Shown here piece after piece: positions 1 through 64,000 of a DNA stretch of 64,000 nt. Below the pieces are notes generated by a model. That model had not been told where the DNA came from. It ran no database searches and saw only the letters and a program-made list of their open reading frames with translations. The DNA lies in assembly GCF_018362975.1 (NCBI RefSeq), contig NZ_CP074371.1, positions 3,658,001 to 3,722,000 of the forward strand. Reading direction: 5' to 3'. Positions within the stretch are counted from its first letter, which is position 1, and every line of letters begins with the position of its first letter. The DNA comes from Nocardia tengchongensis (GTDB lineage Bacteria > Actinomycetota > Actinomycetes > Mycobacteriales > Mycobacteriaceae). A program made the position numbers and the translations under genes.

Positions 1-87
1 AGGTCGTTGCTATTCGTGGCCGCGACCCGGGCTCGGGACAGCATCGTGATCAGCTGGCATGGAAAGAAGAGCAGGTTCTTGCCGTGA
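1..87 (+). CDS. UvrD/RecB-like helicase, C-terminal fragment (partial at window edge)
   Basis: The frame is open from base 1 and stops at 85-87. It encodes 28 residues containing FVAATRARDSIVIS, which matches helicase motif VI of the UvrD/Rep superfamily (V-A-x-T-R-A-R-D followed by a beta strand), then a short basic tail. Only the extreme C-terminus is in the window, so domain content and substrate cannot be judged. The stop overlaps the start of the following kinase in a GTGA arrangement, so the two are probably translationally coupled and belong to one operon. Confidence 0.6.
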   Translation, partial: RSLLFVAATRARDSIVISWHGKKSRFLP

Positions 88-953
88 AGACTCTGGCCGA
101 CCGGTACCAGGTCACTTCCGCCATCGGGCGCGGTGGCATGGGGGAGGTGTGGGGTGGAAAGGACCTGCGCCTCAACCGGCCCGTCGCAATCAAACTGGTA
201 GCGGCGGAATTCGCGAGCGACACCGAAACACGCCGGAGGTTCAACCGGGAGGCCAGAATCACCGCGCGGCTGCACCACCCGGGCGTGCCAGCGGTGTACG
301 ACTTCGGTAGTGACGGTGAGCTCTTCCTCGTCATGGAGCTGGTCCCCGGGGATTCCGTCAGCATGCTCGTCGGCGAGCTCGGCGAGCTGCCGGTGAACTG
401 GGCTGCGTGCATCGCGGCCCAGGTGTGCGCGGTGCTGGCCGCCGCGCACGAGGCGGACCTGATCCATCGCGACGTCAAACCAGGGAACCTCGTCCTCAGT
501 CGCAATGGACTCGTCAAACTCATCGATTTTGGTGCCGCCACCTCGCTGCGGGCCGACGAGTACTCCGTTATCACGATGTGGGGCGATATTCCCGCATCAC
601 TCGGCTACATGGCGCCCGAATTACTGGAAGGAGGACCAGCCGGCCGTGCGAGCGACCTGTTCTCAGTCGGCTGCCTGCTCTACGAACTCCTCACTGGTTC
701 ACGCCCTTTCAAGGCCAGTTCGAATCGGGCATCTCGGCCGCCACGGATGAGTGACGTGCCGAGGCAGCTGGAAGATGTCACGTTTGGGCTGCTGGATCTG
801 GATCCTGCGCACCGGCTGGCCGACGCTAGCTCAGCGCACGGACTCCTGATGCCATGGGTCAAGGGGCGTGCTTCAATTCCGGGATGGGTCGACCGCGACA
901 TTTGCGATGACCCTGTTCAGATGTATGTGGATGCCGCGTCGCAGCGAATGTGA
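84..953 (+). CDS. Hanks-type serine/threonine protein kinase, soluble
   Basis: The 289-residue protein is almost only a kinase domain. Visible landmarks are the glycine-rich loop IGRGGMGEV (residues 14-22), the ATP-anchoring lysine in VAIK (K37), the catalytic loop HRDVKPGN (H128-N135), the DFG aspartate in IDFGAAT (D148), and an APE motif followed by the structural D of subdomain IX. No transmembrane helix or PASTA repeat follows, so unlike PknA/PknB it should be cytosolic. The GTG start overlaps the stop of an upstream UvrD-like helicase, suggesting a helicase-kinase operon. The substrate is unknown. Small kinases next to helicases occur in several phage-defence systems, but the assignment to defence here is inference from context. 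Confidence 0.88.
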   Translation: MKTLADRYQVTSAIGRGGMGEVWGGKDLRLNRPVAIKLVAAEFASDTETRRRFNREARITARLHHPGVPAVYDFGSDGELFLVMELVPGDSVSMLVGELGELPVNWAACIAAQVCAVLAAAHEADLIHRDVKPGNLVLSRNGLVKLIDFGAATSLRADEYSVITMWGDIPASLGYMAPELLEGGPAGRASDLFSVGCLLYELLTGSRPFKASSNRASRPPRMSDVPRQLEDVTFGLLDLDPAHRLADASSAHGLLMPWVKGRASIPGWVDRDICDDPVQMYVDAASQRM

Positions 954-1134
954 TGCAGGCACAACCCGGTAGAGGCCGTCCATCGGCCTCGCCGTGGCGA
1001 GTGGGTGCAGCGCTTGCGCCCCGACGCAGGACGACTCCTAACAAGATCGAAACTGATCAAGGCCTCGGGTAGATTCGCGTAATCTGAACTGGCGCAATGT
1101 GAATACAGCCGAAGCAGGCCTGTAGGGGGAAGGG

Positions 1135-2688
1135 ATGCTGTCCGTGACGGAAGACACCAACCAGGGACATGAGCCGCGTGCATGGCTGATCCGCGGCGGT
1201 AGCCACGGGGAACGCGAAACCCAGGCGCTGACCGAGGGCCTCGCCATCGTGGGGTGGGAGGAAATGGGCGATCTGAAAGCCTATTCGACGTGGCCCGAGC
1301 TGATCTCGGCCCTCCAACTGGCCTACCCCGAGGTAGGTCGTGCGGTGATCGGGAACTGGGCTGGGCAGCTGTGGAAATTCGACACCGATATCCAGGCCGG
1401 TGACCACATTGTCATGCCGTTGAAGACCTCCCCTGGGCGAGTCGCGATCGGGCGAGTCAGTGGTCCGTACGAGTACCGTGTCGAGAAGCCCGCGGAGCTG
1501 CGTCATGTACGGAAGGTCGACTGGATCCGTCGCGATATCGCGTGGGAATCGATCCGGCCCGACCTGCGTGCGAGCCTCGGCTCGCTGCTGACGGTGTGCG
1601 GGTTGGTGCGGCACGATGCCGCTCGCCGCATCGCGCATCTGGCCGAGGATGGTGTCGATCCTGGGTACGCGGGAGAGGCGGAGGTCACCAGTGCAAGTGA
1701 ACTGCTGGACGACGCCGCCAGCCGAGAAGCCGGCGCCCTGCGCACCCTCACTATCCGCAACCTCCTCGAGCATTGGGGTGCCGAACGGCGAACTGCCGCA
1801 GCTGTCTCCACGATCAAATCCGATCTTGCGGGCAAGGGGCTGACGACTCGGCCTCCGTTCACCGAGGGCGACCTCAGTGCCGTCGTCGCGCTCGTTCCGC
1901 TCGGCACTGAACCTGACGCCGAGTCGACGCTTGGTTACGGCACGACCGAAGTTGAAGATGTGAGCGAGCCCGAACCCATGTCGCGGCGACTCGGTAGCCT
2001 GCCTGCCCGGCTGGTGGGGATATCGTCGGAGGTAGGTCTGACCTACGCCAAAACGCTGATGGTGCAGCGAGGATTCTCGCAACTCGCGGTGATCGACGCC
2101 GACGGCACCTACCATGGCGCGGTCACCTGGGAATCGATCGGCCGGGCGCACATGGCCTTCGAGAACCCATCCCTGTCGAACGCGGTCGTTCGCGCACCGG
2201 TGGTCGATCACGACGCCCTTTTGCTCGACCAGGTCTCGGTTATTTACGACAATGGCTTTGTCTTCGTTCGAGACGCCGACCGGGTGCACGTCACCGGCAT
2301 TCTCACTGCTTCCGATCTCACCGCACAGTTTGGCACGCTCGCCAGGCCGTTCGTCCTTATCGAGGAGGCGGAGAACCGATTGCGCTGTGCAGTGGACATT
2401 TTCGGCATCGAGGAGCTCCGCCCAGCGCTTCCGGGTAACATGCGCCGTCGTGTCAACGGTCCCGTGGACCTTACCTTCGGCAGCTACAAGCATATCTTCG
2501 CCGACCCCGATCGATGGGCGAAGCTCGGTTGGAACCTCGACCAGGGCCAATTCTTGGACCTGCTGGAAACTGTCCGAAAGATCCGGAACGAACTGATGCA
2601 CTTCGCGCCCGATCCGCTCTCTGATGAGAAGTTCGCCGCCGTGAACGGATTGCTCCAACTTCTGCGTACTGCCGCGCCGAACCTCTGA
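1135..2688 (+). CDS. Multidomain protein: PUA/EVE-like N-terminus, CBS-pair, HEPN-like C-terminus with RxxxxH motif
   Basis: The 517-residue protein appears to have three modules. Residues ~15-160 resemble the PUA/EVE-like N-terminal domain seen in Mrr-like restriction proteins: a W-L-I-R-G-G beta strand, G-W-E-E-M-G-D-L, W-A-G-Q-L-W-K-F, G-D-H-I-V-M-P, and I-G-R-V-S-G-P-Y-E-Y. Residues ~283-402 read as two CBS half-repeats, each with a short strand-turn-strand and a G-x-V-T / G-I-L-T element. The last ~110 residues are helical and end with RNELMH (R484-H489), matching the R-x4-H catalytic motif of HEPN ribonucleases. A model is nucleotide sensing by CBS controlling a HEPN RNase, with the PUA/EVE part recognising modified nucleic acid. 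This is inference. A helicase-kinase pair lies upstream and an IS remnant downstream. Confidence 0.75.
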   Translation: MLSVTEDTNQGHEPRAWLIRGGSHGERETQALTEGLAIVGWEEMGDLKAYSTWPELISALQLAYPEVGRAVIGNWAGQLWKFDTDIQAGDHIVMPLKTSPGRVAIGRVSGPYEYRVEKPAELRHVRKVDWIRRDIAWESIRPDLRASLGSLLTVCGLVRHDAARRIAHLAEDGVDPGYAGEAEVTSASELLDDAASREAGALRTLTIRNLLEHWGAERRTAAAVSTIKSDLAGKGLTTRPPFTEGDLSAVVALVPLGTEPDAESTLGYGTTEVEDVSEPEPMSRRLGSLPARLVGISSEVGLTYAKTLMVQRGFSQLAVIDADGTYHGAVTWESIGRAHMAFENPSLSNAVVRAPVVDHDALLLDQVSVIYDNGFVFVRDADRVHVTGILTASDLTAQFGTLARPFVLIEEAENRLRCAVDIFGIEELRPALPGNMRRRVNGPVDLTFGSYKHIFADPDRWAKLGWNLDQGQFLDLLETVRKIRNELMHFAPDPLSDEKFAAVNGLLQLLRTAAPNL

Positions 2689-2717
2689 GCAGCATGCAAA
2701 GGTGGTGCGCCGCGCCG

Positions 2718-3416
2718 CTAGCACTCCAGCCGCACTTTGTTACGTAGTTGCTTTCGCCGCTTGTAGTGGGCCTGTTTGGCCCGGTACTTGTGTCGACGTC
2801 CTCTGTCGACCAGCGGCGGATTCGGTTGAGGGGTGCGGAGGTGGTGATCAGCTGTGCCAGCAGACGTCGGATTTCTCCGATAGCGAGTGGGATAAGGCCG
2901 CTGTTAAAGCTTTTTGGGGGAGATTGCTGCGGCGACAGTGAGGTAGGTGTTGGCGAGCATGGCCAGAGTGGTGTGCCGGTACTAGGCGTCGTAGCGGCGG
3001 ACCTGGGAATGGTCGAGCCCGACATTGGATTTCGCGGTCTGGAAACAGTCCTCGACCGTCCATCCTCCACAGCGACCCGGATCAGTTCCTCGCCGCTGGT
3101 GCCGATCGGCGCGCCGCACAAGTAGTAGGCGATCTCTCTTCGCCCTTGGTGATGCGGTCAATTCGCGCCTGACCAGCAGCCACCGCCGCCAGTCAGGATC
3201 GGCTTCACCGGCCGATTCCCGGGTCGTCACGGCCCAGTCGAAAGCCGGGCTCCGCAACTGCGGCGCGTCCACCCTTGCGGTGGCGCGTCGGTCAGCACGG
3301 GAGCCGCCGCTCGGAGGTGCGATCGGCGCACTGTTGGGCACTGCCACCACATACCCGACCTGCCAGTGCTCGAGCCACCGGCGGAACTTCGAATCAGCGC
3401 CGTAGGCTTCACCTAG
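2718..3416 (-). pseudogene. Degenerate IS701-type transposase, 5'-truncated and multiply frameshifted
   Basis: Reading the minus strand in shifting frames gives an almost continuous DDE transposase C-terminal half: GADSKFRRWLEHWQVGYVVAVP (3416 onward), AYYLCGAPIGTSGEELIRVA (~3125), GWTVEDCFQTAKSNVGLDH and QVRRYDA (~3060-2990), then an in-frame TAG where a tryptophan is expected (~2981), YRHTTLAMLANTYLTV, and a basic tail RRHKYRAKQAHYKRRK ending with a stop at 2718-2720. At least four frame changes plus the amber codon show it is dead. The N-terminal third and the left end are missing, and the homology begins at the stop codon of the winged-helix gene at 3413, which suggests the insertion or a deletion removed what followed that gene. 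No terminal inverted repeats or target duplication were found. Confidence 0.82.
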
Positions 3417-3637
3417 CCGAATCTGCTTCCCTTCGTTGTGAACGCGATCCGGCCGCGATCGGTGATGCGCCAGCGGCCGCGTGGGTGGCTGGGGATGATC
3501 AGGCCGCGGGATTCAAGTTGGGCGAGCGCATTTCGAATGCGCCAGCCGGTCAGGGTCGATGACAGTTGGATCTGTGCGGCGGTGAGCGTGTTGTCGGGAT
3601 GGAGGGCCGCCAGGACGGCCACTTCGGCGGGGTTCAT
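3413..3637 (-). CDS. Small winged-helix DNA-binding protein
   Basis: The 74-residue protein has a predicted helix-turn-helix (LTAAQIQLSSTLTGWRIRNALAQLESRGLI) followed by a wing with GRWRITDRGRIAF, the pattern of small MarR/PadR-like winged-helix proteins. It shares spacing and the G-x-W-R-x-T-D-R-G-R motif with the protein at 61799-62056, and both lie just downstream of a small membrane protein divergent from an XRE regulator. It is 6 bases behind the gene at 3644-3847 and probably co-transcribed. Its partner and DNA target are unknown. The IS remnant abuts its stop codon. Confidence 0.68.
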   Translation of the reverse strand: MNPAEVAVLAALHPDNTLTAAQIQLSSTLTGWRIRNALAQLESRGLIIPSHPRGRWRITDRGRIAFTTKGSRFG

Positions 3638-3643
3638 GGTTCG

Positions 3644-3847
3644 TCACCTGCGTCCGTGCAAGCGGTGCCTGCCGGCGGCGCATCCGTTTGACCCAGGGAC
3701 GTCGACGTATCCGCCGCCGATCAGCGGAAGTCGAAGGGTGTTGGGGCTTGTCGAGTGGCTGTCGGAGTAGAAGCCCCAACAGGACCACAGGATGACTGCG
3801 GTGCAGAGGGCGATGATCGACAATAGGGCCCATGCGTCCCAGAGCAT
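3644..3847 (-). CDS. Small single-pass membrane protein
   Basis: The 67-residue product begins with a hydrophobic stretch of about 20 residues (LLSIIALCTAVILWSCWGF) followed by a polar, glycine- and arginine-rich tail, so it should be inserted by its N-terminus with the tail on one face of the membrane. The ATG at 3847 is preceded by GAGGAGG, a strong ribosome binding site. It is the first gene of a minus-strand pair with the winged-helix gene at 3413 and diverges from the XRE regulator at 4056. No family is recognised. A similarly placed small membrane protein occurs at 62060-62236. Confidence 0.58.
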   Translation of the reverse strand: MLWDAWALLSIIALCTAVILWSCWGFYSDSHSTSPNTLRLPLIGGGYVDVPGSNGCAAGRHRLHGRR

Positions 3848-4055
3848 TACGACCTCCTCGCGTGAATCGGAACATTTGGGAGAGTTCGCCCTTCGAGGGC
3901 TGATTGGGTTCTTGGGTGAACGATTCCCAGTAGACGTGGAGCCTGGCGATGCTGGAAGATTTCAGTGCCATGGTTTCCCGGACTGTTCTCAAACTTCCAG
4001 AACTCAGGAAGATGCCATTCCAAAACGATGCCGAGCAGATAGTGAGGCTAACGGA

Positions 4056-4937
4056 ATGACCGGTTCGACCGTTCCCCGCCGGATGTTGGGTCGCCAGTTG
4101 CGCAGCATGCGGGAGAAGGCGGGTGTGAGTATGACGCAGGCGTGCAAGGCTATTGAGGTTTCGCCGCAGACTATGTGGAGGATGGAGGGTGGGCAGTCGG
4201 TCAAGCTGAAGGTGGTTTACATCGAGGCGTTGTGTCGGCTGTATGAGGCATCGGATGAGGATGCGGCGGCTCTGTTGGGGCTGGTCGAAGAAGCTCAGCG
4301 CACCGGTTGGTGGCATTCGTACGGTGATTGTGTACCAGTACATTTCGACCTGTATCTCGGGCTGGAGGAGGCTGCGCGGCGGCTGACCACCTGGCAGCTG
4401 ACGCTGTTGCCTGGATTGCTTCAGACTCCTGAGTACCGGCGGGCCATGATCTGGACGGTGTTTCCGGGGATGCCCACTGCGGCGGTCGAACAGCGGGTGG
4501 CGATGACCGTGAAGCGGCAGGAGCGGCTGCGCGAGACCGACTTTGTGACTACCGCGCTACTGTCCGAGGCTGTGCTACACCATCACGTTGGCGGTCAGTC
4601 GGTAATGGCTGATCAGCTACGGCATCTCGTGGCGATCGGGGCCTCGGCGAATGTCTCGATCCGCGTTGTGCCGCAGCGGGTTGGTTCGCACCTCGGATTG
4701 CAGACTGGACCGTTCGTCTTGCTGGAGTTCCCCACGCGAACATCGCCTGAACTGCGTACGAAGTGGGTTGAGCCGCCAGTCGTGTATGTCGAGGGCTTTA
4801 CCGGCGCTCTCTACCTGGAGAAGGGCAGCGAGATCGACAGCTATCGGAGCGCCCTTGTGGAAATCAAACGGCATGCGTTGGATGAACAGGACACACGGGA
4901 CATGCTGGTGCAGGCAGCGAAGGAGTACGACGGATGA
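4056..4937 (+). CDS. XRE-family regulator with DUF5753 (Scr1-like)
   Basis: The 293-residue protein has an N-terminal XRE helix-turn-helix (residues ~8-65, with G-x-x-L-R-x-x-R-E near the start and V-S-P-Q-T-M-W-R-M-E in the recognition helix) followed by the DUF5753 ligand-binding region typical of the actinobacterial Scr1 family (W-H-S-Y-G ... E-A-A-R-R-L-T-T-W-Q ... P-G-L-L-Q-T-P-E-Y). An upstream extension is open to 3792, but the ATG at 4056 gives the family-standard N-terminus. It overlaps the DUF397 gene by 4 bases, the usual Scr1/Scr2-like arrangement in which the DUF397 protein antagonises the regulator. It diverges from the small membrane / winged-helix pair, which it may control. 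Confidence 0.87.
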   Translation: MTGSTVPRRMLGRQLRSMREKAGVSMTQACKAIEVSPQTMWRMEGGQSVKLKVVYIEALCRLYEASDEDAAALLGLVEEAQRTGWWHSYGDCVPVHFDLYLGLEEAARRLTTWQLTLLPGLLQTPEYRRAMIWTVFPGMPTAAVEQRVAMTVKRQERLRETDFVTTALLSEAVLHHHVGGQSVMADQLRHLVAIGASANVSIRVVPQRVGSHLGLQTGPFVLLEFPTRTSPELRTKWVEPPVVYVEGFTGALYLEKGSEIDSYRSALVEIKRHALDEQDTRDMLVQAAKEYDG

Positions 4938-5140
4938 TTGCTCGATCCGATGTGGTCTGGTTCAAGAGCAGTAGATCAGCGCAGCAGGATGCTTGCGTAG
5001 AAGCCGCACACCTCGGGGGAGGCGGTGTGGGCGTACGGGACTCGAAGTTGGGCGAATCGAGCCCGGTGTTGGTTTTCGATGGGCCGACCTGGGATCGTTT
5101 CACCCGCGCCGTGATAGCGGGCAGGTTCGATCGGCCCTAG
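4934..5140 (+). CDS. DUF397 protein (Scr2-like partner of the XRE regulator)
   Basis: The 68-residue protein shows the DUF397 signature: W-F-K-S-S-R-S near the N-terminus, a C-V-E-A strand, V-R-D-S-K in the middle, and W-x-x-F-x-x-A-V near the end. DUF397 proteins are small partners of Scr1-type regulators in Streptomyces and Nocardia. Its ATG overlaps the TGA of the regulator (ATGA), so translation is coupled. The stop overlaps the 3' end of the convergent gene at 5137 by 4 bases. Confidence 0.88.
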   Translation: MIARSDVVWFKSSRSAQQDACVEAAHLGGGGVGVRDSKLGESSPVLVFDGPTWDRFTRAVIAGRFDRP

Positions 5141-7080
5141 CCGCCGGCTCGTAGGGCTGAGTCGACGAAGGTTGGGTCGAAGTTGCTGTCTCGGCCCCAA
5201 ACCTGGTGTGCCAAACTAAGTTTGACGATTAGATTCTTGACCAAGGCGGCTTCTTGGTCCGGGGATCGGCTGCCTTCAATCAGAACTTTGGAGTAACGGA
5301 CTGCGTCGACGATGACGGACTTGATCCGTTCGTGGTTCAGGTAGGTCTGGAGATCCGACTCCCAGCCATGGGTCGATGCCGCGGGCTCAGCGGTCGCCCA
5401 CTGCTCCAGGAAGCACGCCTGCTCGTCCGAGTGGTAGCCCATCTTGTGCAGGTGGGAAGCCACGTCGTAGAGCGGGTCGCCGTACAGGGCCAGTTCCCAG
5501 TCGAGGAAGACGACTTCCCGACCGTCGCGGATGATCATGTTCTTGCGGTGGACGTCGGCGTGAAGCAGTCGGAATGGTCGGGGTTCGAGTGTGCGCCAGC
5601 CTGTCTCGATGGTGGCGAAGGGGTCGGGTGGGATTTCGAGGTCTTGGTAGAGCCTGCCGTAGCGGTCGCGGTTGTCGCGGAATACTCGGCGGGTCACGTC
5701 CGAGAGTCGGCTCGCGAAGGCGAAGGGATCGTCGGACAGGTCCGACTGGTGTGACTGCGGCAGCAGTGCGCGCGGGATCAGGCGGAGATCGCCGAAGAGC
5801 CGGGCGACTTCTCGGGGGACGAAGGGCGGTACGGCTTGGCCGCGCGGTGCGATGTGGTCGAGTAGCTCGCCCTCGATGTGGTCTTGGATCTGGTAGGTCG
5901 GATCCGTGGACTCCCAGCGGACTCGGGGCGCCGCGGTGACGAAAGGTTCTATGGCGCGCAGGATTTCGACCTCGGGCCACACGTGCAGGTCCATCATGTC
6001 CGCGCCGGCGACCGGGATTCGGACGTTGACCGGGCCGGAAGGAGAATCAATTCGTACATTGTGGTTGTAATATCCGGCCGCGGCATCGGTTCGGGTGATG
6101 GCTTCGCGGTAGTAGGTGGCGGGATCCATGCCGAGGACCTTCGCGAAGATGACCTGGGCCGCGTGGTCGAGGTCCTGGTCGGGCGTCGGGGGTTGGATTC
6201 GGGTGACTGCTCGCGCCGCGGCCAGAGACACTGCGGGATCGGACCATCCGAACAAGGCGAGCACGGTTCGGGCGAGCAGGACAAGTGCCGGGTAGACATT
6301 GGCCGCTTCGAGTTCGGAGACGGCCCAGCGAGCCCCGGTGACGGCCGCTGCTCGGTCGCCGCGGCGTGCGTGCAGGCCGGCGCGGAACAGTTCGGCTCGG
6401 GCCCGGCCGGAGCGGTATCCCGCGCGGTCGAGTGTTTCGCAGGCGTCGGCGAATGCGCGGTCGGCGGCTTCGAGATCGGCGAGCGCCAGGTAGGCGATCC
6501 CGAGGGCGGTGTGTACCTTTCCGAGTTCGTGGAGGGCGCCGAGGTCGCGTTGGATTGCTATGGCGTCGGCCGCGGCGGCGATGCCGGCGGCGGGGTCCGT
6601 CAGGGCCAGCAGTTCGGCGCGGTTGGTTGCGATGTTCGACTGTCCGACAATGCTTTCCGCTGCCTCGTAGTGGGTATCGGCGTCGGCCAGATAGCGCGCG
6701 GCTGAATCGGTGTCGAAGGACATTCGGTAGATGAGGTGCCGCAATCGGGCTATGTCGCCGAGGAATTCGCGGTCGTCGACATCGGCGAGTTCATCGAGCT
6801 GGTCGCAGAGCTCGAGGGCCTGAGCGAATCGGCCTTGGCACATGTGGAGGTCGGCGGCCCACAATCCGGCATCCAGCCGCACCTGACCAGACCCTGCCGA
6901 CCACAGCGTTGTGTAGATGTCCAGGGCGTCGTCGGTGTGGCCGAGGATGCGGCGGGCATTGGCCGCGGCCAGCGTCAAACGCTCGGCGACCGGTCCGGTG
7001 GACTCGGTGGCGATCGCGGCGGTCAGTTCGTCGGCTCGATTCGCATCCCGAGGAGGATCGCGCCCTCGGCGGCCAAACAT
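5137..7080 (-). CDS. TPR protein with C-terminal aminoglycoside-phosphotransferase-like (APH) kinase domain
   Basis: The 647-residue protein has an N-terminal half rich in tetratricopeptide-like helix pairs ([12 protein letters not shown] type repeats, ~25-330) and a C-terminal APH/choline-kinase fold. The Brenner-type catalytic motif HADVHRKN is at H507-N514 and the metal-binding aspartate in FLDWE at D527, with the usual D-P-L-Y-D-V-A-S-H after it. The start overlaps the end of the STAND ATPase by 58 bases in another frame, which is either coupling or the scar of a frameshift in one larger STAND-TPR-kinase protein. The N-terminal ~16 residues look un-proteinlike, so the real junction may be internal. 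The kinase substrate is unknown, and there is no reason to assume drug resistance. Confidence 0.75.
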
Positions 7081-8577
7081 TGTGTCAGTTCACGAAATTC
7101 AGTGGTGTCGGGTCTGTTGCCGTCAGCGAGATACTCGTTCAGATCGACGAGGACGGCGTCGATCCCTTGTTTACCGCCCGCGGCCGCGATGCGGTCCACG
7201 TAGTCGAGCAGCGCGACAGCCGTCAACGTTCCGGCGCGCACCCCGTGGTAGCAGGCTTCGCGCAGTGCGGCGACCCGGTCCGATCCGGATTCTGCTCGGT
7301 CCCGCCAGAGGCTGTGCAGCACATCATGAAGCGTAACGGCCACGTCGGCATCGAGGCGCCGGCGCAACGCGGTCACCATGAGCTGATGCAGCTGAAAGCG
7401 GCTCGCAACGCTGTCCTGCTCGGCGGAGTGGACGAACGAGTAGCTGATCAGGGACTTCCAGGCCGGAACGTGTGCGGGGAGCCGGAAAACGGACGCGACG
7501 GCGGTGAAGATCTCGTAGTCGAATACGCGCGGGAGCCCCAGCAACTCGAGGGTCCGGATCTCGTCGGGCCCGACATGCTGGAGGAATCGCTCCAGGATCG
7601 CTTCAGGAGAGACGAGATCAGGCGAAATGCCGACGTATGCCCGGGCATCGATCGCCAGATGGAGGTAGAAGGGGACACCTTCGCTCGCGGTGGCGATCGC
7701 GTCGCGCTCATGTGGGTCATGGACGCCGGATGCGTCCAGCAGACGGTCGCGGTCAGCCATCGTCAGGTCATTGATCGCCACCGTTTCGATGCGGTCGTTC
7801 CATTCGCGATCATGCCGCTCCCAGCCGAGCGGCTCGCGACTGGCGATCACCACCAGTCCCTTGTCCAACTGCGCCACGACGTCTCGAAGCCAGGCGTCCG
7901 AGACAGTCGTGCGGCCGATCCGGTCGATTCTGCCGACCAGCGCCTCGTACGCGTCGAAGAACGCGACGTACGGTGGCTGCTCGGTGGTGCCCTCGGCGAG
8001 GTCGGCGGCGAACAGGTACGAAACCGCCGCTTCCAACTGACTCAGTGTGAGTTTGTCGAGCTCCTGAAGAACCTGATCATGGCGAATGCGGTACGACCGC
8101 TTGGCCTTTCGCGTACCGAGCTCCACCAGGCGTGCCGCGGTGCCGAAGACCGGTATCCCGGTTGCGTCATTGAGGATCTCGGTGAGAACCTCGCTGTTCT
8201 CAGCGAAAGCCATCGACTCGAAGCTCACCCGCAGGTGTGGGTGCAGCCGCTGCCACAACACCGTGTAGGCGATGTCGAAGCGGTGGAACTTGATCTTGCG
8301 GGAACCGAACTGGGATCGCAACACCGCCAACGCCTCGACCGACTGCCGGTGGCTGGGCACCTGGAAATCGAGTGTGGCGGTTGGATGTTCATCAGCCCGC
8401 GAGCGCAACTCAGCGAGGAGACGCGACTTGCCGATCCCGCCGACTCCCGTGAGCAGCAGAACTTTGGGCGTGTTCGAGGCGTTGGCCAGCAACTGGTCGA
8501 AGTGAGCAATCGCGGTGTGCGCGATTCACGAACGGCCGGTCGACTGCGCCCGGTCGATAGCGTGCGATTAGTGCCAT
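7023..8577 (-). CDS. STAND-type P-loop ATPase (apparent frameshift near 8521)
   Basis: From 8492 down, an open frame encodes an AAA/STAND NTPase: Walker A GVGGIGKS (residues 16-23 of that frame), a Walker B-like V-A-F-F-D-A-Y-E strand, the sensor-like L-V-V-I-A-S-R-E, and a helical C-terminal arm. Upstream, a second frame starting at ATG 8577 encodes A-V-D-R-P-F-V-N-R, the conserved lead-in of such proteins (F-V-N/D-R-E). The two halves join naturally if one base is restored after 8521, giving ...FVNR(E)[11 protein letters not shown].... STAND ATPases act as ligand-triggered switches in regulation and in antiphage immunity. The next gene supplies TPRs and a kinase-like domain, so sensor and effector may be split between the two genes. 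The ligand is unknown. Confidence 0.72.
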
Positions 8578-8780
8578 TGAGCCAGCCCCCTCAGCCTTTG
8601 CGCGTTGCAATTGTCGCCGATGGGCGCCTCGAGAGAGTGGGCCTTCGGTATTTCACACGCGCCAATTTGTGGCTAACAAACCAACCAATCGGAACTTGCG
8701 GCTAGCAGAGGAATTGCGTCAACCTGGGGGAGCGCCGTTCGTTCGGGCGGATGTCGTCGCAAGGGGATGGGGGTATCGCG

Positions 8781-10754
8781 ATGGCACGTGCAACGGGTCA
8801 TGACAGAGAAGTACGACGGGTGCAGGCGGAGAAGGCGCTAGCCGCAGTCGGTCCATTGTCGACGCGGGCGCGCAACGTGTTGTCCGGGATGCTGGCGGAG
8901 GGTCGGCGAGGGTGGCACCTACTCGTTCGAGATTCACAACCGCTGGCGTCGCGAGGCGCTGATGCGTTTCTGATCGGGACCGGCGGGGTCTTCGGGCTCG
9001 TCTTCGATGATGTGGTGCCGGAGACGCCAACCGCCCGCGGCATCGAGGCGCACGCCGAGCAGCTTTTTGCTGACTTGCCGGTGGGAAACCATCGCAATGT
9101 GTTCGTTCCCGAGACGATCGAACTCGTATTGGTCGTTGCGCCACACGGCCGGCTGCGGGCTGCCGATGGCCTCCGCCGCGTGACCGAGCTCGACTACCGG
9201 TCGCTCTTCGGCAGTGAGGCACGACTAGATCGTGGCGTCGCCGGCAGGATTGCGGAACTCGTCGCCGCGCGGCGCCACGGTTACACGCTGTTGTCACTGG
9301 ATCGACCGCAGGCTCAGGTTGACTCGGGCGAAGTGGGATTGATCGGCACCGAACATCTGGTCGAGGGGGACCGGGTGCGGGCACTCGCGAAGCCGTTCCC
9401 GACCTGGATGACGTTCCTCGACCCCGACCAGCGGGCACTGGTAGCGAAGAACTACAACGGCCCGGCCAGGATCGCAGGACCTGCGGGCAGCGGCAAGACG
9501 GTGGTCGCGCTGCATCGGATGGCCCGTCGGGCGCGGAGAACTACCGGAAAGCTGTTGTTCACCACGTTCGTTCGCAACTTGCCGCGTTGCCAGGAACAGG
9601 GTTTCGCGCAGTTGGCGCCTGGCGCGATGCACCGGACAGAGTTCAAGAACCTACATTCGTGGGCGCGTGAGTTTCTCGACCAACGTGGAGAGCCGTCGGA
9701 GATGAAACTCGTCCAGGCTGACAACGCCTTCAATCTCGCCTGGTCGCGGGTAGGGAGCCGCGGATTGCTCGCGGAAATCGAACCTGACAACCGCTACTGG
9801 CGGGAGGAGATCGATCGCCTGATCAAAGGACGCGGTATCCATGACTTCGATGAATACGCCGGGTTGGATCGTCGTGGGCGGAACGGCCGACTGGTTCGAT
9901 CGGCTCGAAACGCTGTGTGGGATCTGCTCACTGAGTACGAGCAGATTCGCCGCCGCCGGCCCTTCCTCGACTCCAATGATCTCATCGCAGACGCGTTGAT
10001 CGAGCTGGAAAAGAACCCGCTCGAAGAGCTCTATGACATGGTCGTCGTAGATGAGGTCCAAGACATGTCGGTCCTCGGGCTGCGGCTCGTCCATGCCCTC
10101 ACCGGGGATGCGCCAAACGCGCTGCTACTGGTGGGCGACGGACAGCAGAAGATATACGCGGGTGGATGGAGGCTGTCGGATGCGGGAATCCCGATCGTTG
10201 GGCGCGGCGAGGTGCTTCGAGTCAACTACCGAAACTGCGAAGCCGTACTCGCGCTGGCTGCTTCGCTCGAGGGAAAGACCAGAGTTGACAATCTCGACGG
10301 TGACGCTGGTACTGCCCTGAGTCGTTCCGGCGGTGCCCTGCCTGGTGGGACAGCTGAAAGATGGAGCGGCAGCGACTCCGATGTCGAGGAACAGGTACGC
10401 ATCCAGTTGGACAGGATTACGGTACAGGGGATTCCTTTATCTGCGACGGCCCTGCTCACGTTGACAAACTACGATGCTGACCGATTTCGGGCAGCCCTGC
10501 GTCGGTGGCAAGTACCCTTCCGGAACCTCGAGGACTACACCGGTGCCGACGAGGACATGATCAAGATCGGCACCGTGTACCGCGCCAAGGGGCTCGACTT
10601 CCGTGCAGTCTTGCATCCATTCTTCGAGAAGGCTCTTCCCGCGGAACCGCTCACTGACGCGGAGCGTGACCGTGCCGAGTTGGTAATCAATCAGCGATTC
10701 GTCGCCGTCACCAGGGCACGCGAGTACGTCTGGTTGGGGACTGTCGAGAGATGA
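8781..10754 (+). CDS. UvrD/Rep superfamily 1 helicase with NERD-like N-terminal domain
   Basis: The ~657-residue protein has a Walker A motif GPAGSGKT about 240 residues in, motif II VVVDEVQD (~430), LLVGDGQQKIY (motif III), VNYRN (IV), GTVYRAKGLDF (V) and FVAVTRAREYVWLG (VI), a complete SF1 helicase set. The ~220-residue N-terminal region contains A-D-A-F-L-I-G-T-G-G-V-F-G-L-V-F-D-D, resembling the NERD domain core strand, but the expected catalytic lysine of V-K is replaced by D-D, so nuclease activity is doubtful. An ATG at 8751 would add ten residues; 8781 is preferred because of a G-rich ribosome binding site. The gene diverges from the STAND gene across ~200 bp. A role in DNA repair or phage defence is inferred. 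Confidence 0.8.
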   Translation: MARATGHDREVRRVQAEKALAAVGPLSTRARNVLSGMLAEGRRGWHLLVRDSQPLASRGADAFLIGTGGVFGLVFDDVVPETPTARGIEAHAEQLFADLPVGNHRNVFVPETIELVLVVAPHGRLRAADGLRRVTELDYRSLFGSEARLDRGVAGRIAELVAARRHGYTLLSLDRPQAQVDSGEVGLIGTEHLVEGDRVRALAKPFPTWMTFLDPDQRALVAKNYNGPARIAGPAGSGKTVVALHRMARRARRTTGKLLFTTFVRNLPRCQEQGFAQLAPGAMHRTEFKNLHSWAREFLDQRGEPSEMKLVQADNAFNLAWSRVGSRGLLAEIEPDNRYWREEIDRLIKGRGIHDFDEYAGLDRRGRNGRLVRSARNAVWDLLTEYEQIRRRRPFLDSNDLIADALIELEKNPLEELYDMVVVDEVQDMSVLGLRLVHALTGDAPNALLLVGDGQQKIYAGGWRLSDAGIPIVGRGEVLRVNYRNCEAVLALAASLEGKTRVDNLDGDAGTALSRSGGALPGGTAERWSGSDSDVEEQVRIQLDRITVQGIPLSATALLTLTNYDADRFRAALRRWQVPFRNLEDYTGADEDMIKIGTVYRAKGLDFRAVLHPFFEKALPAEPLTDAERDRAELVINQRFVAVTRAREYVWLGTVER

Positions 10755-11161
10755 GGTGGTTGCGGACCTCACGCTGTTCTGCTATCGATGGGGCGGCCAC
10801 TTCAGGCACGCGAATAATGAATACTTGGTTGGTTGTATTGTCAAGTTATGCAACATAATTCATCTATCGCGTCGAGGGCGGCGTAGTAGTCGACCGCCAC
10901 CAGTAACTATGATGGGCTTCGAGCAAGTCATCGAGCCCGATGCCGCCCGAGCTGGCCGCATCGACCATCGCGATGAGGACGGACCACCGTCCCGGGCATT
11001 GCTGAACAGACTGACCGCGGAACCACATGCCGCCGCGGCGGCCACGCTCGAACAGACGTGGTTCGGAGCAAGCGACGTCACATGGAAGAAGCGGGCCGAT
11101 CGTTCTTCTCTCCGGTCATTTGTGCCCTGCTGCTGTGCCCTGCGAGCAGTAAATTGGATTG
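10755..11161. other. Intergenic stretch without a supported gene
   Basis: About 400 bases follow the helicase. There is a locally AT-rich patch around 10810-10865 that could hold a promoter, but no clear -35/-10 pair, terminator hairpin, tRNA or insertion-sequence end was recognised. Open frames across it, including a long arginine-rich minus-strand frame, have shadow-like composition. Confidence 0.4.
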
Positions 11162-11542
11162 ATGGCAAATGTTTCGGAACTACCCGCACCGGAACGACGT
11201 CGGCTGGCCCAGCACACGCTGGACTCGCTGACGGACCGGGCGGGGCATACGTTGACGCGGGTGCGGTGCGGTTGTGGTCACCATGTTGCGGCGGTGTTCG
11301 ATACGCCGGCCGGCCCGGTGTATCAGTCGGCGACCGGGGGGCGCGCGCATGGGTCGCGTGATTTCGTCGATGCTGCGCACGGCGCTCATGGGCATGGCAC
11401 CCGGTTTGCGGATCTGCTCGCCGGTGATGGCTTTGTCGATGACGCGTTGCCGGCTTCCTGCGAATGCGGGCCGCACACACTGTCGCGGGTCCGACTCCAG
11501 CAGGCCGTCACGAACCACGAGCATAAGATTCAACTGCCCTGA
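11162..11542 (+). CDS. Small protein with two CxCxxH-type motifs, function unknown
   Basis: The 126-residue acidic protein carries two similar cysteine-histidine clusters, R-C-G-C-G-H-H (residues ~39-45) and S-C-E-C-G-P-H (~106-112), plus several isolated histidines. Paired CxCxxH clusters suggest a structural zinc site, but no family is recognised. There is no signal peptide. The ATG at 11162 is directly preceded by an in-frame TTG, and no strong ribosome binding site separates them. The flanks are non-coding upstream and a convergent PEBP gene downstream. Confidence 0.6.
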   Translation: MANVSELPAPERRRLAQHTLDSLTDRAGHTLTRVRCGCGHHVAAVFDTPAGPVYQSATGGRAHGSRDFVDAAHGAHGHGTRFADLLAGDGFVDDALPASCECGPHTLSRVRLQQAVTNHEHKIQLP

Positions 11543-11616
11543 TCAGCCATCACAACGATCCCGCCGCCCGCCCGTGGAAGCGGCGGTTCCCCGGGTGTGC
11601 CATGCGCTCGGGTGGC

Positions 11617-12219
11617 TCAGTTCGAGCTCAGGGCGGAGTTGAGCGTGTAGGTGCCGACGAGGTCGGCTTGTCCCAGGACGTGGCCGGCCATCGCTTCGCG
11701 CAGCCGTTTGCCGTTCACTGCCTGTCGCAGCGGCAGCCGTTCGACATCCAGGGCGCTGACGGTGAACACGTAGTGATGGATGCGCTGGTCGTTCCAGGGC
11801 GGGCAGGGGCCGTCGTAGCCGTAATGATCGTTTCCCGCACTGCTGAAGTCGTTGAGGCCGTACCGCGCGTTATGGGGTGCGGCCGGACCCGACCTGCCGT
11901 GTGTGGTCTGGAGGCTGCCTGCGGTGATCTGTCGCACGTCGGCTGGGATATCGAACAACACCAAATGGTAGAAGTCGGTGCGCGGCAATTCCTCCGGCAC
12001 AGTTCGCCCTTCGATGTTCACGTCCGAGCCGGTGTGGGGTACGTCGGGGTCGCAGCACACGACCGCGAACGATCGTGTTCCCGCCGGCACCTCATCCCAC
12101 GCCAGATGCGGGTTGCTATTGGCGCCCGCCCGGACATGGTGCACGGCATCCGGCACCCCGTAGGCGAACGCGCCCGGAATGCGCGCATTATCGTCGAATG
12201 AATCACTTCGGACCTTCAT
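11617..12219 (-). CDS. PEBP family (YbhB/YbcL-type) protein
   Basis: The 200-residue protein matches the bacterial phosphatidylethanolamine-binding protein family: N-P-H-L-A-W-D-E-V-P-A-G-T-R-S-F-A-V-V near the start, the C-D-P-D-V-P anion-site region, F-Y-H-L-V-L-F-D-I-P, Y-D-G-P-C-P-P and H-H-Y-V-F-T-V. It is cytosolic, with no signal peptide. The frame is open further upstream, but ATG 12219 is chosen because GGAGG precedes it and the family N-terminus begins there. The gene is monocistronic and diverges from the CapA-like gene. Its cellular ligand is unknown. Confidence 0.88.
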   Translation of the reverse strand: MKVRSDSFDDNARIPGAFAYGVPDAVHHVRAGANSNPHLAWDEVPAGTRSFAVVCCDPDVPHTGSDVNIEGRTVPEELPRTDFYHLVLFDIPADVRQITAGSLQTTHGRSGPAAPHNARYGLNDFSSAGNDHYGYDGPCPPWNDQRIHHYVFTVSALDVERLPLRQAVNGKRLREAMAGHVLGQADLVGTYTLNSALSSN

Positions 12220-12304
12220 AACGATGCCTCCTTGCCCAGAAGCGAAGGCGATCGGAGCGGTATCCCCACCACTACAATTGCCATTACGAGCCATGAGATA
12301 AACG

Positions 12305-13470
12305 ATGACGCAGACGAGCAGTCCACGGCAACAGAGTCCCGTCACCGTGCTGCTGGGCGGTGATGTGATGCTCGGTCGCGGCGTCGACCAGATCCAGGCG
12401 CATCCAGGTGATCCGCTGTTGTACGAACCGTGGGTCGATGACGCTCGCCGCTACGTCGAGTTGGCGGAGAAGGCGAACGGGCCGATACCGTACCCGGTCG
12501 ACTTCGAGTGGCTGTGGGGCGACGTCGGGCCGATGCTCGACCAATTGGCACCCGAGGTCCGGCTGATAAACCTCGAAACCTCGATTACCACCGACGGCGT
12601 ATTCGCGCCCGCCAAGGGCATCCATTATCGGATGAACCCCGCCAATATCGTGACGCTGAAAGCGATTCGGCCCGACGTTTGCGCTTTGGCCAACAACCAC
12701 ATCCTCGATTTCGGAAGTCGCGGTCTGCGCGACACGCTAGACGCGCTCGACGCGGCGGGCATCGGCACAGCCGGGGCGGGAACGAGCATCGACGCAGCCT
12801 GCCGCCCGCTGGTGGTGGAGTCTGCCACCGGGCTGCGGGTGGTCATCGTCTCGGTCGCTTGCACCAGCAGCGGCGTGCCGCGGGCGTGGGCCGCGCAGCA
12901 TGATCGGCCGGGAGTATGGCTGTTCGGTGATCCGCCGGGCCGTAGCATTGCCGACCATGTCGCGGCGCAAGCATTGGCGCACAAGCTTCCCGGCGATATT
13001 CTGATCGTGTCCGTGCATTGGGGCCCGAACTGGGGCTACGGGATCGGGCGGAGCGAAATCCAGTTCGCGCGACGGCTCATCGACGCCGGCGTCGACATCG
13101 TGCACGGGCATTCATCGCACCATCCTCGCCCCGTCGAGATCTACCATGGCAGACCGATTTTCTATGGCTGCGGTGATGTCATCGACGACTACGAGGGCAT
13201 CCCGGGATATGGGTTCTACCGTCCCGAACTGCGGCTGCTCTACTGGTTTCGGTCGAGCCCGGCGGGCAGCCGACCGGAATCCGGATGTTGCCCATGCGGA
13301 TACGGCGCATGCGGCTCGAACATGCTTCCCGGGCCGATGCCGATTGGCTGGGTAAGACGCTTACTCGCATCAGCCGCCGGTTCCACACCCATATCGACCG
13401 CGGAGCGGACGACCTGCTCGAGCTGTCGAGCCTCGGCAGTTCGGTCCGTTGTTCAAATGCCACGGAATAG
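12305..13470 (+). CDS. CapA-like metallophosphatase-fold protein (C-terminal frameshift near 13250)
   Basis: The protein matches the CapA / poly-gamma-glutamate biosynthesis family: L-L-G-G-D-V-M-L-G-R near residue 20, N-L-E-T-S-I (~97), A-L-A-N-N-H-I-L-D-F-G (~127), V-S-V-H-W-G-P-N-W-G (~235) and H-G-H-S-S-H-H (~262). After L-L-Y-W the original frame turns cysteine- and serine-rich. A one-base shift at about 13250 restores a family-like tail ending P-M-R-I-R-R-M-R-L-E-H-A-S with a stop at 13470. No signal peptide is present and no Cap/Pgs partners are nearby, so a capsule role is not supported and the substrate is unknown. If the shift is real, the C-terminus is replaced by about 80 unrelated residues. 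Confidence 0.8.
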
Positions 13471-13564
13471 CCACACGCTATTGTCGTGGTGATCGGGAGA
13501 GGGCACTGTGAAAGACGTCGGTGGCGCTACCGGGCGCTGCCTCTGTGCAGAAAGGAGGTGGATC

Positions 13565-14188
13565 GTGTACGCACGGTCTACCACGCTTCAGGCGCAACTT
13601 TCCGCTCTGGAATCAGGGATCGCCCATGTGCGGGACGAGGTGATGCCGGAGCTGGAGGGAATTCCCGGTTGTATCGGGCTTTCGTTGCTGGTCGATCGGA
13701 AAACCGGCCGGTGCATCGTGACGACCGCGTGGGATTCCGAGGACGCGCTGCGGGCGAGCGCCGCGCAGGTGATGCCGATTCGCAATCGCGCGGCCGAGAA
13801 ATTCGGCGGTAGTCCGATGGTCGAGGAATGGGAGATCGCGGCCATGCATCGCGCGCATCCGGCGCCACAAGGCGCGTGTGCCCGCGTCACCTGGGTGAAG
13901 ACCGATCCCAGCAGGCTCGGCAGCGCCATCGAGGTCTATCGGGACCACACCTTGCCCGGTATGGAGCAGCAGCTCGATGGATTCTGCAGCGCGAGCCTGA
14001 TGGTGAACCGGTCGTCGGGTCGTGCCGTCTCGTGCAGTGTCTACGACGATGCAGAGGCGATGGAGAGCAACCGGATCGCGTCGGCCGCGTTGCGCGTGGA
14101 CGCCGCCCGGCAGGCGCGCGTCGAGGCCGTCGACGTGCGCGAATTCGAGTTGGTATTGGCGCATTTGCGCGTCCCGGAACTGGTCTGA
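13565..14188 (+). CDS. Dimeric alpha-beta barrel (antibiotic biosynthesis monooxygenase-like) protein, two tandem halves
   Basis: The 207-residue protein contains two ABM-like ferredoxin folds. The first (~1-95) has G-C-I-G-L-S-L-L-V-D-R-K-T-G-R-C-I-V-T-T-A-W-D-S; the second (~100-200) has G-F-C-S-A-S-L-M-V-N-R-S-S-G-R-A-V-S-C-S-V-Y-D-D. The repeat suggests an internal duplication that mimics the usual homodimer. GTG 13565 is chosen because AAAGGAGG lies just upstream. Typical ABM catalytic residues are not evident, so it may bind a ligand rather than oxidise it. It stands alone, between the CapA-like gene and a convergent transporter gene. Confidence 0.75.
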   Translation: MYARSTTLQAQLSALESGIAHVRDEVMPELEGIPGCIGLSLLVDRKTGRCIVTTAWDSEDALRASAAQVMPIRNRAAEKFGGSPMVEEWEIAAMHRAHPAPQGACARVTWVKTDPSRLGSAIEVYRDHTLPGMEQQLDGFCSASLMVNRSSGRAVSCSVYDDAEAMESNRIASAALRVDAARQARVEAVDVREFELVLAHLRVPELV

Positions 14189-14366
14189 CCGAGACCGGTT
14201 CGACGCGTCGAGTCCATCACGGGGCGGTTGGTTGCCCGGCGGCATGGTGACTCGGGGCCGGGATAACGCGGTGTATTTCACCGCCCGGCCCTTCGCTGCG
14301 GCTCATCGCCGCGGGCGCCGAAACCGATTCCTTCATCAGGCTCTTTTCGGACGGTTTGTGGAGCGT

Positions 14367-15842
14367 TCAACAAGTCGATGATGCGACTGTGTGGTCTGTA
14401 CTGGGGTCGGCTTCGGCGGGTGGGTGCAGGATCGAGACGGTTGTCGCGACGATGAGGTTGGCAGTCAGGGCGACGAGGCCGCCGTTGACGCCGATCAGGG
14501 GGTCGTGGCCGGTGGCATGCAAGAGGATGACCACCGCCCCGCCGGTGACCAGACCCGTGCCGACGCCGAGGGCGGTCAACCTTCTCCAATACAGCCCGAG
14601 CAGGACGGCTGGGACGAGTTGGGCGATGCCCTCGTAGGAGACGACCGAGAGGTTCACCAGGAGCTTCGGGAAGAGGAGTGATCCGGCCAGGGCGATTGCG
14701 CCGACGAGCAACCCGATCAGTTGGGAGGCGGTGCGTTGGCGGGCGTCGGAGGCGCCGTCGCCGCGGAGGCCGCCGCCCAGAACCGTTCGGCCGCACAGGG
14801 TTCCGATGGCGATGAGGAAGACGCTCATAGGAACGATCGCGGAGAGCGCGCCTGCGATGCCGATAAGCGCGACGACGGGGGCGGGGAGGGCGTCGGTGAC
14901 CAGGGTGAATAGAGCCAGGTCGGGGTTAGCCAACGCGGGAGCGGCGAAGAGGGCTGCGGCACCGATCAGGATCGGGACGAGCAGGAGGATCTGGTACCAG
15001 GGGAGGAGGATCGAGTTGCGGCGCAAGGCGTTCGGGGATTTGGCGGAGAGGTAGCCGGCCACGACGGTGGGGAAGACGCAGATGGTGATGGCGTTCAGGA
15101 TGATGGTGGAGATGAACCAGGAGGCGCCGAAGGTGCCGCCGGTGGCGCCGGGGAAGGTCAGCCATTGGGATTTTTCGGTGACCAGGCGGTCGAGTAGTTC
15201 GCCGGGGCCGTGGAAGTAGTGGCGGGGGATGTAGATAGCGAGGATGGCGATCGAGAGGACGGCGAGGCTGTCCTTCAGGACGCTGACCCAGGCCGAGCCG
15301 CGGAGGCCGGAGGTCAGGATGAAGGTTTCGGCTACGACGAAGGAGATGATCGCAGCCGTTTTCAGGTTGATGGCGCCGTAGGACATGGCGTTGACGACGA
15401 CGCCCATGCCTTGGATCTGCAACTGCACGTAGGGGATCAGGAAGATCGTGCAGATGAGCGCGACCGCGATGCCCAAAGGCCGTGAGCGGAAACGGTGTTC
15501 GGCGATGTCGGCGATCGACACCAGGTTGTGGCGGGCGCAGTAGGTCCACAGCGCGGGGGCGACCAGGTACGCGACGGCCAGGCCGGTGCTGAGGTAGGCG
15601 ATCAGGTAGAAGATCGGGATGCCGTAGCGGTAGGACGAGCCGGCGGCGCCGAGAAACGAGAAACTGGTGTAGGTTTCGCCCGCCATCAGGACCAGGACGA
15701 ACACGGTGCCGAGGCCGCGTTCGGTGATGGACCACTCCGACAGGGAACGGGTGCGGCCACGCGCGGACAGGATGCCGATCACGACCGTGGCCAGCATCGC
15801 GATCGTGAACAGGGATACCGCCACGGTGGCCTGGCCGGTCAT
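14367..15842 (-). CDS. Solute:sodium symporter (SSS) family permease, MctP-like
   Basis: The 491-residue integral membrane protein has about 13 hydrophobic segments. It shows SSS features such as the W-S-I-T-E-R-G-L-G lead, A-G-E-T-Y-T-S-F-S-F-L-G-A-A-G in TM2, V-S-I-A-D-I-A-E-H-R-F and A-L-S-A-I-V-P-M-S-V-F in the core. The closest recalled group is the monocarboxylate/acetate MctP-type permeases, which are routinely paired with a DUF3311 protein as here. The ATG at 15842 overlaps the DUF3311 stop (ATGA). Exact substrate not determinable; a short-chain organic acid is a reasonable guess. Confidence 0.87.
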   Translation of the reverse strand: MTGQATVAVSLFTIAMLATVVIGILSARGRTRSLSEWSITERGLGTVFVLVLMAGETYTSFSFLGAAGSSYRYGIPIFYLIAYLSTGLAVAYLVAPALWTYCARHNLVSIADIAEHRFRSRPLGIAVALICTIFLIPYVQLQIQGMGVVVNAMSYGAINLKTAAIISFVVAETFILTSGLRGSAWVSVLKDSLAVLSIAILAIYIPRHYFHGPGELLDRLVTEKSQWLTFPGATGGTFGASWFISTIILNAITICVFPTVVAGYLSAKSPNALRRNSILLPWYQILLLVPILIGAAALFAAPALANPDLALFTLVTDALPAPVVALIGIAGALSAIVPMSVFLIAIGTLCGRTVLGGGLRGDGASDARQRTASQLIGLLVGAIALAGSLLFPKLLVNLSVVSYEGIAQLVPAVLLGLYWRRLTALGVGTGLVTGGAVVILLHATGHDPLIGVNGGLVALTANLIVATTVSILHPPAEADPSTDHTVASSTC

Positions 15843-16129
15843 CGCGGGTCTCCGATCGGGCCGTCCGGATTGTCGGCGGGGACGAATTCTGCTGCGCCGG
15901 AACGGTATGCGGGGTCGCGGCGGGCGACGAACCAGATCAGTGGGCCGATCGCAATGGTGACGGCGATCAGGTATGCGGCCAGGAACGGGATGCCGAAGAC
16001 ACGCGGTTCGATGCGGTTCGCGACGGCCGGGGCCAGGCAGTAGAGCAGGCCGGGCAACGCCAGCAGGAGTAGCACGGGGCCGCGCTGTCGCAGGGGGATG
16101 GCGGTCGAGGCCGAATCCGGGTGGGACAT
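15839..16129 (-). CDS. DUF3311 small membrane protein, partner of the SSS permease
   Basis: The 96-residue protein has two hydrophobic segments (L-L-L-L-A-L-P-G-L-L-Y-C and A-A-Y-L-I-A-V-T-I-A-I-G-P-L-I-W-F) separated by the short R-I-E-P-R-V-F-G-I-P-F loop typical of DUF3311, ending in R-R-D-P-A-Y. DUF3311 proteins precede MctP-type SSS permeases in many actinobacteria and probably help them assemble or function. The 4-base overlap with the permease supports co-translation. Confidence 0.87.
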   Translation of the reverse strand: MSHPDSASTAIPLRQRGPVLLLLALPGLLYCLAPAVANRIEPRVFGIPFLAAYLIAVTIAIGPLIWFVARRDPAYRSGAAEFVPADNPDGPIGDPR

Positions 16130-16252
16130 GGATTCTCCGGGTGTTCGCTGGGGCGCTGTCTGTGCGCACTATTCCATGGAAGGAATGCGACAGGGCGCCA
16201 CCCTGGCCGATCGCCGGGCTGGCGGAATCGGCCAGAGATCAAGCGTGCCTGG

Positions 16253-17149
16253 TCATTTGCCCGTGACCTGGTCTTCGATCACCGCCACCACATCCGCGGG
16301 ATCCAGTTGGGTGAGCCGTTGTGCGACGAAGGTCAGGATGTCAGCGACTATGGCGGCACGTGCCGCCGCGTTGCCGGAGAGTTCCGCTCGCTGCATCTCG
16401 GTGGTCATTACCTCGTCTATCGCGGTGTCGACCACGTCGCGACCACGTGGTTCGCGAACGTGAATGGACAGGTGCAACGAGCTCGCGGTGGGCTGAGCCC
16501 GTGCGTGGTGGGCCGCGTAGGGCGGCAGGTACAGCCCGTCGCCGGGGCGGAGGGTCACCACCTGCTCGGGTCCGCACTCTGCCTGGTCCACGGTGCCGAT
16601 CCGCCGCGCTCGGGGGTCGGACGGAAGGTCGAAGACGGACCAGCGCTTCTCGCCGTCGAGCTGTGCGACGAATACGTGTGCGTCGTCGCGATGGGTGAGC
16701 AGGCCTTGGCACCCCGCGGGGCTGTAGAACGCCGTTGCCTTAACCTCGGCGACCAGTAGTTGGGTCAATGTTCTGCAGAGATCACGGCATGGCGGGTGCC
16801 ACTCGTGCATATTGCACAGCATCAACGTTCCACCCTGTGTGAAGACGTCGCGAGTCTTGTCGGCATCGATGAATCCGTTGACAGATTGTCCCGCAACGGA
16901 TCTCGGTGAAGCCACGAGACGGATGGGCACCTGCATGCCGTCCAGGAAGACCTTGAAGAATGGATGTTGAAGCAGGCTGCAGTCCACCCATGTCTCGACG
17001 TCGTCGACCGTGAGAGCACGTCGAAACTCTTCGGACACTGTGAATTGCGATGGCGCATTCCCCCACGAAAGCGCTGCCGCCTGATCAGACCTAGCGAATA
17101 GTTGGCCAACGAGTGAACCTGTCGCCTCGCGGAGGCGTAAATCCGTCAC
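16253..17149 (-). CDS. JmjC / cupin-like 2-oxoglutarate and Fe(II)-dependent oxygenase
   Basis: The 298-residue protein has the bacterial JmjC (cupin_4, ribosomal-oxygenase-like) fold. A THRDDAHVF segment (~153-161) supplies the H-x-D iron ligands, L-R-P-G-D-G-L-Y-L-P-P-Y-A-A-H-H-A (~203-219) supplies the distal histidine, and W-S-V-F-D-L lies between. Known relatives hydroxylate ribosomal proteins or peptides. The GTG start at 17149 has GGGAGAG close upstream. It diverges across ~160 bp from a small protein gene and a GRDP-like gene, which may provide its peptide substrate and recognition element. That link is inference. The protein is shorter than YcfD-type enzymes and lacks an obvious long dimerisation tail. 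Confidence 0.8.
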   Translation of the reverse strand: MTDLRLREATGSLVGQLFARSDQAAALSWGNAPSQFTVSEEFRRALTVDDVETWVDCSLLQHPFFKVFLDGMQVPIRLVASPRSVAGQSVNGFIDADKTRDVFTQGGTLMLCNMHEWHPPCRDLCRTLTQLLVAEVKATAFYSPAGCQGLLTHRDDAHVFVAQLDGEKRWSVFDLPSDPRARRIGTVDQAECGPEQVVTLRPGDGLYLPPYAAHHARAQPTASSLHLSIHVREPRGRDVVDTAIDEVMTTEMQRAELSGNAAARAAIVADILTFVAQRLTQLDPADVVAVIEDQVTGK

Positions 17150-17312
17150 GGCACTCTCCCTTCGTTGGAAAGAAAAGGGTAATCGGAGGTCACTGCGTTC
17201 CTACCACGCGCGTCGACGTATTTCGCGGCGCGCCTCGCGTTGCACACGGCGCCGGCACACATAGAATCGGGCAGCTTCCATGCCGTTTCCATGTCGATTC
17301 TCGGGAGGATTC

Positions 17313-17586
17313 GTGGCCAAATCTACTGGTAAACAACCCGAAATCCGTGAAAATCCGCTGGTCGCTGAACTGCCCGATGTGCCATAACGAGCTCGAGGTT
17401 CATACCTTCGACCGCGCGGTCGAGGATCTCGCCATGAACATCGTCGCGGCGGACGCGATCGCCTACGCGGCCGAGGAACCGGTGTTCGACGCGCGTGATC
17501 TTCCGGGCCGCATCACCGACGAGGAACGCATCCTGATCGCGGAGGCTCTCGAAGATTCCGGACTGTTCACCAGGGAGGCTCGATGA
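17313..17586 (+). CDS. Small protein of the JmjC/GRDP locus (24-residue peptide, or ~91-residue protein if a frameshift near 17380 is an error)
   Basis: GTG 17313 has an excellent ribosome binding site (GGGAGG, 4 bases away) and opens a 24-codon frame, VAKSTGKQPEIRENPLVAEL then PDVP and TAA. Immediately after, the +1 frame encodes N-E-L-E-V-H-T-F-D-R-A-V-E-D-L and continues to 17586. Restoring one base near 17382 gives one continuous, natural-looking protein of about 91 residues. Its C-terminal part (F-D-A-R-D-L-P-G-R-I-T-D-E-E-R) resembles the C-terminus of the next protein (F-Y-V-R-E-L-P-G-G-L-H-D-E-E-K), so the two share a domain. The stop overlaps the next start (ATGA). Given the other single-base errors here, the long form is favoured, but a true 24-residue peptide is not excluded. 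Confidence 0.55.
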
Positions 17587-18266
17587 CAATCGCGGATAAA
17601 TCTCAGCAAACACTGAGCCCGCGCATTGCCGACGCGCTCGGTTACGAGGCGCCCTACCTCATCGAGAAGCTGATCAAGAACTGTGTTGTCGAGACCGCGG
17701 CGGAGGGCGAAGAGCTGTTCCTCGAGGTCAAGAGGTACCTGGTGCTTTGCAATCTGGATCGGGACCGCGTCTGGAGCATGTATTCACTGCGGGTCGACGA
17801 AACCTGGCACCAGTTCATCCTTTTCACCCGCCAGTACATGGAGTTCTGCCAGCGCTTCTTCGGGCGCTATATCCCGCACAGCCCGAGTAACGCCCCGGAG
17901 GTCGAGTCCGCGCGCCCGGTCGAGAAGACGTCGTTCGCGCAGTTCTGCGCCCGGTATCAGGAGGTCTTCTCCGAACCGCTTCCCGACGTCTGGTTCGACG
18001 AGAACTCCGTCACCCTGGACCGGCGTCTGTTCAGCCGCTGGTCCGGACCGCTGACCGTGCACACCGCCGCCGATACGGTCGAATTGCTGAACTCGGATGG
18101 CGACTCGTTGTTCGCCGTCAACGATGTGGCGCGGGAAGCTCTCGAATTCATCGCGCGCACAGGAGCTTTCTACGTCCGTGAGCTACCGGGTGGCCTGCAC
18201 GACGAAGAAAAGGTCGCACTCGCTTCGACACTCGTGGCGTGCAAGGTGCTGCGGGCGGCGTCGTGA
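17583..18266 (+). CDS. GRDP-like (glycine-rich-domain-protein type) protein with a C-terminal PqqD-like region
   Basis: The 227-residue protein has an N-terminal half with V-D-E-T-W-H-Q-F-I-L-F-T-R-Q-Y-M-E-F-C followed by F-F-G-R-Y-I-P-H-S-P (~65-100), the recognisable bacterial GRDP-like motif whose conserved H and C residues may bind metal. The C-terminal ~90 residues (T-V-E-L-L-N-S-D-G-D-S-L-F-A-V-N-D-V-A-R-E-A-L-E-F-I) have the strand-turn-strand-helix pattern of PqqD-like peptide-recognition elements; this second assignment is tentative. It is translationally coupled to the preceding small gene and divergent from a JmjC oxygenase. A role in maturation of a peptide is a hypothesis only. 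Confidence 0.65.
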   Translation: MTIADKSQQTLSPRIADALGYEAPYLIEKLIKNCVVETAAEGEELFLEVKRYLVLCNLDRDRVWSMYSLRVDETWHQFILFTRQYMEFCQRFFGRYIPHSPSNAPEVESARPVEKTSFAQFCARYQEVFSEPLPDVWFDENSVTLDRRLFSRWSGPLTVHTAADTVELLNSDGDSLFAVNDVAREALEFIARTGAFYVRELPGGLHDEEKVALASTLVACKVLRAAS

Positions 18267-18417
18267 TCGATGCCCCGGCTGCGGTGGGTCGGGGCATGGC
18301 AAGCCGGTCGGTCGGAACTGTATGGGTGCGTTGATCTTTCGTTCGGGGTTCGCCGAACAATGTCGGCGGGATGCTCTAACGTAGCCCGGTATCTGTTCGC
18401 CACGACCGTGGAGCGTT

Positions 18418-18951
18418 ATGGCCGACTCGTCCGACCTTCATTCCCTCGCAGTGCTCGGCGCGGCCGGGGAGAGACTGGTGATCTGGCATGTGAATGTCGG
18501 AGCGGCGGTGGGGGAGTCGCGGCTATCGGGCGCTTGGGTACTGGATGGGTCGCGGACGGTCGAGGTCGAGAGTCTGACGGCGGGATATCCGGTCGTGGAG
18601 ACGGGGGAGGGGCCCCGGATCGCGGGGGTCGCGGGGATCGTCGATGTCGAGGCGACCGTCGAAACCGTGCGCAGCGCTGTCGAATCCGCGGACGCGCAGT
18701 TCGCCGAGCATCAGGAGGCGACGGGCGGCAAGCTGACCCGGCCGCAGTGGCCGGTGATCGTGCCGCCCGGCGAGGTGGCGTTGCCGCGGCATCAGACCGG
18801 CGATCCGATCCGGCCCGTGCTCACCCTGGCGCGGGAATTCGCGGATCTGGCCGACGCGTGGGCCTCGTTCGAGTCACTGCGGCTGGCGCGCCCGTTCCTG
18901 GTGGAGCTGGGCGGTCCGCACGCGCGGCCGTTGCCGCTCGCGGTGCGGTGA
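18418..18951 (+). CDS. Conserved-looking hypothetical protein
   Basis: The 177-residue protein is soluble, acidic and without signal peptide or membrane segments. It has an N-terminal beta-rich part (L-V-I-W-H-V-N-V-G-A) and an alanine-rich helix (~85-105). The C-terminus follows a proline- and valine-rich loop. No family is recognised. It ends 2 bases before the exonuclease-BRCT gene, so the two probably form an operon, which hints at a link to nucleic-acid metabolism but proves nothing. Confidence 0.62.
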   Translation: MADSSDLHSLAVLGAAGERLVIWHVNVGAAVGESRLSGAWVLDGSRTVEVESLTAGYPVVETGEGPRIAGVAGIVDVEATVETVRSAVESADAQFAEHQEATGGKLTRPQWPVIVPPGEVALPRHQTGDPIRPVLTLAREFADLADAWASFESLRLARPFLVELGGPHARPLPLAVR

Positions 18952-18953
18952 GC

Positions 18954-20096
18954 ATGGCGGGACTGTCGTTCGCCGCCATCGATGTCGAGACCGCCAACTC
19001 CGCCCGGGGCAGCATTTGCGCCGTCGGTGTCACCGTCGTGGAGAACGGGGAGTGGACGGCCGGCCGGTCGTGGCTGTGTCGCCCGCCCGCCGGGGTCGAC
19101 TTCTTCAACTGGCACAACATTCGCGTGCACGGGATCACGGCGGCACGGGTCGCCGATGAGCCCGTCTTCGCCGATCAATGGCCCGAGGTAGCGCGGCTGG
19201 TCGGGAACCTGCCCGTCGTCGCCCACAATGCCGGATTCGACAGCGGTGCGATTCGAGAAGCCTGCGGCCGCAGCGGGATCGAGGCGCCGGAGTGGGCTTT
19301 CAGTTGCAGTCTGGCGCTGTCCCGGCGACACCTCGAGCTGGACAGCTACCGGCTGCCGAATGTGGCCGCCGCTCTCGGCATCGACTTCACCGATCACCAC
19401 GACGCCGGGGCGGATGCGGCCGCGGCGGCCGGGATCGTGGTCGCCCTCGCGGCGCGCGCTGGGGTGGATTCGCTCGCCGATCTCGAACGCATGGTGGCCG
19501 GAACCGCAGGCAGAGCACGTCGTCCGGCCCGAGCGGCCGGCTCGATCCAGCGGGCCGTGCCGGGCGACAGCGACCCTTCGCGGACCGTCCGCGCGGCAGG
19601 CACGCCGGATCGCGGCGAGACTTGGACGCGCCGCGGCGAAGCCCCGATGTCACGCACCGGCCACCAGCCGGGAGGTTCCGAGCGCAGATCCGCCGACACG
19701 GCGCAACGCCGATCCTGGTTCGGCCGTGAGGAATTGGTGATTCCGGAGGTCACCGGCACCGATCCCACGCACCCGCTATTCGGCGACATCGTGGTGTTCA
19801 CAGGCGATCTCGCCGCCCTGACGCGTCAGCAAGCCTGGGATGCCATCGCAGCCTGCGGGGCGACACCCGCGCGGAATGTCACCAAACGCACCACCCGCCT
19901 GGTCATCGGCGACGGATTCCGCGGTGCCGACCCCACGGCGTTCACGACCACGAAAGCGCTGCGCGTGGCAGAACTGCGAGCACGGGGGCAGCGGATCGAG
20001 GTCATGGATGAGCGCACGTTCATCGCGTGCCTGGGCGCGAACCCCGGCTCGCCGGAACGGGCAGAAGCCTCGCCCGGCCATGTCGATGCGGTGTGA
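18954..20096 (+). CDS. DnaQ-like 3'-5' exonuclease fused to a C-terminal BRCT domain
   Basis: The 380-residue protein starts with a DEDDh exonuclease: Exo I A-I-D-V-E-T-A (D10, E12), V-A-H-N-A-G-F-D (Exo II), and H-D-A-G-A-D (Exo III with the h histidine). An arginine- and serine-rich linker (~185-260) joins a BRCT domain (~265-360: F-G-D-I-V-V-F-T-G-D-L, A-C-G-A-T-P-A-R-N-V-T-K-R-T-T-R-L-V-I-G). This matches the actinobacterial family sometimes annotated as DNA polymerase III epsilon-like with BRCT; it is not the replicative DnaQ. The start is set at ATG 18954, 2 bases after the preceding stop, although the frame is open upstream. The likely role is DNA repair or end processing. Confidence 0.87.
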   Translation: MAGLSFAAIDVETANSARGSICAVGVTVVENGEWTAGRSWLCRPPAGVDFFNWHNIRVHGITAARVADEPVFADQWPEVARLVGNLPVVAHNAGFDSGAIREACGRSGIEAPEWAFSCSLALSRRHLELDSYRLPNVAAALGIDFTDHHDAGADAAAAAGIVVALAARAGVDSLADLERMVAGTAGRARRPARAAGSIQRAVPGDSDPSRTVRAAGTPDRGETWTRRGEAPMSRTGHQPGGSERRSADTAQRRSWFGREELVIPEVTGTDPTHPLFGDIVVFTGDLAALTRQQAWDAIAACGATPARNVTKRTTRLVIGDGFRGADPTAFTTTKALRVAELRARGQRIEVMDERTFIACLGANPGSPERAEASPGHVDAV

Positions 20097-20172
20097 GCAG
20101 CACGTCATTGCCGGGTCGGGGCGGCCTCGGTAGAGAGGTGAGGGGATTGGTTCGGACGGGTTAGAGGCGGAT

Positions 20173-21192
20173 ATGACGAGTGGACGCGGCCGAAGCCGGT
20201 CGGCGGCGGCGGGAATCGCCCTGGTAGCGGCTGCTTTCGGGCTGGCGCCCGGGCACGCGGCCGCCGCGGACCCGCTGGCTGATCGGACACTCGCAGCCGA
20301 CGGTTCCCACATCGACCACGTGCTCCAGCGCAGCGACCGCCAGTCCGTCGTCTCCGTGTACTCGTCCGCGATGAATCGCGACATCGAGGTGTCCGTCGTA
20401 CACGCCACCGACCGGTCGGTCCCGCGGCCGACGCTCTACCTGCTCAATGGCGCGGAAGACGGTGTCGACCAGAACGGCACCGAAGTCTCCTGGGAGACCC
20501 GGACCGACATCGTCGACTTCGTCGCCGACCAGAACGTGAATGTGGTGAACGTCCTAGACGGCCGCTACACCTATTACACCGACTGGCAGTCCGACGATCC
20601 GATGCTCGGCCGCAACCGGTGGACCACCTTCCTCACCCAGGAACTGCCGCCGCTCATGGACCAGACCCTCGGCGCGTCCGGCCGCAATGCCATTGCGGGA
20701 GTATCGATGTCGGCCACCTCGGCCCTTGCACTGGCCGAATCCGCCCCCGGCCTCTACGCGAGCGTCGCCTCGTTCAGCGGCTGCGCCCAGACCGGCACCG
20801 ACCCCGGCCGCCGCTACCTGCAGGCCGTGGTCCTCTCCGGCGGCGGCAACCCCTGGAACATCTGGGGTCCCGACAACGCCCCGGCCTGGACCGCGAACGA
20901 TCCCGCGACTCCCGCCAATCTCGAGCGGCTGCGCGGCACCGATCTGCACCTCGCCGCCGGAACCGGCGCGAATCCGGCCGCGGCCGGCGGCGGCCAGGTC
21001 GGCGCGTCGAGCACCGCGCTGGAATCCACCGTCGAAAACTGCACCCGCGCCCTGCAATCGAGTCTCGGCGAGCTGGATATCGACGCCGCGTTCGAGTATC
21101 TCCCAGGCGGCGGCCACAACTGGCCGTCCTGGCAGGCCGACTTTCACCAGGCCTGGCCGGGCATGGCGCGCGCCCTGACCGCCGACCGATAA
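20173..21192 (+). CDS. Secreted antigen 85 / mycolyltransferase-like esterase
   Basis: The 339-residue protein has a cleavable Sec signal (basic N-terminus, [15 protein letters not shown], cleavage near A-A-A-A-D at ~32) and an alpha/beta-hydrolase fold of the Ag85 type: [12 protein letters not shown], the nucleophile elbow G-V-S-M-S-A (~178-183), and the catalytic histidine in G-G-G-H-N-W-P-S-W near the C-terminus. Ag85 enzymes transfer mycolic acids to trehalose and arabinogalactan, which agrees with a mycolate-containing host. It lies alone just upstream of gcvT. Confidence 0.87.
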
Positions 21193-21202
21193 GCTGCTTC
21201 GG

Positions 21203-22303
21203 GTGACCGACGAGAAACTGCTGCAGGGACCCATCCACGCCGTCCATGTCGAGCTGGGCGCCACCTTCGCTCCGTTCGGGGGGTGGGAGATGCCGGTTTC
21301 TTACGCGGGGACCGTGGGCGAGCACACCGCGGTGCGCACCACCGTGGGCCTGTTCGACGTCAGCCACCTGGGCAAGGCGACGGTCAAGGGTCCGGGGGCC
21401 GCGGCCTTCGTGAACTCGGCGCTCACCAACGACCTGAACCGGATTCGCCCCGGCAAGGCGCAGTACACGCTGTGCTGCACGCCGGACGGCGGGGTCATCG
21501 ACGACCTGATCGCCTACTACGTGAGCGATGACGAGATCTTCCTGGTGCCGAACGCGGCCAACACCGCCGCCGTGGTGGCGGAGTTGCAGAAGGTCGCGCC
21601 CGAGGGCATCACCATCACCGACGAGCACCGCGGCTACGCCGTGTTCGCGGTCCAGGGCCCGCGGTCGGCCGAGGTGCTGGCCAAGCTCGGACTGCCCACG
21701 GACATGGAGTACATGGCCTACGAGGACGCCGAGTGGGACGGCCGCCCGGTTCGCGTGTGCCGCACCGGCTACACCGGTGAGCACGGCTACGAGCTGCTGC
21801 CCCGCTGGGCCGACGCCGAGGCCGTGTTCCGCGCCCTGACCGGCGAGGTGCAGGCCGCCGGCGGCCAGCCCGCCGGGCTCGGCGCCCGCGACACGCTGCG
21901 CACCGAGATGGGCTACCCGCTGCACGGACACGAACTGTCCGTGGACATCTCGCCGTTGCAGGCCCGCACCGGCTGGGCGGTCGGCTGGAAGAAGCCCGAG
22001 TTCTGGGGCAAGTCGGCCCTCGACGCCGAGAAGGCCGCCGGACCGCGCCGAATCCTGCTGGGCCTCAAGGCCATCGACAAGGGCGTACTGCGTCAGGGCC
22101 AGAACGTGATGCGCGGTGACGCGCAGGTCGGCGAGACCACCTCCGGCACCTTCTCGCCCAGCCTCAAGGTCGGCATCGCGCTGGCCCTGCTCGACACCGC
22201 CGCCGGCCTCGAGCCCGGCGACCAGGTCGAGGTCGACGTCCGCGGCCGCCGCCTCCGCTGCGAGGTCGTCCGCCCGCCGTTCGTCGAAACCCGCACCGCC
22301 TGA
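21203..22303 (+). CDS. gcvT: Aminomethyltransferase (glycine cleavage system T protein)
   Basis: The 366-residue protein is GcvT, which transfers the methylene group from aminomethyl-lipoyl-H protein to tetrahydrofolate. Recognisable features are [12 protein letters not shown] near the start, [21 protein letters not shown] (folate site), [19 protein letters not shown] and the C-terminal T-S-G-T-F-S-P-S-L. Length is standard. The start is GTG 21203, ten bases after the esterase stop. It is followed by a terminator and ilvE, as in mycobacteria. Confidence 0.95.
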
Positions 22304-22307
22304 GGGA

Positions 22308-22339
22308 CCCGCCGCCCAGGCGATCGCCTGGGCAGCGGG
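22308..22339 (+). terminator. Rho-independent terminator after gcvT
   Basis: A 14-bp stem (CCCGCCGCCCAGGC at 22308-22321 with GCCTGGGCAGCGGG at 22326-22339, one mismatch) closes a GATC loop and is followed by a short TTT. It sits 5 bases after the gcvT stop, so gcvT and ilvE are probably separate transcripts. Confidence 0.7.
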
Positions 22340-22434
22340 TTTGCCCTGGATGGCAGGCGGTCGCGGGGCAGCCGACCGGTCGGCAGGGGTAGCCCGCACC
22401 CGCGTGTCGAGGGCGGCGAATTAGACTCCCGGTC

Positions 22435-23535
22435 ATGACACTTGCCGCGCAATTCACCCGTGTCCCGCATCCCGCGCCTGTTGCGGCGTCGCGGCGCCAG
22501 GAGATTCTCGCGGAGCCCGGGTTCGGGCGGTACTTCACCGATCACATGGTGTCGCTGGATTATGTGGACGGGCAGTGGACCAACGGCAAGGTCGAGCCCT
22601 ACGGCCCGATGGCCATGGATCCGGCCACCATGGTGTTCCACTACGGTCAGGCGATCTTCGAGGGTCTCAAGGCGTACCGGCAGGCCGACGGCTCTATCGC
22701 CACCTTCCGCGTCGACGCCAATGCCGCGCGTTTCCGCCGGTCCGCGGCCCGCATGGCGATGGCGGAGCTGCCCGAGGAACTGTTCATCGAATCGATCCGT
22801 CAGCTGCTCGAGGTGGACGGTGACTGGGTCCCGGCCGCCGGCGGCGAGGACGCGCTGTACCTGCGCCCGTTCATGTTCTCCACCGAGGTCGGCCTCGGCG
22901 TGAAGCCCGCCTCCGCCTACAAGTACCTGCTGCTCGGCGGCCCGGCCGGCGCGTACTTCCCGCGCGGTCTGAAGCCGGTCAAGGTGTGGCTGTCCACCGA
23001 GTTCGTGCGCGCGGCTCCCGGCGGCACCGGCGAGGCCAAGGTGGCGGGCAACTACGCCGCCTCGCTGCTGGCTCAGCAGCAGGCGTCGGAGAAGGGCTGC
23101 GACCAGGTGGTGTGGCTGGACGCCTGCGAGCATCGCTACGTCGAGGAGATGGGCACCAACAACCTGTTCTTCGTGTTCGGCAGCGGCTCCGACGCGCGCC
23201 TGGTGACCCCCGAGCTGTCCGGCTCGCTGCTGCCCGGCATCACCCGCGACTCGCTGATCACCCTGGCCGCCGACTCCGGCTACAAGGTGGAGGAGCGCAA
23301 GATCTCCGTCGAGGAATGGCGCAAGGGCGTCGAATCCGGTGAGATCACCGAGGTTTTCGGCTGCGGCACCGCCGCCGTGGTCATTCCGGTCGGCTCGGTC
23401 CGCTCCGCCGAGGGCGAATTCACCATCGGCACCGGCGAACCCGGCGAGGTCACCATGGCCCTCCGCGAGACCCTGACCGGCATCCAGCGCGGCACCTTCG
23501 CCGACAGCCACGGCTGGCTGCGCACCATGGCGTAG
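22435..23535 (+). CDS. ilvE: Branched-chain amino acid aminotransferase
   Basis: The 366-residue PLP enzyme is a class IV aminotransferase that makes or degrades valine, leucine and isoleucine. It shows [12 protein letters not shown] (~77-88), the PLP lysine in [10 protein letters not shown] (~203), [12 protein letters not shown] (~237) and [11 protein letters not shown] (~306), all diagnostic of fold-type IV BCATs. Full length, ATG start. A strong terminator follows. Order gcvT-ilvE matches mycobacteria. Confidence 0.95.
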
Positions 23536-23551
23536 CGCCGAACGGACGAAA

Positions 23552-23585
23552 AACGCCCGCCCCGAAGAGTTTCGGGGCGGGCGTT
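23552..23585. terminator. Bidirectional terminator between ilvE and the convergent MBL hydrolase gene
   Basis: A perfect 15-bp inverted repeat (AACGCCCGCCCCGAA ... TTCGGGGCGGGCGTT) with a GAGT loop lies between two converging genes. An A run precedes and T-rich bases follow, so it can serve both strands. Confidence 0.85.
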
Positions 23586-23599
23586 GTCGTTTCGCAGCC

Positions 23600-24313
23600 T
23601 CAGCTGGGCATGAACATGTGCCACTGTTCCAGGGTTTGGGGGCGCATGACGTAGTTGTGGTCGCGGATGTGGGAGAGGGAGGCGCTGGGCTCGTCGGAGT
23701 ACCAGTGGCCGGGGAAGACCGTCGGGTTGGACTTCAGGTCCGCGAGGTAGCGGAGGCTGCGGAACATGGCGTCGGAGTCGCCGCCGGGGAAGTCGGTGCG
23801 GCCGCAGCCGTCGACGAAGAGGGTGTCGCCGGCGATGAGGCGGTCCTCGAACAGGAAGCACTGGCTGCCCGGGGTGTGGCCGGGGGTGTGCAGGAGTTCG
23901 ATCTCGAAGCCGCCGACCGCGACCTTGTCGCCGTGCGCGTGGCCGGTCAGTTCCGAGGGGGCGATGCCGGTGACGTTGGCCACCCACGGCAGTTCCTCGG
24001 CATTGACGTGGACGGCGACGTCGGTCTTCTCCAGCAGTTCCTTCACGCCGCGCAGGGTGAAGCCCATCATCGAGCCGCCGACATGGTCGGGGTGGTGGTG
24101 GGTGGCCAGGACGCCGGTCAGGCGCATGCCGTCCGCCTCGGCGAGGTCGACGAGCTGGCCCGCTTCGTAGGCGGGGTCGACGACCACGCACTCACCGCTG
24201 TCCCGATCACCGATCAGGTAGGCGAAGTTGCGCATCTGGGTGGCGATCGGGTCGCCTACGGCCCAGTCGCGGCCGGAGAGCAACTGGCGGAAGTACAAAC
24301 GGTCGGAGGACAT
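23600..24313 (-). CDS. Metallo-beta-lactamase-fold hydrolase, glyoxalase II-like
   Basis: The 237-residue protein carries the MBL signature T-H-H-H-P-D-H-V-G-G (~71-80), a later metal-binding H in L-H-T-P-G-H-T-P-G-S (~138), D in I-A-G-D-T-L-F (~158) and H in F-P-G-H-W. The arrangement resembles type II glyoxalases and persulfide dioxygenases, but the second substrate domain is short. Length is in range. It is convergent with ilvE and lies downstream of adoK, in the same orientation. Confidence 0.85.
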   Translation of the reverse strand: MSSDRLYFRQLLSGRDWAVGDPIATQMRNFAYLIGDRDSGECVVVDPAYEAGQLVDLAEADGMRLTGVLATHHHPDHVGGSMMGFTLRGVKELLEKTDVAVHVNAEELPWVANVTGIAPSELTGHAHGDKVAVGGFEIELLHTPGHTPGSQCFLFEDRLIAGDTLFVDGCGRTDFPGGDSDAMFRSLRYLADLKSNPTVFPGHWYSDEPSASLSHIRDHNYVMRPQTLEQWHMFMPS

Positions 24314-24356
24314 GTCTGACAGCGTATTGCGGGCGATGCGTCTTGCCGTACCCGGC

Positions 24357-25372
<1,016 letters not shown>

Positions 25373-25395
25373 CTATGAAAATAACCGGACACGCG

Positions 25396-25430
25396 ACAGC
25401 GCGGAACATCCCGGGGATGTTCCGCGCTGT
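25396..25430 (-). terminator. Strong hairpin after the Fe-S carrier gene
   Basis: A perfect 16-bp inverted repeat (ACAGCGCGGAACATCC with GGATGTTCCGCGCTGT) with a 3-base loop lies between the stop of the HesB-type gene (25453) and the start of adoK (25327). No T run follows on the minus strand. Confidence 0.65.
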
Positions 25431-25452
25431 GCGGGGCTAGATCAGAGCTAGC

Positions 25453-25803
25453 TCAGTTGAAGCTGTCGCCGCAGGCACAGGAGCCGGTGGCGTTCGGGTT
25501 GTCGATGGTGAAGCCCTGCTTCTCGATGGTGTCGACGAAGTCGATCGAGGCGCCCTGGATGTAGGGGGCGCTCATGCGGTCGACCGCGAGCTTCACGCCG
25601 CCGAACTCCACGACCAGGTCACCGTCGAGGGTGCGGTCGTCGAAGAAGAGCTGGTAGCGGAGGCCCGCGCAACCACCGGGCTGGACAGCGATGCGAAGCG
25701 CGAGATCGTCGCGGCCTTCCTGATCCAGCAGCGCCTTGGCCTTGAGGGCGGCGGCATCGGTCAGCGTCGCACCGTGCGTGGTGGTCTCGTTCTGCGCAGT
25801 CAT
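25453..25803 (-). CDS. A-type iron-sulfur cluster carrier (HesB/IscA/ErpA family)
   Basis: The 116-residue protein has the three conserved cysteines of A-type carriers: one in Q-P-G-G-C-A-G-L-R-Y (~61) and two in S-C-A-C-G-D-S-F at the C-terminus. It delivers Fe-S clusters to target apoproteins. Length is standard; ATG 25803 begins directly before the usual family N-terminal helix. The next upstream gene is divergent (DUF3043). The location beside adoK and DUF3043 matches mycobacterial Rv2204c. Confidence 0.92.
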   Translation of the reverse strand: MTAQNETTTHGATLTDAAALKAKALLDQEGRDDLALRIAVQPGGCAGLRYQLFFDDRTLDGDLVVEFGGVKLAVDRMSAPYIQGASIDFVDTIEKQGFTIDNPNATGSCACGDSFN

Positions 25804-26123
25804 GAACTCTCCTAAGGGACCCATTTGTGGTGGCGTGGGCCAGCCCGTGAAGGGTTTGGCTCGAAGCCTGTCAACACCCGTCGGCGGGCGACTATTCCCC
25901 ATCCTACGCGGCACTTATTCGGCGGAACGGTCAGGCTGCGTCGTCGCTGACAAATAGCTCCGGGGTGTGCCGAGGTGACAACTGATTTGGGGTGGCGAGG
26001 GTAACTCGCCGGGGACGTCCAGAATTGGGTCGGCTCTCGAGCGCCGGTCCGCATGCATGTCGGCAAACGGCTCTCAGGCGGGCGCTGAAGTTTCCGGGAG
26101 GCGGGATTGTTAGCCTGGTCGGC
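25804..26123. other. Divergent intergenic region, HesB gene / DUF3043 gene
   Basis: This 320-base gap separates two divergent core genes and must contain both promoters. Open frames through it look like shadows. No hairpin, riboswitch-like structure or clear -35/-10 pair was recognised. Confidence 0.4.
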
Positions 26124-26772
26124 GTGAAGTTCCTGCGCCGTGGCGAGTCCACCCCCACCTCCGACAGCACCAGCACCGACGCCGGTGCCGCGGTGGCGGA
26201 CACGACCGTCACCCTGGGTAAAGGGCGTCCGACCCCGTCGCGCCGCGAGGCGCAGGGCCGCCGCCGCGGTCCGGTCGCGCCCGCGCCCAAGACGGCCAAG
26301 GAGGCCCGGGCCCGCCGCAAGGCGCTGCGCGGCACCAAGGAGGAGCGCAAGGTGTCCTCGGCCGAGCGTCGCGCCGATGTGAACAACCGCCGCGCCCGCA
26401 TGCTCGCCGGTGACGAGCAGTACCTGCTCCCGCGCGACAAGGGCCCGGTCAAGAAGTACGTGCGCGACATCGTGGACGCGCGCCGCAATCTGCTCGGCCT
26501 GTTCATTGCCGCTGGCGCTGGTGCTGATCCTGAGCATGATCCTCTCGCCCGCGCTGCAGGCGATCGTGACGCTGGCCATGCTGGTGATGATGCTGTTCAT
26601 GATCATCGAGGGCGTGGTGCTCGGCCGGATCGTGAACAAGCGGGTCCGGGACCGCTTCCCGGATTCCACCGAGTCCTCGATGTCGCTGGGCTGGTACGCC
26701 TTCGTGCGCGCCTCGCAGGTGCGCCGCATGCGTGCCCCGAAGCCGCAGGTGAATCCGGGCGACGCGGTCTAG
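26124..26772 (+). CDS. DUF3043 membrane protein (single-base frameshift near 26509)
   Basis: The first ~128 codons from GTG 26124 give a very basic cytosolic region (S-R-R-E-A-Q-G-R-R-R, A-R-R-K-A-L-R-G-T-K-E-E-R-K, Y-L-L-P-R-D-K-G-P-V-K-K-Y-V-R-D) that is typical of DUF3043. After L-L-G-L-F the membrane part continues in another frame: P-L-A-L-V-L-I-L-S-M-I-L-S, two hydrophobic helices, then R-D-R-F-P-D-S and a stop at 26772. One extra T in CATTGCC (~26509) explains the break. DUF3043 is nearly universal in mycolata (Rv2206 type), function unknown. A sequencing error is the likely cause of the break. Confidence 0.82.
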
Positions 26773-26775
26773 CGT

Positions 26776-27000
26776 TCAGTTCTGCTCTCGGTAGGCCGAG
26801 AGCGCCTGCAGTTCGAGGGCCGTGCGGGCCCGGTCGCGATCGATCACATTCGTCGATCCGGCGAATTCCCAGCTGTGCTCACGGTGCAGGGGTACGGCCC
26901 GGCCGGCCGCGGCGAAGATGGCGGCGACGCGGCGAAGCGTGGCGCCTACCCGGGTGATGCTCGTCTCGGCCCGGTAGTGGCCGGAGGTGATGGCGGTCAT
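26776..27000 (-). CDS. Small protein of unknown function
   Basis: The 74-residue basic protein has an amphipathic helix region (L-R-R-V-A-A-I-F-A-A-A-G) and a polar C-terminus; no family is recognised. It overlaps the stop of the 40-residue upstream frame by ATGA, so the two form a coupled pair divergent from the AraC-type regulator. Candidate target of that regulator. Confidence 0.55.
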   Translation of the reverse strand: MTAITSGHYRAETSITRVGATLRRVAAIFAAAGRAVPLHREHSWEFAGSTNVIDRDRARTALELQALSAYREQN

Positions 27001-27119
27001 GCGCTGACCTCTTCCTCATCGATGCGTGTGGTGGTGTCTGCGGCCATGAGGCCGAAGGTCAGGGTGCCGAGCGCCGTCATGGCGGTTCCGGTGGCGACGA
27101 TTGCGGACAGTGCATCCAT
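26997..27119 (-). CDS. Very small (40-residue) hydrophobic peptide gene
   Basis: The minus-strand frame encodes M-D-A-L-S-A-I-V-A-T-G-T-A-M-T-A-L-G-T-L-T-F-G-L-M-A followed by an acidic tail ending E-E-E-V-S-A, a plausible single membrane-spanning peptide. Its TGA overlaps the ATG of the next gene (ATGA at 26997-27000), which is the best evidence that it is translated. There is no Shine-Dalgarno; the ATG directly abuts a 32-bp palindrome, so translation may be leaderless. Confidence 0.5.
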   Translation of the reverse strand: MDALSAIVATGTAMTALGTLTFGLMAADTTTRIDEEEVSA

Positions 27120-27151
27120 GGCAGTAAGTTTTCAGTAGAGAACTTTCTGCC
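27120..27151. promoter_or_regulatory. 32-bp near-perfect palindrome in a divergent promoter, candidate operator
   Basis: GGCAGTAAGTTTTC (27120-27133) and GAGAACTTTCTGCC (27138-27151) match as an inverted repeat at 12 of 14 positions around an AGTA centre. It touches the start codon of the 40-residue peptide gene and is 54 bases upstream of the GlxA/AraC-type regulator. An operator bound by that regulator is the simplest reading. Confidence 0.55.
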
Positions 27152-27205
27152 AACAGTGGCAGCTCTGACATTGTTCGCAAATATCCGGCCAGATGGGATC
27201 GCGAC

Positions 27206-28174
27206 ATGCTCTCCAAGGTCGCCGTCGTACTCAACGACAACCTCGCCATGTTCGAATTCGGCGTGGTCTGTGAGGTTTTCGGGCTCGACCGGACCGCGCA
27301 GGGACTGCCCGCCTTCGACTTCCGGGTGTGCGGGCTCGAACCCGGGAAACCGCTGAAATCCAGCACCCCGGGCATCCACGTCACCCCCGACTACGGGCTG
27401 GAAGAGCTGCGCGACGCGGATCTGGTTGCCATTCCGGCCTTTCCGATCCGCGACGGCAAGGTCAAGGTCGATCCGCGCGTGATCGACGCGGTTCGCGACG
27501 CCGCCGCGGCCGGGGCCACCGTGCTGACGGTTTGCTCGGGCGCGTTCCTCGCGGGCGCGGCCGGGCTGCTCGACGGGCGCAAATGCACCACCCACTGGAG
27601 CTACGTCGACCTGCTGGCCGAACAGTATCCACTGGCCACCGTCGATCCGGACGTGCTGTTCGTCGACGAGGGCAACCTGATCACCAGCGCGGGCACCGCG
27701 GCCGGCATCGACGCCTGCCTGCACCTGGTGCGGCGCGAACTCGGCAGCAGCGTGGCCAATGCCATCGCCCGCCGCATGGTGGTGCCGCCGCAACGCGACG
27801 GCGGGCAGCGGCAGTTCATCGAACGGCCGGTGGTGGCCTGTGAGACCGAGGGGCTCAGCGACACCCTGCACTGGATGGGGGAGAACCTGGAGCTGGCGCA
27901 CTCGGTGGAATCGCTGGCGGCCCGCAGTGCCATGTCGACGCGCACCTTCGCGCGGCGCTTCGCCGCCGAGACCGGGACCACGCCGGTGAAATGGCTGACC
28001 GGGCAGCGGGTGCTGCTGGCCAAGCAGCTGCTCGAGGACACCGATATGGACCTCGAATCCCTCTCCCACCGTTGCGGATTCGGGTCGGGGGCGCTGCTGC
28101 GGCACCACTTCCAGCGGCAGGTGGGCATCGCGCCGGTCGAATACCGGCGGCGATTCGGGGCCCGGGTCTCCTGA
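27206..28174 (+). CDS. GlxA/FtrA-type AraC family transcriptional regulator with DJ-1/PfpI domain
   Basis: The 322-residue protein has an N-terminal class I glutamine-amidotransferase-like (DJ-1/PfpI) domain, ~1-190, including the nucleophile-elbow-like V-C-S-G-A-F-L-A-G-A-A-G-L-L-D-G-R and T-T-H-W. The C-terminal AraC double helix-turn-helix (~225-318) shows S-T-R-T-F-A-R-R-F-A-A-E-T-G-T-T-P-V-K-W-L and the C-G-F-G-S-G-A-L-L-R-H-H-F-Q-R signature. Such regulators sense small nitrogenous metabolites, but the ligand is not known here. It diverges from the small coupled pair and probably binds the palindrome at 27120. Confidence 0.9.
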   Translation: MLSKVAVVLNDNLAMFEFGVVCEVFGLDRTAQGLPAFDFRVCGLEPGKPLKSSTPGIHVTPDYGLEELRDADLVAIPAFPIRDGKVKVDPRVIDAVRDAAAAGATVLTVCSGAFLAGAAGLLDGRKCTTHWSYVDLLAEQYPLATVDPDVLFVDEGNLITSAGTAAGIDACLHLVRRELGSSVANAIARRMVVPPQRDGGQRQFIERPVVACETEGLSDTLHWMGENLELAHSVESLAARSAMSTRTFARRFAAETGTTPVKWLTGQRVLLAKQLLEDTDMDLESLSHRCGFGSGALLRHHFQRQVGIAPVEYRRRFGARVS

Positions 28175-28192
28175 CCGCTACGATCCGCTCTC

Positions 28193-28465
28193 ATGCGGTG
28201 GGGAGTGATGATCGCGGCGGTGCCGCTGGCGGTGTTGGTGGCCTCGGGCGTGGCCGGGTGCAAGGACCCGCGCAATGCGGCGGGCGAGTGTCTCGTGGGT
28301 GGTGCGACCAGCAATCACGACAAGGTGGTGGCCTGTTCGAAGCCGCACGACGGCAAGATCATCGCGAGCGTCGCCCACACCAGCGACTGCCCGCAGGGAA
28401 CCGACTGGTCCTATACCGCCAAGGACCTGAAGGTCATGTGCGTGCACAACGAGCTGAAGTCCTGA
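28193..28465 (+). CDS. Small putative lipoprotein
   Basis: The 90-residue protein has a signal peptide ending in a lipobox V-A-G-C (cysteine ~23) and four further cysteines (C-L-V, A-C-S, D-C-P, M-C-V) likely paired in disulfides. No family is recognised; similar short cysteine-rich lipoproteins occur widely in Nocardia. It follows the AraC regulator by 18 bases. Confidence 0.7.
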   Translation: MRWGVMIAAVPLAVLVASGVAGCKDPRNAAGECLVGGATSNHDKVVACSKPHDGKIIASVAHTSDCPQGTDWSYTAKDLKVMCVHNELKS

Positions 28466-28531
28466 CCCTCCCCGCACCCGATGGCCGTGCCTACTCGGCC
28501 CGAGCACGGGCACAGTTGATACCGTGCTGAC

Positions 28532-30367
28532 GTGTCGCACACTGCTCAGACAACCGATCGGCCGTTGCGGACCCTGGTGCTCGGAGGCGCCCGGTCCGGC
28601 AAGTCGGCCTACGCGGAACAGTTGGTCGCGTCGGAGGCGGTGCGGTACGTAGCCACCGCCGTGGCCGACCCGGCCGACGCCGACTTCGCCGAACGCATTG
28701 CGGCGCATCGGGCCCGGCGGCCCGCGGACTGGACCGTCGTGGAGGGCGACCCCGTCGCCGCCCTGGCCGAACCCGCCCCCGCCACCCTGATCGACGACCT
28801 CGGCACCTGGCTGACCGGGCGCATCGACGCCCGCGCCGCCTGGGAATCGCCGCGCGGCATCGTGGGACCCGACATCGACGCGCTCGTCACCGCCGTCGCG
28901 GGCTACTCCCAGCGCCTGATCATCGTCAGCCCCGAGGTCGGTTTCGGCGTCATCCCCGCGACCGCCTCCGGTCGCCTGTTCCGCGATGAGCTCGGCACCC
29001 TGAACCAGCGTCTCGCCGACGTCTGCGACGAGGTCTTCCTGGTGGTCGCGGGCCAGCCGGTCCGGGTCAAGCCCGACCGCGCCTCGGCCTCCGCCGCTGC
29101 CCTGACGGATGCAGCGACCCCGAATGCGCCACTCACAGCGGCGACTTCGGCCGCCGGCGCGGACCTGACTGCCACGCAGGCGGTTTCGGCAGCCGGTGCC
29201 ACCGCTACTGCGGGGGCCGTCGCTGACGCGGTGTCGGAACCTCCGTTGAGCGCTGCGGCCGGCGATGGCGCCGGCCCGGTACTCACCAAGCCCGTGCGGA
29301 TTTCGTTCGGCCCGGTGTCGGGCCCCGACCCGATCGTGTGGGCGGCCGCCGAGGAGCGGCAGGCGCAATTGACCAAGCCCGCAGGGGCTTTGGGCCGGTT
29401 GGAGAAGCTGGCCAACTGGGTGTCCGCGTGCCAGGGCGTGTGTCCCCCCAAGCAGTTCGAGCGTGCCCGCGTAGTGGTGTTCGCGGGCGACCACGGGGTG
29501 GCGCGGCACGGTGTGTCGGCCTATCCGAGCGAGGTGACCGCGCAGATGGTCGCCAACTTCCTGCACGGCGGCGCGGCGGTGAATGTGCTGGCGCGCTTGG
29601 CCGATGCCAGTGTGCGGGTGGCCGATATCGCCGTGGACGGGGATACCGCGCCGGAGATCTCGCGCCACAAGGTGCGCCGCTCCAGCGGGTCCATCGACCG
29701 CGAGGACGCGTTGAGCGAGGCCGAGGTGCAGGCGGCGCTGGCCGCCGGCGCGACCATCGCCGACGAGGAAATCGATTCCGGCGCGGACCTTCTCATCGCC
29801 GGTGACATGGGCATCGGCAACACCACGCCCGCCACCGTGCTGATCGCGGCCGTCACCGACACCGAACCGGTGGTGGCGGTCGGCCGCGGCACCGGCGTCG
29901 ACGACGCGGGCTGGATTCGCAAGACCGCCGCCATCCGTGACGCCATGTGGCGGGCCCGCCCCGTGGTCAAGGACCCGGTTGCCTTGCTGCGCACCGCCTC
30001 CGGCGCGGATCTGGCCGCCATGGCGGGCTTCCTGGCCCGCGCCGCGGCCCGCCGCACCCCGGTCATCCTCGACGGCGTCGTGGTCACCGCGGCCGCGGTG
30101 GTCGCCGACCAGCTCGCGCCGGGCGCCCGCGCCTGGTGGGTGGCGGGCCACCGCTCGAGCGAGCCGTCCCACACCATCGCCCTCAAGCGTCTCGACCTCG
30201 AGCCGCTGGTCGAGATGAATATGCGCCTGGGCGAGGGCTCGGGCGCGGTCGCGGCCCTCCCGCTGCTCCGCGCCGCCGTCGCCACCCTCGGCGAGATGGC
30301 CACCTTCGCCGAGGCCGGTGTCAGCACCGCCGACGCGGCCGCGGATGCCGAACCCGCCGGTGCCTAG
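28532..30367 (+). CDS. Fused CobU (adenosylcobinamide kinase / guanylyltransferase) - CobT (DMB phosphoribosyltransferase)
   Basis: The 611-residue protein joins two steps of lower-ligand cobalamin assembly. Residues ~10-180 are CobU: P-loop [14 protein letters not shown] and D-D-L-G-T-W-L. An alanine-rich linker (~185-250, repeats of T-A-A-T and A-G-A) follows. Residues ~255-600 are Cob[39 protein letters not shown] and the catalytic-glutamate region [10 protein letters not shown]. It acts before CobS, encoded next. GTG start at 28532. CobU and CobT are usually separate proteins; fusion keeps their ratio fixed. Confidence 0.92.
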
Positions 30368-30375
30368 TTCGGCAC

Positions 30376-30409
30376 GCATCTCCCCGGCCGACTTCGGCCA
30401 GGGAGATGC
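30376..30409 (+). other. Hairpin between cobUT and cobS
   Basis: GCATCTCCC (30376-30384) pairs with GGGAGATGC (30401-30409) and inside it GGCCGA pairs with TCGGCC, giving a long stem with one C/A mismatch and a tiny loop. It starts 9 bases after the CobT stop and ends 30 bases before cobS. No T run follows, so it may stabilise mRNA or attenuate rather than terminate. Confidence 0.55.
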
Positions 30410-30439
30410 GCTGTCCCGCAACCACGTCCGGGTGACCGT

Positions 30440-31186
30440 GTGACCGGGCTGCGGTTGGCGGTCTCGTGGCTGACGGTGTTGCCGCTTCGCGGGCCGGAAC
30501 AAGTGGACCGGTCGGTTGCGGCGCGGGCGATCGCCTGGGCCCCGGTGGTCGGGGTACTGCTCGGAGGCGGGGCCGCCGGATTGTTATGGGGGCTGGGACA
30601 GTTGGGGGCCGCGTGGCTGCTGGCCGGATTCGTGGTGGTGGCCGGGCTGGGGTTGATCACGCGGGGGATGCATATCGACGGGCTGGCCGACACCATTGAC
30701 GGGCTCGGGAGTTATGGGGCGCCGGAGCGGGCTCGCGAGATCATGAAGAGCGGCGGGGCGGGGCCGTTCGGAGTGGCGGCGCTGGTGTTCGCGCTTGGGA
30801 TTCAGGCGGTTTCGCTGGGGGCGCTCGCGGAGGCCGGCCGGTGGCTCGCCGTGGTGGTGGCGGTCGCGGTCGGGCGGGTCGCGGTGGTGCTGGCGTGCCG
30901 GCGGGGGATCGAGGCGGCTCCGGGGGCTGGGTTCGGGGCGCTGGTGGCGGGGACGCAGCCACCTGTCACGGGTTACGCCTGGGGTGTGATCGCCTGCCTG
31001 GCAGCGGTATTCGCCACGAGCAATCCGTGGCAGGGCCCGTTGGCGGTGCTGCTGGCGCTGGCCGCGGCGACGGTGCTGGTCCGGCATTGCGTGCGGCGGT
31101 TCGGGGGTCTCAACGGTGACGTGCTCGGCGCCGCACTGGAATTGAGCGTCACGATCGCGGCAGCGGTGCTGTCCTTCGCTCGCTGA
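30440..31186 (+). CDS. cobS: Adenosylcobinamide-GDP ribazoletransferase (cobalamin synthase)
   Basis: The 248-residue integral membrane enzyme joins adenosylcobinamide-GDP to alpha-ribazole(-phosphate). CobS features are L-T-V-L-P-L-R-G-P near the N-terminus, M-H-I-D-G-L-A-D-T-I-D-G-L-G (~77-90, the catalytic acidic motif), E-R-A-R-E-I-M-K-S-G-G-A-G-P-F-G, then several hydrophobic helices. GTG 30440 start. Placed after cobU-cobT as expected for the nucleotide-loop steps. Confidence 0.94.
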   Translation: MTGLRLAVSWLTVLPLRGPEQVDRSVAARAIAWAPVVGVLLGGGAAGLLWGLGQLGAAWLLAGFVVVAGLGLITRGMHIDGLADTIDGLGSYGAPERAREIMKSGGAGPFGVAALVFALGIQAVSLGALAEAGRWLAVVVAVAVGRVAVVLACRRGIEAAPGAGFGALVAGTQPPVTGYAWGVIACLAAVFATSNPWQGPLAVLLALAAATVLVRHCVRRFGGLNGDVLGAALELSVTIAAAVLSFAR

Positions 31187-31192
31187 GACCGG

Positions 31193-31209
31193 TCCGGAAC
31201 GGTTCCGGA
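31193..31209 (+). terminator. Short hairpin after cobS
   Basis: TCCGGAA and TTCCGGA form a perfect 7-bp stem with a CGG loop, 7 bases after the cobS stop. There is no clear T run, so terminator function is probable but not certain. Confidence 0.45.
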
Positions 31210-31330
31210 TTCTCGCGAAACGGCGAATCGGACAGTCGTATAACAGTCCGCTCGCGGTTCACAATCCGACCGACCCGTGGCCGCGAATACCTGGTGATCG
31301 CTTCCACTCTGCCGGAAACGGAGACGCGAA

Positions 31331-32134
31331 ATGCCGGGAATTCTGTTGCAGCTGGGGGTTTTGGTCGCATTCGCGGTTATCGCGGTGGGCATCTTCGTGG
31401 TCGGGGATCGGGTGCGGCCGGCGTCGTGGCGGCACAGTGACGATTCCGGCGCGGGCTCCATGACGCTGGACATGGTCAACATGTTCTTCGCCGCCATCGT
31501 GGCGTTCGTGGTGGTGATCCTGTGGCAGCAGTACGACACCTCGCACGCGCACACGGTGTCGGAGGGCAAGGCGCTGGTGAACGTCTACGAGACCGCGAAC
31601 GGCATGCCCGAGCCGGACCGCAAGCAGATCCAGGCCCTCGTGACCGCCTACACCCGCGAGGTGATCGGCGAGGAGTGGAAGACCATGGACGAGCAGCGGC
31701 GGCTGAGCCCGGCCGCGCAGGCCACCCTGGATGATCTGCGGGACGCGGTGAACGCCGCGCCCGCCGCCGACGCGGACGCCAAGGCCACCCAGGACAAGGC
31801 CACCACCGCCGTGGAGGCGATCACCGACGCCCGCTACGACCGCGGCCTGGACGCCGGGTACCGACTGCCCGGATTCCTGTATGTCGCACTGTGGTTCGCG
31901 ACCGCCATGCTGCTGTTCGGCACCGTGTTCTCCGGCGTCGTGGTCACCAAGCGCAGCGTCCTCATGACCGGGTTGTTCGGCCTGGTGATCGGGGCGGTCA
32001 TCGTGGCCGTCTATCAACTCGATCGACCGTTCTCGGGCGGCAATCACGTCGCCAAGGACGCCTACGAACTCGCGCTCGCCCGCTTCCAGCACATCGCCGC
32101 GGAAGCGCCCGCGGCAAGCGGCAGTCCCCGCTGA
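31331..32134 (+). CDS. DUF4239 (bestrophin-like) membrane protein
   Basis: The 267-residue protein has two N-terminal hydrophobic helices (~6-30, ~55-75), a soluble helical middle, and two C-terminal helices (~190-235), the layout of DUF4239. The A-L-V-N-V-Y-E-T-A-N-G-M motif after the second helix fits that family, which is distantly related to bestrophin-type channels. Function unknown in actinobacteria. Monocistronic, ATG start. Confidence 0.75.
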   Translation: MPGILLQLGVLVAFAVIAVGIFVVGDRVRPASWRHSDDSGAGSMTLDMVNMFFAAIVAFVVVILWQQYDTSHAHTVSEGKALVNVYETANGMPEPDRKQIQALVTAYTREVIGEEWKTMDEQRRLSPAAQATLDDLRDAVNAAPAADADAKATQDKATTAVEAITDARYDRGLDAGYRLPGFLYVALWFATAMLLFGTVFSGVVVTKRSVLMTGLFGLVIGAVIVAVYQLDRPFSGGNHVAKDAYELALARFQHIAAEAPAASGSPR

Positions 32135-32176
32135 GCGCGGCCAACGACTGACCAGCACTCGGCATTCGGAGGCACC

Positions 32177-33151
32177 GTGAACGGAAACCGCAGAACAGCA
32201 CGAGGATTCGCGGCGGTGACGGCAGTCCCGTTGGCCGCGGCCCTGCTCACCGTCCACCCGGAGGTCGCCGCCGCCGACCCGGGACTGCCCACGATCAGCG
32301 AGATCGTCAGCGGCAGTGCGGGACCGGATACAACAGGTGCGGCCGCGCCGATCGACGGACCGTCCGGCAGCGCTCTCGGCCTCGGCACGGGCAGCAGCTA
32401 CACGGGCAGCGGTGGCGCCTCGACCGGCCGCTCGGCGGGAGCGGCCTTGAATCCGGCGGTCGGTCCGGCCCTCGGCGCCGGTGGCAGCAGATCCGACGCC
32501 GCCCCCGAGAAGGCGGATCCCGGCACCGGAACTGGCCCTGCCGCAGGAGATTTCACAGCACCCGATCCCGCCGCGCCCGGCGTTCCCCTCACCGTGCCGA
32601 TCGCGGTCCCCAACACCACGGGCGGTCTGCTGGGCCTCGACTCCGGCAGCGTGCTCACCGCCTGCGCGGGCAGCGCGGTGGTCGGCAGCGCCGTCCTGGG
32701 TCTGGGCATCCTCACCGGTAGCGGCATGGGCTCGGGCTTGATCGGTCCCGGCTTCATCCCCGGCTCCAGCGGTCTGGTCGGTCCCGGCTCGGCCGGTGCG
32801 GGCAGCGTGGTGGTGGGTAGTGCCATGACCGGCAGCGCCCTGCTCACCTGCATGCTGTTGCTGCCGGTCCCGATGGCGCCGGAACCCGGTATCCCGCTAC
32901 TGATTCCGCCCGCCCTCCCGGCGGCGGCACCCGCGGCTCCGCTGCCCGCGCCCCTGCCCGAGGTGGTTCCGCCCGCCCCGGTCCCGATTCCGCCGCCCCC
33001 GCCACCCCCGGCCGAAATCGCCGCCCCCGTCCCGCCGCCGCCCGCACCGGCCAGCTTGACCGCCCTCCAGGTCATGACGGTCATGATCATCACCATCATC
33101 GCGGGCGCCCGCGCGCGCATCGCTCGCGCGCATCGCGCACCCGTCTACTGA
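32177..33151 (+). CDS. Secreted low-complexity Gly/Ser- and Pro-rich protein
   Basis: The 324-residue protein has a signal peptide (cleavage near A-A-A-D-P at ~32), a middle domain of Gly/Ser/Val repeats with many G-S-G and G-P-G steps and two hydrophobic patches, and a proline-rich stretch (~265-300, P-P-A-P-V-P-I-P-P-P-P-P-P-P). The extreme C-terminus has a hydrophobic segment and a basic tail (R-A-R-I-A-R-A-H-R), consistent with membrane or cell-wall anchoring. No family is recognised. GTG start at 32177. Confidence 0.65.
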   Translation: MNGNRRTARGFAAVTAVPLAAALLTVHPEVAAADPGLPTISEIVSGSAGPDTTGAAAPIDGPSGSALGLGTGSSYTGSGGASTGRSAGAALNPAVGPALGAGGSRSDAAPEKADPGTGTGPAAGDFTAPDPAAPGVPLTVPIAVPNTTGGLLGLDSGSVLTACAGSAVVGSAVLGLGILTGSGMGSGLIGPGFIPGSSGLVGPGSAGAGSVVVGSAMTGSALLTCMLLLPVPMAPEPGIPLLIPPALPAAAPAAPLPAPLPEVVPPAPVPIPPPPPPPAEIAAPVPPPPAPASLTALQVMTVMIITIIAGARARIARAHRAPVY

Positions 33152-33168
33152 ACAACTGACGGGTTGGG

Positions 33169-34563
33169 TCAGGACAGCTGCTCGAGCTTCGGAATCTCCC
33201 ACTTCCCGTTCAGCACGGTGTCTTTCGGCGCGTACAACCGCATGGTGAGCGAGAACGGTCCGGACTCCGGGATCGGCAGCCAGTGCCCGGCCGTCACCGC
33301 GGGCCCGGGATCGGTGTTCTGCACCGCGATCCGGACGGTGCCGTCGGCGGCCGGGGTGAGCGGGATCAGATGCCCCACCGAGTAGATGCCCGCCGGGTTC
33401 TGCACGAGATAGGACTGCGCGTCATAGGCGGTGAGTGACCAGAACGCCCCGACCGGGGGCAACGCGTTCTTCTCGAAGGTTACTCGGAATCGGCTGCCGC
33501 GCTCGGCATTCGCGTTCACCGTCGGGTACACCGCGTCCCTGGGCAGGTTCGCGCCCGGCCCCTCGACCGCGACCTGGGCGCGCAGTAGATAGTCGGTGCC
33601 GTAGGTGCCGACCTCGAGGTTGTAGCTCCAGCCGTTGATCTGCTGGTAGTGCGGGTCCCGGTAAGCGGCGAGTTGGGCCTTGCCGGCCGCGATGGCGGCG
33701 GTGAGCGTGTTCGCGGGCAGGGTGGGCGCGCCGCCCGGCGTGACGCCGATGGTGGCGAATCGCTTGATGGCATCGCTGTCGTCATCGCTGGGCGGGTTGA
33801 GTTCCATGAGAGCGCACATGCGGGCGAAGAAGGCGGGCCCGTCCATCCCGGCAACCATCTGGGCGGGCACTCCGCCGCCCGCGGCCTGCGCGCCCGGACC
33901 GCCCTGCGCGGCACCGGAATTCCAGACACTGAGCGGGGCCAGCTTCAGCTGCTGCTGGAGCGCGCGCGCATGCTCGACATCGCCGGCACCCTTGTATTCG
34001 ATGCGGCCGAGCAGGCAGGTGGTGCCGGTCGGCACGGACAACTGGGTCATGCCGTCAGGGATGGTGCCCTTCCATCCGGGTCCGGTGACCAGGTAGGTGT
34101 ACGGCGGGTGTGGGGGCGCGTTCTTGACGCGCGGATTGGTGCTGCTGGGGTCGTGCACGGTGTTGGTCCACGCGTCGAGGAACTGCATGACCCAGTAGCG
34201 ACCGGCCTCGATCGGGGGCACCTGCAGCACCATCGGTTCGGGCCGCAGATTCAGCCAGGCCTGCGAGTACAGGGTGTCCGGGTTGAGCCCGACCACCTGC
34301 TTGGATTCGGAGGTCGGCGGGTTCTGGTGCACGAACTCGTTTGCCGGGCCGGCAGTTTCGCGGATGAGGTCTGACAGGACCAGCGGGTAGCCGAAGATGT
34401 AGGCGTCGGCGGCGATGTCGGCGGGATCGCCGGAGGCGGCGGTGGTGGTGGCGGTGGACCCGTGGTCCGACGCGGAACAGGCGGCCAATCCGAGGGTCGC
34501 CGCGGTCGCCACGCCCAGCTCGAGGATCCGGCGGCGCGAGACCTGCGCGAAGGGGTCGCTCAT
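33169..34563 (-). CDS. DUF1254/DUF1214 lipoprotein with twin-arginine signal
   Basis: The 464-residue protein begins with a Tat-like S-R-R-R-I-L-E-L and a lipobox L-A-A-C (C~29), so it is likely exported folded and lipid-anchored. The N-terminal part has the DUF1254 motif Y-I-F-G-Y-P-L-V (~56) and N-P-D-T-L-Y-S-Q-A-W-L (~93); the C-terminal part is DUF1214 (F-W-S-L-T-A-Y-D-A-Q-S-Y). The enzymatic role is unknown. Its paralogous domain occurs at 52025-53221. It converges with the upstream secreted-protein gene. Confidence 0.85.
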   Translation of the reverse strand: MSDPFAQVSRRRILELGVATAATLGLAACSASDHGSTATTTAASGDPADIAADAYIFGYPLVLSDLIRETAGPANEFVHQNPPTSESKQVVGLNPDTLYSQAWLNLRPEPMVLQVPPIEAGRYWVMQFLDAWTNTVHDPSSTNPRVKNAPPHPPYTYLVTGPGWKGTIPDGMTQLSVPTGTTCLLGRIEYKGAGDVEHARALQQQLKLAPLSVWNSGAAQGGPGAQAAGGGVPAQMVAGMDGPAFFARMCALMELNPPSDDDSDAIKRFATIGVTPGGAPTLPANTLTAAIAAGKAQLAAYRDPHYQQINGWSYNLEVGTYGTDYLLRAQVAVEGPGANLPRDAVYPTVNANAERGSRFRVTFEKNALPPVGAFWSLTAYDAQSYLVQNPAGIYSVGHLIPLTPAADGTVRIAVQNTDPGPAVTAGHWLPIPESGPFSLTMRLYAPKDTVLNGKWEIPKLEQLS

Positions 34564-34578
34564 GTGTGCACCGTACTG

Positions 34579-34608
34579 CCGCGGCTGCGGTGAACCCCGC
34601 AGCCGCGG
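34579..34608 (-). terminator. Terminator hairpin downstream of asnB
   Basis: CCGCGGCTGCGG and CCGCAGCCGCGG form a perfect 12-bp inverted repeat with a six-base loop, in the gap between asnB (stop at 34636) and the DUF1254 gene. There is no T run. Confidence 0.55.
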
Positions 34609-34635
34609 TCGGTGTCGCGGCTGATCAGCCGTCGA

Positions 34636-36603
34636 TCAGAGGTTGACCGGGTAGGTCGGCTCCTGGATCTCGGGCTTGATGCGGTTCTCGACGAAGATGC
34701 CGTGCCAGATCATGAACACGATCAGCGTCCACAGCCGGCGGCTGTGGTCGACCGGACCGGTCCGGTGGGCGTCGAGCATGGCCAGGATGGCCTGCTTGTT
34801 CAGCAGGTGGTCGGTGCCCGAGTCGGTGATCTGGGCGCGCGCCCAGTCGTAGAGCTCCGGGCCGCGCAGCCAGTGCCGCAGCGGCACCGGGAAGCCCAGC
34901 TTGGCGCGGTTGAGCACGTGCGGCGGCACGATGTCGGTGAGCGACCGGCGCAGCGCGTATTTGGTGGTTTCCTTGGTGATCTTCTGCTCGAACGGGATCT
35001 TCTCCGCGACCTTGAACACCTCGGGGTCCAGGAATGGCACGCGCAGTTCCAGGGAGTTGGCCATGGTCATCTTGTCGGCCTTGACCAGGATGTCGCCGCG
35101 CAGCCAGGTGAACAGGTCCAGGTGCTGCATGCGGGCGACCGGATCCCAGTCGCGGCCCTGCGTGGCGTAGATGGGGGCGGTGACGTCCTGATGCGTCCAT
35201 TCGGGCCGGAATTCCCGCAGCACCGAACGCAACTGGGCGTCGTTGAAGCTGCGGGCGTTGCCGTAGTAGCGCTCTTCCAGGGTGAGCGAGCCGCGGTGCA
35301 GCAGGCTCTTGCCGCGGGTGCCTTCCGGAATCCGGTCCGACACCTTGCCGAGCAGCTTGCGCGCACCCTTGGGCAGGTAGTCGAAGGGCTTGAGCGACAG
35401 CGGTTCCCGGTAGATGGTGTAGCCGCCGAACAGCTCGTCGGAGCCCTCGCCGGAGAGCACCACCTTGACGTGCTTGCGGGCTTCCTTGGCCACGAAGTAC
35501 AGCGGCACCAGGGCCGGGTCCGCGACGGGTTCGTCGAGGTACCAGACGATTTCGGGGATGGAGGCCGCGTACTCCTCGGGGGAGACCATGCGGATGTAGT
35601 GCTTGGCGCCGATGGCTTCCGCGGTCTCGGCGGCCACGTCGGCCTCCGAGTAGCCCTGCCGTTCGAAGGCCGAGGTGAAGGTCAGCAGGTTCGGGTTGTG
35701 CCGGATGGCCAGCGCGGCGATGGCGGTGGAGTCGATGCCGCCGGAGAGGAACGCGCCGACGGTGACGTCCGCGCGCATGTGCTTGGCGACGGAGTCCTCG
35801 AGCGCCTCGGCGATCTCCTTGTAGCGCTTGGCCTCCGAGCCGGCCGCGAACTTCTGCACCCGGAACTGCGGGTTGAAGTAGCGGGTCACCCGCGGGGCCG
35901 CGCCCGGCTCGACCCAGGCGTAGCAGCCGGATTCGAGCCGGCGGATGTCCTTGTGCAGCGTCTCGGCCTCGGGCACGTACTGCAGCACGGTGTAGTGCTC
36001 GAGTGCGCGCGGGTCGAGCGCGTCGGTCAACTCCAGCGCCGGCAGCAGGCCCAGCAGGCTCTTCTTCTCGCTGGAGAACGCGGTGCCGCCCGCACCGGTG
36101 GCGATGAACAGCGGCTTGATGCCGAACGGGTCGCGCGCCAGGAACAGCTTGTTCAGCTCGGTGTCCCAGATGGCGAAGGCGAACATGCCGCGCAGCCGGG
36201 CGGGGGCCTTGGTGCCCCAGTAGTGGAAGGCGGCCATGATGGCCTCGCCGTCGCCCTCGGTGCGGAACATCGGCTCATCGCCGTATTCGGCGCCGTGCGC
36301 TTCCTTCAGTTCGGCGCGCAGTTCGAGGTAGTTGTAGATCTCGCCGTTGAAGGTCATGGCGTAGCGCTCGGGGTTCTCCGGCGGACCCCAGCGCAGCGGC
36401 TGGTGCGAGTGCTCGATATCGATGATCGACAGGCGGTTGAAGCCGAAGATCATGCGTTCGTCGTTCCAGGTGCCGCGCTCGTCGGGGCCGCGATGGCGCT
36501 GGCAGTGCAGCGCCTCGTACACCTGTGCCGCGGTGGTCTCGACCGTCCGCCCATCCGGAGTAGTGCCCGTAGTTGCTGTCAGAAATCCGAGCAGACCACA
36601 CAC
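34636..36603 (-). CDS. asnB: Glutamine-hydrolysing asparagine synthetase
   Basis: The 655-residue enzyme has the class II glutamine amidotransferase N-terminus with Cys2 (M-C-G-L-L-G-F), R-H-R-G-P-D-E-R-G-T, F-N-G-E-I-Y-N-Y, and the AsnB synthetase domain with the ATP-pyrophosphatase loop L-S-G-G-I-D-S-T-A and S-G-E-G-S-D-E-L-F-G-G-Y. It converts aspartate, ATP and glutamine to asparagine. In mycobacteria the orthologue is linked to cell-wall amidation and intrinsic resistance, but that role here is inferred. Divergent from ctaC, as in M. tuberculosis. Confidence 0.94.
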   Translation of the reverse strand: MCGLLGFLTATTGTTPDGRTVETTAAQVYEALHCQRHRGPDERGTWNDERMIFGFNRLSIIDIEHSHQPLRWGPPENPERYAMTFNGEIYNYLELRAELKEAHGAEYGDEPMFRTEGDGEAIMAAFHYWGTKAPARLRGMFAFAIWDTELNKLFLARDPFGIKPLFIATGAGGTAFSSEKKSLLGLLPALELTDALDPRALEHYTVLQYVPEAETLHKDIRRLESGCYAWVEPGAAPRVTRYFNPQFRVQKFAAGSEAKRYKEIAEALEDSVAKHMRADVTVGAFLSGGIDSTAIAALAIRHNPNLLTFTSAFERQGYSEADVAAETAEAIGAKHYIRMVSPEEYAASIPEIVWYLDEPVADPALVPLYFVAKEARKHVKVVLSGEGSDELFGGYTIYREPLSLKPFDYLPKGARKLLGKVSDRIPEGTRGKSLLHRGSLTLEERYYGNARSFNDAQLRSVLREFRPEWTHQDVTAPIYATQGRDWDPVARMQHLDLFTWLRGDILVKADKMTMANSLELRVPFLDPEVFKVAEKIPFEQKITKETTKYALRRSLTDIVPPHVLNRAKLGFPVPLRHWLRGPELYDWARAQITDSGTDHLLNKQAILAMLDAHRTGPVDHSRRLWTLIVFMIWHGIFVENRIKPEIQEPTYPVNL

Positions 36604-36943
36604 TGCGCCGAGAACCTCTTTCCGGAGTCGAAGGATTGGGGCGTACCCGCACGGGCACGCTGCACGCGAAACCTACTGCCCGAGTATGCCGTACCCGGGC
36701 AGATCGCGCCGCCAGAGCCCGTATCCACTGCTTATGAGGTTTCCGGAGTGTCGAACAGGACCCCGCCACAACCGGGGGGCTTTGTTGGTCTACGCTGCGT
36801 AGTACTTGGGAAACTCTCAGGGTCGGTGGTGCGTTCACGCGTACCCTGCTCTGAGCTCCCTGACTGTGCTGAATATGTGTCGCCCGGCGGAAGGGAGTCC
36901 GGGCGATACGGCTGTCGGAATGACGACCAGGAAGGCGTTGAGC
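36604..36943. other. Divergent promoter region between asnB and ctaC
   Basis: About 340 bases without a supported gene. They must contain promoters for both flanking genes. No unambiguous -35/-10 pair, hairpin or known operator was recognised; upstream in-frame starts of ctaC extend into it but lack ribosome binding sites. Confidence 0.4.
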
Positions 36944-38037
36944 GTGGCGCACAAGGCGAGCGAGGCGATAGGGGCACGACCCGCCCAGGGTCGGCGGGGC
37001 CGCATCCTTCGGCGGGCCGGGCTGGCGGTGTCCTTGGGGATGACCGCGATGCTCGTCTCCGGCTGCTCGATCGACAACGTTTGGCTTCGATTCGGCTGGC
37101 CTTCGGGCATCACGCCGCAGGCCACCCGGATGCGCGAGCTGTGGACCTGGTCCGTGCTCGCCGCCCTCGCGATGGGCGTGCTGGTCTGGGGCCTGACCTT
37201 CTGGACCATCGCGTTCCACCGCAAGAAGGCGGACTCTCCGGAGTTCCCGCGGCAGACCGGTTACAACGTGCCGCTGGAGCTGAGCTACACGGCGATCCCG
37301 TTCGTGATCATCGCGGTGCTGTTCTACTTCACCGTCGTCGTGCAGAACTACGTGCACGAGAAGGTCGAGAACCCGGACGTCGTGGTCGACGTGACGGCGT
37401 TCCAGTGGAACTGGAAGTTCGGCTACCAGAAGGTGGACCTGAAGGACGGCTCGGCCGTCTACGACGGTGTCGACACCGAGCGCCAGGACATGAACCAGGA
37501 CATCAAGGATCGCTACAAGGAAGCGACCAAGGATGGCCACCCGCAGCCGGGCCCGAACAACGGCCTGCCCGCGAACGACATCTCGTACCTGCACTACGAC
37601 AAGGTCGAGACCGTCGGTACCTCCAACGAGATCCCGGTGCTGGTGCTGCCCTCGGGCAAGAACATCGAGTTCCAGCTGGCCGCGGCCGACGTCATCCACT
37701 CGTTCTGGGTGCCGGAGTTCCTGTTCAAGCGCGACGTGATGCCGAACCCGAAGCAGAACAATTCGGACAACGTCTTCCAGATCACCAAGATCGAGAAGGA
37801 AGGCGCGTTCGTCGGCCGCTGCGCCGAGATGTGCGGCACCTTCCACTCGATGATGAACTTCGAGATCCGGGTCGTTTCGCCGACGATTTCAAGAAGTACA
37901 TGGACGCGCGGATCAAGGATCACAAGACCAACGGCGAGGCGCTCTCCGCGATCGGTCAGTCGCCGGTGGCGACCTCCACCAAGCCGTTCAACACCGACCG
38001 CAAGGCGCGCGGCAACGAGCTCGCCGACGCCAAGTGA
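36944..38037 (+). CDS. ctaC: Cytochrome c oxidase subunit II (apparent single-base frameshift near 37883)
   Basis: The protein is an actinobacterial CtaC lipoprotein: basic N-terminus, signal helix and lipobox L-V-S-G-C, two transmembrane helices, and a periplasmic cupredoxin domain with the CuA site H-S-F-W-V-P-E-F and [14 protein letters not shown]. After R-V-V-S-P the frame changes. Adding one base near 37883 continues with [14 protein letters not shown] to a stop at 38037, 12 bases before ctaF. As it stands the last ~50 residues are replaced. An essential respiratory subunit makes a sequencing error likely. GTG 36944 follows AGGAAGG; an ATG at 36920 is possible. Confidence 0.88.
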
Positions 38038-38049
38038 GGATGAACTGAC

Positions 38050-38466
38050 ATGAAGGTCGAAGCTCGCATCTTCGAACTGCTCACGGTCTTCTTCGTGATC
38101 GTGGCAGTGATCTACGGCTACTTCACCGGCCAGTCGCGCACCGGCGTCGAGTGGGCGGGCACCACCGCCATCGTGCTGACCGGTGGTCTGGCTCTGATCG
38201 TGGCCACCTACTTCCGCTTCGTCGCCCGTCGTCTGGACCTGCGTCCCGAGGACTACGAGGAGGCCGAGATCGTGGACGGCGCCGGCGACCTGGGCTTCTT
38301 CTCGCCCGGCTCGTTCTGGCCCATCCTGCTGGCGGCCGCGGGTTCGGTCACCGCGCTGGGCCTGGCGTTCTTCCAGTTCTGGCTGATCGGCATCGGCGTG
38401 GTCTGCGTGCTGTCCGCCGTTGCGGGTCTGGTGTTCGAGTACCACCTCGGCCCGGAAAAGCACTGA
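38050..38466 (+). CDS. ctaF: Cytochrome c oxidase subunit IV (actinobacterial type)
   Basis: The 138-residue protein has four hydrophobic segments and the CtaF signature [17 protein letters not shown] and R-P-E-D-Y-E, a short acidic loop, then two further helices ending E-Y-H-L-G-P-E. It is the actinobacteria-specific subunit of the bcc-aa3 supercomplex. It follows ctaC directly and is followed by a terminator. Confidence 0.93.
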
Positions 38467-38483
38467 CGTAGAAGACAACACAG

Positions 38484-38513
38484 AGCGCCCCATCCGAATC
38501 CGGATGGGGCGCT
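38484..38513 (+). terminator. Rho-independent terminator after ctaC-ctaF
   Basis: AGCGCCCCATCCG and CGGATGGGGCGCT form a perfect 13-bp stem with an AATC loop and are followed by TTTGCT, 17 bases after the ctaF stop. Confidence 0.88.
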
Positions 38514-38549
38514 TTGCTGTTCGGAGAGCTTTTCGAAAGGCGGGCCGGG

Positions 38550-39366
38550 TCAGATACCCAGGGCGTGCTTGAGTCGGGTGGTGCGCGGCGACATCGACGC
38601 CAGGCCCAGCAGGGCGCGCGGAAAGCGCGGCGGGAGCTGGTTGGGCCGGGTGCGGATCGTGGTCTCGATCCAGCGGGCGGCCTCGGCCGGATCCAGGGTC
38701 GCGTACTCGTGGTGCGCGCGGGGCGCCGTTCACGGTGTTGAATACCGGGTACTGCACCGTGGACACGTGGATCCCCCGTGGGGACAGCTCCGCGTCCGCG
38801 CACTGGCCGAAGGTGGTCCAGGCGGCCTGGGCGCTGGCGTAGGAGGCGAAGTTGGGGGCCGCGCCGATCTCGGCGCTCCAGGGCCCGACATTGACCACGT
38901 GTCCGGAGCCGCCGGTCAGCATGGCGGGCAGCAGTCCGAGGGTCAGGCGCAGCGGGCCGAAGTAGTAGGCGGTCATCATGCGCTGATAGTCGTGGAAGCG
39001 GTCCAGCGATTGCAGGACCGGGCGGCGGGTGGGGCGGCCGGTGTTGTTGACGAGGACGTCGATGGTGTCGAATTCGGTGAGCAGCCACTCGACCAGCTGG
39101 TCGACATCGCCGAGGGTGGAGATGTCGCAGCGGTACCAGTGGGCGCGGCCCCCGGCTTCGATGATGGTGGCGCATTCTTCGACCAGCTGAGAGCCGGTGC
39201 GCGCCACCAGGATCACCTCGGCGCCGTGAAATCCGAGTAGTCGAGCGGTTTCTCGGCCGATCTCGGCACAGGCGTCGGTGATGACTACGCGTTTGCCCTC
39301 GAGCGGGCGTTCGCCCTCGATGTCGCCGGCGGTGCGGGGGCGGCGGGCAGCACGAAATTCGATCAT
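38550..39366 (-). CDS. Atypical short-chain dehydrogenase/reductase-like protein (frameshifted near 38730; catalytic motif degenerate)
   Basis: The protein has an SDR Rossmann fold (V-V-I-T-D-A-C-A-E-I-G-R-E-T-A, V-L-V-N-N-T-G) but unusual active-site residues: the TGxxxGxG loop reads T-D-A-C-A-E-I-G, the catalytic serine position reads N-V-G-P-W-S, and the YxxxK motif reads Y-A-S-A-Q, with glutamine for lysine. Around 38730 the frame shifts; the repaired tail has H-H-E-Y-A-T-L-D-P-A-E-A-A-R-W-I and stops at 38550. It may be a non-catalytic or divergent enzyme. Orientation and ~140 bp gap suggest expression with the FAD oxidase upstream. Start ATG 39366 is provisional. Confidence 0.7.
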
Positions 39367-39509
39367 GGGACAGGCAACCTTCATCCGAGGATTGAGCATG
39401 AACCATGCACCGATACCCCGCCGACAGTATCGATACCGCCGCCTCTCCCGGCTGCCAACCGATAGCTGATTTGCGCTACGCGATTGCTGGGTGAGCGGCG
39501 GAACACATT

Positions 39510-40769
39510 CTATTCGGTCGGGTCATAACGCCGGGCGCGTTCGGCGACACAGATCTCGTCGATTCCGGACACGATGTCCCGCAACAGTTCCGAGGGCAGC
39601 GCCGCCGGGCGCAAGCGGCAGGTGAAGGTGATGAAGCCGTGGTCCTCGCCGTCGAGTTCACGCAGGTAGCGGGAGCGCACACCGTAGGTCATGGCCGAGA
39701 TGACGGTGAAGCAGCCGGTGCGCTCGCGGTGTCCGGAGAACAGGTCGTGCAGGCCGTGGAAGACCCGCGCGTAGTTCGACATGGGCGCGAAAAGCGAGAT
39801 GCGGTAGGCCGGTCCGCGCTCCGAGGAGCTGATCACGGTGTCGGCCAAGTACTCCGCGTCGCGCAGTGTCAGCACCTTCGGGGCGAACATGAGCGCGCCC
39901 GCGGCCGCATTGCGGACCGGCATGCCGGCGCGGCCGCCCGCCGAGGCGGCGATGGCGCCCAGCGACTTCCGGGCTCGCGCGCCGACCTCGCGGCGGGCGC
40001 GCAGCGACAGGTTGGGGGTGGTGGGGTGCAGGCTCGACCACTGGCCGAAGCGGACCGTGCCCAGCTGCACGGTGCCGGTGCCGACCGGGCGCGCGACCTT
40101 CAGCGGCGCGGTGTCGATCCAGCGGCCCACCTGCAGCATGGCGTCGCCGGGGGACTGGATCTCGCGGAAGGAGTGCTCCACCCAGGTGTCGAAGTCCAGG
40201 AAGCGGTGCGCGTCGGTGGTGAGCCAGGTGCGGTCCTTGTCCACGCCGGTCACCTCGAGGGTGAGGGCGGTGATGATGCCGGTGCGCCCGCCGCCGCCCA
40301 GGATCTTGCGGAAGCGTTCCGCGTGGTGGGTGCGCCCGCAGGTGCCGAAACGCCCGTCCTGATCGACGTATTCGAGTTCGGCCACATTGTCGGCGAACAT
40401 GCCGAAGCGATGCGAGGCCGCCGACAGCCCGCCCACCGCCGCGAAGCCGCCCGCGGTGATGTCGCGATGGTCGCCGACGATGGGCAGCCCTAGCCCGTGC
40501 GCGCCCAGGGTCCGGTCGATATCGGACAGTCGCGCCCCCGCCTGCACCCGCACAGTCCTGGCATCGGCATCGACCACCTGGACCCGGTTCATCTTCCGCA
40601 TGCTCAGCACGCTGCCCTGAACCGGCAGTCCGAACTCCTCGTCCGGACGTTCCCCACCCCGGATGATCAGCGGTTTCGTCGAACGACGTGAATCCCGAAC
40701 GGTCCGAACCACATCCGCGGTGTCGCGGGGCAGAAACTCGTCGGGGTGGGTGGAGACGGGCGTGCTCAT
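39510..40769 (-). CDS. FAD-binding (PCMH-type) oxidoreductase
   Basis: The 419-residue protein has an FAD_binding_4 / PCMH domain: L-I-I-R-G-G-E-R-P, V-Q-A-G-A-R-L-S-D-I-D-R-T-L, P-I-V-G-D-H-R-D-I-T-A-G-G-F-A-A-V-G-G-L-S (~100-120) and K-I-L-G-G-G-G-R-T-G-I-I-T. It resembles sugar- or alcohol-oxidising flavoproteins such as those related to DprE1, but is not close enough to name. The SDR downstream on the same strand recalls the flavoenzyme plus SDR pairing of epimerase systems; the substrate is unknown. The start ATG is 40769. Confidence 0.75.
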   Translation of the reverse strand: MSTPVSTHPDEFLPRDTADVVRTVRDSRRSTKPLIIRGGERPDEEFGLPVQGSVLSMRKMNRVQVVDADARTVRVQAGARLSDIDRTLGAHGLGLPIVGDHRDITAGGFAAVGGLSAASHRFGMFADNVAELEYVDQDGRFGTCGRTHHAERFRKILGGGGRTGIITALTLEVTGVDKDRTWLTTDAHRFLDFDTWVEHSFREIQSPGDAMLQVGRWIDTAPLKVARPVGTGTVQLGTVRFGQWSSLHPTTPNLSLRARREVGARARKSLGAIAASAGGRAGMPVRNAAAGALMFAPKVLTLRDAEYLADTVISSSERGPAYRISLFAPMSNYARVFHGLHDLFSGHRERTGCFTVISAMTYGVRSRYLRELDGEDHGFITFTCRLRPAALPSELLRDIVSGIDEICVAERARRYDPTE

Positions 40770-40824
40770 GGCGCTACAGCTAACCACAACCGCGCGAATT
40801 ACGCTCGCGCGTAGAGTCCGGCCT

Positions 40825-42021
40825 ATGAGTTTCCTGGGTGGGGTATTCGGGTCACCGCGAAATCGGTTCGGCAGGAAGATCTTGGAGCAGGTGCGGGGAT
40901 ACGAGGCCGTGGAATTCGCGCAGTTCGACGCCGAGGGGTTCGAGATCGCGTATCGGCTGCGCAACGGGTACGCCGCGAAGCTGAACCTGGACACGCTGTA
41001 TCGCCGCTTCGAGGGGAAGATCAGCGCCGAGGTGTTCGACGCCGTCGACAATCTGCTGCTGCCGCCCGAGGCGCCCGCAGGCTGGGACGAGGTGTCGCCC
41101 AAGCTGCGCCCGGTACTGCGGCGGGCCGGGTACGGGTCGGTGCAGGTGGCCGGGCGCAACGGCCGGGACCTGGTGCTCACCCGCCCGGCGTTGCCCTATC
41201 TGTCCGAACTCGTGGTGATCGACATGCCCAGCACCGTGCAATTCGTGACCCGGCAGGATCTTTCGCGCTGGGGCGTGGACGCCGAGCAGGTGTACGCGGC
41301 CGCGCACGCCAATCTCACCGAGCTGGCCATGAACACCATGACCGCCTTCGATCCGCCGGAGGGCGTGCGGGTGCTGGACTTCGCCGACGACGACGGCGAG
41401 AACTATGTGGGGTCGCTGCCGCTGGTGGCGGGCTGGCTGGCGGGGGTGCGGGCCCGGACCGGCACCATCCCACTGCTTTTCCTGCCCTCGCATCTGGGCA
41501 TGCTGGTGGTGCTGGGCGCGACGCCCGCGGCCATGCCGCAACTGCTGGCGCTGGCGGCCGAGCGGTACGAGGCCGCGCTGCGCCCGCTGTCGGCGGTGCC
41601 CTACACCGTGGACGACAACGGCGACCTGATGCCGTTGTCGGTGCCCGAGGATCATCCGGCGTACGGCGAGATCCAGCACGCCCAGGCGCAGCTGGCGGTC
41701 GGCGCGTATCGGGCGCAGACCGAGAAGCTGCGCGCCGAGGAGGACCGGGAGGGCGCGATCATGGAACTGCTGCACGTGCGCGCACCCGACGGCGCCGAGT
41801 ACACCATGACGTCCTGGACCGACGGCGCCACCAATCTGCTGCCGGCCGCCGACTTCATCTGCTTCGTCACCGGTGAGGGCGACGTCTTCCGCGTCGCGTG
41901 GGACGACGTGTCCGCGCTGGTGCCACTGGAACTCGCGGCCGAGTACGACCCGCCCCGCTTCCGCGTCCACGATCATCCGCCGGTCGAGGTGATGACCCGG
42001 CTGCGCGCGCTCGCCCGCTGA
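40825..42021 (+). CDS. DUF1444-like (YtpQ family) protein
   Basis: The 398-residue cytosolic protein contains a central region with R-P-A-L-P-Y-L-S-E-L-V-V-I-D-M-P and A-H-A-N-L-T-E-L-A that resembles the DUF1444/YtpQ family, with added N- and C-terminal actinobacterial extensions. No enzymatic motif is evident. ATG 40825 is preferred over the longer open frame. It is divergent from the FAD oxidase across ~55 bases. Confidence 0.6.
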   Translation: MSFLGGVFGSPRNRFGRKILEQVRGYEAVEFAQFDAEGFEIAYRLRNGYAAKLNLDTLYRRFEGKISAEVFDAVDNLLLPPEAPAGWDEVSPKLRPVLRRAGYGSVQVAGRNGRDLVLTRPALPYLSELVVIDMPSTVQFVTRQDLSRWGVDAEQVYAAAHANLTELAMNTMTAFDPPEGVRVLDFADDDGENYVGSLPLVAGWLAGVRARTGTIPLLFLPSHLGMLVVLGATPAAMPQLLALAAERYEAALRPLSAVPYTVDDNGDLMPLSVPEDHPAYGEIQHAQAQLAVGAYRAQTEKLRAEEDREGAIMELLHVRAPDGAEYTMTSWTDGATNLLPAADFICFVTGEGDVFRVAWDDVSALVPLELAAEYDPPRFRVHDHPPVEVMTRLRALAR

Positions 42022-42145
42022 TTCGTCCGGTGCGCAACGGTCGTGGTCGGTCGCTCGCGTGACATGCGTGCTACCGCCGCGGCGCGTCATCGGTGTGGCG
42101 CGATAACTTCACGACTGTGTCATCTGGTTCGGCTAGGGTCGCGGC

Positions 42146-42700
42146 GTGGACAGGGCGCAGCTGACAGCGGATATGGCGGCCGGAGCGAGACCGGAGTTCC
42201 TCTACTTCTGGGGGCACACCCGCACCCCCGGCCATGAGGTCGGCAAATGGGTGCTCAGCCAGTGGTGGCCGGTCGAATTCACCGTCGACGGCCAGTGCTA
42301 CGCCAGCGCAGAACATTTCATGATGGCCGAGAAGGCGCGCCTGTTCGGCGACGAGCCGATGCGCACCCGCGTCCTCGCCGCCGACACCCCCGCGGACGCG
42401 AAACGCCTTGGCCGCGCCATCTCCGGCTTCGACCAGGACACCTGGGAAGCCCACCGCTTCGACATCGTCCTGCGCGGCAGCATCGCCAAATTCGGGCAAC
42501 ACGACGCCCTGCGCGACTTCCTGCTCGCCACCACCGAGAAGGTGCTGGTGGAAGCCGCTCCGCGCGACACCATCTGGGGGATCGGCCTGGGCGCGGAAAA
42601 CCCGGCCGCCGCCGACCCCGCGCAGTGGCGCGGTGAGAACCTGCTCGGCTTCGCCCTGATGGACGCCCGGGACGCGCTGAGTCCCGCCCGCCAGTTCTGA
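42146..42700 (+). CDS. NADAR (YbiA-like N-glycosidase) family protein
   Basis: The 184-residue protein matches NADAR: F-Y-F-W-G/ L-S-Q-W-W-P-V-E-F near the start, the A-E-H-F-M-M-A-E-K-A-R-L-F motif (~50-63), and D-T-I-W-G-I-G-L-G (~145) near the end, then W-R-G-E-N-L-L-G. Members hydrolyse N-glycosidic bonds in riboflavin intermediates (YbiA) or remove ADP-ribose from guanosine in DNA, so a role in damaged-metabolite or ADP-ribose clearance is likely. Start GTG 42146. A Nudix gene follows by 50 bases. Confidence 0.88.
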   Translation: MDRAQLTADMAAGARPEFLYFWGHTRTPGHEVGKWVLSQWWPVEFTVDGQCYASAEHFMMAEKARLFGDEPMRTRVLAADTPADAKRLGRAISGFDQDTWEAHRFDIVLRGSIAKFGQHDALRDFLLATTEKVLVEAAPRDTIWGIGLGAENPAAADPAQWRGENLLGFALMDARDALSPARQF

Positions 42701-42750
42701 CGCCCACCGCACGTCGCCGATCCCGGTCGTGGGTGGGGGAGGATTGGGGC

Positions 42751-43293
42751 ATGGAGACTGTGCGGGGTCGTGAGGTGTATTCGAATCGGTGGATCACGCT
42801 GCGGGAGGATGTGGTTCGGCAGGCCGACGGGGAGGAGTCGATCTACGCCTTCATCCGGAAGGCGGACTTCGCGATCGTGATTCCGTGGGATGGGGAGCGG
42901 TTTCACCTGGTGGAGCAGTTCCGGTATCCGCTGCAGCGCAGGTGCTGGGAGTTTCCGGGTGGGGCGGTGGCGGGGGAGAGCGATCCGGTCGCGGTGGCGC
43001 GGCAGGAACTTCGCGAGGAGACGGGTCTGCGGGCAGGGCGGTTGACGGTGCTGGGGAAGGTGGCGCCGGCTCCGGCGACGAGTACGCATTACGGGACCGT
43101 GGTGCTGGCTACCGAATTGACCGAGGGGCCGCACGAGCGGGAGCCGTCGGAGATGGACATGGAGTCGGGCTGGTTCAGCCGGGATCAGTTCGAGGACATG
43201 ATCCGGGAGGGGGCGATCGTGGACGCGCAGAGCGTTGCCGCGTATTCGCTTCTGCTGCTGCACGAAAAGGCGAGCGGGCGTCCAGTCGGATAG
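42751..43293 (+). CDS. NUDIX hydrolase (ADP-ribose / nucleoside-diphosphate-sugar type)
   Basis: The 180-residue enzyme carries a canonical Nudix box from G-A-V-A-G-E through R-Q-E-L-R-E-E-T-G-L (~70-92) with an upstream W-E-F-P-G-G. The Q-F-R-Y-P-L-Q-R motif before the box is typical of ADP-ribose pyrophosphatases. Substrate prediction is by similarity only. Proximity to the NADAR gene supports a shared role in ADP-ribose or NAD derivative turnover. ATG start, full length. Confidence 0.9.
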   Translation: METVRGREVYSNRWITLREDVVRQADGEESIYAFIRKADFAIVIPWDGERFHLVEQFRYPLQRRCWEFPGGAVAGESDPVAVARQELREETGLRAGRLTVLGKVAPAPATSTHYGTVVLATELTEGPHEREPSEMDMESGWFSRDQFEDMIREGAIVDAQSVAAYSLLLLHEKASGRPVG

Positions 43294-43452
43294 ACGGTTT
43301 ATTACGTTCAAAAGCGGAAGATCCGCTGAAAGTGGATCGCGCTACCCCTTGCGGCGTGATGCGAGCGGCGTTCAATGGTCGTCGCGGTCCACGCCCGTAA
43401 GGGCCGGGGGATGGGTCAGGGATCGTATTGGTGCACTGCGTGATACGAAGAA

Positions 43453-43749
43453 GTGATCGATATGTTCGCAAGAATTCCCACGGCCGCGCTGGTGGCCGGA
43501 CTGGTCGCGGCGCCGCTGGTGACAGGCCTGTCCGCGGCCCAGGCCGCGCCGGCGCCGAGTGCGGCGACCGCCATCGCCGCCGCCCACTACGACGACCAGG
43601 GTCAGGACCGCGACCACGACGGCGATCAGGGCGACGCCTGGTTCATCCACCACTGCAAGCAACGTCACGAATGGTGGCTCTCGCGCTGTCAGCGTGACCG
43701 CGGTGATATGTGGCACCGCGGCGATCCGCCGTCGACGGGCAGTTGGTAG
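43453..43749 (+). CDS. Small secreted acidic protein
   Basis: The 98-residue product has a Sec signal peptide (A-A-L-V-A-G-L-V-A-A-P-L-V-T-G, cleavage after A-Q-A-A) and a mature part rich in aspartate, histidine and tryptophan, with a D-x-D-x-D-rich stretch (Q-D-R-D-H-D-G-D-Q-G-D) and two cysteines likely bridged. Such segments can bind divalent metals, but nothing identifies its function. GTG 43453 or ATG 43462 could start it. Confidence 0.6.
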   Translation: MIDMFARIPTAALVAGLVAAPLVTGLSAAQAAPAPSAATAIAAAHYDDQGQDRDHDGDQGDAWFIHHCKQRHEWWLSRCQRDRGDMWHRGDPPSTGSW

Positions 43750-43752
43750 CCC

Positions 43753-44502
43753 TCACCAGTCCAGCAGCGCGTACCGGTCGCTACCCCACACGTGACCCCA
43801 GAAGGTGCCGGTCGGTCCGTCAGCGGGCAGGGTGGCGAGGTGGACGCTGGGTTCCGCGCCCTGTTCGGGGGTGCGGAAACCGCTGTGGCCGTTGAGATCC
43901 GTCGCGGTGTAGCCGGGGTTGGCGGCGTTCACCTTGATCGGGGTGTCCCGCAGCTCCAGCGCGTACAGGACGGTCACCATGTTCACGGTGGTCTTGGACG
44001 CGGTGTAGGGGATGGCCGAGGGCATCTGCGACAGCGGGCTGTCCGGATCCGTGCGGCCCGCCAGGGAGCCGACTTCGCTGGACACGTTGACGATTCGGGC
44101 CGCCTCCGCGCGCCGCAGCAGCGGCAGCAACGCATTGGTGACCGCGACCAGGCCGAACACATTGGTGCCGTACACGTGGCGCAATGTGGCCAGCGTGCCT
44201 GAAGACGCCTTGCCGTCGCCTTCCAGGCCGCCGGTGATGGCCGCGTTGTTGACCAGCACATCGAGCGCGCCGAAGTCCTTTTCGATCCGGGCGGCGGCGC
44301 GGGCCACGGATTCCTCGTCGGCGACGTCGATCTGGATGAAGTGCGCGTCCGCGCCCTCGGCCCGCAGTTTGTCCGTTGCGGCCTGCCCGAGTTCGGGGTC
44401 ACGCGCGCCGATCAGGACGGTCATGCCGCGCGCGGCCAGCTGCCGTGCGGTCTCGTATCCGATGCCCTTGTTGGCTCCGGTGATGAATGCCTTTTTGCTC
44501 AT
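43753..44502 (-). CDS. Short-chain dehydrogenase/reductase (carbonyl reductase type)
   Basis: The 249-residue SDR has an intact cofactor loop F-I-T-G-A-N-K-G-I-G, N-N-A-A-I-T-G-G, the catalytic serine (V-N-V-S-S-E) and Y-T-A-S-K (YxxxK). NADP(H) preference is suggested by R-D after the second strand. It diverges across ~84 bp from an MmyB-like XRE regulator, a standard pairing in which the regulator controls the neighbouring SDR. Substrate unknown. Confidence 0.9.
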   Translation of the reverse strand: MSKKAFITGANKGIGYETARQLAARGMTVLIGARDPELGQAATDKLRAEGADAHFIQIDVADEESVARAAARIEKDFGALDVLVNNAAITGGLEGDGKASSGTLATLRHVYGTNVFGLVAVTNALLPLLRRAEAARIVNVSSEVGSLAGRTDPDSPLSQMPSAIPYTASKTTVNMVTVLYALELRDTPIKVNAANPGYTATDLNGHSGFRTPEQGAEPSVHLATLPADGPTGTFWGHVWGSDRYALLDW

Positions 44503-44586
44503 GTGAAAAGCATCCCGCGGCAACGGTTTTCGCGGGAGGACCGGTTTGTACCACCCAGGATCGGAATACCGGCCCACACTGGACTC

Positions 44587-45414
44587 ATGGCTGACAGAAC
44601 CGAACTCGCGGCCTTCCTCAAGGCTCGGCGCAACCGGCTGACACCCGCCGACGTCGGTCTGCCGCAGGGCCTCAACCGTCGTGCACCCGGTCTGCGCCGG
44701 CAGGAGGTGGCGCAGCTGGCGGGGATCTCGGTGGACTACTACATCCGTATGGAGCAGGCGCGCGGCGCGAAACCGTCGCGGCAGGTGCTGGCCGCGCTGG
44801 CGCGGGCGCTCATGCTCACCGTCGACGAGCGCGAGTACCTGTTCCGGATCACGGGGGAGGCGCCGCCGGTGGTGGCGGGCCCGAACAAGACCGTGCCGCA
44901 GGCGGTCCGGACCATTCTCGACGCGCTGGCCGCCCCCGCCTACGTGGTCGACGCGACCTACGAGGTGCTCGCCTGGAACCGGGCCGCCACCCCCTTCGTC
45001 GGCGATCTCGACACCGTGCCCGGCCACGAGCGCAACATGATCCGCTGGATGTTCCGCGAGGCCGTCGACCACCCGCAATGGTCCGACGGCGACACCCGCG
45101 ACTTCGCCCGCGCCCTCATCGCGGATCTCCGCGCCGCCTACGCCCGCTACCCCGGACACCCTTCACTTGCCGCACTCGTCACCGAGTTGCTCGGCACCTC
45201 ACCACGTTTCGCCGGCATGTGGGCCGCCCACGACGTCCAGGTCCGCCGCACCCACCGCAAACGCATCCGCCACCCCGAACTGGGCCCCCTCGACTTCCAA
45301 TGCCAGGTCCTGCACATCTCCGACACCGACCAGCGCGTGATCGTCTACTGCGCGACCCCGCACACCCGCACCGCGAGCGTCTTCCAGTCCCTGGCGGAGG
45401 CCACCGACCGCTGA
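44587..45414 (+). CDS. MmyB-like XRE family transcriptional regulator
   Basis: The 275-residue protein has an N-terminal helix-turn-helix with the MmyB lead R-R-N-R-L-T-P-A-D-V-G-L-P, R-R-A-P-G-L-R-R-Q-E-V-A-Q-L-A-G-I-S-V-D-Y-Y-I-R-M-E-Q-A-R-G, and a C-terminal PAS-like ligand-binding domain (Y-E-V-L-A-W-N-R-A-A). It probably regulates the divergent SDR. The ligand is unknown; in characterised relatives it can be a fatty acid. Confidence 0.93.
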   Translation: MADRTELAAFLKARRNRLTPADVGLPQGLNRRAPGLRRQEVAQLAGISVDYYIRMEQARGAKPSRQVLAALARALMLTVDEREYLFRITGEAPPVVAGPNKTVPQAVRTILDALAAPAYVVDATYEVLAWNRAATPFVGDLDTVPGHERNMIRWMFREAVDHPQWSDGDTRDFARALIADLRAAYARYPGHPSLAALVTELLGTSPRFAGMWAAHDVQVRRTHRKRIRHPELGPLDFQCQVLHISDTDQRVIVYCATPHTRTASVFQSLAEATDR

Positions 45415-45433
45415 GGGATTGCCGGAAATCCGT

Positions 45434-45727
45434 TCAGGCCGCCTCGAACCCGACGGTCAGGTGCGCGTCGAGCGCTGCGGCGAGACGGTCCAAGGTTTGG
45501 AGAGTCGGGATGCCGTCGCCGGCTTCGAACCGGCTGATGGCGTTCTGCTTCATCCCGGCGCGGGTAGCTAGTTCGGCCTGAGTCCAGCCGCGCGCTTCTC
45601 GTACCTCCCGCACCTGCTTGCCCAATTCGTAGGCGAGTTTCGCGGCACGGTACGCGGCCTGATATTCCGGCGTCTCACGAACTTCCGCGCTGTGGCGGTC
45701 GAACTCCTCCTGGGTCATCTTCGCCAT
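45434..45727 (-). CDS. HigA-like antitoxin, XRE helix-turn-helix
   Basis: The 97-residue protein ends with a helix-turn-helix ([22 protein letters not shown]), while the N-terminus is charged and helical. It follows the RelE/HigB-like toxin gene by ~110 bp on the same strand, the toxin-first order typical of higBA. It should neutralise the toxin and autoregulate the operon, probably through the palindrome at 46206-46229. Start ATG 45727 is preceded by AGGAGGAAT. Confidence 0.85.
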
Positions 45728-45838
45728 GGTCGATTCCTCCTGTGTGGGGCAGATCCCTTCCTGTGGTGGTGTCACCCAAGGGAGGGCTGGATCTATTCGG
45801 TTGTTCCGTCGTGTGGCCACGCGGCGTGTTCGAGCCCA

Positions 45839-46198
45839 CTACAACGTGAATACGTTGTGGTAGGTCCTGTCATGGTCGGTCTCGCACACCTTCTTGGCGA
45901 GTTTGGCGCGGTCCACTTCTCTGATTTCTCGCTGTCGTGTCTTGGTGAACACCGTGAGAAGGATGGCCAGTGGGCCGCCAGGGAGCCAGTAGGTGATCCG
46001 GACGGCTGCCCCGTTGGAGATGGTGAAACGTAGTTCACGCACTCCATCGCCCAGATATTTACTGTAGGGCTCCGATAGCGTCGTTCCGAACTCTGCCAGC
46101 AGAGATGCCGCGAAATCTGCGCGGGCGCGGTCTGTTGGATTCAGGTGGACGAGAAAGTCGACCACCTCAGGTTCGGCGATGAGCTCGAACAGGGGCAC
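45839..46198 (-). CDS. HigB/RelE-like toxin
   Basis: The 119-residue protein matches phage-derived Gp49/HigB-type toxins: D-G-V-R-E-L-R-F-T-I (~50), A-V-R-I-T-Y-W, and the F-T-K-T-R-Q-R-E-I-R-E-V-D-R-A-K motif near the C-terminus. Such toxins cleave translated mRNA on the ribosome. The antitoxin gene lies ~110 bp downstream. A perfect palindrome sits 8 bases before the ATG. Confidence 0.85.
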   Translation of the reverse strand: MPLFELIAEPEVVDFLVHLNPTDRARADFAASLLAEFGTTLSEPYSKYLGDGVRELRFTISNGAAVRITYWLPGGPLAILLTVFTKTRQREIREVDRAKLAKKVCETDHDRTYHNVFTL

Positions 46199-46205
46199 GA
46201 TCGAA

Positions 46206-46229
46206 GATTATCACGCAGACGTGATAATC
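46206..46229. promoter_or_regulatory. Perfect 10-bp inverted repeat, candidate higBA operator
   Basis: GATTATCACG and CGTGATAATC flank a CAGA centre without a mismatch. The element lies just upstream of the toxin start and fits the autoregulatory site of an XRE-type antitoxin. Confidence 0.7.
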
Positions 46230-46268
46230 CGTTCTTGTCGTGTGGCGGCCACCGACCGCTGAAAGATT

Positions 46269-46356
46269 GCCAACAATCGTTGGCCAACAACTGTTGACAT
46301 GGCTCCGACCGGGTCGTATCGTCTAATTCAACAGACGTTGGCCAACAAGTGTTGGC
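46269..46356 (+). promoter_or_regulatory. Promoter with three TetR-like palindromes before the FAD monooxygenase
   Basis: A TTGACA -35 (46294-46299) and TATCGT -10 (46317-46322) are separated by 17 bases. Three related palindromes overlap or flank it: GCCAACAATCGTTGGC (46269-46284), GCCAACAACTGTTGAC (46283-46298, one mismatch) and GCCAACAAGTGTTGGC (46341-46356). The first two lie at the -35 and the third is downstream of the predicted transcript start, an arrangement fit for repression. No TetR-family gene lies nearby. Confidence 0.72.
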
Positions 46357-46374
46357 AGAGCCTCAGGAGTCGTC

Positions 46375-47547
46375 ATGAACACCGTCCCCGCCACCGCCTC
46401 GGTCGTCATCGTGGGTGCTGGTCCCGCCGGTATGACCGCGGGCATCGTGCTCGCCGACGCGGGTGTGAACGTGGTGCTGCTCGATCGGCTGGCCGAGGGT
46501 GCGAACACCTCGCGGGCGGTGGTGGTGCACGCCCGCACGCTGGAGGTGCTCGACGATCTCGATGTCACCCCGACGCTGCTGGAGCGGGGAATCGTGGTGC
46601 CGCACTTCGTGATGCGTGACGGTGATCGGGCGCTGGCTCGCGTCTCCTTCGAGGGACTGCCCACGAAATACCCCTACACCGTGATGATCGGTCAGGAATC
46701 TACCGAAGCGATCCTGTTGGCGCGCCTGGAGAAAGCAGGGGCTCAGGTGGTTCGGCACGCCGAGGTCACCGGGCTCGCCCAGGATGCCGACGGGGTCACC
46801 GTCGACTACACCGACGCCGACGGGAACCCGAATTCCCTGCGTGCGGATTGGGTCATCGGCGCGGACGGCATGCACAGCAAGGTGCGTGAAGCCGCCGGGA
46901 TCGGGTTCACCGGCGCCACCTACCCGGAGTCGTTCGTCCTCGCCGACGTCCGCATGACCTGGCCGGACCCGCGCGACGAGGTCTCCCTGCAGCTCTCGCC
47001 CGAGGGGGTCACGGTGTTCGCCCCGCTGCCGGACGCGCAACCCAACCGTTTCCGCATCGTCGCCACCGTCGCCGAAGCCCCTGAACACCAGGATCTCGCG
47101 TACGTACAGGCCTTGGTCGACGCCCGCCGCCCGGGCGCGCACGCGAAGATCGAGGAGATCATCTGGAGCTCGCGCTTCCGCGTCCACCACCGCGTCGCCG
47201 ACCACTACCGCGCGGGCCGCATCCTGCTCGCAGGCGACGCCGCCCACGTCCACAGCCCGGCCGGCGGCCAGGGCATGAACACCGGCATCCAGGACGCCGT
47301 AGTCCTCGGCCGCCTGCTGGCCGCCGTGGTCGCGGGCGCTCCCCAGGCGATCCTCGACGACTACGAGAAGACCCGCCGCCCTGTCGCTCTCGGCGTCGTC
47401 GCCTTCACCGACCGCGTCACCCGCATGGCCACCCTGCGCGCCCTGCCCGCCCGCCTGGTCCGCAACCTGGTGATCAGCAACCTCACCCGCATCCCGGCCG
47501 TCCGCAACAAGCTGGCCTACCAGCTCTCGGAACTGGCCAACCGCTGA
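46375..47547 (+). CDS. FAD-dependent aromatic monooxygenase (PheA/TetX/Rox-like)
   Basis: The 390-residue class A flavoprotein shows V-V-I-V-G-A-G-P-A-G-M-T-A-G (FAD dinucleotide fold, ~10-23), V-I-G-A-D-G-M-H-S-K-V-R (DG motif, ~159-170) and R-I-L-L-A-G-D-A-A-H-V-H-S-P (GD motif, ~283-296), followed by G-G-Q-G-M-N-T-G. It hydroxylates an aromatic or polyketide substrate using NAD(P)H; rifampicin-type monooxygenases belong to this family, but no substrate can be assigned. It has its own promoter with TetR-like operators. Confidence 0.9.
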   Translation: MNTVPATASVVIVGAGPAGMTAGIVLADAGVNVVLLDRLAEGANTSRAVVVHARTLEVLDDLDVTPTLLERGIVVPHFVMRDGDRALARVSFEGLPTKYPYTVMIGQESTEAILLARLEKAGAQVVRHAEVTGLAQDADGVTVDYTDADGNPNSLRADWVIGADGMHSKVREAAGIGFTGATYPESFVLADVRMTWPDPRDEVSLQLSPEGVTVFAPLPDAQPNRFRIVATVAEAPEHQDLAYVQALVDARRPGAHAKIEEIIWSSRFRVHHRVADHYRAGRILLAGDAAHVHSPAGGQGMNTGIQDAVVLGRLLAAVVAGAPQAILDDYEKTRRPVALGVVAFTDRVTRMATLRALPARLVRNLVISNLTRIPAVRNKLAYQLSELANR

Positions 47548-47596
47548 CCGCCGCGGGCATGATCCCTCCGCCTGCGGGTACGCGGGCGGCAGCGGA

Positions 47597-47827
47597 TCAG
47601 CGCCAGGCCGGGCGCAATGTGGTCGAGTGGTCCACTGCGCGTTCCGCGCCGCGGGTCGCTGCGACCAGTTTCGGGTCGTGACGGACGTAGACGTTGTAGT
47701 AGCCGAGTGTGACGGCCCCGAACCAGGCCACCAGCAGGTTCGCGATTCCGGGGTGGAATATCGCAAAAGCGAAGAAGGTGGCCACGACGGCGGCGACGGC
47801 CGCACAATCGAGAATTTTCCCGTTCAC
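47597..47827 (-). CDS. Small membrane protein, function unknown
   Basis: About 76 residues from GTG 47827, with two hydrophobic segments (A-A-V-V-A-T-F-F-A-F-A-I and L-L-V-A-W-F-G-A-V-T-L-G-Y) and a basic end. GTG is preferred over an ATG at 47863 because GGGAGAAG lies upstream of it. No family is recognised. Confidence 0.5.
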   Translation of the reverse strand: MNGKILDCAAVAAVVATFFAFAIFHPGIANLLVAWFGAVTLGYYNVYVRHDPKLVAATRGAERAVDHSTTLRPAWR

Positions 47828-48020
47828 CGAGCTTCTCCCGTTCCGGCCACCTTGGGCGGCCATGAGCTGCTATTTCCATGTGAAAGTAAGGCAATTCCAT
47901 TGCGCAGGTAAAGGAAATCGTCATGAGATGGGACGATTTTGACGAAATCCTCACAGCCTCGAAGTCTGTGCGGTGAGGGCGAATGGTGGCCGAACGGAAA
48001 CCGCTCTGGGAATGAGGTTT

Positions 48021-48992
48021 TCAGCTGCGCAGAGCGGTGGCGACGGTGTCGGCCGCTGCGATGGTGGCGGCGGCCAGGTCGCGGAGGCCCGCGGCGGAGA
48101 GGTTGGCGTCGGGGCAGGCGACGATGGAGGCGATGACCGGGCCGTCGGGGGAGAAGATGGGGGCGGCGAGGGAGACGACGGCATTGGTGTCGCCGAGTTC
48201 GTCGGGGAGATAGTCGATGGTGATGAGGTCGGCGATCATGGCGCTGAGGCGGTGGCGCAGGGGGTCGGTGACCGGCGAATTGCGGAGTGCGCCGAGGGCT
48301 TCCAGCATGGGGGCGGAGTCGTCGGCCAGGCGTTCGACGGAGTAGCCGCGGGCGGCGATGGCGTCGAGGACGGCGGCGAGGCGGGTGCGGTGGCCGGGGT
48401 CGGCGGCGGCCAGCCAGGCGGCGCGCTCGGATTCCGGTGCCCAGGCCACGAATTCGCGGCAGACCGGTGGGGCGAAGGGCATGCGGCGGGCCGGGCGGAT
48501 CCAGGGCGCGGACGGGGTGCCGAGCACCTCGGTGATGACGATCGCGTCCATGGCGGCGTCGCCTGCCGCGGCATTGTTCCCGGGTCTTCCGGAGCGCACA
48601 CCGCCCTGAAATTCTCTTTCGGCCAGGAAGACCGGCACGGCCTGGTCGCGGGCGAGCGTGCGCATCGCGTCCAGCGCCAGGGTCCGCACGGGGAACGCGG
48701 TGTCGGCTCGGCGGGCGACGGCGAGCAGGCCCAGACCGAGGCTGTAGTTGCCTTCGGCGTCGCGCAGGGTCCAGCCGTCGGCGCACAGCTGGGTGAGCAC
48801 GGCGTGCGCGGTGGCGCGGGACATGCCGGTGGCGCGCACGATGCGGGCCAGGGACAGGCGGTCACCGGAATGCCGGGACAGCAGCTCGATCGCCTGCACG
48901 ACACGGTGGGTCGGCGGCGACGCGGCGGCCGGGCCGGGCGCCGTCACCGGGCCGGGCGCGGAAGCCACTGGAGCGGCGGTGGATTCAGGCAA
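48021..48992 (-). CDS. IclR-family transcriptional regulator, divergent from the sulfonation operon
   Basis: The 323-residue protein has an alanine/proline-rich N-terminus, an N-terminal winged helix (V-V-Q-A-I-E-L-L-S-R-H-S, then G-M-S-R-A-T-A-H-A-V-L-T-Q-L), and a C-terminal IclR ligand-binding domain with G-D-T-N-A-V-V-S-L-A-A-P-I-F-S-P-D-G and A-S-I-V-A. It diverges from cysD, and the intergenic region carries a perfect 14-bp palindrome, so it most likely represses or activates the cysD-to-sulfotransferase operon. Ligand unknown. Confidence 0.85.
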   Translation of the reverse strand: MPESTAAPVASAPGPVTAPGPAAASPPTHRVVQAIELLSRHSGDRLSLARIVRATGMSRATAHAVLTQLCADGWTLRDAEGNYSLGLGLLAVARRADTAFPVRTLALDAMRTLARDQAVPVFLAEREFQGGVRSGRPGNNAAAGDAAMDAIVITEVLGTPSAPWIRPARRMPFAPPVCREFVAWAPESERAAWLAAADPGHRTRLAAVLDAIAARGYSVERLADDSAPMLEALGALRNSPVTDPLRHRLSAMIADLITIDYLPDELGDTNAVVSLAAPIFSPDGPVIASIVACPDANLSAAGLRDLAAATIAAADTVATALRS

Positions 48993-49190
48993 CTCGATTC
49001 CTGCTGGTGTCGGTCCCGGCGGTGCGGGAGGGGCGCGCGGGAATCGTATCGGTCGATGTATCGGTCACTCACACCGGAGTGAGTCCCGCCGGCGGATCCC
49101 GGTGATAACGGTGCGCGCAATTTCGGGCGCGGGTATTGACCGTCGCCCGGGTACCGACCTATCGTCGGTGTCACATTATCGAACAATAGC

Positions 49191-49204
49191 GTCGAATATT
49201 CGAC
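49191..49204. promoter_or_regulatory. Perfect 14-bp palindrome in the IclR/cysD intergenic region
   Basis: GTCGAATATTCGAC reads the same on both strands. It lies 9 bases before the most upstream cysD start and within a larger symmetric segment flanked by GGTGTC and GACACC; a second TCGAACAATA-type half-site is close by. It is a candidate IclR operator. Confidence 0.6.
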
Positions 49205-49213
49205 ACCGCAAGG

Positions 49214-50164
49214 GTGAAAGCCCTCGGGGATCGAGAGACGCGGCGAATGGGACGAGAGATGCGCGCGGGATATGAGCTGTCGCACCTGAACGCCTTGGAG
49301 GCGGAATCGGTGCACATCATTCGGGAGGTGGCGGCCACCTTCGAGCGACCGGTGCTGCTGTTCTCCGGTGGCAAGGACTCGGCGGTCATGCTGGAACTGG
49401 CGCGGCGGGCGTTCTGGCCCGCGCCGCTGCCGTTCGCGCTGCTCCACATCGACACCGGGCGAAACTTCGACGAGGTCATCGACTTCCGGGACCGCACCGC
49501 GGCCCGGCTGGGCGCGCAACTGCTGGTCGGCAGCGTGCAGGACGACATCGACGCCGGCCGGGTCACCGAACGGCCCGGCGAGACCCGCAACCGGCTGCAG
49601 ACCACCACCCTGTTGCGCAGCATTCGCGAACACCGCTTCGACGCGGTGTTCGGCGGGGCCCGGCGCGACGAGGAGAAGGCGCGCGCCAAGGAGCGGGTGT
49701 TCAGCTTCCGCGACGAATACGGCGCCTGGGATCCGCGGGCGCAGCGGCCCGAGGTGTGGAACCTCTACAACGGCCGGCATCAGAAGGGCGAGCACATTCG
49801 CGTCTTCCCGCTGTCGAACTGGACCGAGCTCGACATCTGGGAGTACATCGACCAGGCCGAGGTGGAACTGCCCCCGCTGTACTACGCGCACAACCGCACC
49901 GTGGTGCGGCGTGACGGAATGCTGCTGGCGGAGAACCGATTCCTGGAATTCGGCGCCGACGAGCAGCGCTTCGAGGCCACCGTGCGCTTCCGCACCCTGG
50001 GCGACGCCGACTGCACCGGCTGCGTGGAATCCGACGCCGCCAACCCCGCCGAGGTGATCGCCGAAACCGCGGTCACCCGCCTCACCGAGCGCGGCGCCAC
50101 CCGCGCCGACGACCGGATCTCCGAGTCCGGCATGGAAGATCGCAAGCGAGAGGGCTACTTCTGA
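49214..50164 (+). CDS. cysD: Sulfate adenylyltransferase subunit 2
   Basis: The ~300-residue protein is the ATP-pyrophosphatase-fold subunit of ATP sulfurylase: Y-E-L-S-H-L near the start, L-L-F-S-G-G-K-D-S-A-V-M (PP-loop), H-I-D-T-G, G-G-A-R-R-D-E-E-K-A-R-A-K-E-R, and R-F-R-T-L-G-D-A-D-C-T-G-C. With CysN it makes adenosine 5'-phosphosulfate. Starts at 49214 (GTG), 49247 and 49259 (ATG) are in frame; none has a strong ribosome binding site. The stop overlaps cysNC (TGATG). Confidence 0.92.
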   Translation: MKALGDRETRRMGREMRAGYELSHLNALEAESVHIIREVAATFERPVLLFSGGKDSAVMLELARRAFWPAPLPFALLHIDTGRNFDEVIDFRDRTAARLGAQLLVGSVQDDIDAGRVTERPGETRNRLQTTTLLRSIREHRFDAVFGGARRDEEKARAKERVFSFRDEYGAWDPRAQRPEVWNLYNGRHQKGEHIRVFPLSNWTELDIWEYIDQAEVELPPLYYAHNRTVVRRDGMLLAENRFLEFGADEQRFEATVRFRTLGDADCTGCVESDAANPAEVIAETAVTRLTERGATRADDRISESGMEDRKREGYF

Positions 50165-52025
50165 TGCGCCGCAACCTGTTACGGCTCGCCACCGCCGGCA
50201 GCGTCGACGACGGCAAGTCGACCCTGATCGGGCGGCTGCTGTTCGACTCCAAGAGCCTGTTCAGCGATCAGCTCGACGCCATCGAACGCGCCAGCCTCTC
50301 GCGCGGCGGCGACGGACCCGACCTGTCGCTGGTCACCGACGGCCTGCGCGCCGAACGCGAGCAGGGCATCACCATCGATGTCGCCTACCGCTACTTCACC
50401 ACGCCGCGACGCAAATTCATCATCGCCGACACCCCCGGGCACGTGCAGTACACCCGCAACATGGTGACCGGCGCGTCCACCGCGGACCTGGCGCTGATCC
50501 TGGTCGACGCGCGCAAGGGCGTCTCCGAACAGACCCGCCGCCACGCCTTCCTGTCCTCGCTGCTGGGGGTGGGGCACCTGGTGTTGTGCGTCAACAAGAT
50601 GGACCTGGTCGACTGGTCCGAGCAGCGGTTCGAGGAGATCCGTTCGGAATTCGCCGATTTCGCCACCAAGCTCGATGTCGGCGACCTGAGCTTCATTCCG
50701 ATGTCGGCGCTGCACGGCGACAATGTGGTGGACGCCTCCGAGCGCACCGCCGGCTGGTATCCGGGCCCGCCGCTGCTGCGGCACCTGGAGGAGGTGCACG
50801 TCGCCTCCGACCGCAACCTGATCGACAACCGGCTGCCGGTGCAGTACGTCATCCGGCCGCACGGCGAGAACCAGCGCAGTTACGCGGGCACCGTCGCGGG
50901 CGGCATCTTCAAGCCCGGCGACGAGGTCGTGGTGCTGCCGTCGGGTCGCAGCAGCCGGGTCAACCAGATCTGGGGTCCCGGCGGCGGCAAGGTGGACGAG
51001 GCGTTCACCGGCATGGCGGTCTCGCTGACCCTGGACGACGAAATCGATATCGGCCGTGGCGATATGCTCGCCCGCCCCGGCAACCAGCCGCACACCGATC
51101 GCGAACTGGACGCCATGGTGTGCTGGTTCTCCGACGACACCGAACTGCGGGCCGGGAACTCCTACTCCATCCGCACCGCCACCCAGACCTCCAAGGTCGA
51201 GGTGAGCGATCTGGACTACCGGCTCGACGTCAACACCCTGCACCGGCAGACCGACGCGGACCTGCTGGGCCTCAACGACATCGGGCGCGTCACGTTGAAG
51301 AGCCGCCAGGCGTTGCTGTTCGACCCCTACCGGGAGAACCGCTCCACCGGCAGCTTCATCCTCATCGACGAGGCCACCAATCAGACCGTGGCAGCGGGCA
51401 TGATCACCGGACGCTCCACCGGCGCACCGAAGGTCGGGCACAAGGCCTCGAACGTGGTGTGGCACAACTCCGCGGTGGAACGCGGGCAGCGGCTCAGCGC
51501 CGGCGCGACCGTGTGGCTGACCGGGCTGTCGGGCTCCGGGAAGTCCACCATCGCGGTCGAATTGGAGCGGCAGCTCATCGCCTCCGGGCAGCCCGCCTAC
51601 CTGCTCGACGGGGACAACCTGCGGCACGGGCTGAACAAGAACCTGGGCTTCACCGACGAGGACCGGCGCGAGAACATCCGTCGCGTCTCGGAGGTGGCGG
51701 CGCTGTTCGCCGATGCGGGCGTGGTCGCGATCGTCTCGCTGATCAGTCCCTTCCGCGCCGAACGGCGGGAGGCGCGCAAGCTGCACGAGGCCAAGAACCT
51801 GCCGTTCCGGGAGGTCTTCGTGGACACTCCTCTGGAAGAGTGCGAACTGCGCGACCCGAAGGGCCTGTACCAGAAGGCCCGCGCCGGCGAGCTGCCCGAA
51901 TTCACCGGTGTCAGTTCACCGTACGAGCGGCCGGAGTTCGCCGACCTGACCATCACCCCTCGGACGGGACGCCGTCCGAGATCGCCCATCGAATTCGAGA
52001 GACACTAGGGATCGCTGACCACTGA
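50164..52025 (+). CDS. cysNC: Bifunctional sulfate adenylyltransferase subunit 1 / adenylylsulfate kinase (C-terminal frameshift near 51957)
   Basis: The N-terminal ~430 residues are the CysN GTPase (G-S-V-D-D-G-K-S-T-L-I-G-R P-loop, D-T-P-G-H, N-K-M-D). The C-terminal ~180 residues are CysC APS kinase (W-L-T-G-L-S-G-S-G-K-S-T, D-G-D-N-L-R-H-G-L, F-V-D-T-P-L-E-E-C-E). Together they turn sulfate into PAPS. Near 51957 the frame shifts; adding one C to the CCCC run restores S-D-G-T-P-S-E-I-A-H-R-I-R-E-T and a stop at 52025 that overlaps the next ATG. Without repair the last ~20 residues differ. The next genes use PAPS chemistry. Confidence 0.9.
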
Positions 52026-53221
52026 TGACAGATATCGACAAGGCCGAACTGCCGCTCACCGAGCCGTTCCTCGCGGCGGTCGCGGAGGCCGAGAAGCTGA
52101 TCGCCGCCGCGGATTTCATCCGTGACCCGCACGACCTCGCGGAGGGCTACGACTATTTGCAGGGCAGCATCGCCGCGGTGCTGCAACTGTCGCGGGCGCA
52201 CGGCACCTCGCACCCGTACTTCGTGTCCTCCACCGGGCCCTACACCAAGATGGGCCTGGACAACCCGGACACGCTGTACTACCACGCCACCATCGAGCCG
52301 GGGGCGGAATACCTGCTCACCGGGGTGCGCGGCAGCACCACCGACCTGAGCTTCCAGGTGCTCAAGGGCGACTACACCGCGACCGATGTGCCCAATGGCG
52401 ACGACGCGTTCGACGACCGGCGGTTGCAGATCGACGAGGACGGCAGCTACCAGCTCCGTTTCGGCCCGCCCAAGGAGAACCCGGAGCCGAACTACTTCAC
52501 CCTCGGTGAGGGCGCGTCCATGCTGGCCGTGCGTGAGGTATACGGCGACTGGAACGCCGAGCGCAAGGGCAGCATTCGCATCGAGCGGGTCGACACCATC
52601 GGCACCGCGCCGGCCGAGGCCGGGGTGGAACAGCTGCGCAAGCGGTACCGGGCGGCGGGACGCATGCTGCTCACCCGCGTGCACACCTGGTTCAACTTCC
52701 CGAAGTGGTTCTATCTGAACCTGCCGGTGAACACGTTGACCGAGCCGCGGTTGACGCCGGGCGGGCTGAGCACCCAGTACTCCTCGGTCGGGCACTTCGA
52801 GCTCGAGGACGATCAGGCGCTGATCATTACCGTGCCGAAGTCCGATGCGCCGTACCAGGGTTTCCAGCTGGGCAGCCGCTGGTACGTGTCGCTGGACTAC
52901 GTCAACCACCAGAGTTCGCTCAATCATCAGCAGGCGCAGGTGGATCCGGACGGGATGATCCGCATGGTCGTCTCGGCGCGGAATCCGGGTGTGGCCAACT
53001 GGATCGAGACCACCGGGCGCAAGCTGGGCATTCTCCAGTTCCGGTGGCAGCGAGTCGGGCGCGTCATCACGCCGGAGGACGGGCCCACCATCGAGCTGGT
53101 GCCCTTCGACAAGGTGGCGGAAAGCCTGCCGCACTATGACAACAATCGAATCGATGAGGCCGGGTGGCGTGAGCGGATCGCCGCACGCCAGCGCGCCTTC
53201 GCGGAAAGGATGCTGGGATGA
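52025..53221 (+). CDS. DUF1214 domain protein of the sulfonation operon
   Basis: The 398-residue cytosolic protein has D-N-P-D-T-L-Y-Y-H-A-T-I (~80) and a C-terminal DUF1214 region (W-Y-V-S-L-D-Y-V-N-H-Q-S-S-L-N). Unlike the gene at 33169 it has no signal peptide. Its ATG overlaps the repaired cysNC stop, and its stop overlaps the SDR start (ATGA), so it is in the middle of a tightly coupled operon. Function unknown. From memory, a DUF1214-SDR-sulfotransferase trio occurs in mycobacteria (Rv3531c-Rv3529c). Confidence 0.85.
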   Translation: MTDIDKAELPLTEPFLAAVAEAEKLIAAADFIRDPHDLAEGYDYLQGSIAAVLQLSRAHGTSHPYFVSSTGPYTKMGLDNPDTLYYHATIEPGAEYLLTGVRGSTTDLSFQVLKGDYTATDVPNGDDAFDDRRLQIDEDGSYQLRFGPPKENPEPNYFTLGEGASMLAVREVYGDWNAERKGSIRIERVDTIGTAPAEAGVEQLRKRYRAAGRMLLTRVHTWFNFPKWFYLNLPVNTLTEPRLTPGGLSTQYSSVGHFELEDDQALIITVPKSDAPYQGFQLGSRWYVSLDYVNHQSSLNHQQAQVDPDGMIRMVVSARNPGVANWIETTGRKLGILQFRWQRVGRVITPEDGPTIELVPFDKVAESLPHYDNNRIDEAGWRERIAARQRAFAERMLG

Positions 53222-54015
53222 GCCGTCTGAAGACCGGACTGCTGGACGGCAAGGTCGTCGTGGTCAGCGGAATCGGACCCGGTCTGGGCCGTTCCATCGC
53301 GCTGGAGGCCGCGGCCGCCGGTGCCAAGGTCGTGCTGGCCGCGCGCACGGAGTCCAAGCTGAAGGAGGTCGCCGAGGAGATCGCGGCCGAGGGCGGCGCG
53401 GAAACCCTGTGTGTGCCCACCGATATCACCGATGAGGCGACCGTCGAGAACCTCGCCAAGCAGACCCTCGAGACGTTCGGGCGGGTCGACGCGCTGGTGA
53501 ACAACGCGTTCAAGGTGCCGTCGATGAAGCCGCTGGCGCGCACCGACTTCGAGCAGATCCGCGAGAGCGTGGATCTGACGGTGCTCGGCAATCTGCGGAT
53601 GACGCAGGCGTTCACGCCGGCGCTGGCCGAGACCAAGGGTTCGATCGTGATGGTCAACTCGATGGTGTTGCGGCACAGCGAACCTCGCTACGGCAGCTAC
53701 AAGATCGCCAAGGCGGCGCTGCTGGCCATGTCCCAGACCCTGGCGACCGAGCTGGGGGAGAAGGGTATTCGCGTCAACAGCGTGCTGCCCGGCTACATCT
53801 GGACCGACCAGCTCAAGTGGTATTTCGCGGAGATCGCCAAGAAGTACGGCATCACCGAGGAGCAGGTCTACAGCCAGACCGCGTCCAAGTCCGACCTGAA
53901 GCGGCTGCCGTTGCCCGACGAGATCGCCCAGACCATCGTCTACCTGACCTCGCCGTTCGCGAACGCCGTCACCGGGCAGACCATCGACGTCAACTGCGGC
54001 GAATACCACGTCTGA
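53218..54015 (+). CDS. Short-chain dehydrogenase/reductase of the sulfonation operon
   Basis: The 265-residue SDR has V-V-V-S-G-I-G-P-G-L-G-R-S (cofactor loop), N-N-A-F, the serine in V-M-V-N-S-M and Y-K-I-A-K (YxxxK). It presumably oxidises or reduces a hydroxyl or keto group on the molecule sulfonated by the last enzyme. A 4-base overlap with the DUF1214 gene and 18 bases to the sulfotransferase support one operon. Confidence 0.9.
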   Translation: MSRLKTGLLDGKVVVVSGIGPGLGRSIALEAAAAGAKVVLAARTESKLKEVAEEIAAEGGAETLCVPTDITDEATVENLAKQTLETFGRVDALVNNAFKVPSMKPLARTDFEQIRESVDLTVLGNLRMTQAFTPALAETKGSIVMVNSMVLRHSEPRYGSYKIAKAALLAMSQTLATELGEKGIRVNSVLPGYIWTDQLKWYFAEIAKKYGITEEQVYSQTASKSDLKRLPLPDEIAQTIVYLTSPFANAVTGQTIDVNCGEYHV

Positions 54016-54033
54016 GCAAGGAGTTTCATCACC

Positions 54034-55166
54034 ATGACCGGACGTACCAACGTCGGCACCGTCGAGGACCTGCACGCCTCGGCCACCAAGGTCTGCGGTC
54101 TCACCGACTTCGGATCCGACGACCCCACGAGGCGCTCGGCGTCCTGCTGGACTCGTATCAGCGTGATGCCGGGCTCACCGAGATCGGCTCCAAGATGAGC
54201 CGCTACTTCCTGCGCGGCGCGCTCGTCGCCCGCGCGCTGAGCGAAGCCTCCTGGAAAGCCAACCCGAGCTACGGCGAAACCAAGGTCACCCGACCGATTT
54301 TCGTCACCGGCCTGCCCCGCACCGGCACCACCGCCCTGCACCGCCTGCTCGCCGCCGACCCGCAGCACCAGGCGCTGGAAATGTGGCTGGCGGACTTCCC
54401 GCAGCCCCGCCCGCCCCGCGACACCTGGGCCGACAACCCCGTCTACCAGGCCGTCGACCAGGGCTTCGCCCAGCACCGGATCGAGAATCCGGAATTCATG
54501 GGCGTGCACTACATGACCGCCGCCGAGGTGGAGGAGTGCTGGCAGCTGCTGCGCCAGACGGTGAAATCCATCTCCTACGAGTCGCTGGCCTACCTGCCGA
54601 CCTACTCGGAGTGGCTGCGCAAGCAGGACTGGACCGACGCCTACACCCGGCACAAGCAGAACCTGCAGCTGATCGGCCTCGGCGACGAGCGGCGCTGGGT
54701 CCTCAAGAACCCCAGCCACCTGTTCGCCCTGGACGCGTTGATGAAGGTGTACCCGGACGCGCTGATCATCCAGACCCACCGCGACCCGGTCACCATCGTC
54801 GGCTCCTCGTGCAGCCTGTCCGAGCAGGCCACCGCGGGCTGGTCCACGACTTTCGTGGGCGAGAAGATCGGTTCCTCGCAGCTGGAACTGTGGTCCCGCG
54901 GCCTGCGTGAGTTCAACACGGCCCGGGCCCGCTACAACCCGGACCAGTTCCTGGACATCGAGTTCGACGAACTGCGCGCCGACCCGTTCGCCACCGTCGA
55001 GAAGATCTACTCGAAGTTCGGGCTCGACTACACCGACTCGTCCCGCTCCGCCATGACGGCGCTCGACGAGGAGAGCAAGTCCGGCGATCGCAAACCGGTG
55101 CACAAGTATTCGCTCGCCGACTACGGCCTCACCGAGGAGCAGGTCCGCGCCGAATTCGAGCTCTGA
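54034..55166 (+). CDS. PAPS-dependent sulfotransferase (single-base frameshift near 54133)
   Basis: The repaired ~378-residue protein has the 5'-phosphosulfate-binding loop T-G-L-P-R-T-G-T-T-A-L-H-R (~90), W-V-L-K-N-P-S-H-L-F-A-L-D (3'-phosphate site), T-H-R-D-P and a conserved acidic C-terminus. It is related to mycobacterial Stf-type enzymes that sulfonate lipids or sterol-like compounds. The start (ATG 54034 after AAGGAG) and the first ~33 residues are in one frame, the rest in another. One missing C in the CCCC run near 54133 explains this. The acceptor is unknown. Confidence 0.88.
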
Positions 55167-55178
55167 CCGACGAATACC

Positions 55179-55212
55179 CGACGGCCGGACGCGCTTTCGC
55201 GTTCGGCCGTCG
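55179..55212 (+). terminator. Terminator of the cysD-sulfotransferase operon
   Basis: CGACGGCCG and CGGCCGTCG form the outer stem, with CGCG/CGCG inside, one GA/TT internal mismatch and a CTTT loop. It begins 12 bases after the sulfotransferase stop. Confidence 0.68.
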
Positions 55213-55216
55213 ATGT

Positions 55217-55390
55217 TCAGACAACGTCGGCAGGCGCGGCCAGCACCGCCTGCATCGCCACTCCGTCTATATAGGTGTGCTTTTCGAGCACCGCCCCAAC
55301 ATGCACCATCTCACCGCGGCTGACCCGTAACCAGAGCCCCGCGTGACAACGATGCGAGTGCTGGTCGCCGACCCGGTATAGAAGGGGCAT
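55217..55390 (-). CDS. Possible small protein, function unknown
   Basis: The minus-strand frame encodes 57 residues with ordinary composition (L-W-L-R-V-S-R-G-E-M-V-H-V-G-A-V-L-E-K-H-T). It fills the gap between the terminator and the SLOG-like gene, whose ATG it overlaps head to head. There is no clear ribosome binding site, so this is a weak call. Confidence 0.33.
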   Translation of the reverse strand: MPLLYRVGDQHSHRCHAGLWLRVSRGEMVHVGAVLEKHTYIDGVAMQAVLAAPADVV

Positions 55391-55871
55391 GACTCGTATC
55401 GGCGTCACCGGGCACATGAACATCACCGAGGACTCGGTCCCGCTGGTCTACGCGGAGATCGCCCGGCTCCTGGCCGATGCCGGAGACCCGGCCGAGCTGA
55501 TCGGAGTCAGTTGCATCGCTCGCGGGGCCGACAGTGTGTTCGCACAAGCCGTTCTCGATGCCGGTGGGCGATTGGAAGTCGTTCTGCCATCGCGCGATTA
55601 CCGGCAGCGCAAGGTCAAGCCGGACCATGCCGAGCTGTTCGACACCCTGTTGTCCCGTGCGGAAACCGTGCGCGTGATGGAGTTCGACGAGGCGAACAGG
55701 GAAGCCTACGAAGCCGCCAACGAAGCGGTGGTGGGAACGTGCGACCGGCTGATTGCGGTGTGGGACGGTCAGCCGAGTGAACAGGGCGGAACCGGCACGG
55801 TCGTGAAGCTCGCCAGGGACAAGAACCTCTCGGTCGATATCGTCTGGCCGGACGGCGCGGCCCGCCGCTGA
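55389..55871 (+). CDS. SLOG/YpsA-like Rossmann-fold nucleotide-binding protein
   Basis: The 160-residue protein starts with R-I-G-V-T-G-H-M-N-I, has S-C-I-A-R-G-A-D-S-V-F-A (~46), L-E-V-V-L-P-S-R-D-Y and C-D-R-L-I-A-V-W-D-G-Q-P-S-E-Q-G-G-T-G-T-V-V-K-L-A-R (~115-140). This is the DprA/LOG-like SLOG fold, which binds nucleotides or nucleotide-derived signals. No effector domain is fused and no obvious partner is adjacent, so its role is unknown. Confidence 0.75.
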   Translation: MTRIGVTGHMNITEDSVPLVYAEIARLLADAGDPAELIGVSCIARGADSVFAQAVLDAGGRLEVVLPSRDYRQRKVKPDHAELFDTLLSRAETVRVMEFDEANREAYEAANEAVVGTCDRLIAVWDGQPSEQGGTGTVVKLARDKNLSVDIVWPDGAARR

Positions 55872-55975
55872 CGTTCCACAAGACCACGGCCCCACCGAGG
55901 ATCAGGTCCGCCCGGATTCGCGCTCTGACCTACGGCCGGGTGGAGGCCGGACACGCTGCCGTGTCCGGCCTGCGG

Positions 55976-56461
55976 TCACCCGAGGCCGATGGCGGAACTG
56001 CCGGTGCCGCTGCCCGTGGTGAGCAACTGCTGCAGCTTGCCGCATCCGGTTGGGGTGGGCGGGGTCTGCGGTGTGGTACCGGCTTGTGTGGGTTTCACGT
56101 CCACAGTGATGGACTTGGTGGTCTGGCCGTCGTCGGCGGTGAGGATGTGGCGGCCTGCGGTGGACGGGATCCAGGTCATTCCCACCATCGGGGTGTATCC
56201 CGGGACTGCGTCCGTGCGGGCGCCTCCGATGCACGCGCCATTGTCGGAGAAGATCACCCAGCGTGCTCCGGCCCCCTGCGTGGTGGACGCGTACAGGAGG
56301 TAATCGGTGCCGGCATAGTAGGGGCTGGTCGCGGTGGCGACCCAGAAGACTTGAACGTCGGCGGCCGCGGTGGGGGAGCCGGTGGCGACTGCTGCCAGAC
56401 TCACGGCCAGTCCGGCTATGCCCCTACCGATTCGGCGGCTGGGATGGGTATGGGTGGTCAT
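55976..56461 (-). CDS. Secreted Ig-like protein, paralogue 1
   Basis: The 161-residue protein has a Sec signal (cleavage near A-A-A-D, ~34) and a small beta-sandwich domain containing Y-A-G-T-D-Y-L-L-Y-A-S, F-S-D-N-G-A-C-I-G-G, W-I-P-S-T-A-G-R-H-I-L-T-A-D-D-G and S-I-T-V-D-V. A second cysteine lies in P-T-G-C-G-K-L near the end and probably pairs with the first. It is related to the proteins at 56544-57014 and 59259-59738. AGGAGAACG precedes the ATG. It lacks the upstream palindrome shared by the other two. Confidence 0.78.
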   Translation of the reverse strand: MTTHTHPSRRIGRGIAGLAVSLAAVATGSPTAAADVQVFWVATATSPYYAGTDYLLYASTTQGAGARWVIFSDNGACIGGARTDAVPGYTPMVGMTWIPSTAGRHILTADDGQTTKSITVDVKPTQAGTTPQTPPTPTGCGKLQQLLTTGSGTGSSAIGLG

Positions 56462-56543
56462 CGTTCTCCTGATCAGCTCCCCGCGAGGTCGGATCGGGGG
56501 ACCGTACTGTGAGCGCATCGCGGCGGCAGGCCCGTTCGGCGGT

Positions 56544-57014
56544 CTACCCGGCACTGCCGGAGTTGAGGAAGCGTTCCAGTGGACTGCAACCGCTGGGTTG
56601 GGCGGGTGTGGCGGGGACGGTTCCTGCGGGTGCGGCCAGGACGTCGACGGCGAACGTCTGGGTGGTCCGGCTGTCGTCGGCGGTGAGAACGTGGTGGCCC
56701 ATCGTGGATGGGACCCAGTTCACTTTCGCGACCAGAGAGACGGAATCGACGTTTTCGACGGGCCTCGTCCACATGCCGCCGAGGCACTGGCCGTTGTCGT
56801 AGAGGGTCACCCATCGCAGCCCGCCCGTCGACACGGTCGTAGCGAGCAGTTCGTAAGAGGCTCCGACGTAATAGGTTTGACCGGTGGGATAGATCGCGAG
56901 CGTATGGACGTCGGCGGACGCGGTTGACGCGCCGACTGCGACGACGGCCATAGTGGCGGCCAGTCCTGCTGTGCCCCAGCCGATTCGGTTGCCGAGGCGG
57001 GTACGCGTGGTCAT
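56544..57014 (-). CDS. Secreted Ig-like protein, paralogue 2
   Basis: The 156-residue protein has the same plan as its neighbour: Sec signal, Y-Y-V-G-A-S-Y-E-L-L-A-T, L-Y-D-N-G-Q-C-L-G-G, W-V-P-S-T-M-G-H-H-V-L-T-A-D-D and a closing P-S-G-C-S-P-L. The motif around the D-N-G-x-C-x-G turn and the final cysteine are shared by all three. The upstream region has a palindrome (57052-57067) almost identical to that of paralogue 3. Confidence 0.78.
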   Translation of the reverse strand: MTTRTRLGNRIGWGTAGLAATMAVVAVGASTASADVHTLAIYPTGQTYYVGASYELLATTVSTGGLRWVTLYDNGQCLGGMWTRPVENVDSVSLVAKVNWVPSTMGHHVLTADDSRTTQTFAVDVLAAPAGTVPATPAQPSGCSPLERFLNSGSAG

Positions 57015-57051
57015 CGTTCTCCTGGTTCGGGTCCCGAGGTTCCGGGGTTGC

Positions 57052-57091
57052 CGAACGCTACCGTTCGAAACTAGTGAAACGTGGCGATTTC
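57052..57091 (-). promoter_or_regulatory. Conserved palindromic promoter element of paralogue 2
   Basis: CGAACGCTACCGTTCG (57052-57067) is a 6-bp inverted repeat around CTAC. It is followed by the shared block GAAACGTGGCGATTTC. The same block, with one changed base and a similar distance to the start codon, precedes paralogue 3. A shared regulator or duplicated promoter is likely. Confidence 0.62.
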
Positions 57092-57135
57092 GGTACCTGG
57101 GTCTGCCCCGAATTACCGGGGGTTGCCATCGGCAT

Positions 57136-57903
57136 TCAGCGCTTGCGGCGCAGGGTGCGGTCGTAGTCCTCGAAGCGGGCCTTGGCGATCATCGATCGGG
57201 TCGGGGTGCGGAGCACGATGCCCTCCGGCTTCCCGTCGCCCGCCTCGTCGAGCGCACTGCGGGTCCGCGGCAGGTGATCGGCCAGGAAAGCGCTGGTCTT
57301 CTCCAGGTCGCGAGGCAGTTCGGCCGCGTCGACGGTGAACAGGCGCGGGGTGACGTCCAGTCCGTCGCGTGCGGCGGCGGCCAGCAACTCCTCCTCCGGC
57401 AGGAACGGCTGGTTCCCGGCCTCCCGCCACGCGGCCAACTCCGCCACCGGCCGCGCGAGCAGCGCCTCGTAGTCCTCGATCACGACCATGTCGAACATCC
57501 GGTATCCGACCGCCTGGTGACCGGTGTACTGCTTGCTCCCCGCGGTGACCTTCCCGCCGAACAACTCGACGTAATGCACCCGAACACAATCGGTGACCGG
57601 TGCCAGCCCGTCAGCGAACTCCCGCAACGCCGCGACAATGCCCTGCGCCGGATTCCCGATCAGATCCCCCTTGGCGCACAACAATTCCTCCCGGCTACCG
57701 AGCAGCCAGTTCCCGTCCGGCAAGCTCACGATGCGCGCGTTGCTGCCGTCGATCTTCTCGGTCCCGATCACCGGCCCGGCGAACTCGCTTACCGCTTCGG
57801 TAAGCCGCCCCCGCTCACCGAGCTGATGGTAGGTCGGGATCGACGGGTACTTGGTGAGACTGTTGACCGCCTCCAGATTCGCGCTGCGCACATCGAAATT
57901 CAT
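57136..57903 (-). CDS. RNA ligase, T4 Rnl2-like
   Basis: The ~255-residue protein has the nucleotidyltransferase motif I E-K-I-D-G-S-N-A-R-I (KxDG, lysine ~50), motif III-like Y-V-E-L-F-G, motif IV E-G-I-V-L-R-T and motif V A-K-A-R-F near the C-terminus. These are diagnostic of the Rnl2-type ATP-dependent RNA ligases, which seal RNA nicks or breaks. Possible role: tRNA repair after ribotoxin damage. It is not adjacent to a known Pnkp or RtcB. ATG 57903 is used; an ATG at 57927 is possible. Confidence 0.86.
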   Translation of the reverse strand: MNFDVRSANLEAVNSLTKYPSIPTYHQLGERGRLTEAVSEFAGPVIGTEKIDGSNARIVSLPDGNWLLGSREELLCAKGDLIGNPAQGIVAALREFADGLAPVTDCVRVHYVELFGGKVTAGSKQYTGHQAVGYRMFDMVVIEDYEALLARPVAELAAWREAGNQPFLPEEELLAAAARDGLDVTPRLFTVDAAELPRDLEKTSAFLADHLPRTRSALDEAGDGKPEGIVLRTPTRSMIAKARFEDYDRTLRRKR

Positions 57904-57964
57904 CGCGCCAGTCTTGCGGCGCGCCACCGATCGAGTCCAGCGGTTTTACGGCCCACCCACGCAA

Positions 57965-58390
57965 TCAGCTGGGCTCTGTGTCATGCAGGGCGGCGGCTTC
58001 GATCGCCTGCTTCATCTCCATGATTCCGAGCTGGGTGCGGATGCGAATCTCCGGCGCGACGGAGTCAGGCAGAACATCGGTGATCCATATCAGCCGCCCG
58101 CGCTCGCCTTCGCCACGAACCTCGAACGATGCGTGGTGGTAGTCCAGCGGAGGCCGGGCCCCTTCCACAACGGAGTAGGCCAGCCGACGCTCCTCCTCGT
58201 CGATCGCGACGATCAGTTCACGAATGACGTGCCCGTCGGGAAACGTCAGAAACCGTTCGCCCGCTTCGACTCTGGTGTCGACCACACGCCCGGGAAGCAG
58301 CCGCTCATGCACGGCCCCGACATCGCGCACGACATCCCAGACATATTCCGGCGCAGCCTCGATCACGACTTCAGGGCGGATGGTGGCCAT
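57965..58390 (-). CDS. SRPBCC (polyketide cyclase / START-like) protein
   Basis: The 141-residue protein has the SRPBCC plan: a first strand (I-R-P-E-V-V-I-E-A-A), the Y-V-W-D-V-V-R-D-V-G helix, E-R-F-L-T-F-P-D, a hydrophobic cavity-forming strand set and a long C-terminal helix (M-E-M-K-Q-A-I-E-A-A). It likely binds a hydrophobic ligand. ATG 58390 is one codon below an in-frame TTG. Confidence 0.8.
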   Translation of the reverse strand: MATIRPEVVIEAAPEYVWDVVRDVGAVHERLLPGRVVDTRVEAGERFLTFPDGHVIRELIVAIDEEERRLAYSVVEGARPPLDYHHASFEVRGEGERGRLIWITDVLPDSVAPEIRIRTQLGIMEMKQAIEAAALHDTEPS

Positions 58391-58418
58391 CAATCCCTCA
58401 TCTCACGACAGAACCGGA

Positions 58419-59095
58419 TCACCCTATCCCGACAGCGTCGGCGGCCTTGCGGCGCGCGAGAATGATGCCGCCGAGTGGGCTCTCGGCCGAGGTCAGAGTT
58501 CTGTCAGCCTCAACGGTGAAGCCGGCATCGTCGAGCCAGGTGCGCATTCGGCTGTGCTGACGGCGATGGACATGGAGATGAATCGGGTGCCCGCCGTAGC
58601 CTTGGGTTTTCACCTGCGAGTCGTCTCCGATATGGAAGCCGAGCAACAGCGGCCCGCCTGGGCGAAGCACTCGCCGGAAGTGGTCGAACACAGAACCAGC
58701 TCGTCATCGGGGACGTGGATCAGTGAATACCACGCGACCAGGCCGACGATCGAGGCGTCCGCGAGGGCGAGATTCGTCATCGAGCCGACTTCGAATCGGA
58801 TGCCGGGATGATCACGGCGTGCCACGTCGATCATCCTGGGCGACAGGTCGATTCCGAACGCATCCACATCCAGTCGACGCAGGTGAGCGGTGATCCGCCC
58901 CGCCCCGCAACCGACATCCGCGACCAGCCCTCCACCCTGAGCACGCACTATGTCGGCGAACGATGCCAAGGCTGAGCGCTCTTCGGGAGTCTGATCCAAC
59001 AGATGGCGGGTCAGGTCCGCATAGGTAGTCGCAACCCTGTCGTACGACATCCGCGTGTCATCCAGCCAGCCGTCAGCGTCTACTCCCATTCCCAC
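58419..59095 (-). CDS. Class I SAM-dependent methyltransferase (single-base frameshift near 58690)
   Basis: The N-terminal part (59095-58690) has the SAM-binding V-A-D-V-G-C-G-A-G-R-I-T (motif I), F-G-I-D-L-S-P-R-M-I, and V-A-W-Y-S-L-I-H-V-P-D-D-E-L. A second frame continues with F-D-H-F-R-R-V-L-R-P-G-G-P-L-L-L-G-F-H and ends R-R-K-A-A-D at 58419. Joining the two needs one base near 58690. The repaired protein is ~225 residues, typical for small-molecule methyltransferases. Substrate unknown. Confidence 0.8.
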
Positions 59096-59258
59096 GGTTG
59101 AAGGCTACCCAGGAGCCCGAGCGGAACGTCCCACAGCTCAGCGTTAGTCGATTGCGGGGCAGCTGATCCCGATATCCGCACATGGCTGCGTACGGTGCCG
59201 ACCGAACCGGATGCGTGGGGGAGTGCCGGGCGCTGTGTACGCCCGGCGGGTGGGGCGC

Positions 59259-59738
59259 TCAGCTTCCGGGTGCCATGCTGCCAGTGTTGAACAGGCGATC
59301 CAGGGCGCCGCAGCCGGTGGGCTTGGGGCCCGGGGTTGCCGGGGTGCTGCCGGTGGGGGCGGGCTGGACGTCCACGGTGAGGGTTTTGGTGATCCTGCCG
59401 TCATTGGCGGTGATGGTGTGGGGGCCCGGCGTCTGCGGGATCCAGTTCATGTACGCATAGGGGGGTCCTTCGAGGTCCGAATTGGATATTATTCGCGTGC
59501 TTCCAATGCACTGGCCGTTGTCGTAGAAGCTGACCCAGCTCGCTCTATCGCCCCTTGGGGTCGATACGTAAAGGCCGTACTTGGCTCCGGTGACGACGGT
59601 TTGATTCTCGGGGTAGATCGAGAGGGTGTCGATATCGGCGGAGGCGGCGGGAGCGCCGGAAACCGCGACCGCCATGGTGGCGGCCACTCCTGCTATGCCC
59701 CAGCCGATTCGGCGGCCGGGGCGGGTATGGGTGGTCAT
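59259..59738 (-). CDS. Secreted Ig-like protein, paralogue 3
   Basis: The 159-residue protein repeats the family plan: Sec signal (cleavage near A-S-A-D, ~35), T-G-A-K-Y-G-L-Y-V-S, F-Y-D-N-G-Q-C-I-G-S, W-I-P-Q-T-P-G-P-H-T-I-T-A-N-D-G, T-L-T-V-D-V and a final P-T-G-C-G-A-L. It is separated from the other two by the RNA ligase, SRPBCC and methyltransferase genes, which fits a dispersed duplication. It shares upstream sequence with paralogue 2. Confidence 0.78.
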   Translation of the reverse strand: MTTHTRPGRRIGWGIAGVAATMAVAVSGAPAASADIDTLSIYPENQTVVTGAKYGLYVSTPRGDRASWVSFYDNGQCIGSTRIISNSDLEGPPYAYMNWIPQTPGPHTITANDGRITKTLTVDVQPAPTGSTPATPGPKPTGCGALDRLFNTGSMAPGS

Positions 59739-59770
59739 CGTTCTCCTGGATCGCTTGGCGAGGGGTCGGG

Positions 59771-59809
59771 GAACGCTACCGTTCGGAAAGACTGAAACGT
59801 GGTGATTTC
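59771..59809 (-). promoter_or_regulatory. Conserved palindromic promoter element of paralogue 3
   Basis: GAACGCTACCGTTC (59771-59784) is a 5-bp inverted repeat around CTAC and is followed by GAAACGTGGTGATTTC, the counterpart of the element at 57052-57091. Similarity extends to a downstream GTGGGT-TGCCCCGA block. Confidence 0.62.
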
Positions 59810-59903
59810 AAAAGGTGGGTGTGCCCCGAGTTTCTGGGGCTCGATGTGGGTTCGTGCTGAAAGTTGGGATCGGTAGGGGGCGCGCTCGGCATCTACTTAC
59901 CCC

Positions 59904-60302
59904 ATGACATCTTCTCAGTACCCTGCGAACCAGCCGCAGTCCACCGGCTTGGACAAGAAGACCAGCGCGATCCTGTCCTACGCGCTGGGCTGGCTCACCG
60001 GAATCATCTTCCTGTTCGTGGGAAAGAACGATCCCGACGTGAAATTCCATGCCTCCCAATCGATCGTCTTCTTCGGGGCGGTCTCGGTGCTCAATATCGT
60101 GTTGAGCATCGTCGGCTCGCTCCTCGGCGCCCTGGGGATCATCTTCAGCCTCGCCGGGCTCGCGGTCGGGGTCCTCTCGCTCGTCGTCTGGATCATGGCC
60201 ATGGTCCAGGCGAACAACACCGGCGGTGTCCGCGCCCCGCTCCCGATCGTCGGAAAGTTCACCGCCCCGTACGCCGACCAGTTGGCCCGCTCGGTCAACT
60301 AA
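59904..60302 (+). CDS. DUF4870 membrane protein
   Basis: The 132-residue protein has three hydrophobic segments and the DUF4870 signature: A-I-L-S-Y-A-L-G-W-L-T-G, K-N-D-P-D-V-K-F-H-A-S-Q-S (~50-63), and a C-terminal A-N-N-T-G-G-V-R-A-P-L-P-I-V-G. Small and monocistronic with an ATG start. Function unknown, often linked to envelope stress. Confidence 0.87.
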   Translation: MTSSQYPANQPQSTGLDKKTSAILSYALGWLTGIIFLFVGKNDPDVKFHASQSIVFFGAVSVLNIVLSIVGSLLGALGIIFSLAGLAVGVLSLVVWIMAMVQANNTGGVRAPLPIVGKFTAPYADQLARSVN

Positions 60303-60400
60303 CGACATATCGAAGACCAACGGCCCGAGGCTATCTCGGGTCGTTGGCGTCCGTGCGGTAGCCGGCGAACGGCCGTCCACTTGCCCTCGAGCCCTGCTGT

Positions 60401-60736
60401 AGCCGTGATCCGCGTGGCCTCGCGCAGTTCTATCGCGCATTGCTGGATTTCGACCTGCGTTACGAGTCAGATGAATTGGTCGTGCTGCAGGGCTCGAGGG
60501 TGACGTTGACGATCGAGCACGTGGCCGACCACCGGCCGCCGGACTGGCCGGGCAATGAGGTGCCCAAGCAGATGCACCTCGATCTATTCGTCACCGATCT
60601 CGATGCCGCGGAGCAGGCGGCCATCGACTGCGGCGCAACCAAACCGGACTTCCAGCCCGCCCCCGATCGCTGGCGGGTACTCCTCGATCCGTCTGGCCAT
60701 CCCTTCTGCCTCACCTGCCCGCCCGGCACCGACTAG
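60401..60736 (+). pseudogene. 5'-truncated VOC (glyoxalase/bleomycin resistance-like) protein remnant
   Basis: The frame gives D-P-R-G-L-A-Q-F-Y-R-A-L-L-D-F-D-L followed by M-H-L-D-L-F-V-T-D-L-D-A-A-E and L-L-D-P-S-G-H-P-F-C-L, the usual VOC domain from its first helix to its C-terminus. The start and first beta strand with its metal ligand are absent; only a TTG at 60440 could begin the open frame. It is either truncated or frameshifted near 60400. Confidence 0.6.
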
Positions 60737-60753
60737 CGATTCGGCGCAGGGAG

Positions 60754-61239
60754 TTACCGGATCGGTCCGGCATCCTCGGCGTTCCCGCTCGTAGTTCGAC
60801 CGACCTCGTCGATCGCGCGCGTCAGGCGCGACACCGCTTCGCGGTCGTCGTGAACTGACAGGGCCTGGTTGACGATCAGCCAATCCGGGATGTCGTCGCC
60901 GCGGGCGTACTTGCGAAAACAGTTGTAGATCGCGTAGAAGGCGAACTCGACCGGGTCGGGGAAGGCCAGATCGTCGTCTTGCAGCGCTGTGATGGGTTCG
61001 AGGTATCGGCCGGCGATATCCGCGAGATCGGTACCGGCGCGCGCGGAGCGAAGGGCATCGGTAGGAAGCTCGACATCCACGTGGTGCCGTATCCCGACCA
61101 CCGAGTCGCGGTAGCGAAGCCGGGCCCGTTGGCCCTGAACGTAATCGATCCAGGTCGGCAGGGCTTCCTCGCACAGCGATAGGTGGACCTGTCGTCGGTG
61201 ATCGGCTCCGAGTTGGGAGAAGCGTTGCCTCGGTGTCAT
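60754..61239 (-). CDS. Hypothetical protein
   Basis: The 161-residue protein is soluble and charged, with W-I-D-Y-V-Q-G-Q, D-V-E-L-P-T-D-A-L and F-A-F-Y-A-I-Y-N-C-F-R-K-Y. No family is recognised. Start ATG 61239 is chosen from composition; the frame is open further upstream. No obvious operon partners. Confidence 0.6.
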   Translation of the reverse strand: MTPRQRFSQLGADHRRQVHLSLCEEALPTWIDYVQGQRARLRYRDSVVGIRHHVDVELPTDALRSARAGTDLADIAGRYLEPITALQDDDLAFPDPVEFAFYAIYNCFRKYARGDDIPDWLIVNQALSVHDDREAVSRLTRAIDEVGRTTSGNAEDAGPIR

Positions 61240-61445
61240 GAGCGATTCTAACGAAACGTGAGGGCTCGGCCGACAAGCTCCGCCGCCAAAGTCAGCAGTG
61301 CGGAAAGCGTCGGCCGTCACGTCACGGCGCAGTACTAGCCCGCAACAGCGCTCGGGAGCCAATGCAGTACAAGACATCCGCTGAAACCGCGAGCCGCGTT
61401 GATCGAACCGGTTCGGGGGCTGGGGATTTCAGGGGATCGATCGGC

Positions 61446-61802
61446 TCACCCGTCTCCAATCCCGATGGCCTGCGGGCTGTCGGCATGGGTGTCGCCGCGG
61501 GGGATCGTGTATCTCATGCCGGTGTCCGCGCAGATCACGTCGGCGATCTTGACCAGCGCCGGTATGTCGCCGGGTTCGAAATGGTGTGCGCCCGGGGCGA
61601 TGATCTCGTTCGCGTGTTCGGCGTAGGTGAGGTTCATCAGGCGGTTGATCACTGCTCCGCCCGGCCGTTGCGCGTCGCCGTAGTACATGAGGATGATCGA
61701 CCGCCCGTGCTCGGCGGCAAGCGCGTGGATGCGCGCCTCGTCCTGGTGCCATGCCTCGCCCGAGACCTCCGGTCGCAGGAATCCGATTGCGTAGTTGCTC
61801 AT
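61446..61802 (-). CDS. Resolvase-N-terminus-like small protein of the second regulator locus
   Basis: The 118-residue protein begins A-I-G-F-L-R-P-E-V-S-G and has D-E-A-R-I-H-A-L-A-A-E-H-G-R-S-I, a pattern reminiscent of the serine-recombinase N-terminal fold, but the catalytic serine position reads R-P-E, so recombinase activity is unlikely. Its ATG overlaps the stop of the winged-helix gene (ATGA). Role unknown. Confidence 0.6.
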   Translation of the reverse strand: MSNYAIGFLRPEVSGEAWHQDEARIHALAAEHGRSIILMYYGDAQRPGGAVINRLMNLTYAEHANEIIAPGAHHFEPGDIPALVKIADVICADTGMRYTIPRGDTHADSPQAIGIGDG

Positions 61803-62056
61803 GGTCGCGTCCTTGCGTAGTCGCGGTACACGGGCCGAGTGATCGCAACGCGGCCTCGATCGGTGCAGCGCCAGCGTGCCGGGCCGTGTGGGGCGCCCAT
61901 GGCCAGGCCCGAGCGTGACAACCGCAGCAGCGCTCGTTGGACCGAGGCCTCGGGCAGTCCCGTCGCCCGGCAGAGCTCCCGCACGGTCAACGCGTACGAC
62001 CGGTTCAGACTCGACAGTGCGCCAAGGACTTTCGCTTCGGGTTCGGTGAATGCCAT
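61799..62056 (-). CDS. Small winged-helix DNA-binding protein (second locus)
   Basis: The 85-residue protein has L-T-V-R-E-L-C-R-A-T-G-L-P-E-A-S-V-Q-R-A-L-L-R-L and a wing with A-R-W-R-C-T-D-R-G-R-V-A. It closely parallels the protein at 3413-3637 in size and position of the W-R-x-T-D-R-G-R motif. It sits between a small membrane protein and the resolvase-like gene, in one operon. Confidence 0.65.
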   Translation of the reverse strand: MAFTEPEAKVLGALSSLNRSYALTVRELCRATGLPEASVQRALLRLSRSGLAMGAPHGPARWRCTDRGRVAITRPVYRDYARTRP

Positions 62057-62059
62057 CGC

Positions 62060-62236
62060 TCACCACCCTCTGCTGATCGGGGCGTAGGCGCGTGGCTGCT
62101 CGGCCGCCAGTCGTGCTTGAATCTCGGCGACGGTGAGCCGCCTCGGCCGCTGAGTACGTTCTACGTCCGGCAGAGCATGGGCACTGAGGAAGAACAGCAC
62201 TGGCGCGATGATGGTGGCGACAACGATGATTTCCAT
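62060..62236 (-). CDS. Small single-pass membrane protein (second locus)
   Basis: From ATG 62236 the 58-residue product has a hydrophobic N-terminus (E-I-I-V-V-A-T-I-I-A-P-V-L-F-F-L) and a basic, helical tail (R-R-L-T-V-A-E-I-Q-A-R-L). It is 3 bases ahead of the winged-helix gene and diverges from the XRE regulator at 62418. GGAGA upstream supports this start. Confidence 0.55.
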   Translation of the reverse strand: MEIIVVATIIAPVLFFLSAHALPDVERTQRPRRLTVAEIQARLAAEQPRAYAPISRGW

Positions 62237-62417
62237 GTCGGGTGTTCTCCATCTCCCTGGAACGGTGTTGGAGTGCACCCGACGCCAGGGTCTGGTGATC
62301 GAACCGACGTCGGGGCATTCTGGAACATATGCCCGGCCGACGTGGTGAAGGGGTACGAACGTACCCCCAATGCCATTACGCTGGCGATTATCGTCCCAGC
62401 ACGAGGAGGTGGTCCCC

Positions 62418-63644
62418 GTGAGTGGTTCCGGAAGTCCCTCAGAGATCGGTCAGCGGGTTCGGCTGCATCGAGAACGTGTCGGTATGGCGCGGCCGGTGCT
62501 GGCCGCTCAGGTCGGCCGGTCTGTCGAATGGCTGAAAGCCTTGGAAAATGGCCGGATTCAGCGGGCGCCTAGTCTCGAGTTGTTGTTGCGCATCGCCAGG
62601 GTCCTCGATCTGGACGATCTCGCCACACTCACCGGAGACGAGCACGCGGTGCCGGTGACGGTGTTCGCCGGCGAGCGCCACGCGGCTCTCACCGATGTGC
62701 AGGCCGCCCTGACCGACTACCGCATTACTCCCAGCGATCGGCCGGTCAGCATCGAGCATCTCAGTGAGCGCCTACGGAAGGCGTGGCGTATTCGCCATTC
62801 CAGCCCGGACCACCGCTCGCAGCTGGGTGCACTGCTGCCCGGCTTGATCCGCGACGCCCAGACCGCGGCCCGCACCGCTGAAGACCGCCGCGCCGCGCGT
62901 CGGACGCTGGCCGGTGTCTACCAACTGGCCGACTTCTACGTGGCCTACCAGCCCGCCCCCGAGCTGGTGTGGATGGTCGCCGACCGCGCCGTGAACGAAG
63001 GCTACGAGGCCGACGACCCCTACGTCATCGCCTGCAGTGCCTGGGCGATGGTGCAAGCCTTGCGTGACTCCGGGCGATGGGAGGAAGCAATCGTGCTGGC
63101 TCGCAACGCGATCGAACAGCTGACTCCCTACCTCGACCGCGCCGAGACACCCGACGACTGGCATGGCATCGCGGGCGCTCTGGGCTTCGAGATCGCCTAC
63201 GTCCACGGTCGGCGTGGACGGTCCAGCGACGCCTGGCGGGTCCTGGAACAGGCCGATAATGTCGCCCAAAAGCTCGGCCCCACATATCGGCACGTGCAGA
63301 CCAGCTTCTCCCAACCCGTAATGGCTGCGCACGCAACAACTCTCGGCGTGGAACTGCGTCAACCAGGCGAGGCGCTGCGCGCGGCCCGCTCCATCGACGC
63401 CGACCACATCGTCTCCGTGCCCCGTCGAGGCCGCCATCTCATCGAGGTCGCCCGCGCCTACATGCAACGCGACGAGGACACCGCGGCGCTCACGATGCTG
63501 GTCAAATCGGAGCAAACCGCGCCCGAGACGATCCGCTACAACGGGTTTGCCCGTGACATGCTTCGGGACCTGCTGAAGAAGCCACCCACCGGCATGCGCG
63601 ACGACGTGCGCGAACTGAGTCGGCGAGTGGGTATCCGCGGATAG
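62418..63644 (+). CDS. XRE-family regulator with C-terminal TPR-like helical domain
   Basis: The 408-residue protein has an N-terminal helix-turn-helix (I-G-Q-R-V-R-L-H-R-E-R, then V-G-R-S-V-E-W-L-K-A-L-E) and a long helical C-terminal part with TPR-like repeats (e.g. D-A-W-R-V-L-E-Q-A-D-N-V-A-Q-K-L). Regulators of this type often sense a peptide or small ligand through the TPR domain. GTG 62418 has GAGGAGG upstream. It is divergent from the small membrane / winged-helix / resolvase-like operon and probably controls it. Confidence 0.85.
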   Translation: MSGSGSPSEIGQRVRLHRERVGMARPVLAAQVGRSVEWLKALENGRIQRAPSLELLLRIARVLDLDDLATLTGDEHAVPVTVFAGERHAALTDVQAALTDYRITPSDRPVSIEHLSERLRKAWRIRHSSPDHRSQLGALLPGLIRDAQTAARTAEDRRAARRTLAGVYQLADFYVAYQPAPELVWMVADRAVNEGYEADDPYVIACSAWAMVQALRDSGRWEEAIVLARNAIEQLTPYLDRAETPDDWHGIAGALGFEIAYVHGRRGRSSDAWRVLEQADNVAQKLGPTYRHVQTSFSQPVMAAHATTLGVELRQPGEALRAARSIDADHIVSVPRRGRHLIEVARAYMQRDEDTAALTMLVKSEQTAPETIRYNGFARDMLRDLLKKPPTGMRDDVRELSRRVGIRG

Positions 63645-63699
63645 TGTGGCAACGCCTGTTCGTCACCACGATGCACTCAGTCTGTTGGCGGCGTTGCTC

Positions 63700-63906
63700 T
63701 CAGTCGACGACGGTCACGTAAAAGAACGTATTCGGCCAACGGATTTCGCGGGGCATATCTTCGTCCAGCCAGTCCTGCTCGACACCACCGTTGAGATGCC
63801 CGTCCCCTTCGCCCACAATCACACGCCATGTCCGAGGCTGAAGTTTGCCGATTACCCGACAGGGAAGGCTGTAGGGCACCCGGGATAGGTGGACTACGTA
63901 GCGCAT
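63700..63906 (-). CDS. Possible small protein
   Basis: The 68-residue frame has ordinary composition (W-R-V-I-V-G-E-G-D-G-H-L-N-G-G) and a GAGAGG sequence upstream of its ATG. A plus-strand frame overlaps it; the minus-strand one looks more protein-like. It may be downstream in an operon with the partial frame that runs off the window. Confidence 0.38.
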   Translation of the reverse strand: MRYVVHLSRVPYSLPCRVIGKLQPRTWRVIVGEGDGHLNGGVEQDWLDEDMPREIRWPNTFFYVTVVD

Positions 63907-63911
63907 GGTGA

Positions 63912-64000
63912 TCAGGCCTCTCTCACATGTCGGAGCGTCACAGCTCGGACCATGCGACCTCGAACCATGATGACGTTCGGCCGGCTATCAGCTGGAGGTG
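63912..64000 (-). CDS. Partial small CDS running off the window end
   Basis: An open minus-strand frame enters from the window end and stops at 63912, encoding S-R-P-N-V-I-M-V-R-G-R-M-V-R-A-V-T-L. It is too short to identify. Its stop lies 6 bases before the ATG of the gene at 63906. Confidence 0.28.
   Translation of the reverse strand, partial: PPADSRPNVIMVRGRMVRAVTLRHVREA

Follow-up and report, generated by a model that had tools for sequence, protein, structure and literature searches.

What a protein might do that joins an apparent reader of modified bases to a CBS pair and a putative HEPN RNase is the question raised by a single open reading frame of Nocardia tengchongensis. It lies in the 64,000-nt stretch of DNA analysed here (termed the window), and the host genome is 8.0 Mb in a single contig. 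The public annotation of the protein is 514 aa, i.e. 3 residues shorter than the open frame, which fits a start at codon 4.

The domain order given in the initial annotation (a reader-type N-terminal domain, a CBS pair and a HEPN-like C-terminus) is upheld by fold prediction, Pfam, the NCBIfam model NF053863 and the C-terminal motif. A winged-helix-like segment at residues ~203–255 had been missed. The protein is probably a single-protein anti-phage effector, in which a DS-11-type core carries an EVE/YTH reader for a modified base and the HEPN RNase would be gated by a nucleotide. Its features are (window coordinates):

1135..2688 (+): gene for the 517-aa protein, EVE/YTH, winged-helix-like segment, CBS pair and HEPN, in a single open frame
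1180..1659 (+), residues ~16–175: EVE/YTH-type (PUA-like) domain, a putative reader of modified bases (N-terminal part of PADLOC PDC-S02; precomputed Pfam PF28530)
1741..1899 (+), residues ~203–255: winged-helix-like segment, first part of the DS-11 core (strand-helix-helix-strand-strand in the model)
1906..1980 (+), residues 258–282: disordered linker (pLDDT < 50)
1981..2346 (+), residues ~283–404: CBS pair or Bateman module (PF00571; solved CBS pairs)
2074..2076 (+): F314, the equivalent of DS-11 Y157 (adenine stacking), by BLASTP alignment
2296..2316 (+): GILTASD of CBS2 with G388, T391 and D394, by conservation
2347..2685 (+), residues ~405–517: helical HEPN-type domain (helices in the model; weak HEPN matches; NF053863 over residues 208–509)
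2584..2601 (+): RNELMH (R484...H489), predicted HEPN catalytic motif with invariant R, N and H

The core and its relation to DS-11

A search with the 517-aa protein scored 7998 candidates and yielded 230 homologues at E ≤ 1e-3. The per-residue counts given below refer to the 120 of these that were listed. The AlphaFold2 model was built from the query and 58 of the 120 listed homologues (alignment A1), and has a mean pLDDT of 85.8 and a pTM of 0.49. It displays an N-terminal alpha/beta domain, the 203–255 segment, the disordered linker, the CBS pair and a helical C-terminus. The length of the protein is accounted for by the reader, winged-helix-like, CBS and HEPN parts.

The winged-helix-like segment aligns across 21 cores (alignment A6); no Pfam family was found for residues ~203–255. 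The CBS pair, also proposed in the initial annotation, is borne out by PF00571 matches in 59/59 aligned members at E ≤ 1 (in the protein itself the score is 22.7 bits, the cut-off being 24) and by matches of the region to solved CBS pairs. It carries an aromatic residue, F314, at the adenine-stacking position, as does DS-11; the listed homologues have F in 89/120 and Y in 31/120. In CBS2, G388 and D394 are present in 120/120 and T391 in 117/120 of the listed homologues, and GILTASD is presumably a motif of the ribose-binding type.

The C-terminal region gives weak Pfam matches to HEPN families (Swt1, RiboL-PSP, STY4199 and MAE_28990; best 0.0083), thus the HEPN fold is assigned by the motif, the helices and the homology to DS-11. 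The full L105 protein has a HEPN-family Pfam match of 0.00027, below cut-off. A sequence search of the PDB yielded no HEPN, and the structure matches listed for the whole model, all taken up by CBS pairs, include no HEPN chain. R484 and H489, whose conservation had been proposed as a check, are each kept in 117/120 listed homologues and the other three have gaps at these positions, i.e. conservation is 117/117 where a residue is present. In an alignment of 39 HEPN regions (a 40th row was left out for wrong coordinates) the R, N and H of the motif are invariant in 39/39, those from E. coli, Rhizobium and Haloarcula included. The domain is predicted to act as an RNase.

A Haloarcula plasmid protein of 255 aa (L091:2974–3741, +) with a CBS region and an RNALLH motif is an archaeal minimal CBS-HEPN relative.

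DS-11 is a one-protein anti-phage system of E. coli that was found by DefensePredictor (published April 2026) and is described as CBS plus HEPN only (PMC13092281). In the available text of that report, contact with ATP is predicted for Y157 in the CBS domain, and Y157A abolishes defence, as does mutation of the HEPN catalytic residues; the authors propose an undiscovered adenine derivative, probably CBS-bound, that regulates the HEPN domain. A HEPN-CBS fusion was noted already in 2013 (PMC3710099). Thus the idea in the initial annotation that a nucleotide gates a HEPN nuclease was right but not new: defence by DS-11 depends on the nucleotide site of its CBS domain as well as on its HEPN residues.

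NF053863 (DS11_antiphage) matches residues 208–509 with an E-value of 5e-72 over model positions 1–304 of 305, and the score of 242.6 bits is below the curated cut-off of 260, so that the threshold of the DS-11 family is missed. The cut-off is exceeded in 4/148 genomes of the genus, and two of these four (L004 and L005) are reader fusions. Since these two pass and the present protein fails, the cut-off runs through the reader-fused clade. On its sequence, the protein is filed as a reader-fused variant related to DS-11 and not as DS-11.

A 365-aa E. coli protein, L087, was found in 127/5426 E. coli genomes. It is annotated as "CBS domain-containing anti-phage protein" in 2/15 listed rows and as "CBS domain-containing protein" in the other 13/15. 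It aligns with residues 205–512 at 30% identity (BLASTP); its residue 157 is a tyrosine aligned with F314, and its RNDVMH is aligned with RNELMH. Because of Tyr157 and the anti-phage annotation, L087 is taken as DS-11. It begins at the winged-helix-like segment. By this alignment, the two proteins have in common a core of winged-helix-like segment, CBS pair and HEPN, which in both cases lies in one protein encoded by a single gene, with an aromatic residue at the adenine-stacking position (Y157/F314) and an RN-x-x-M-H motif. Unlike the Nocardia protein, the E. coli protein is without an N-terminal reader.

Two unrelated putative readers at one site

Predicted structure and structure search show the N-terminal domain to be a PUA-like barrel of the EVE/YTH type, which supports the modified-base reader-type domain proposed in the initial annotation. 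Its match to PADLOC PDC-S02 has an E-value of 5e-50. A sequence search of the PDB gave no EVE/YTH match. The positions W17, W41, W75, W80, Y112 and W130 are conserved aromatic positions among the listed homologues. The same N-domain family is also present on Mrr_cat proteins (PF04471; P0132) and on McrB-like proteins, that is, on restriction proteins that target DNA, as well as on a "restriction endonuclease" inside a type I restriction operon. The Mrr-type proteins with PF28530 have a PD-(D/E)xK Mrr catalytic domain as their effector, whereas here it is the winged-helix-like, CBS and HEPN parts.

Structure matches of the domain are mostly readers of m6A in RNA; the modification-dependent enzyme VcaM4I, which reads 5mC/5hmC (PMC7897488), is also among them. 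VcaM4I and other EVE-HNH enzymes differ in having an HNH DNase and no CBS pair. As judged from the modelled fold, the N-domain would read a modified base on nucleic acid.

Four metagenomic proteins (P0124, P0125, P0126 and P0127) begin with about 300–400 residues of unknown sequence, after which come the same EVE/YTH domain and the winged-helix segment of DS-11. They end before the CBS pair, and represent either another architecture or a split system.

In five further cores (L002, L003, L109, L110 and L111) there is no EVE/YTH domain and a different, unrelated domain, RAMA (PF18755), precedes the winged helix with scores of 77–82 bits (cut-off 35.2). RAMA together with CBS was found in five further proteins among the 120 matches listed of 173. 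Proteins of this type (P0155 and others in addition to the above) have the same core with the reader at the same site, and differ by the reader and by forming a separate clade. Published work presents RAMA as a module that reads modified bases (PMC12839542), although it proved impossible to confirm that the MPND RAMA prefers 6mA (PMC11037411).

A maximum-likelihood tree was made of 113 of the 202 cores, selected by span and redundancy filters (its bootstrap is not fully settled, and the drawn tree is a quick version). All 10 RAMA rows fall in one clade with 100/100 support. The 78 EVE/YTH rows also form one clade, broken only by two N-truncated rows, P0170 (which starts at residue 190) and P0178 (residue 180). 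For the three labels 4 changes are needed on the tree, compared with a mean of 32 for shuffled labels. The simplest reading of these sequences would be two separate acquisitions of a reader. An ancestral reader that was later lost or replaced may be the alternative, and because the root is unknown, loss of one reader with gain of another is indistinguishable from two gains.

The best argument that the function in these lineages includes the sensing of marked nucleic acid is the presence of two unrelated readers at one site of one core. The reader is not obligatory, since it is missing from some members, among them the E. coli protein. When 28 core frames were checked, 22 carried neither EVE/YTH nor RAMA; this does not represent a rate, because the loci were picked mostly for matches that leave the N-domain out.

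Two RAMA-type loci show additional features. The open frame L111:2989–5325 (−) has, by eye, an RNase H-looking stretch ahead of its RAMA, winged-helix, CBS and HEPN parts; RAMA and CBS alone are reported for it in Pfam at E ≤ 0.05, and its true start is uncertain. L131 (G049:C126:106141–106960) is the remnant of a RAMA-DS-11 gene in which RAMA, winged-helix and HEPN pieces are kept and CBS is missing.

Proposed mechanism and alternatives

In the proposed mechanism, the EVE/YTH domain would bind a modified base of the invader's nucleic acid, which is most likely DNA, and the winged-helix-like segment may contribute contacts. The change would be licensed by an adenine nucleotide bound to the CBS pair. 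The dimer would then rearrange, such that two HEPN domains build a composite RNase site (R484/H489), and cleavage of RNA would halt phage production through dormancy or abortive infection. Gating would thus be by DNA modification. The lean towards DNA as the ligand comes from the occurrence of the same N-domain and of RAMA on DNA-restriction proteins.

It is less likely, though worth weighing, that the reader binds modified RNA (m6A-type on rRNA, tRNA, tmRNA or phage mRNA) and that HEPN cuts that RNA in the manner proposed for the CoCoNuTs, with no DNA modification involved. In eukaryotes m6A in RNA is read by YTH domains, and CoCoNuTs, many with HEPN RNases, contain YTH-like domains (PMC11090510); the abundance of RNA-m6A readers among the structure matches points the same way. 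The Mrr_cat and McrB-like relatives of the N-domain argue against it, as does the alternative reader, RAMA being a restriction/methylase-associated domain. An archaeal YTH domain on McrB is also reported to bind m6A DNA (PMC7641849).

The N-domain could instead be an anchor that binds unmodified nucleic acid or protein, with activation solely through the CBS pair, by an adenine nucleotide induced on infection, as in reader-free DS-11. That DS-11, as CBS plus HEPN only, defends (PMC13092281), that L087 starts at the winged-helix-like segment, and that reader-free frames made up 22 of the 28 checked (selected loci) are consistent with this. The occupation of this site by two reader-type domains that are unrelated, and the conserved aromatic positions of the N-domain, argue against a simple anchor, and this explanation is improbable.

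It is very improbable that the protein has no role in defence and regulates transcription or RNA turnover in response to a nucleotide, its helical C-terminus not being a nuclease: CBS plus winged-helix proteins are often regulators and no HEPN model scores above cut-off, but the distribution is patchy, the R-N-H of the motif is invariant, and the protein is homologous to the validated DS-11, whose HEPN mutants lose defence.

The preferred reading, a DS-11-type effector with a reader for a modified base, may be compared with other known systems. CoCoNuTs (Type IV) likewise team modified-base readers with HEPN RNases, but are multi-gene systems based on a McrB GTPase with coiled coils, and the term CBS is absent from the paper on them (PMC11090510). 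No McrB-like protein was found among the 6 window proteins and 7 upstream frames scanned, and the 517-aa protein has no DNA-cleaving Pfam domain of Type IV restriction (Mrr, McrC, HNH, GIY-YIG, PLD). The fusion of a reader to the DS-11 core, together with the second, unrelated reader at this place in relatives, points to a defence of the restriction kind in which RNA rather than DNA would be cut.

The initial annotation knew of no defence system with this architecture. The CBS-HEPN core is already published as DS-11; the fusion of EVE/YTH or RAMA to CBS-HEPN was not found in the main texts of the open-access literature, where the nearest published forms are DS-11, CoCoNuTs, EVE-HNH and RAMA fusions. 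The reader fusion would be the new part.

More tentatively, and with the balance slightly against it, the DS-11 core might serve as a general RNase chassis, licensed by a nucleotide, to which different readers of modified bases have been added; marked invader DNA together with an adenine nucleotide would lead to RNA cleavage, a counterpart of Type IV restriction. If true, one polypeptide would couple recognition of the restriction type to cleavage of RNA, and would do so with a different reader in each of two lineages. The reader-fused forms offer a direct, testable lead to the trigger of DS-11-type systems (a defined base modification) and to its coupling with CBS-HEPN.

Occurrence and genomic neighbourhood

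The occurrence is patchy. Within the genus, EVE/YTH with the core is present in 10/148 genomes, its own included, one of these (L008) having a frame break in the N-domain. The whole core without EVE/YTH is found in 8 of the 148, two of them with RAMA, and two more have incomplete cores (L020, L021). In the class, where at most three candidates were scored per genome, the fusion is in 6/394 genomes; a further 16 have the core but lack this N-domain, and another 14 have the N-domain but lack the core. A strong DS11 match is present in 3/296 of a phylum sample. Scanned with two short patterns, the GTDB contigs yielded 53 loci, and the matches that span both parts are from actinomycete genera by name. 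No match to the protein was found among 50,697 phage records; among 72,556 plasmid records there is one relative with >80% coverage.

The initial annotation placed the gene beside a helicase-kinase operon. A Ser/Thr kinase is present upstream at 84–953, and a UvrD-like helicase, a DruE-like DEAD helicase and a Type IIG-like methylase lie upstream beyond the window. The methylase and the helicases are at L092:6400–18087, in an 18.5-kb upstream stretch whose last 500 bases overlap the window; the helicases are fragmented, with overlapping pieces in different reading frames (searched as pieces), by decay or assembly errors. A role of these neighbours in the system is unsupported by recurrence, and they were rejected as system parts: the comparison covered 44 sources (42 loci plus the window and the piece upstream of it), and with the protein itself set aside, the most widely shared neighbour family reaches 9/44. 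Seven of these nine are Streptomyces loci that share other neighbours too. Kinase relatives are present within ~10 kb in 7/42 loci (L037, L044, L050, L052, L053, L054 and L061; 6 within 1.5 kb), on either strand and either side of the core with no fixed arrangement. Elsewhere in the own genome, such kinases account for 2/119 proteins. Neighbour recurrence thus speaks, indirectly, against an obligatory partner.

In L092, a kinase relative (598–1608, +) is followed by a large protein (1626–4403, +) of the most widely shared neighbour family (9/44). This family adjoins a kinase relative in L052, L054 and L061 as well.

The surroundings of the gene look like a defence island. At E ≤ 1e-15, 152 PADLOC models matched 142 near proteins of the homologous loci and 131 matched 142 far proteins, compared with 37 for 119 proteins at eight other places of the own genome. 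For this test 4 of 146 near proteins were left out, seven near-duplicate loci were skipped, and L042, L058, L059 and L076 were without a core gene among the gene picks. The enrichment in defence genes that had been proposed as a check is therefore seen as an excess over the own-genome background, but with no clear contrast between near and far. The excess is suggestive only, because models and not proteins were counted, one kinase matches many models (that of the window alone matches 35 at E ≤ 1) and the control is one genome.

No tRNA that could mark an island boundary was found in the window or in the 18.5 kb upstream. Just downstream of the gene, at 2471–3350 (−), there are frames that by eye resemble fragments of a transposase, perhaps of the IS701 type, with no Pfam match. 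Further defence genes are possible at 5137–8492 (−), where a protein with TPR and an APH-like kinase and a STAND-type ATPase are encoded by overlapping genes, and at 8751–10754 (+), which encodes a UvrD-like helicase near PADLOC "NERD+UvrD".
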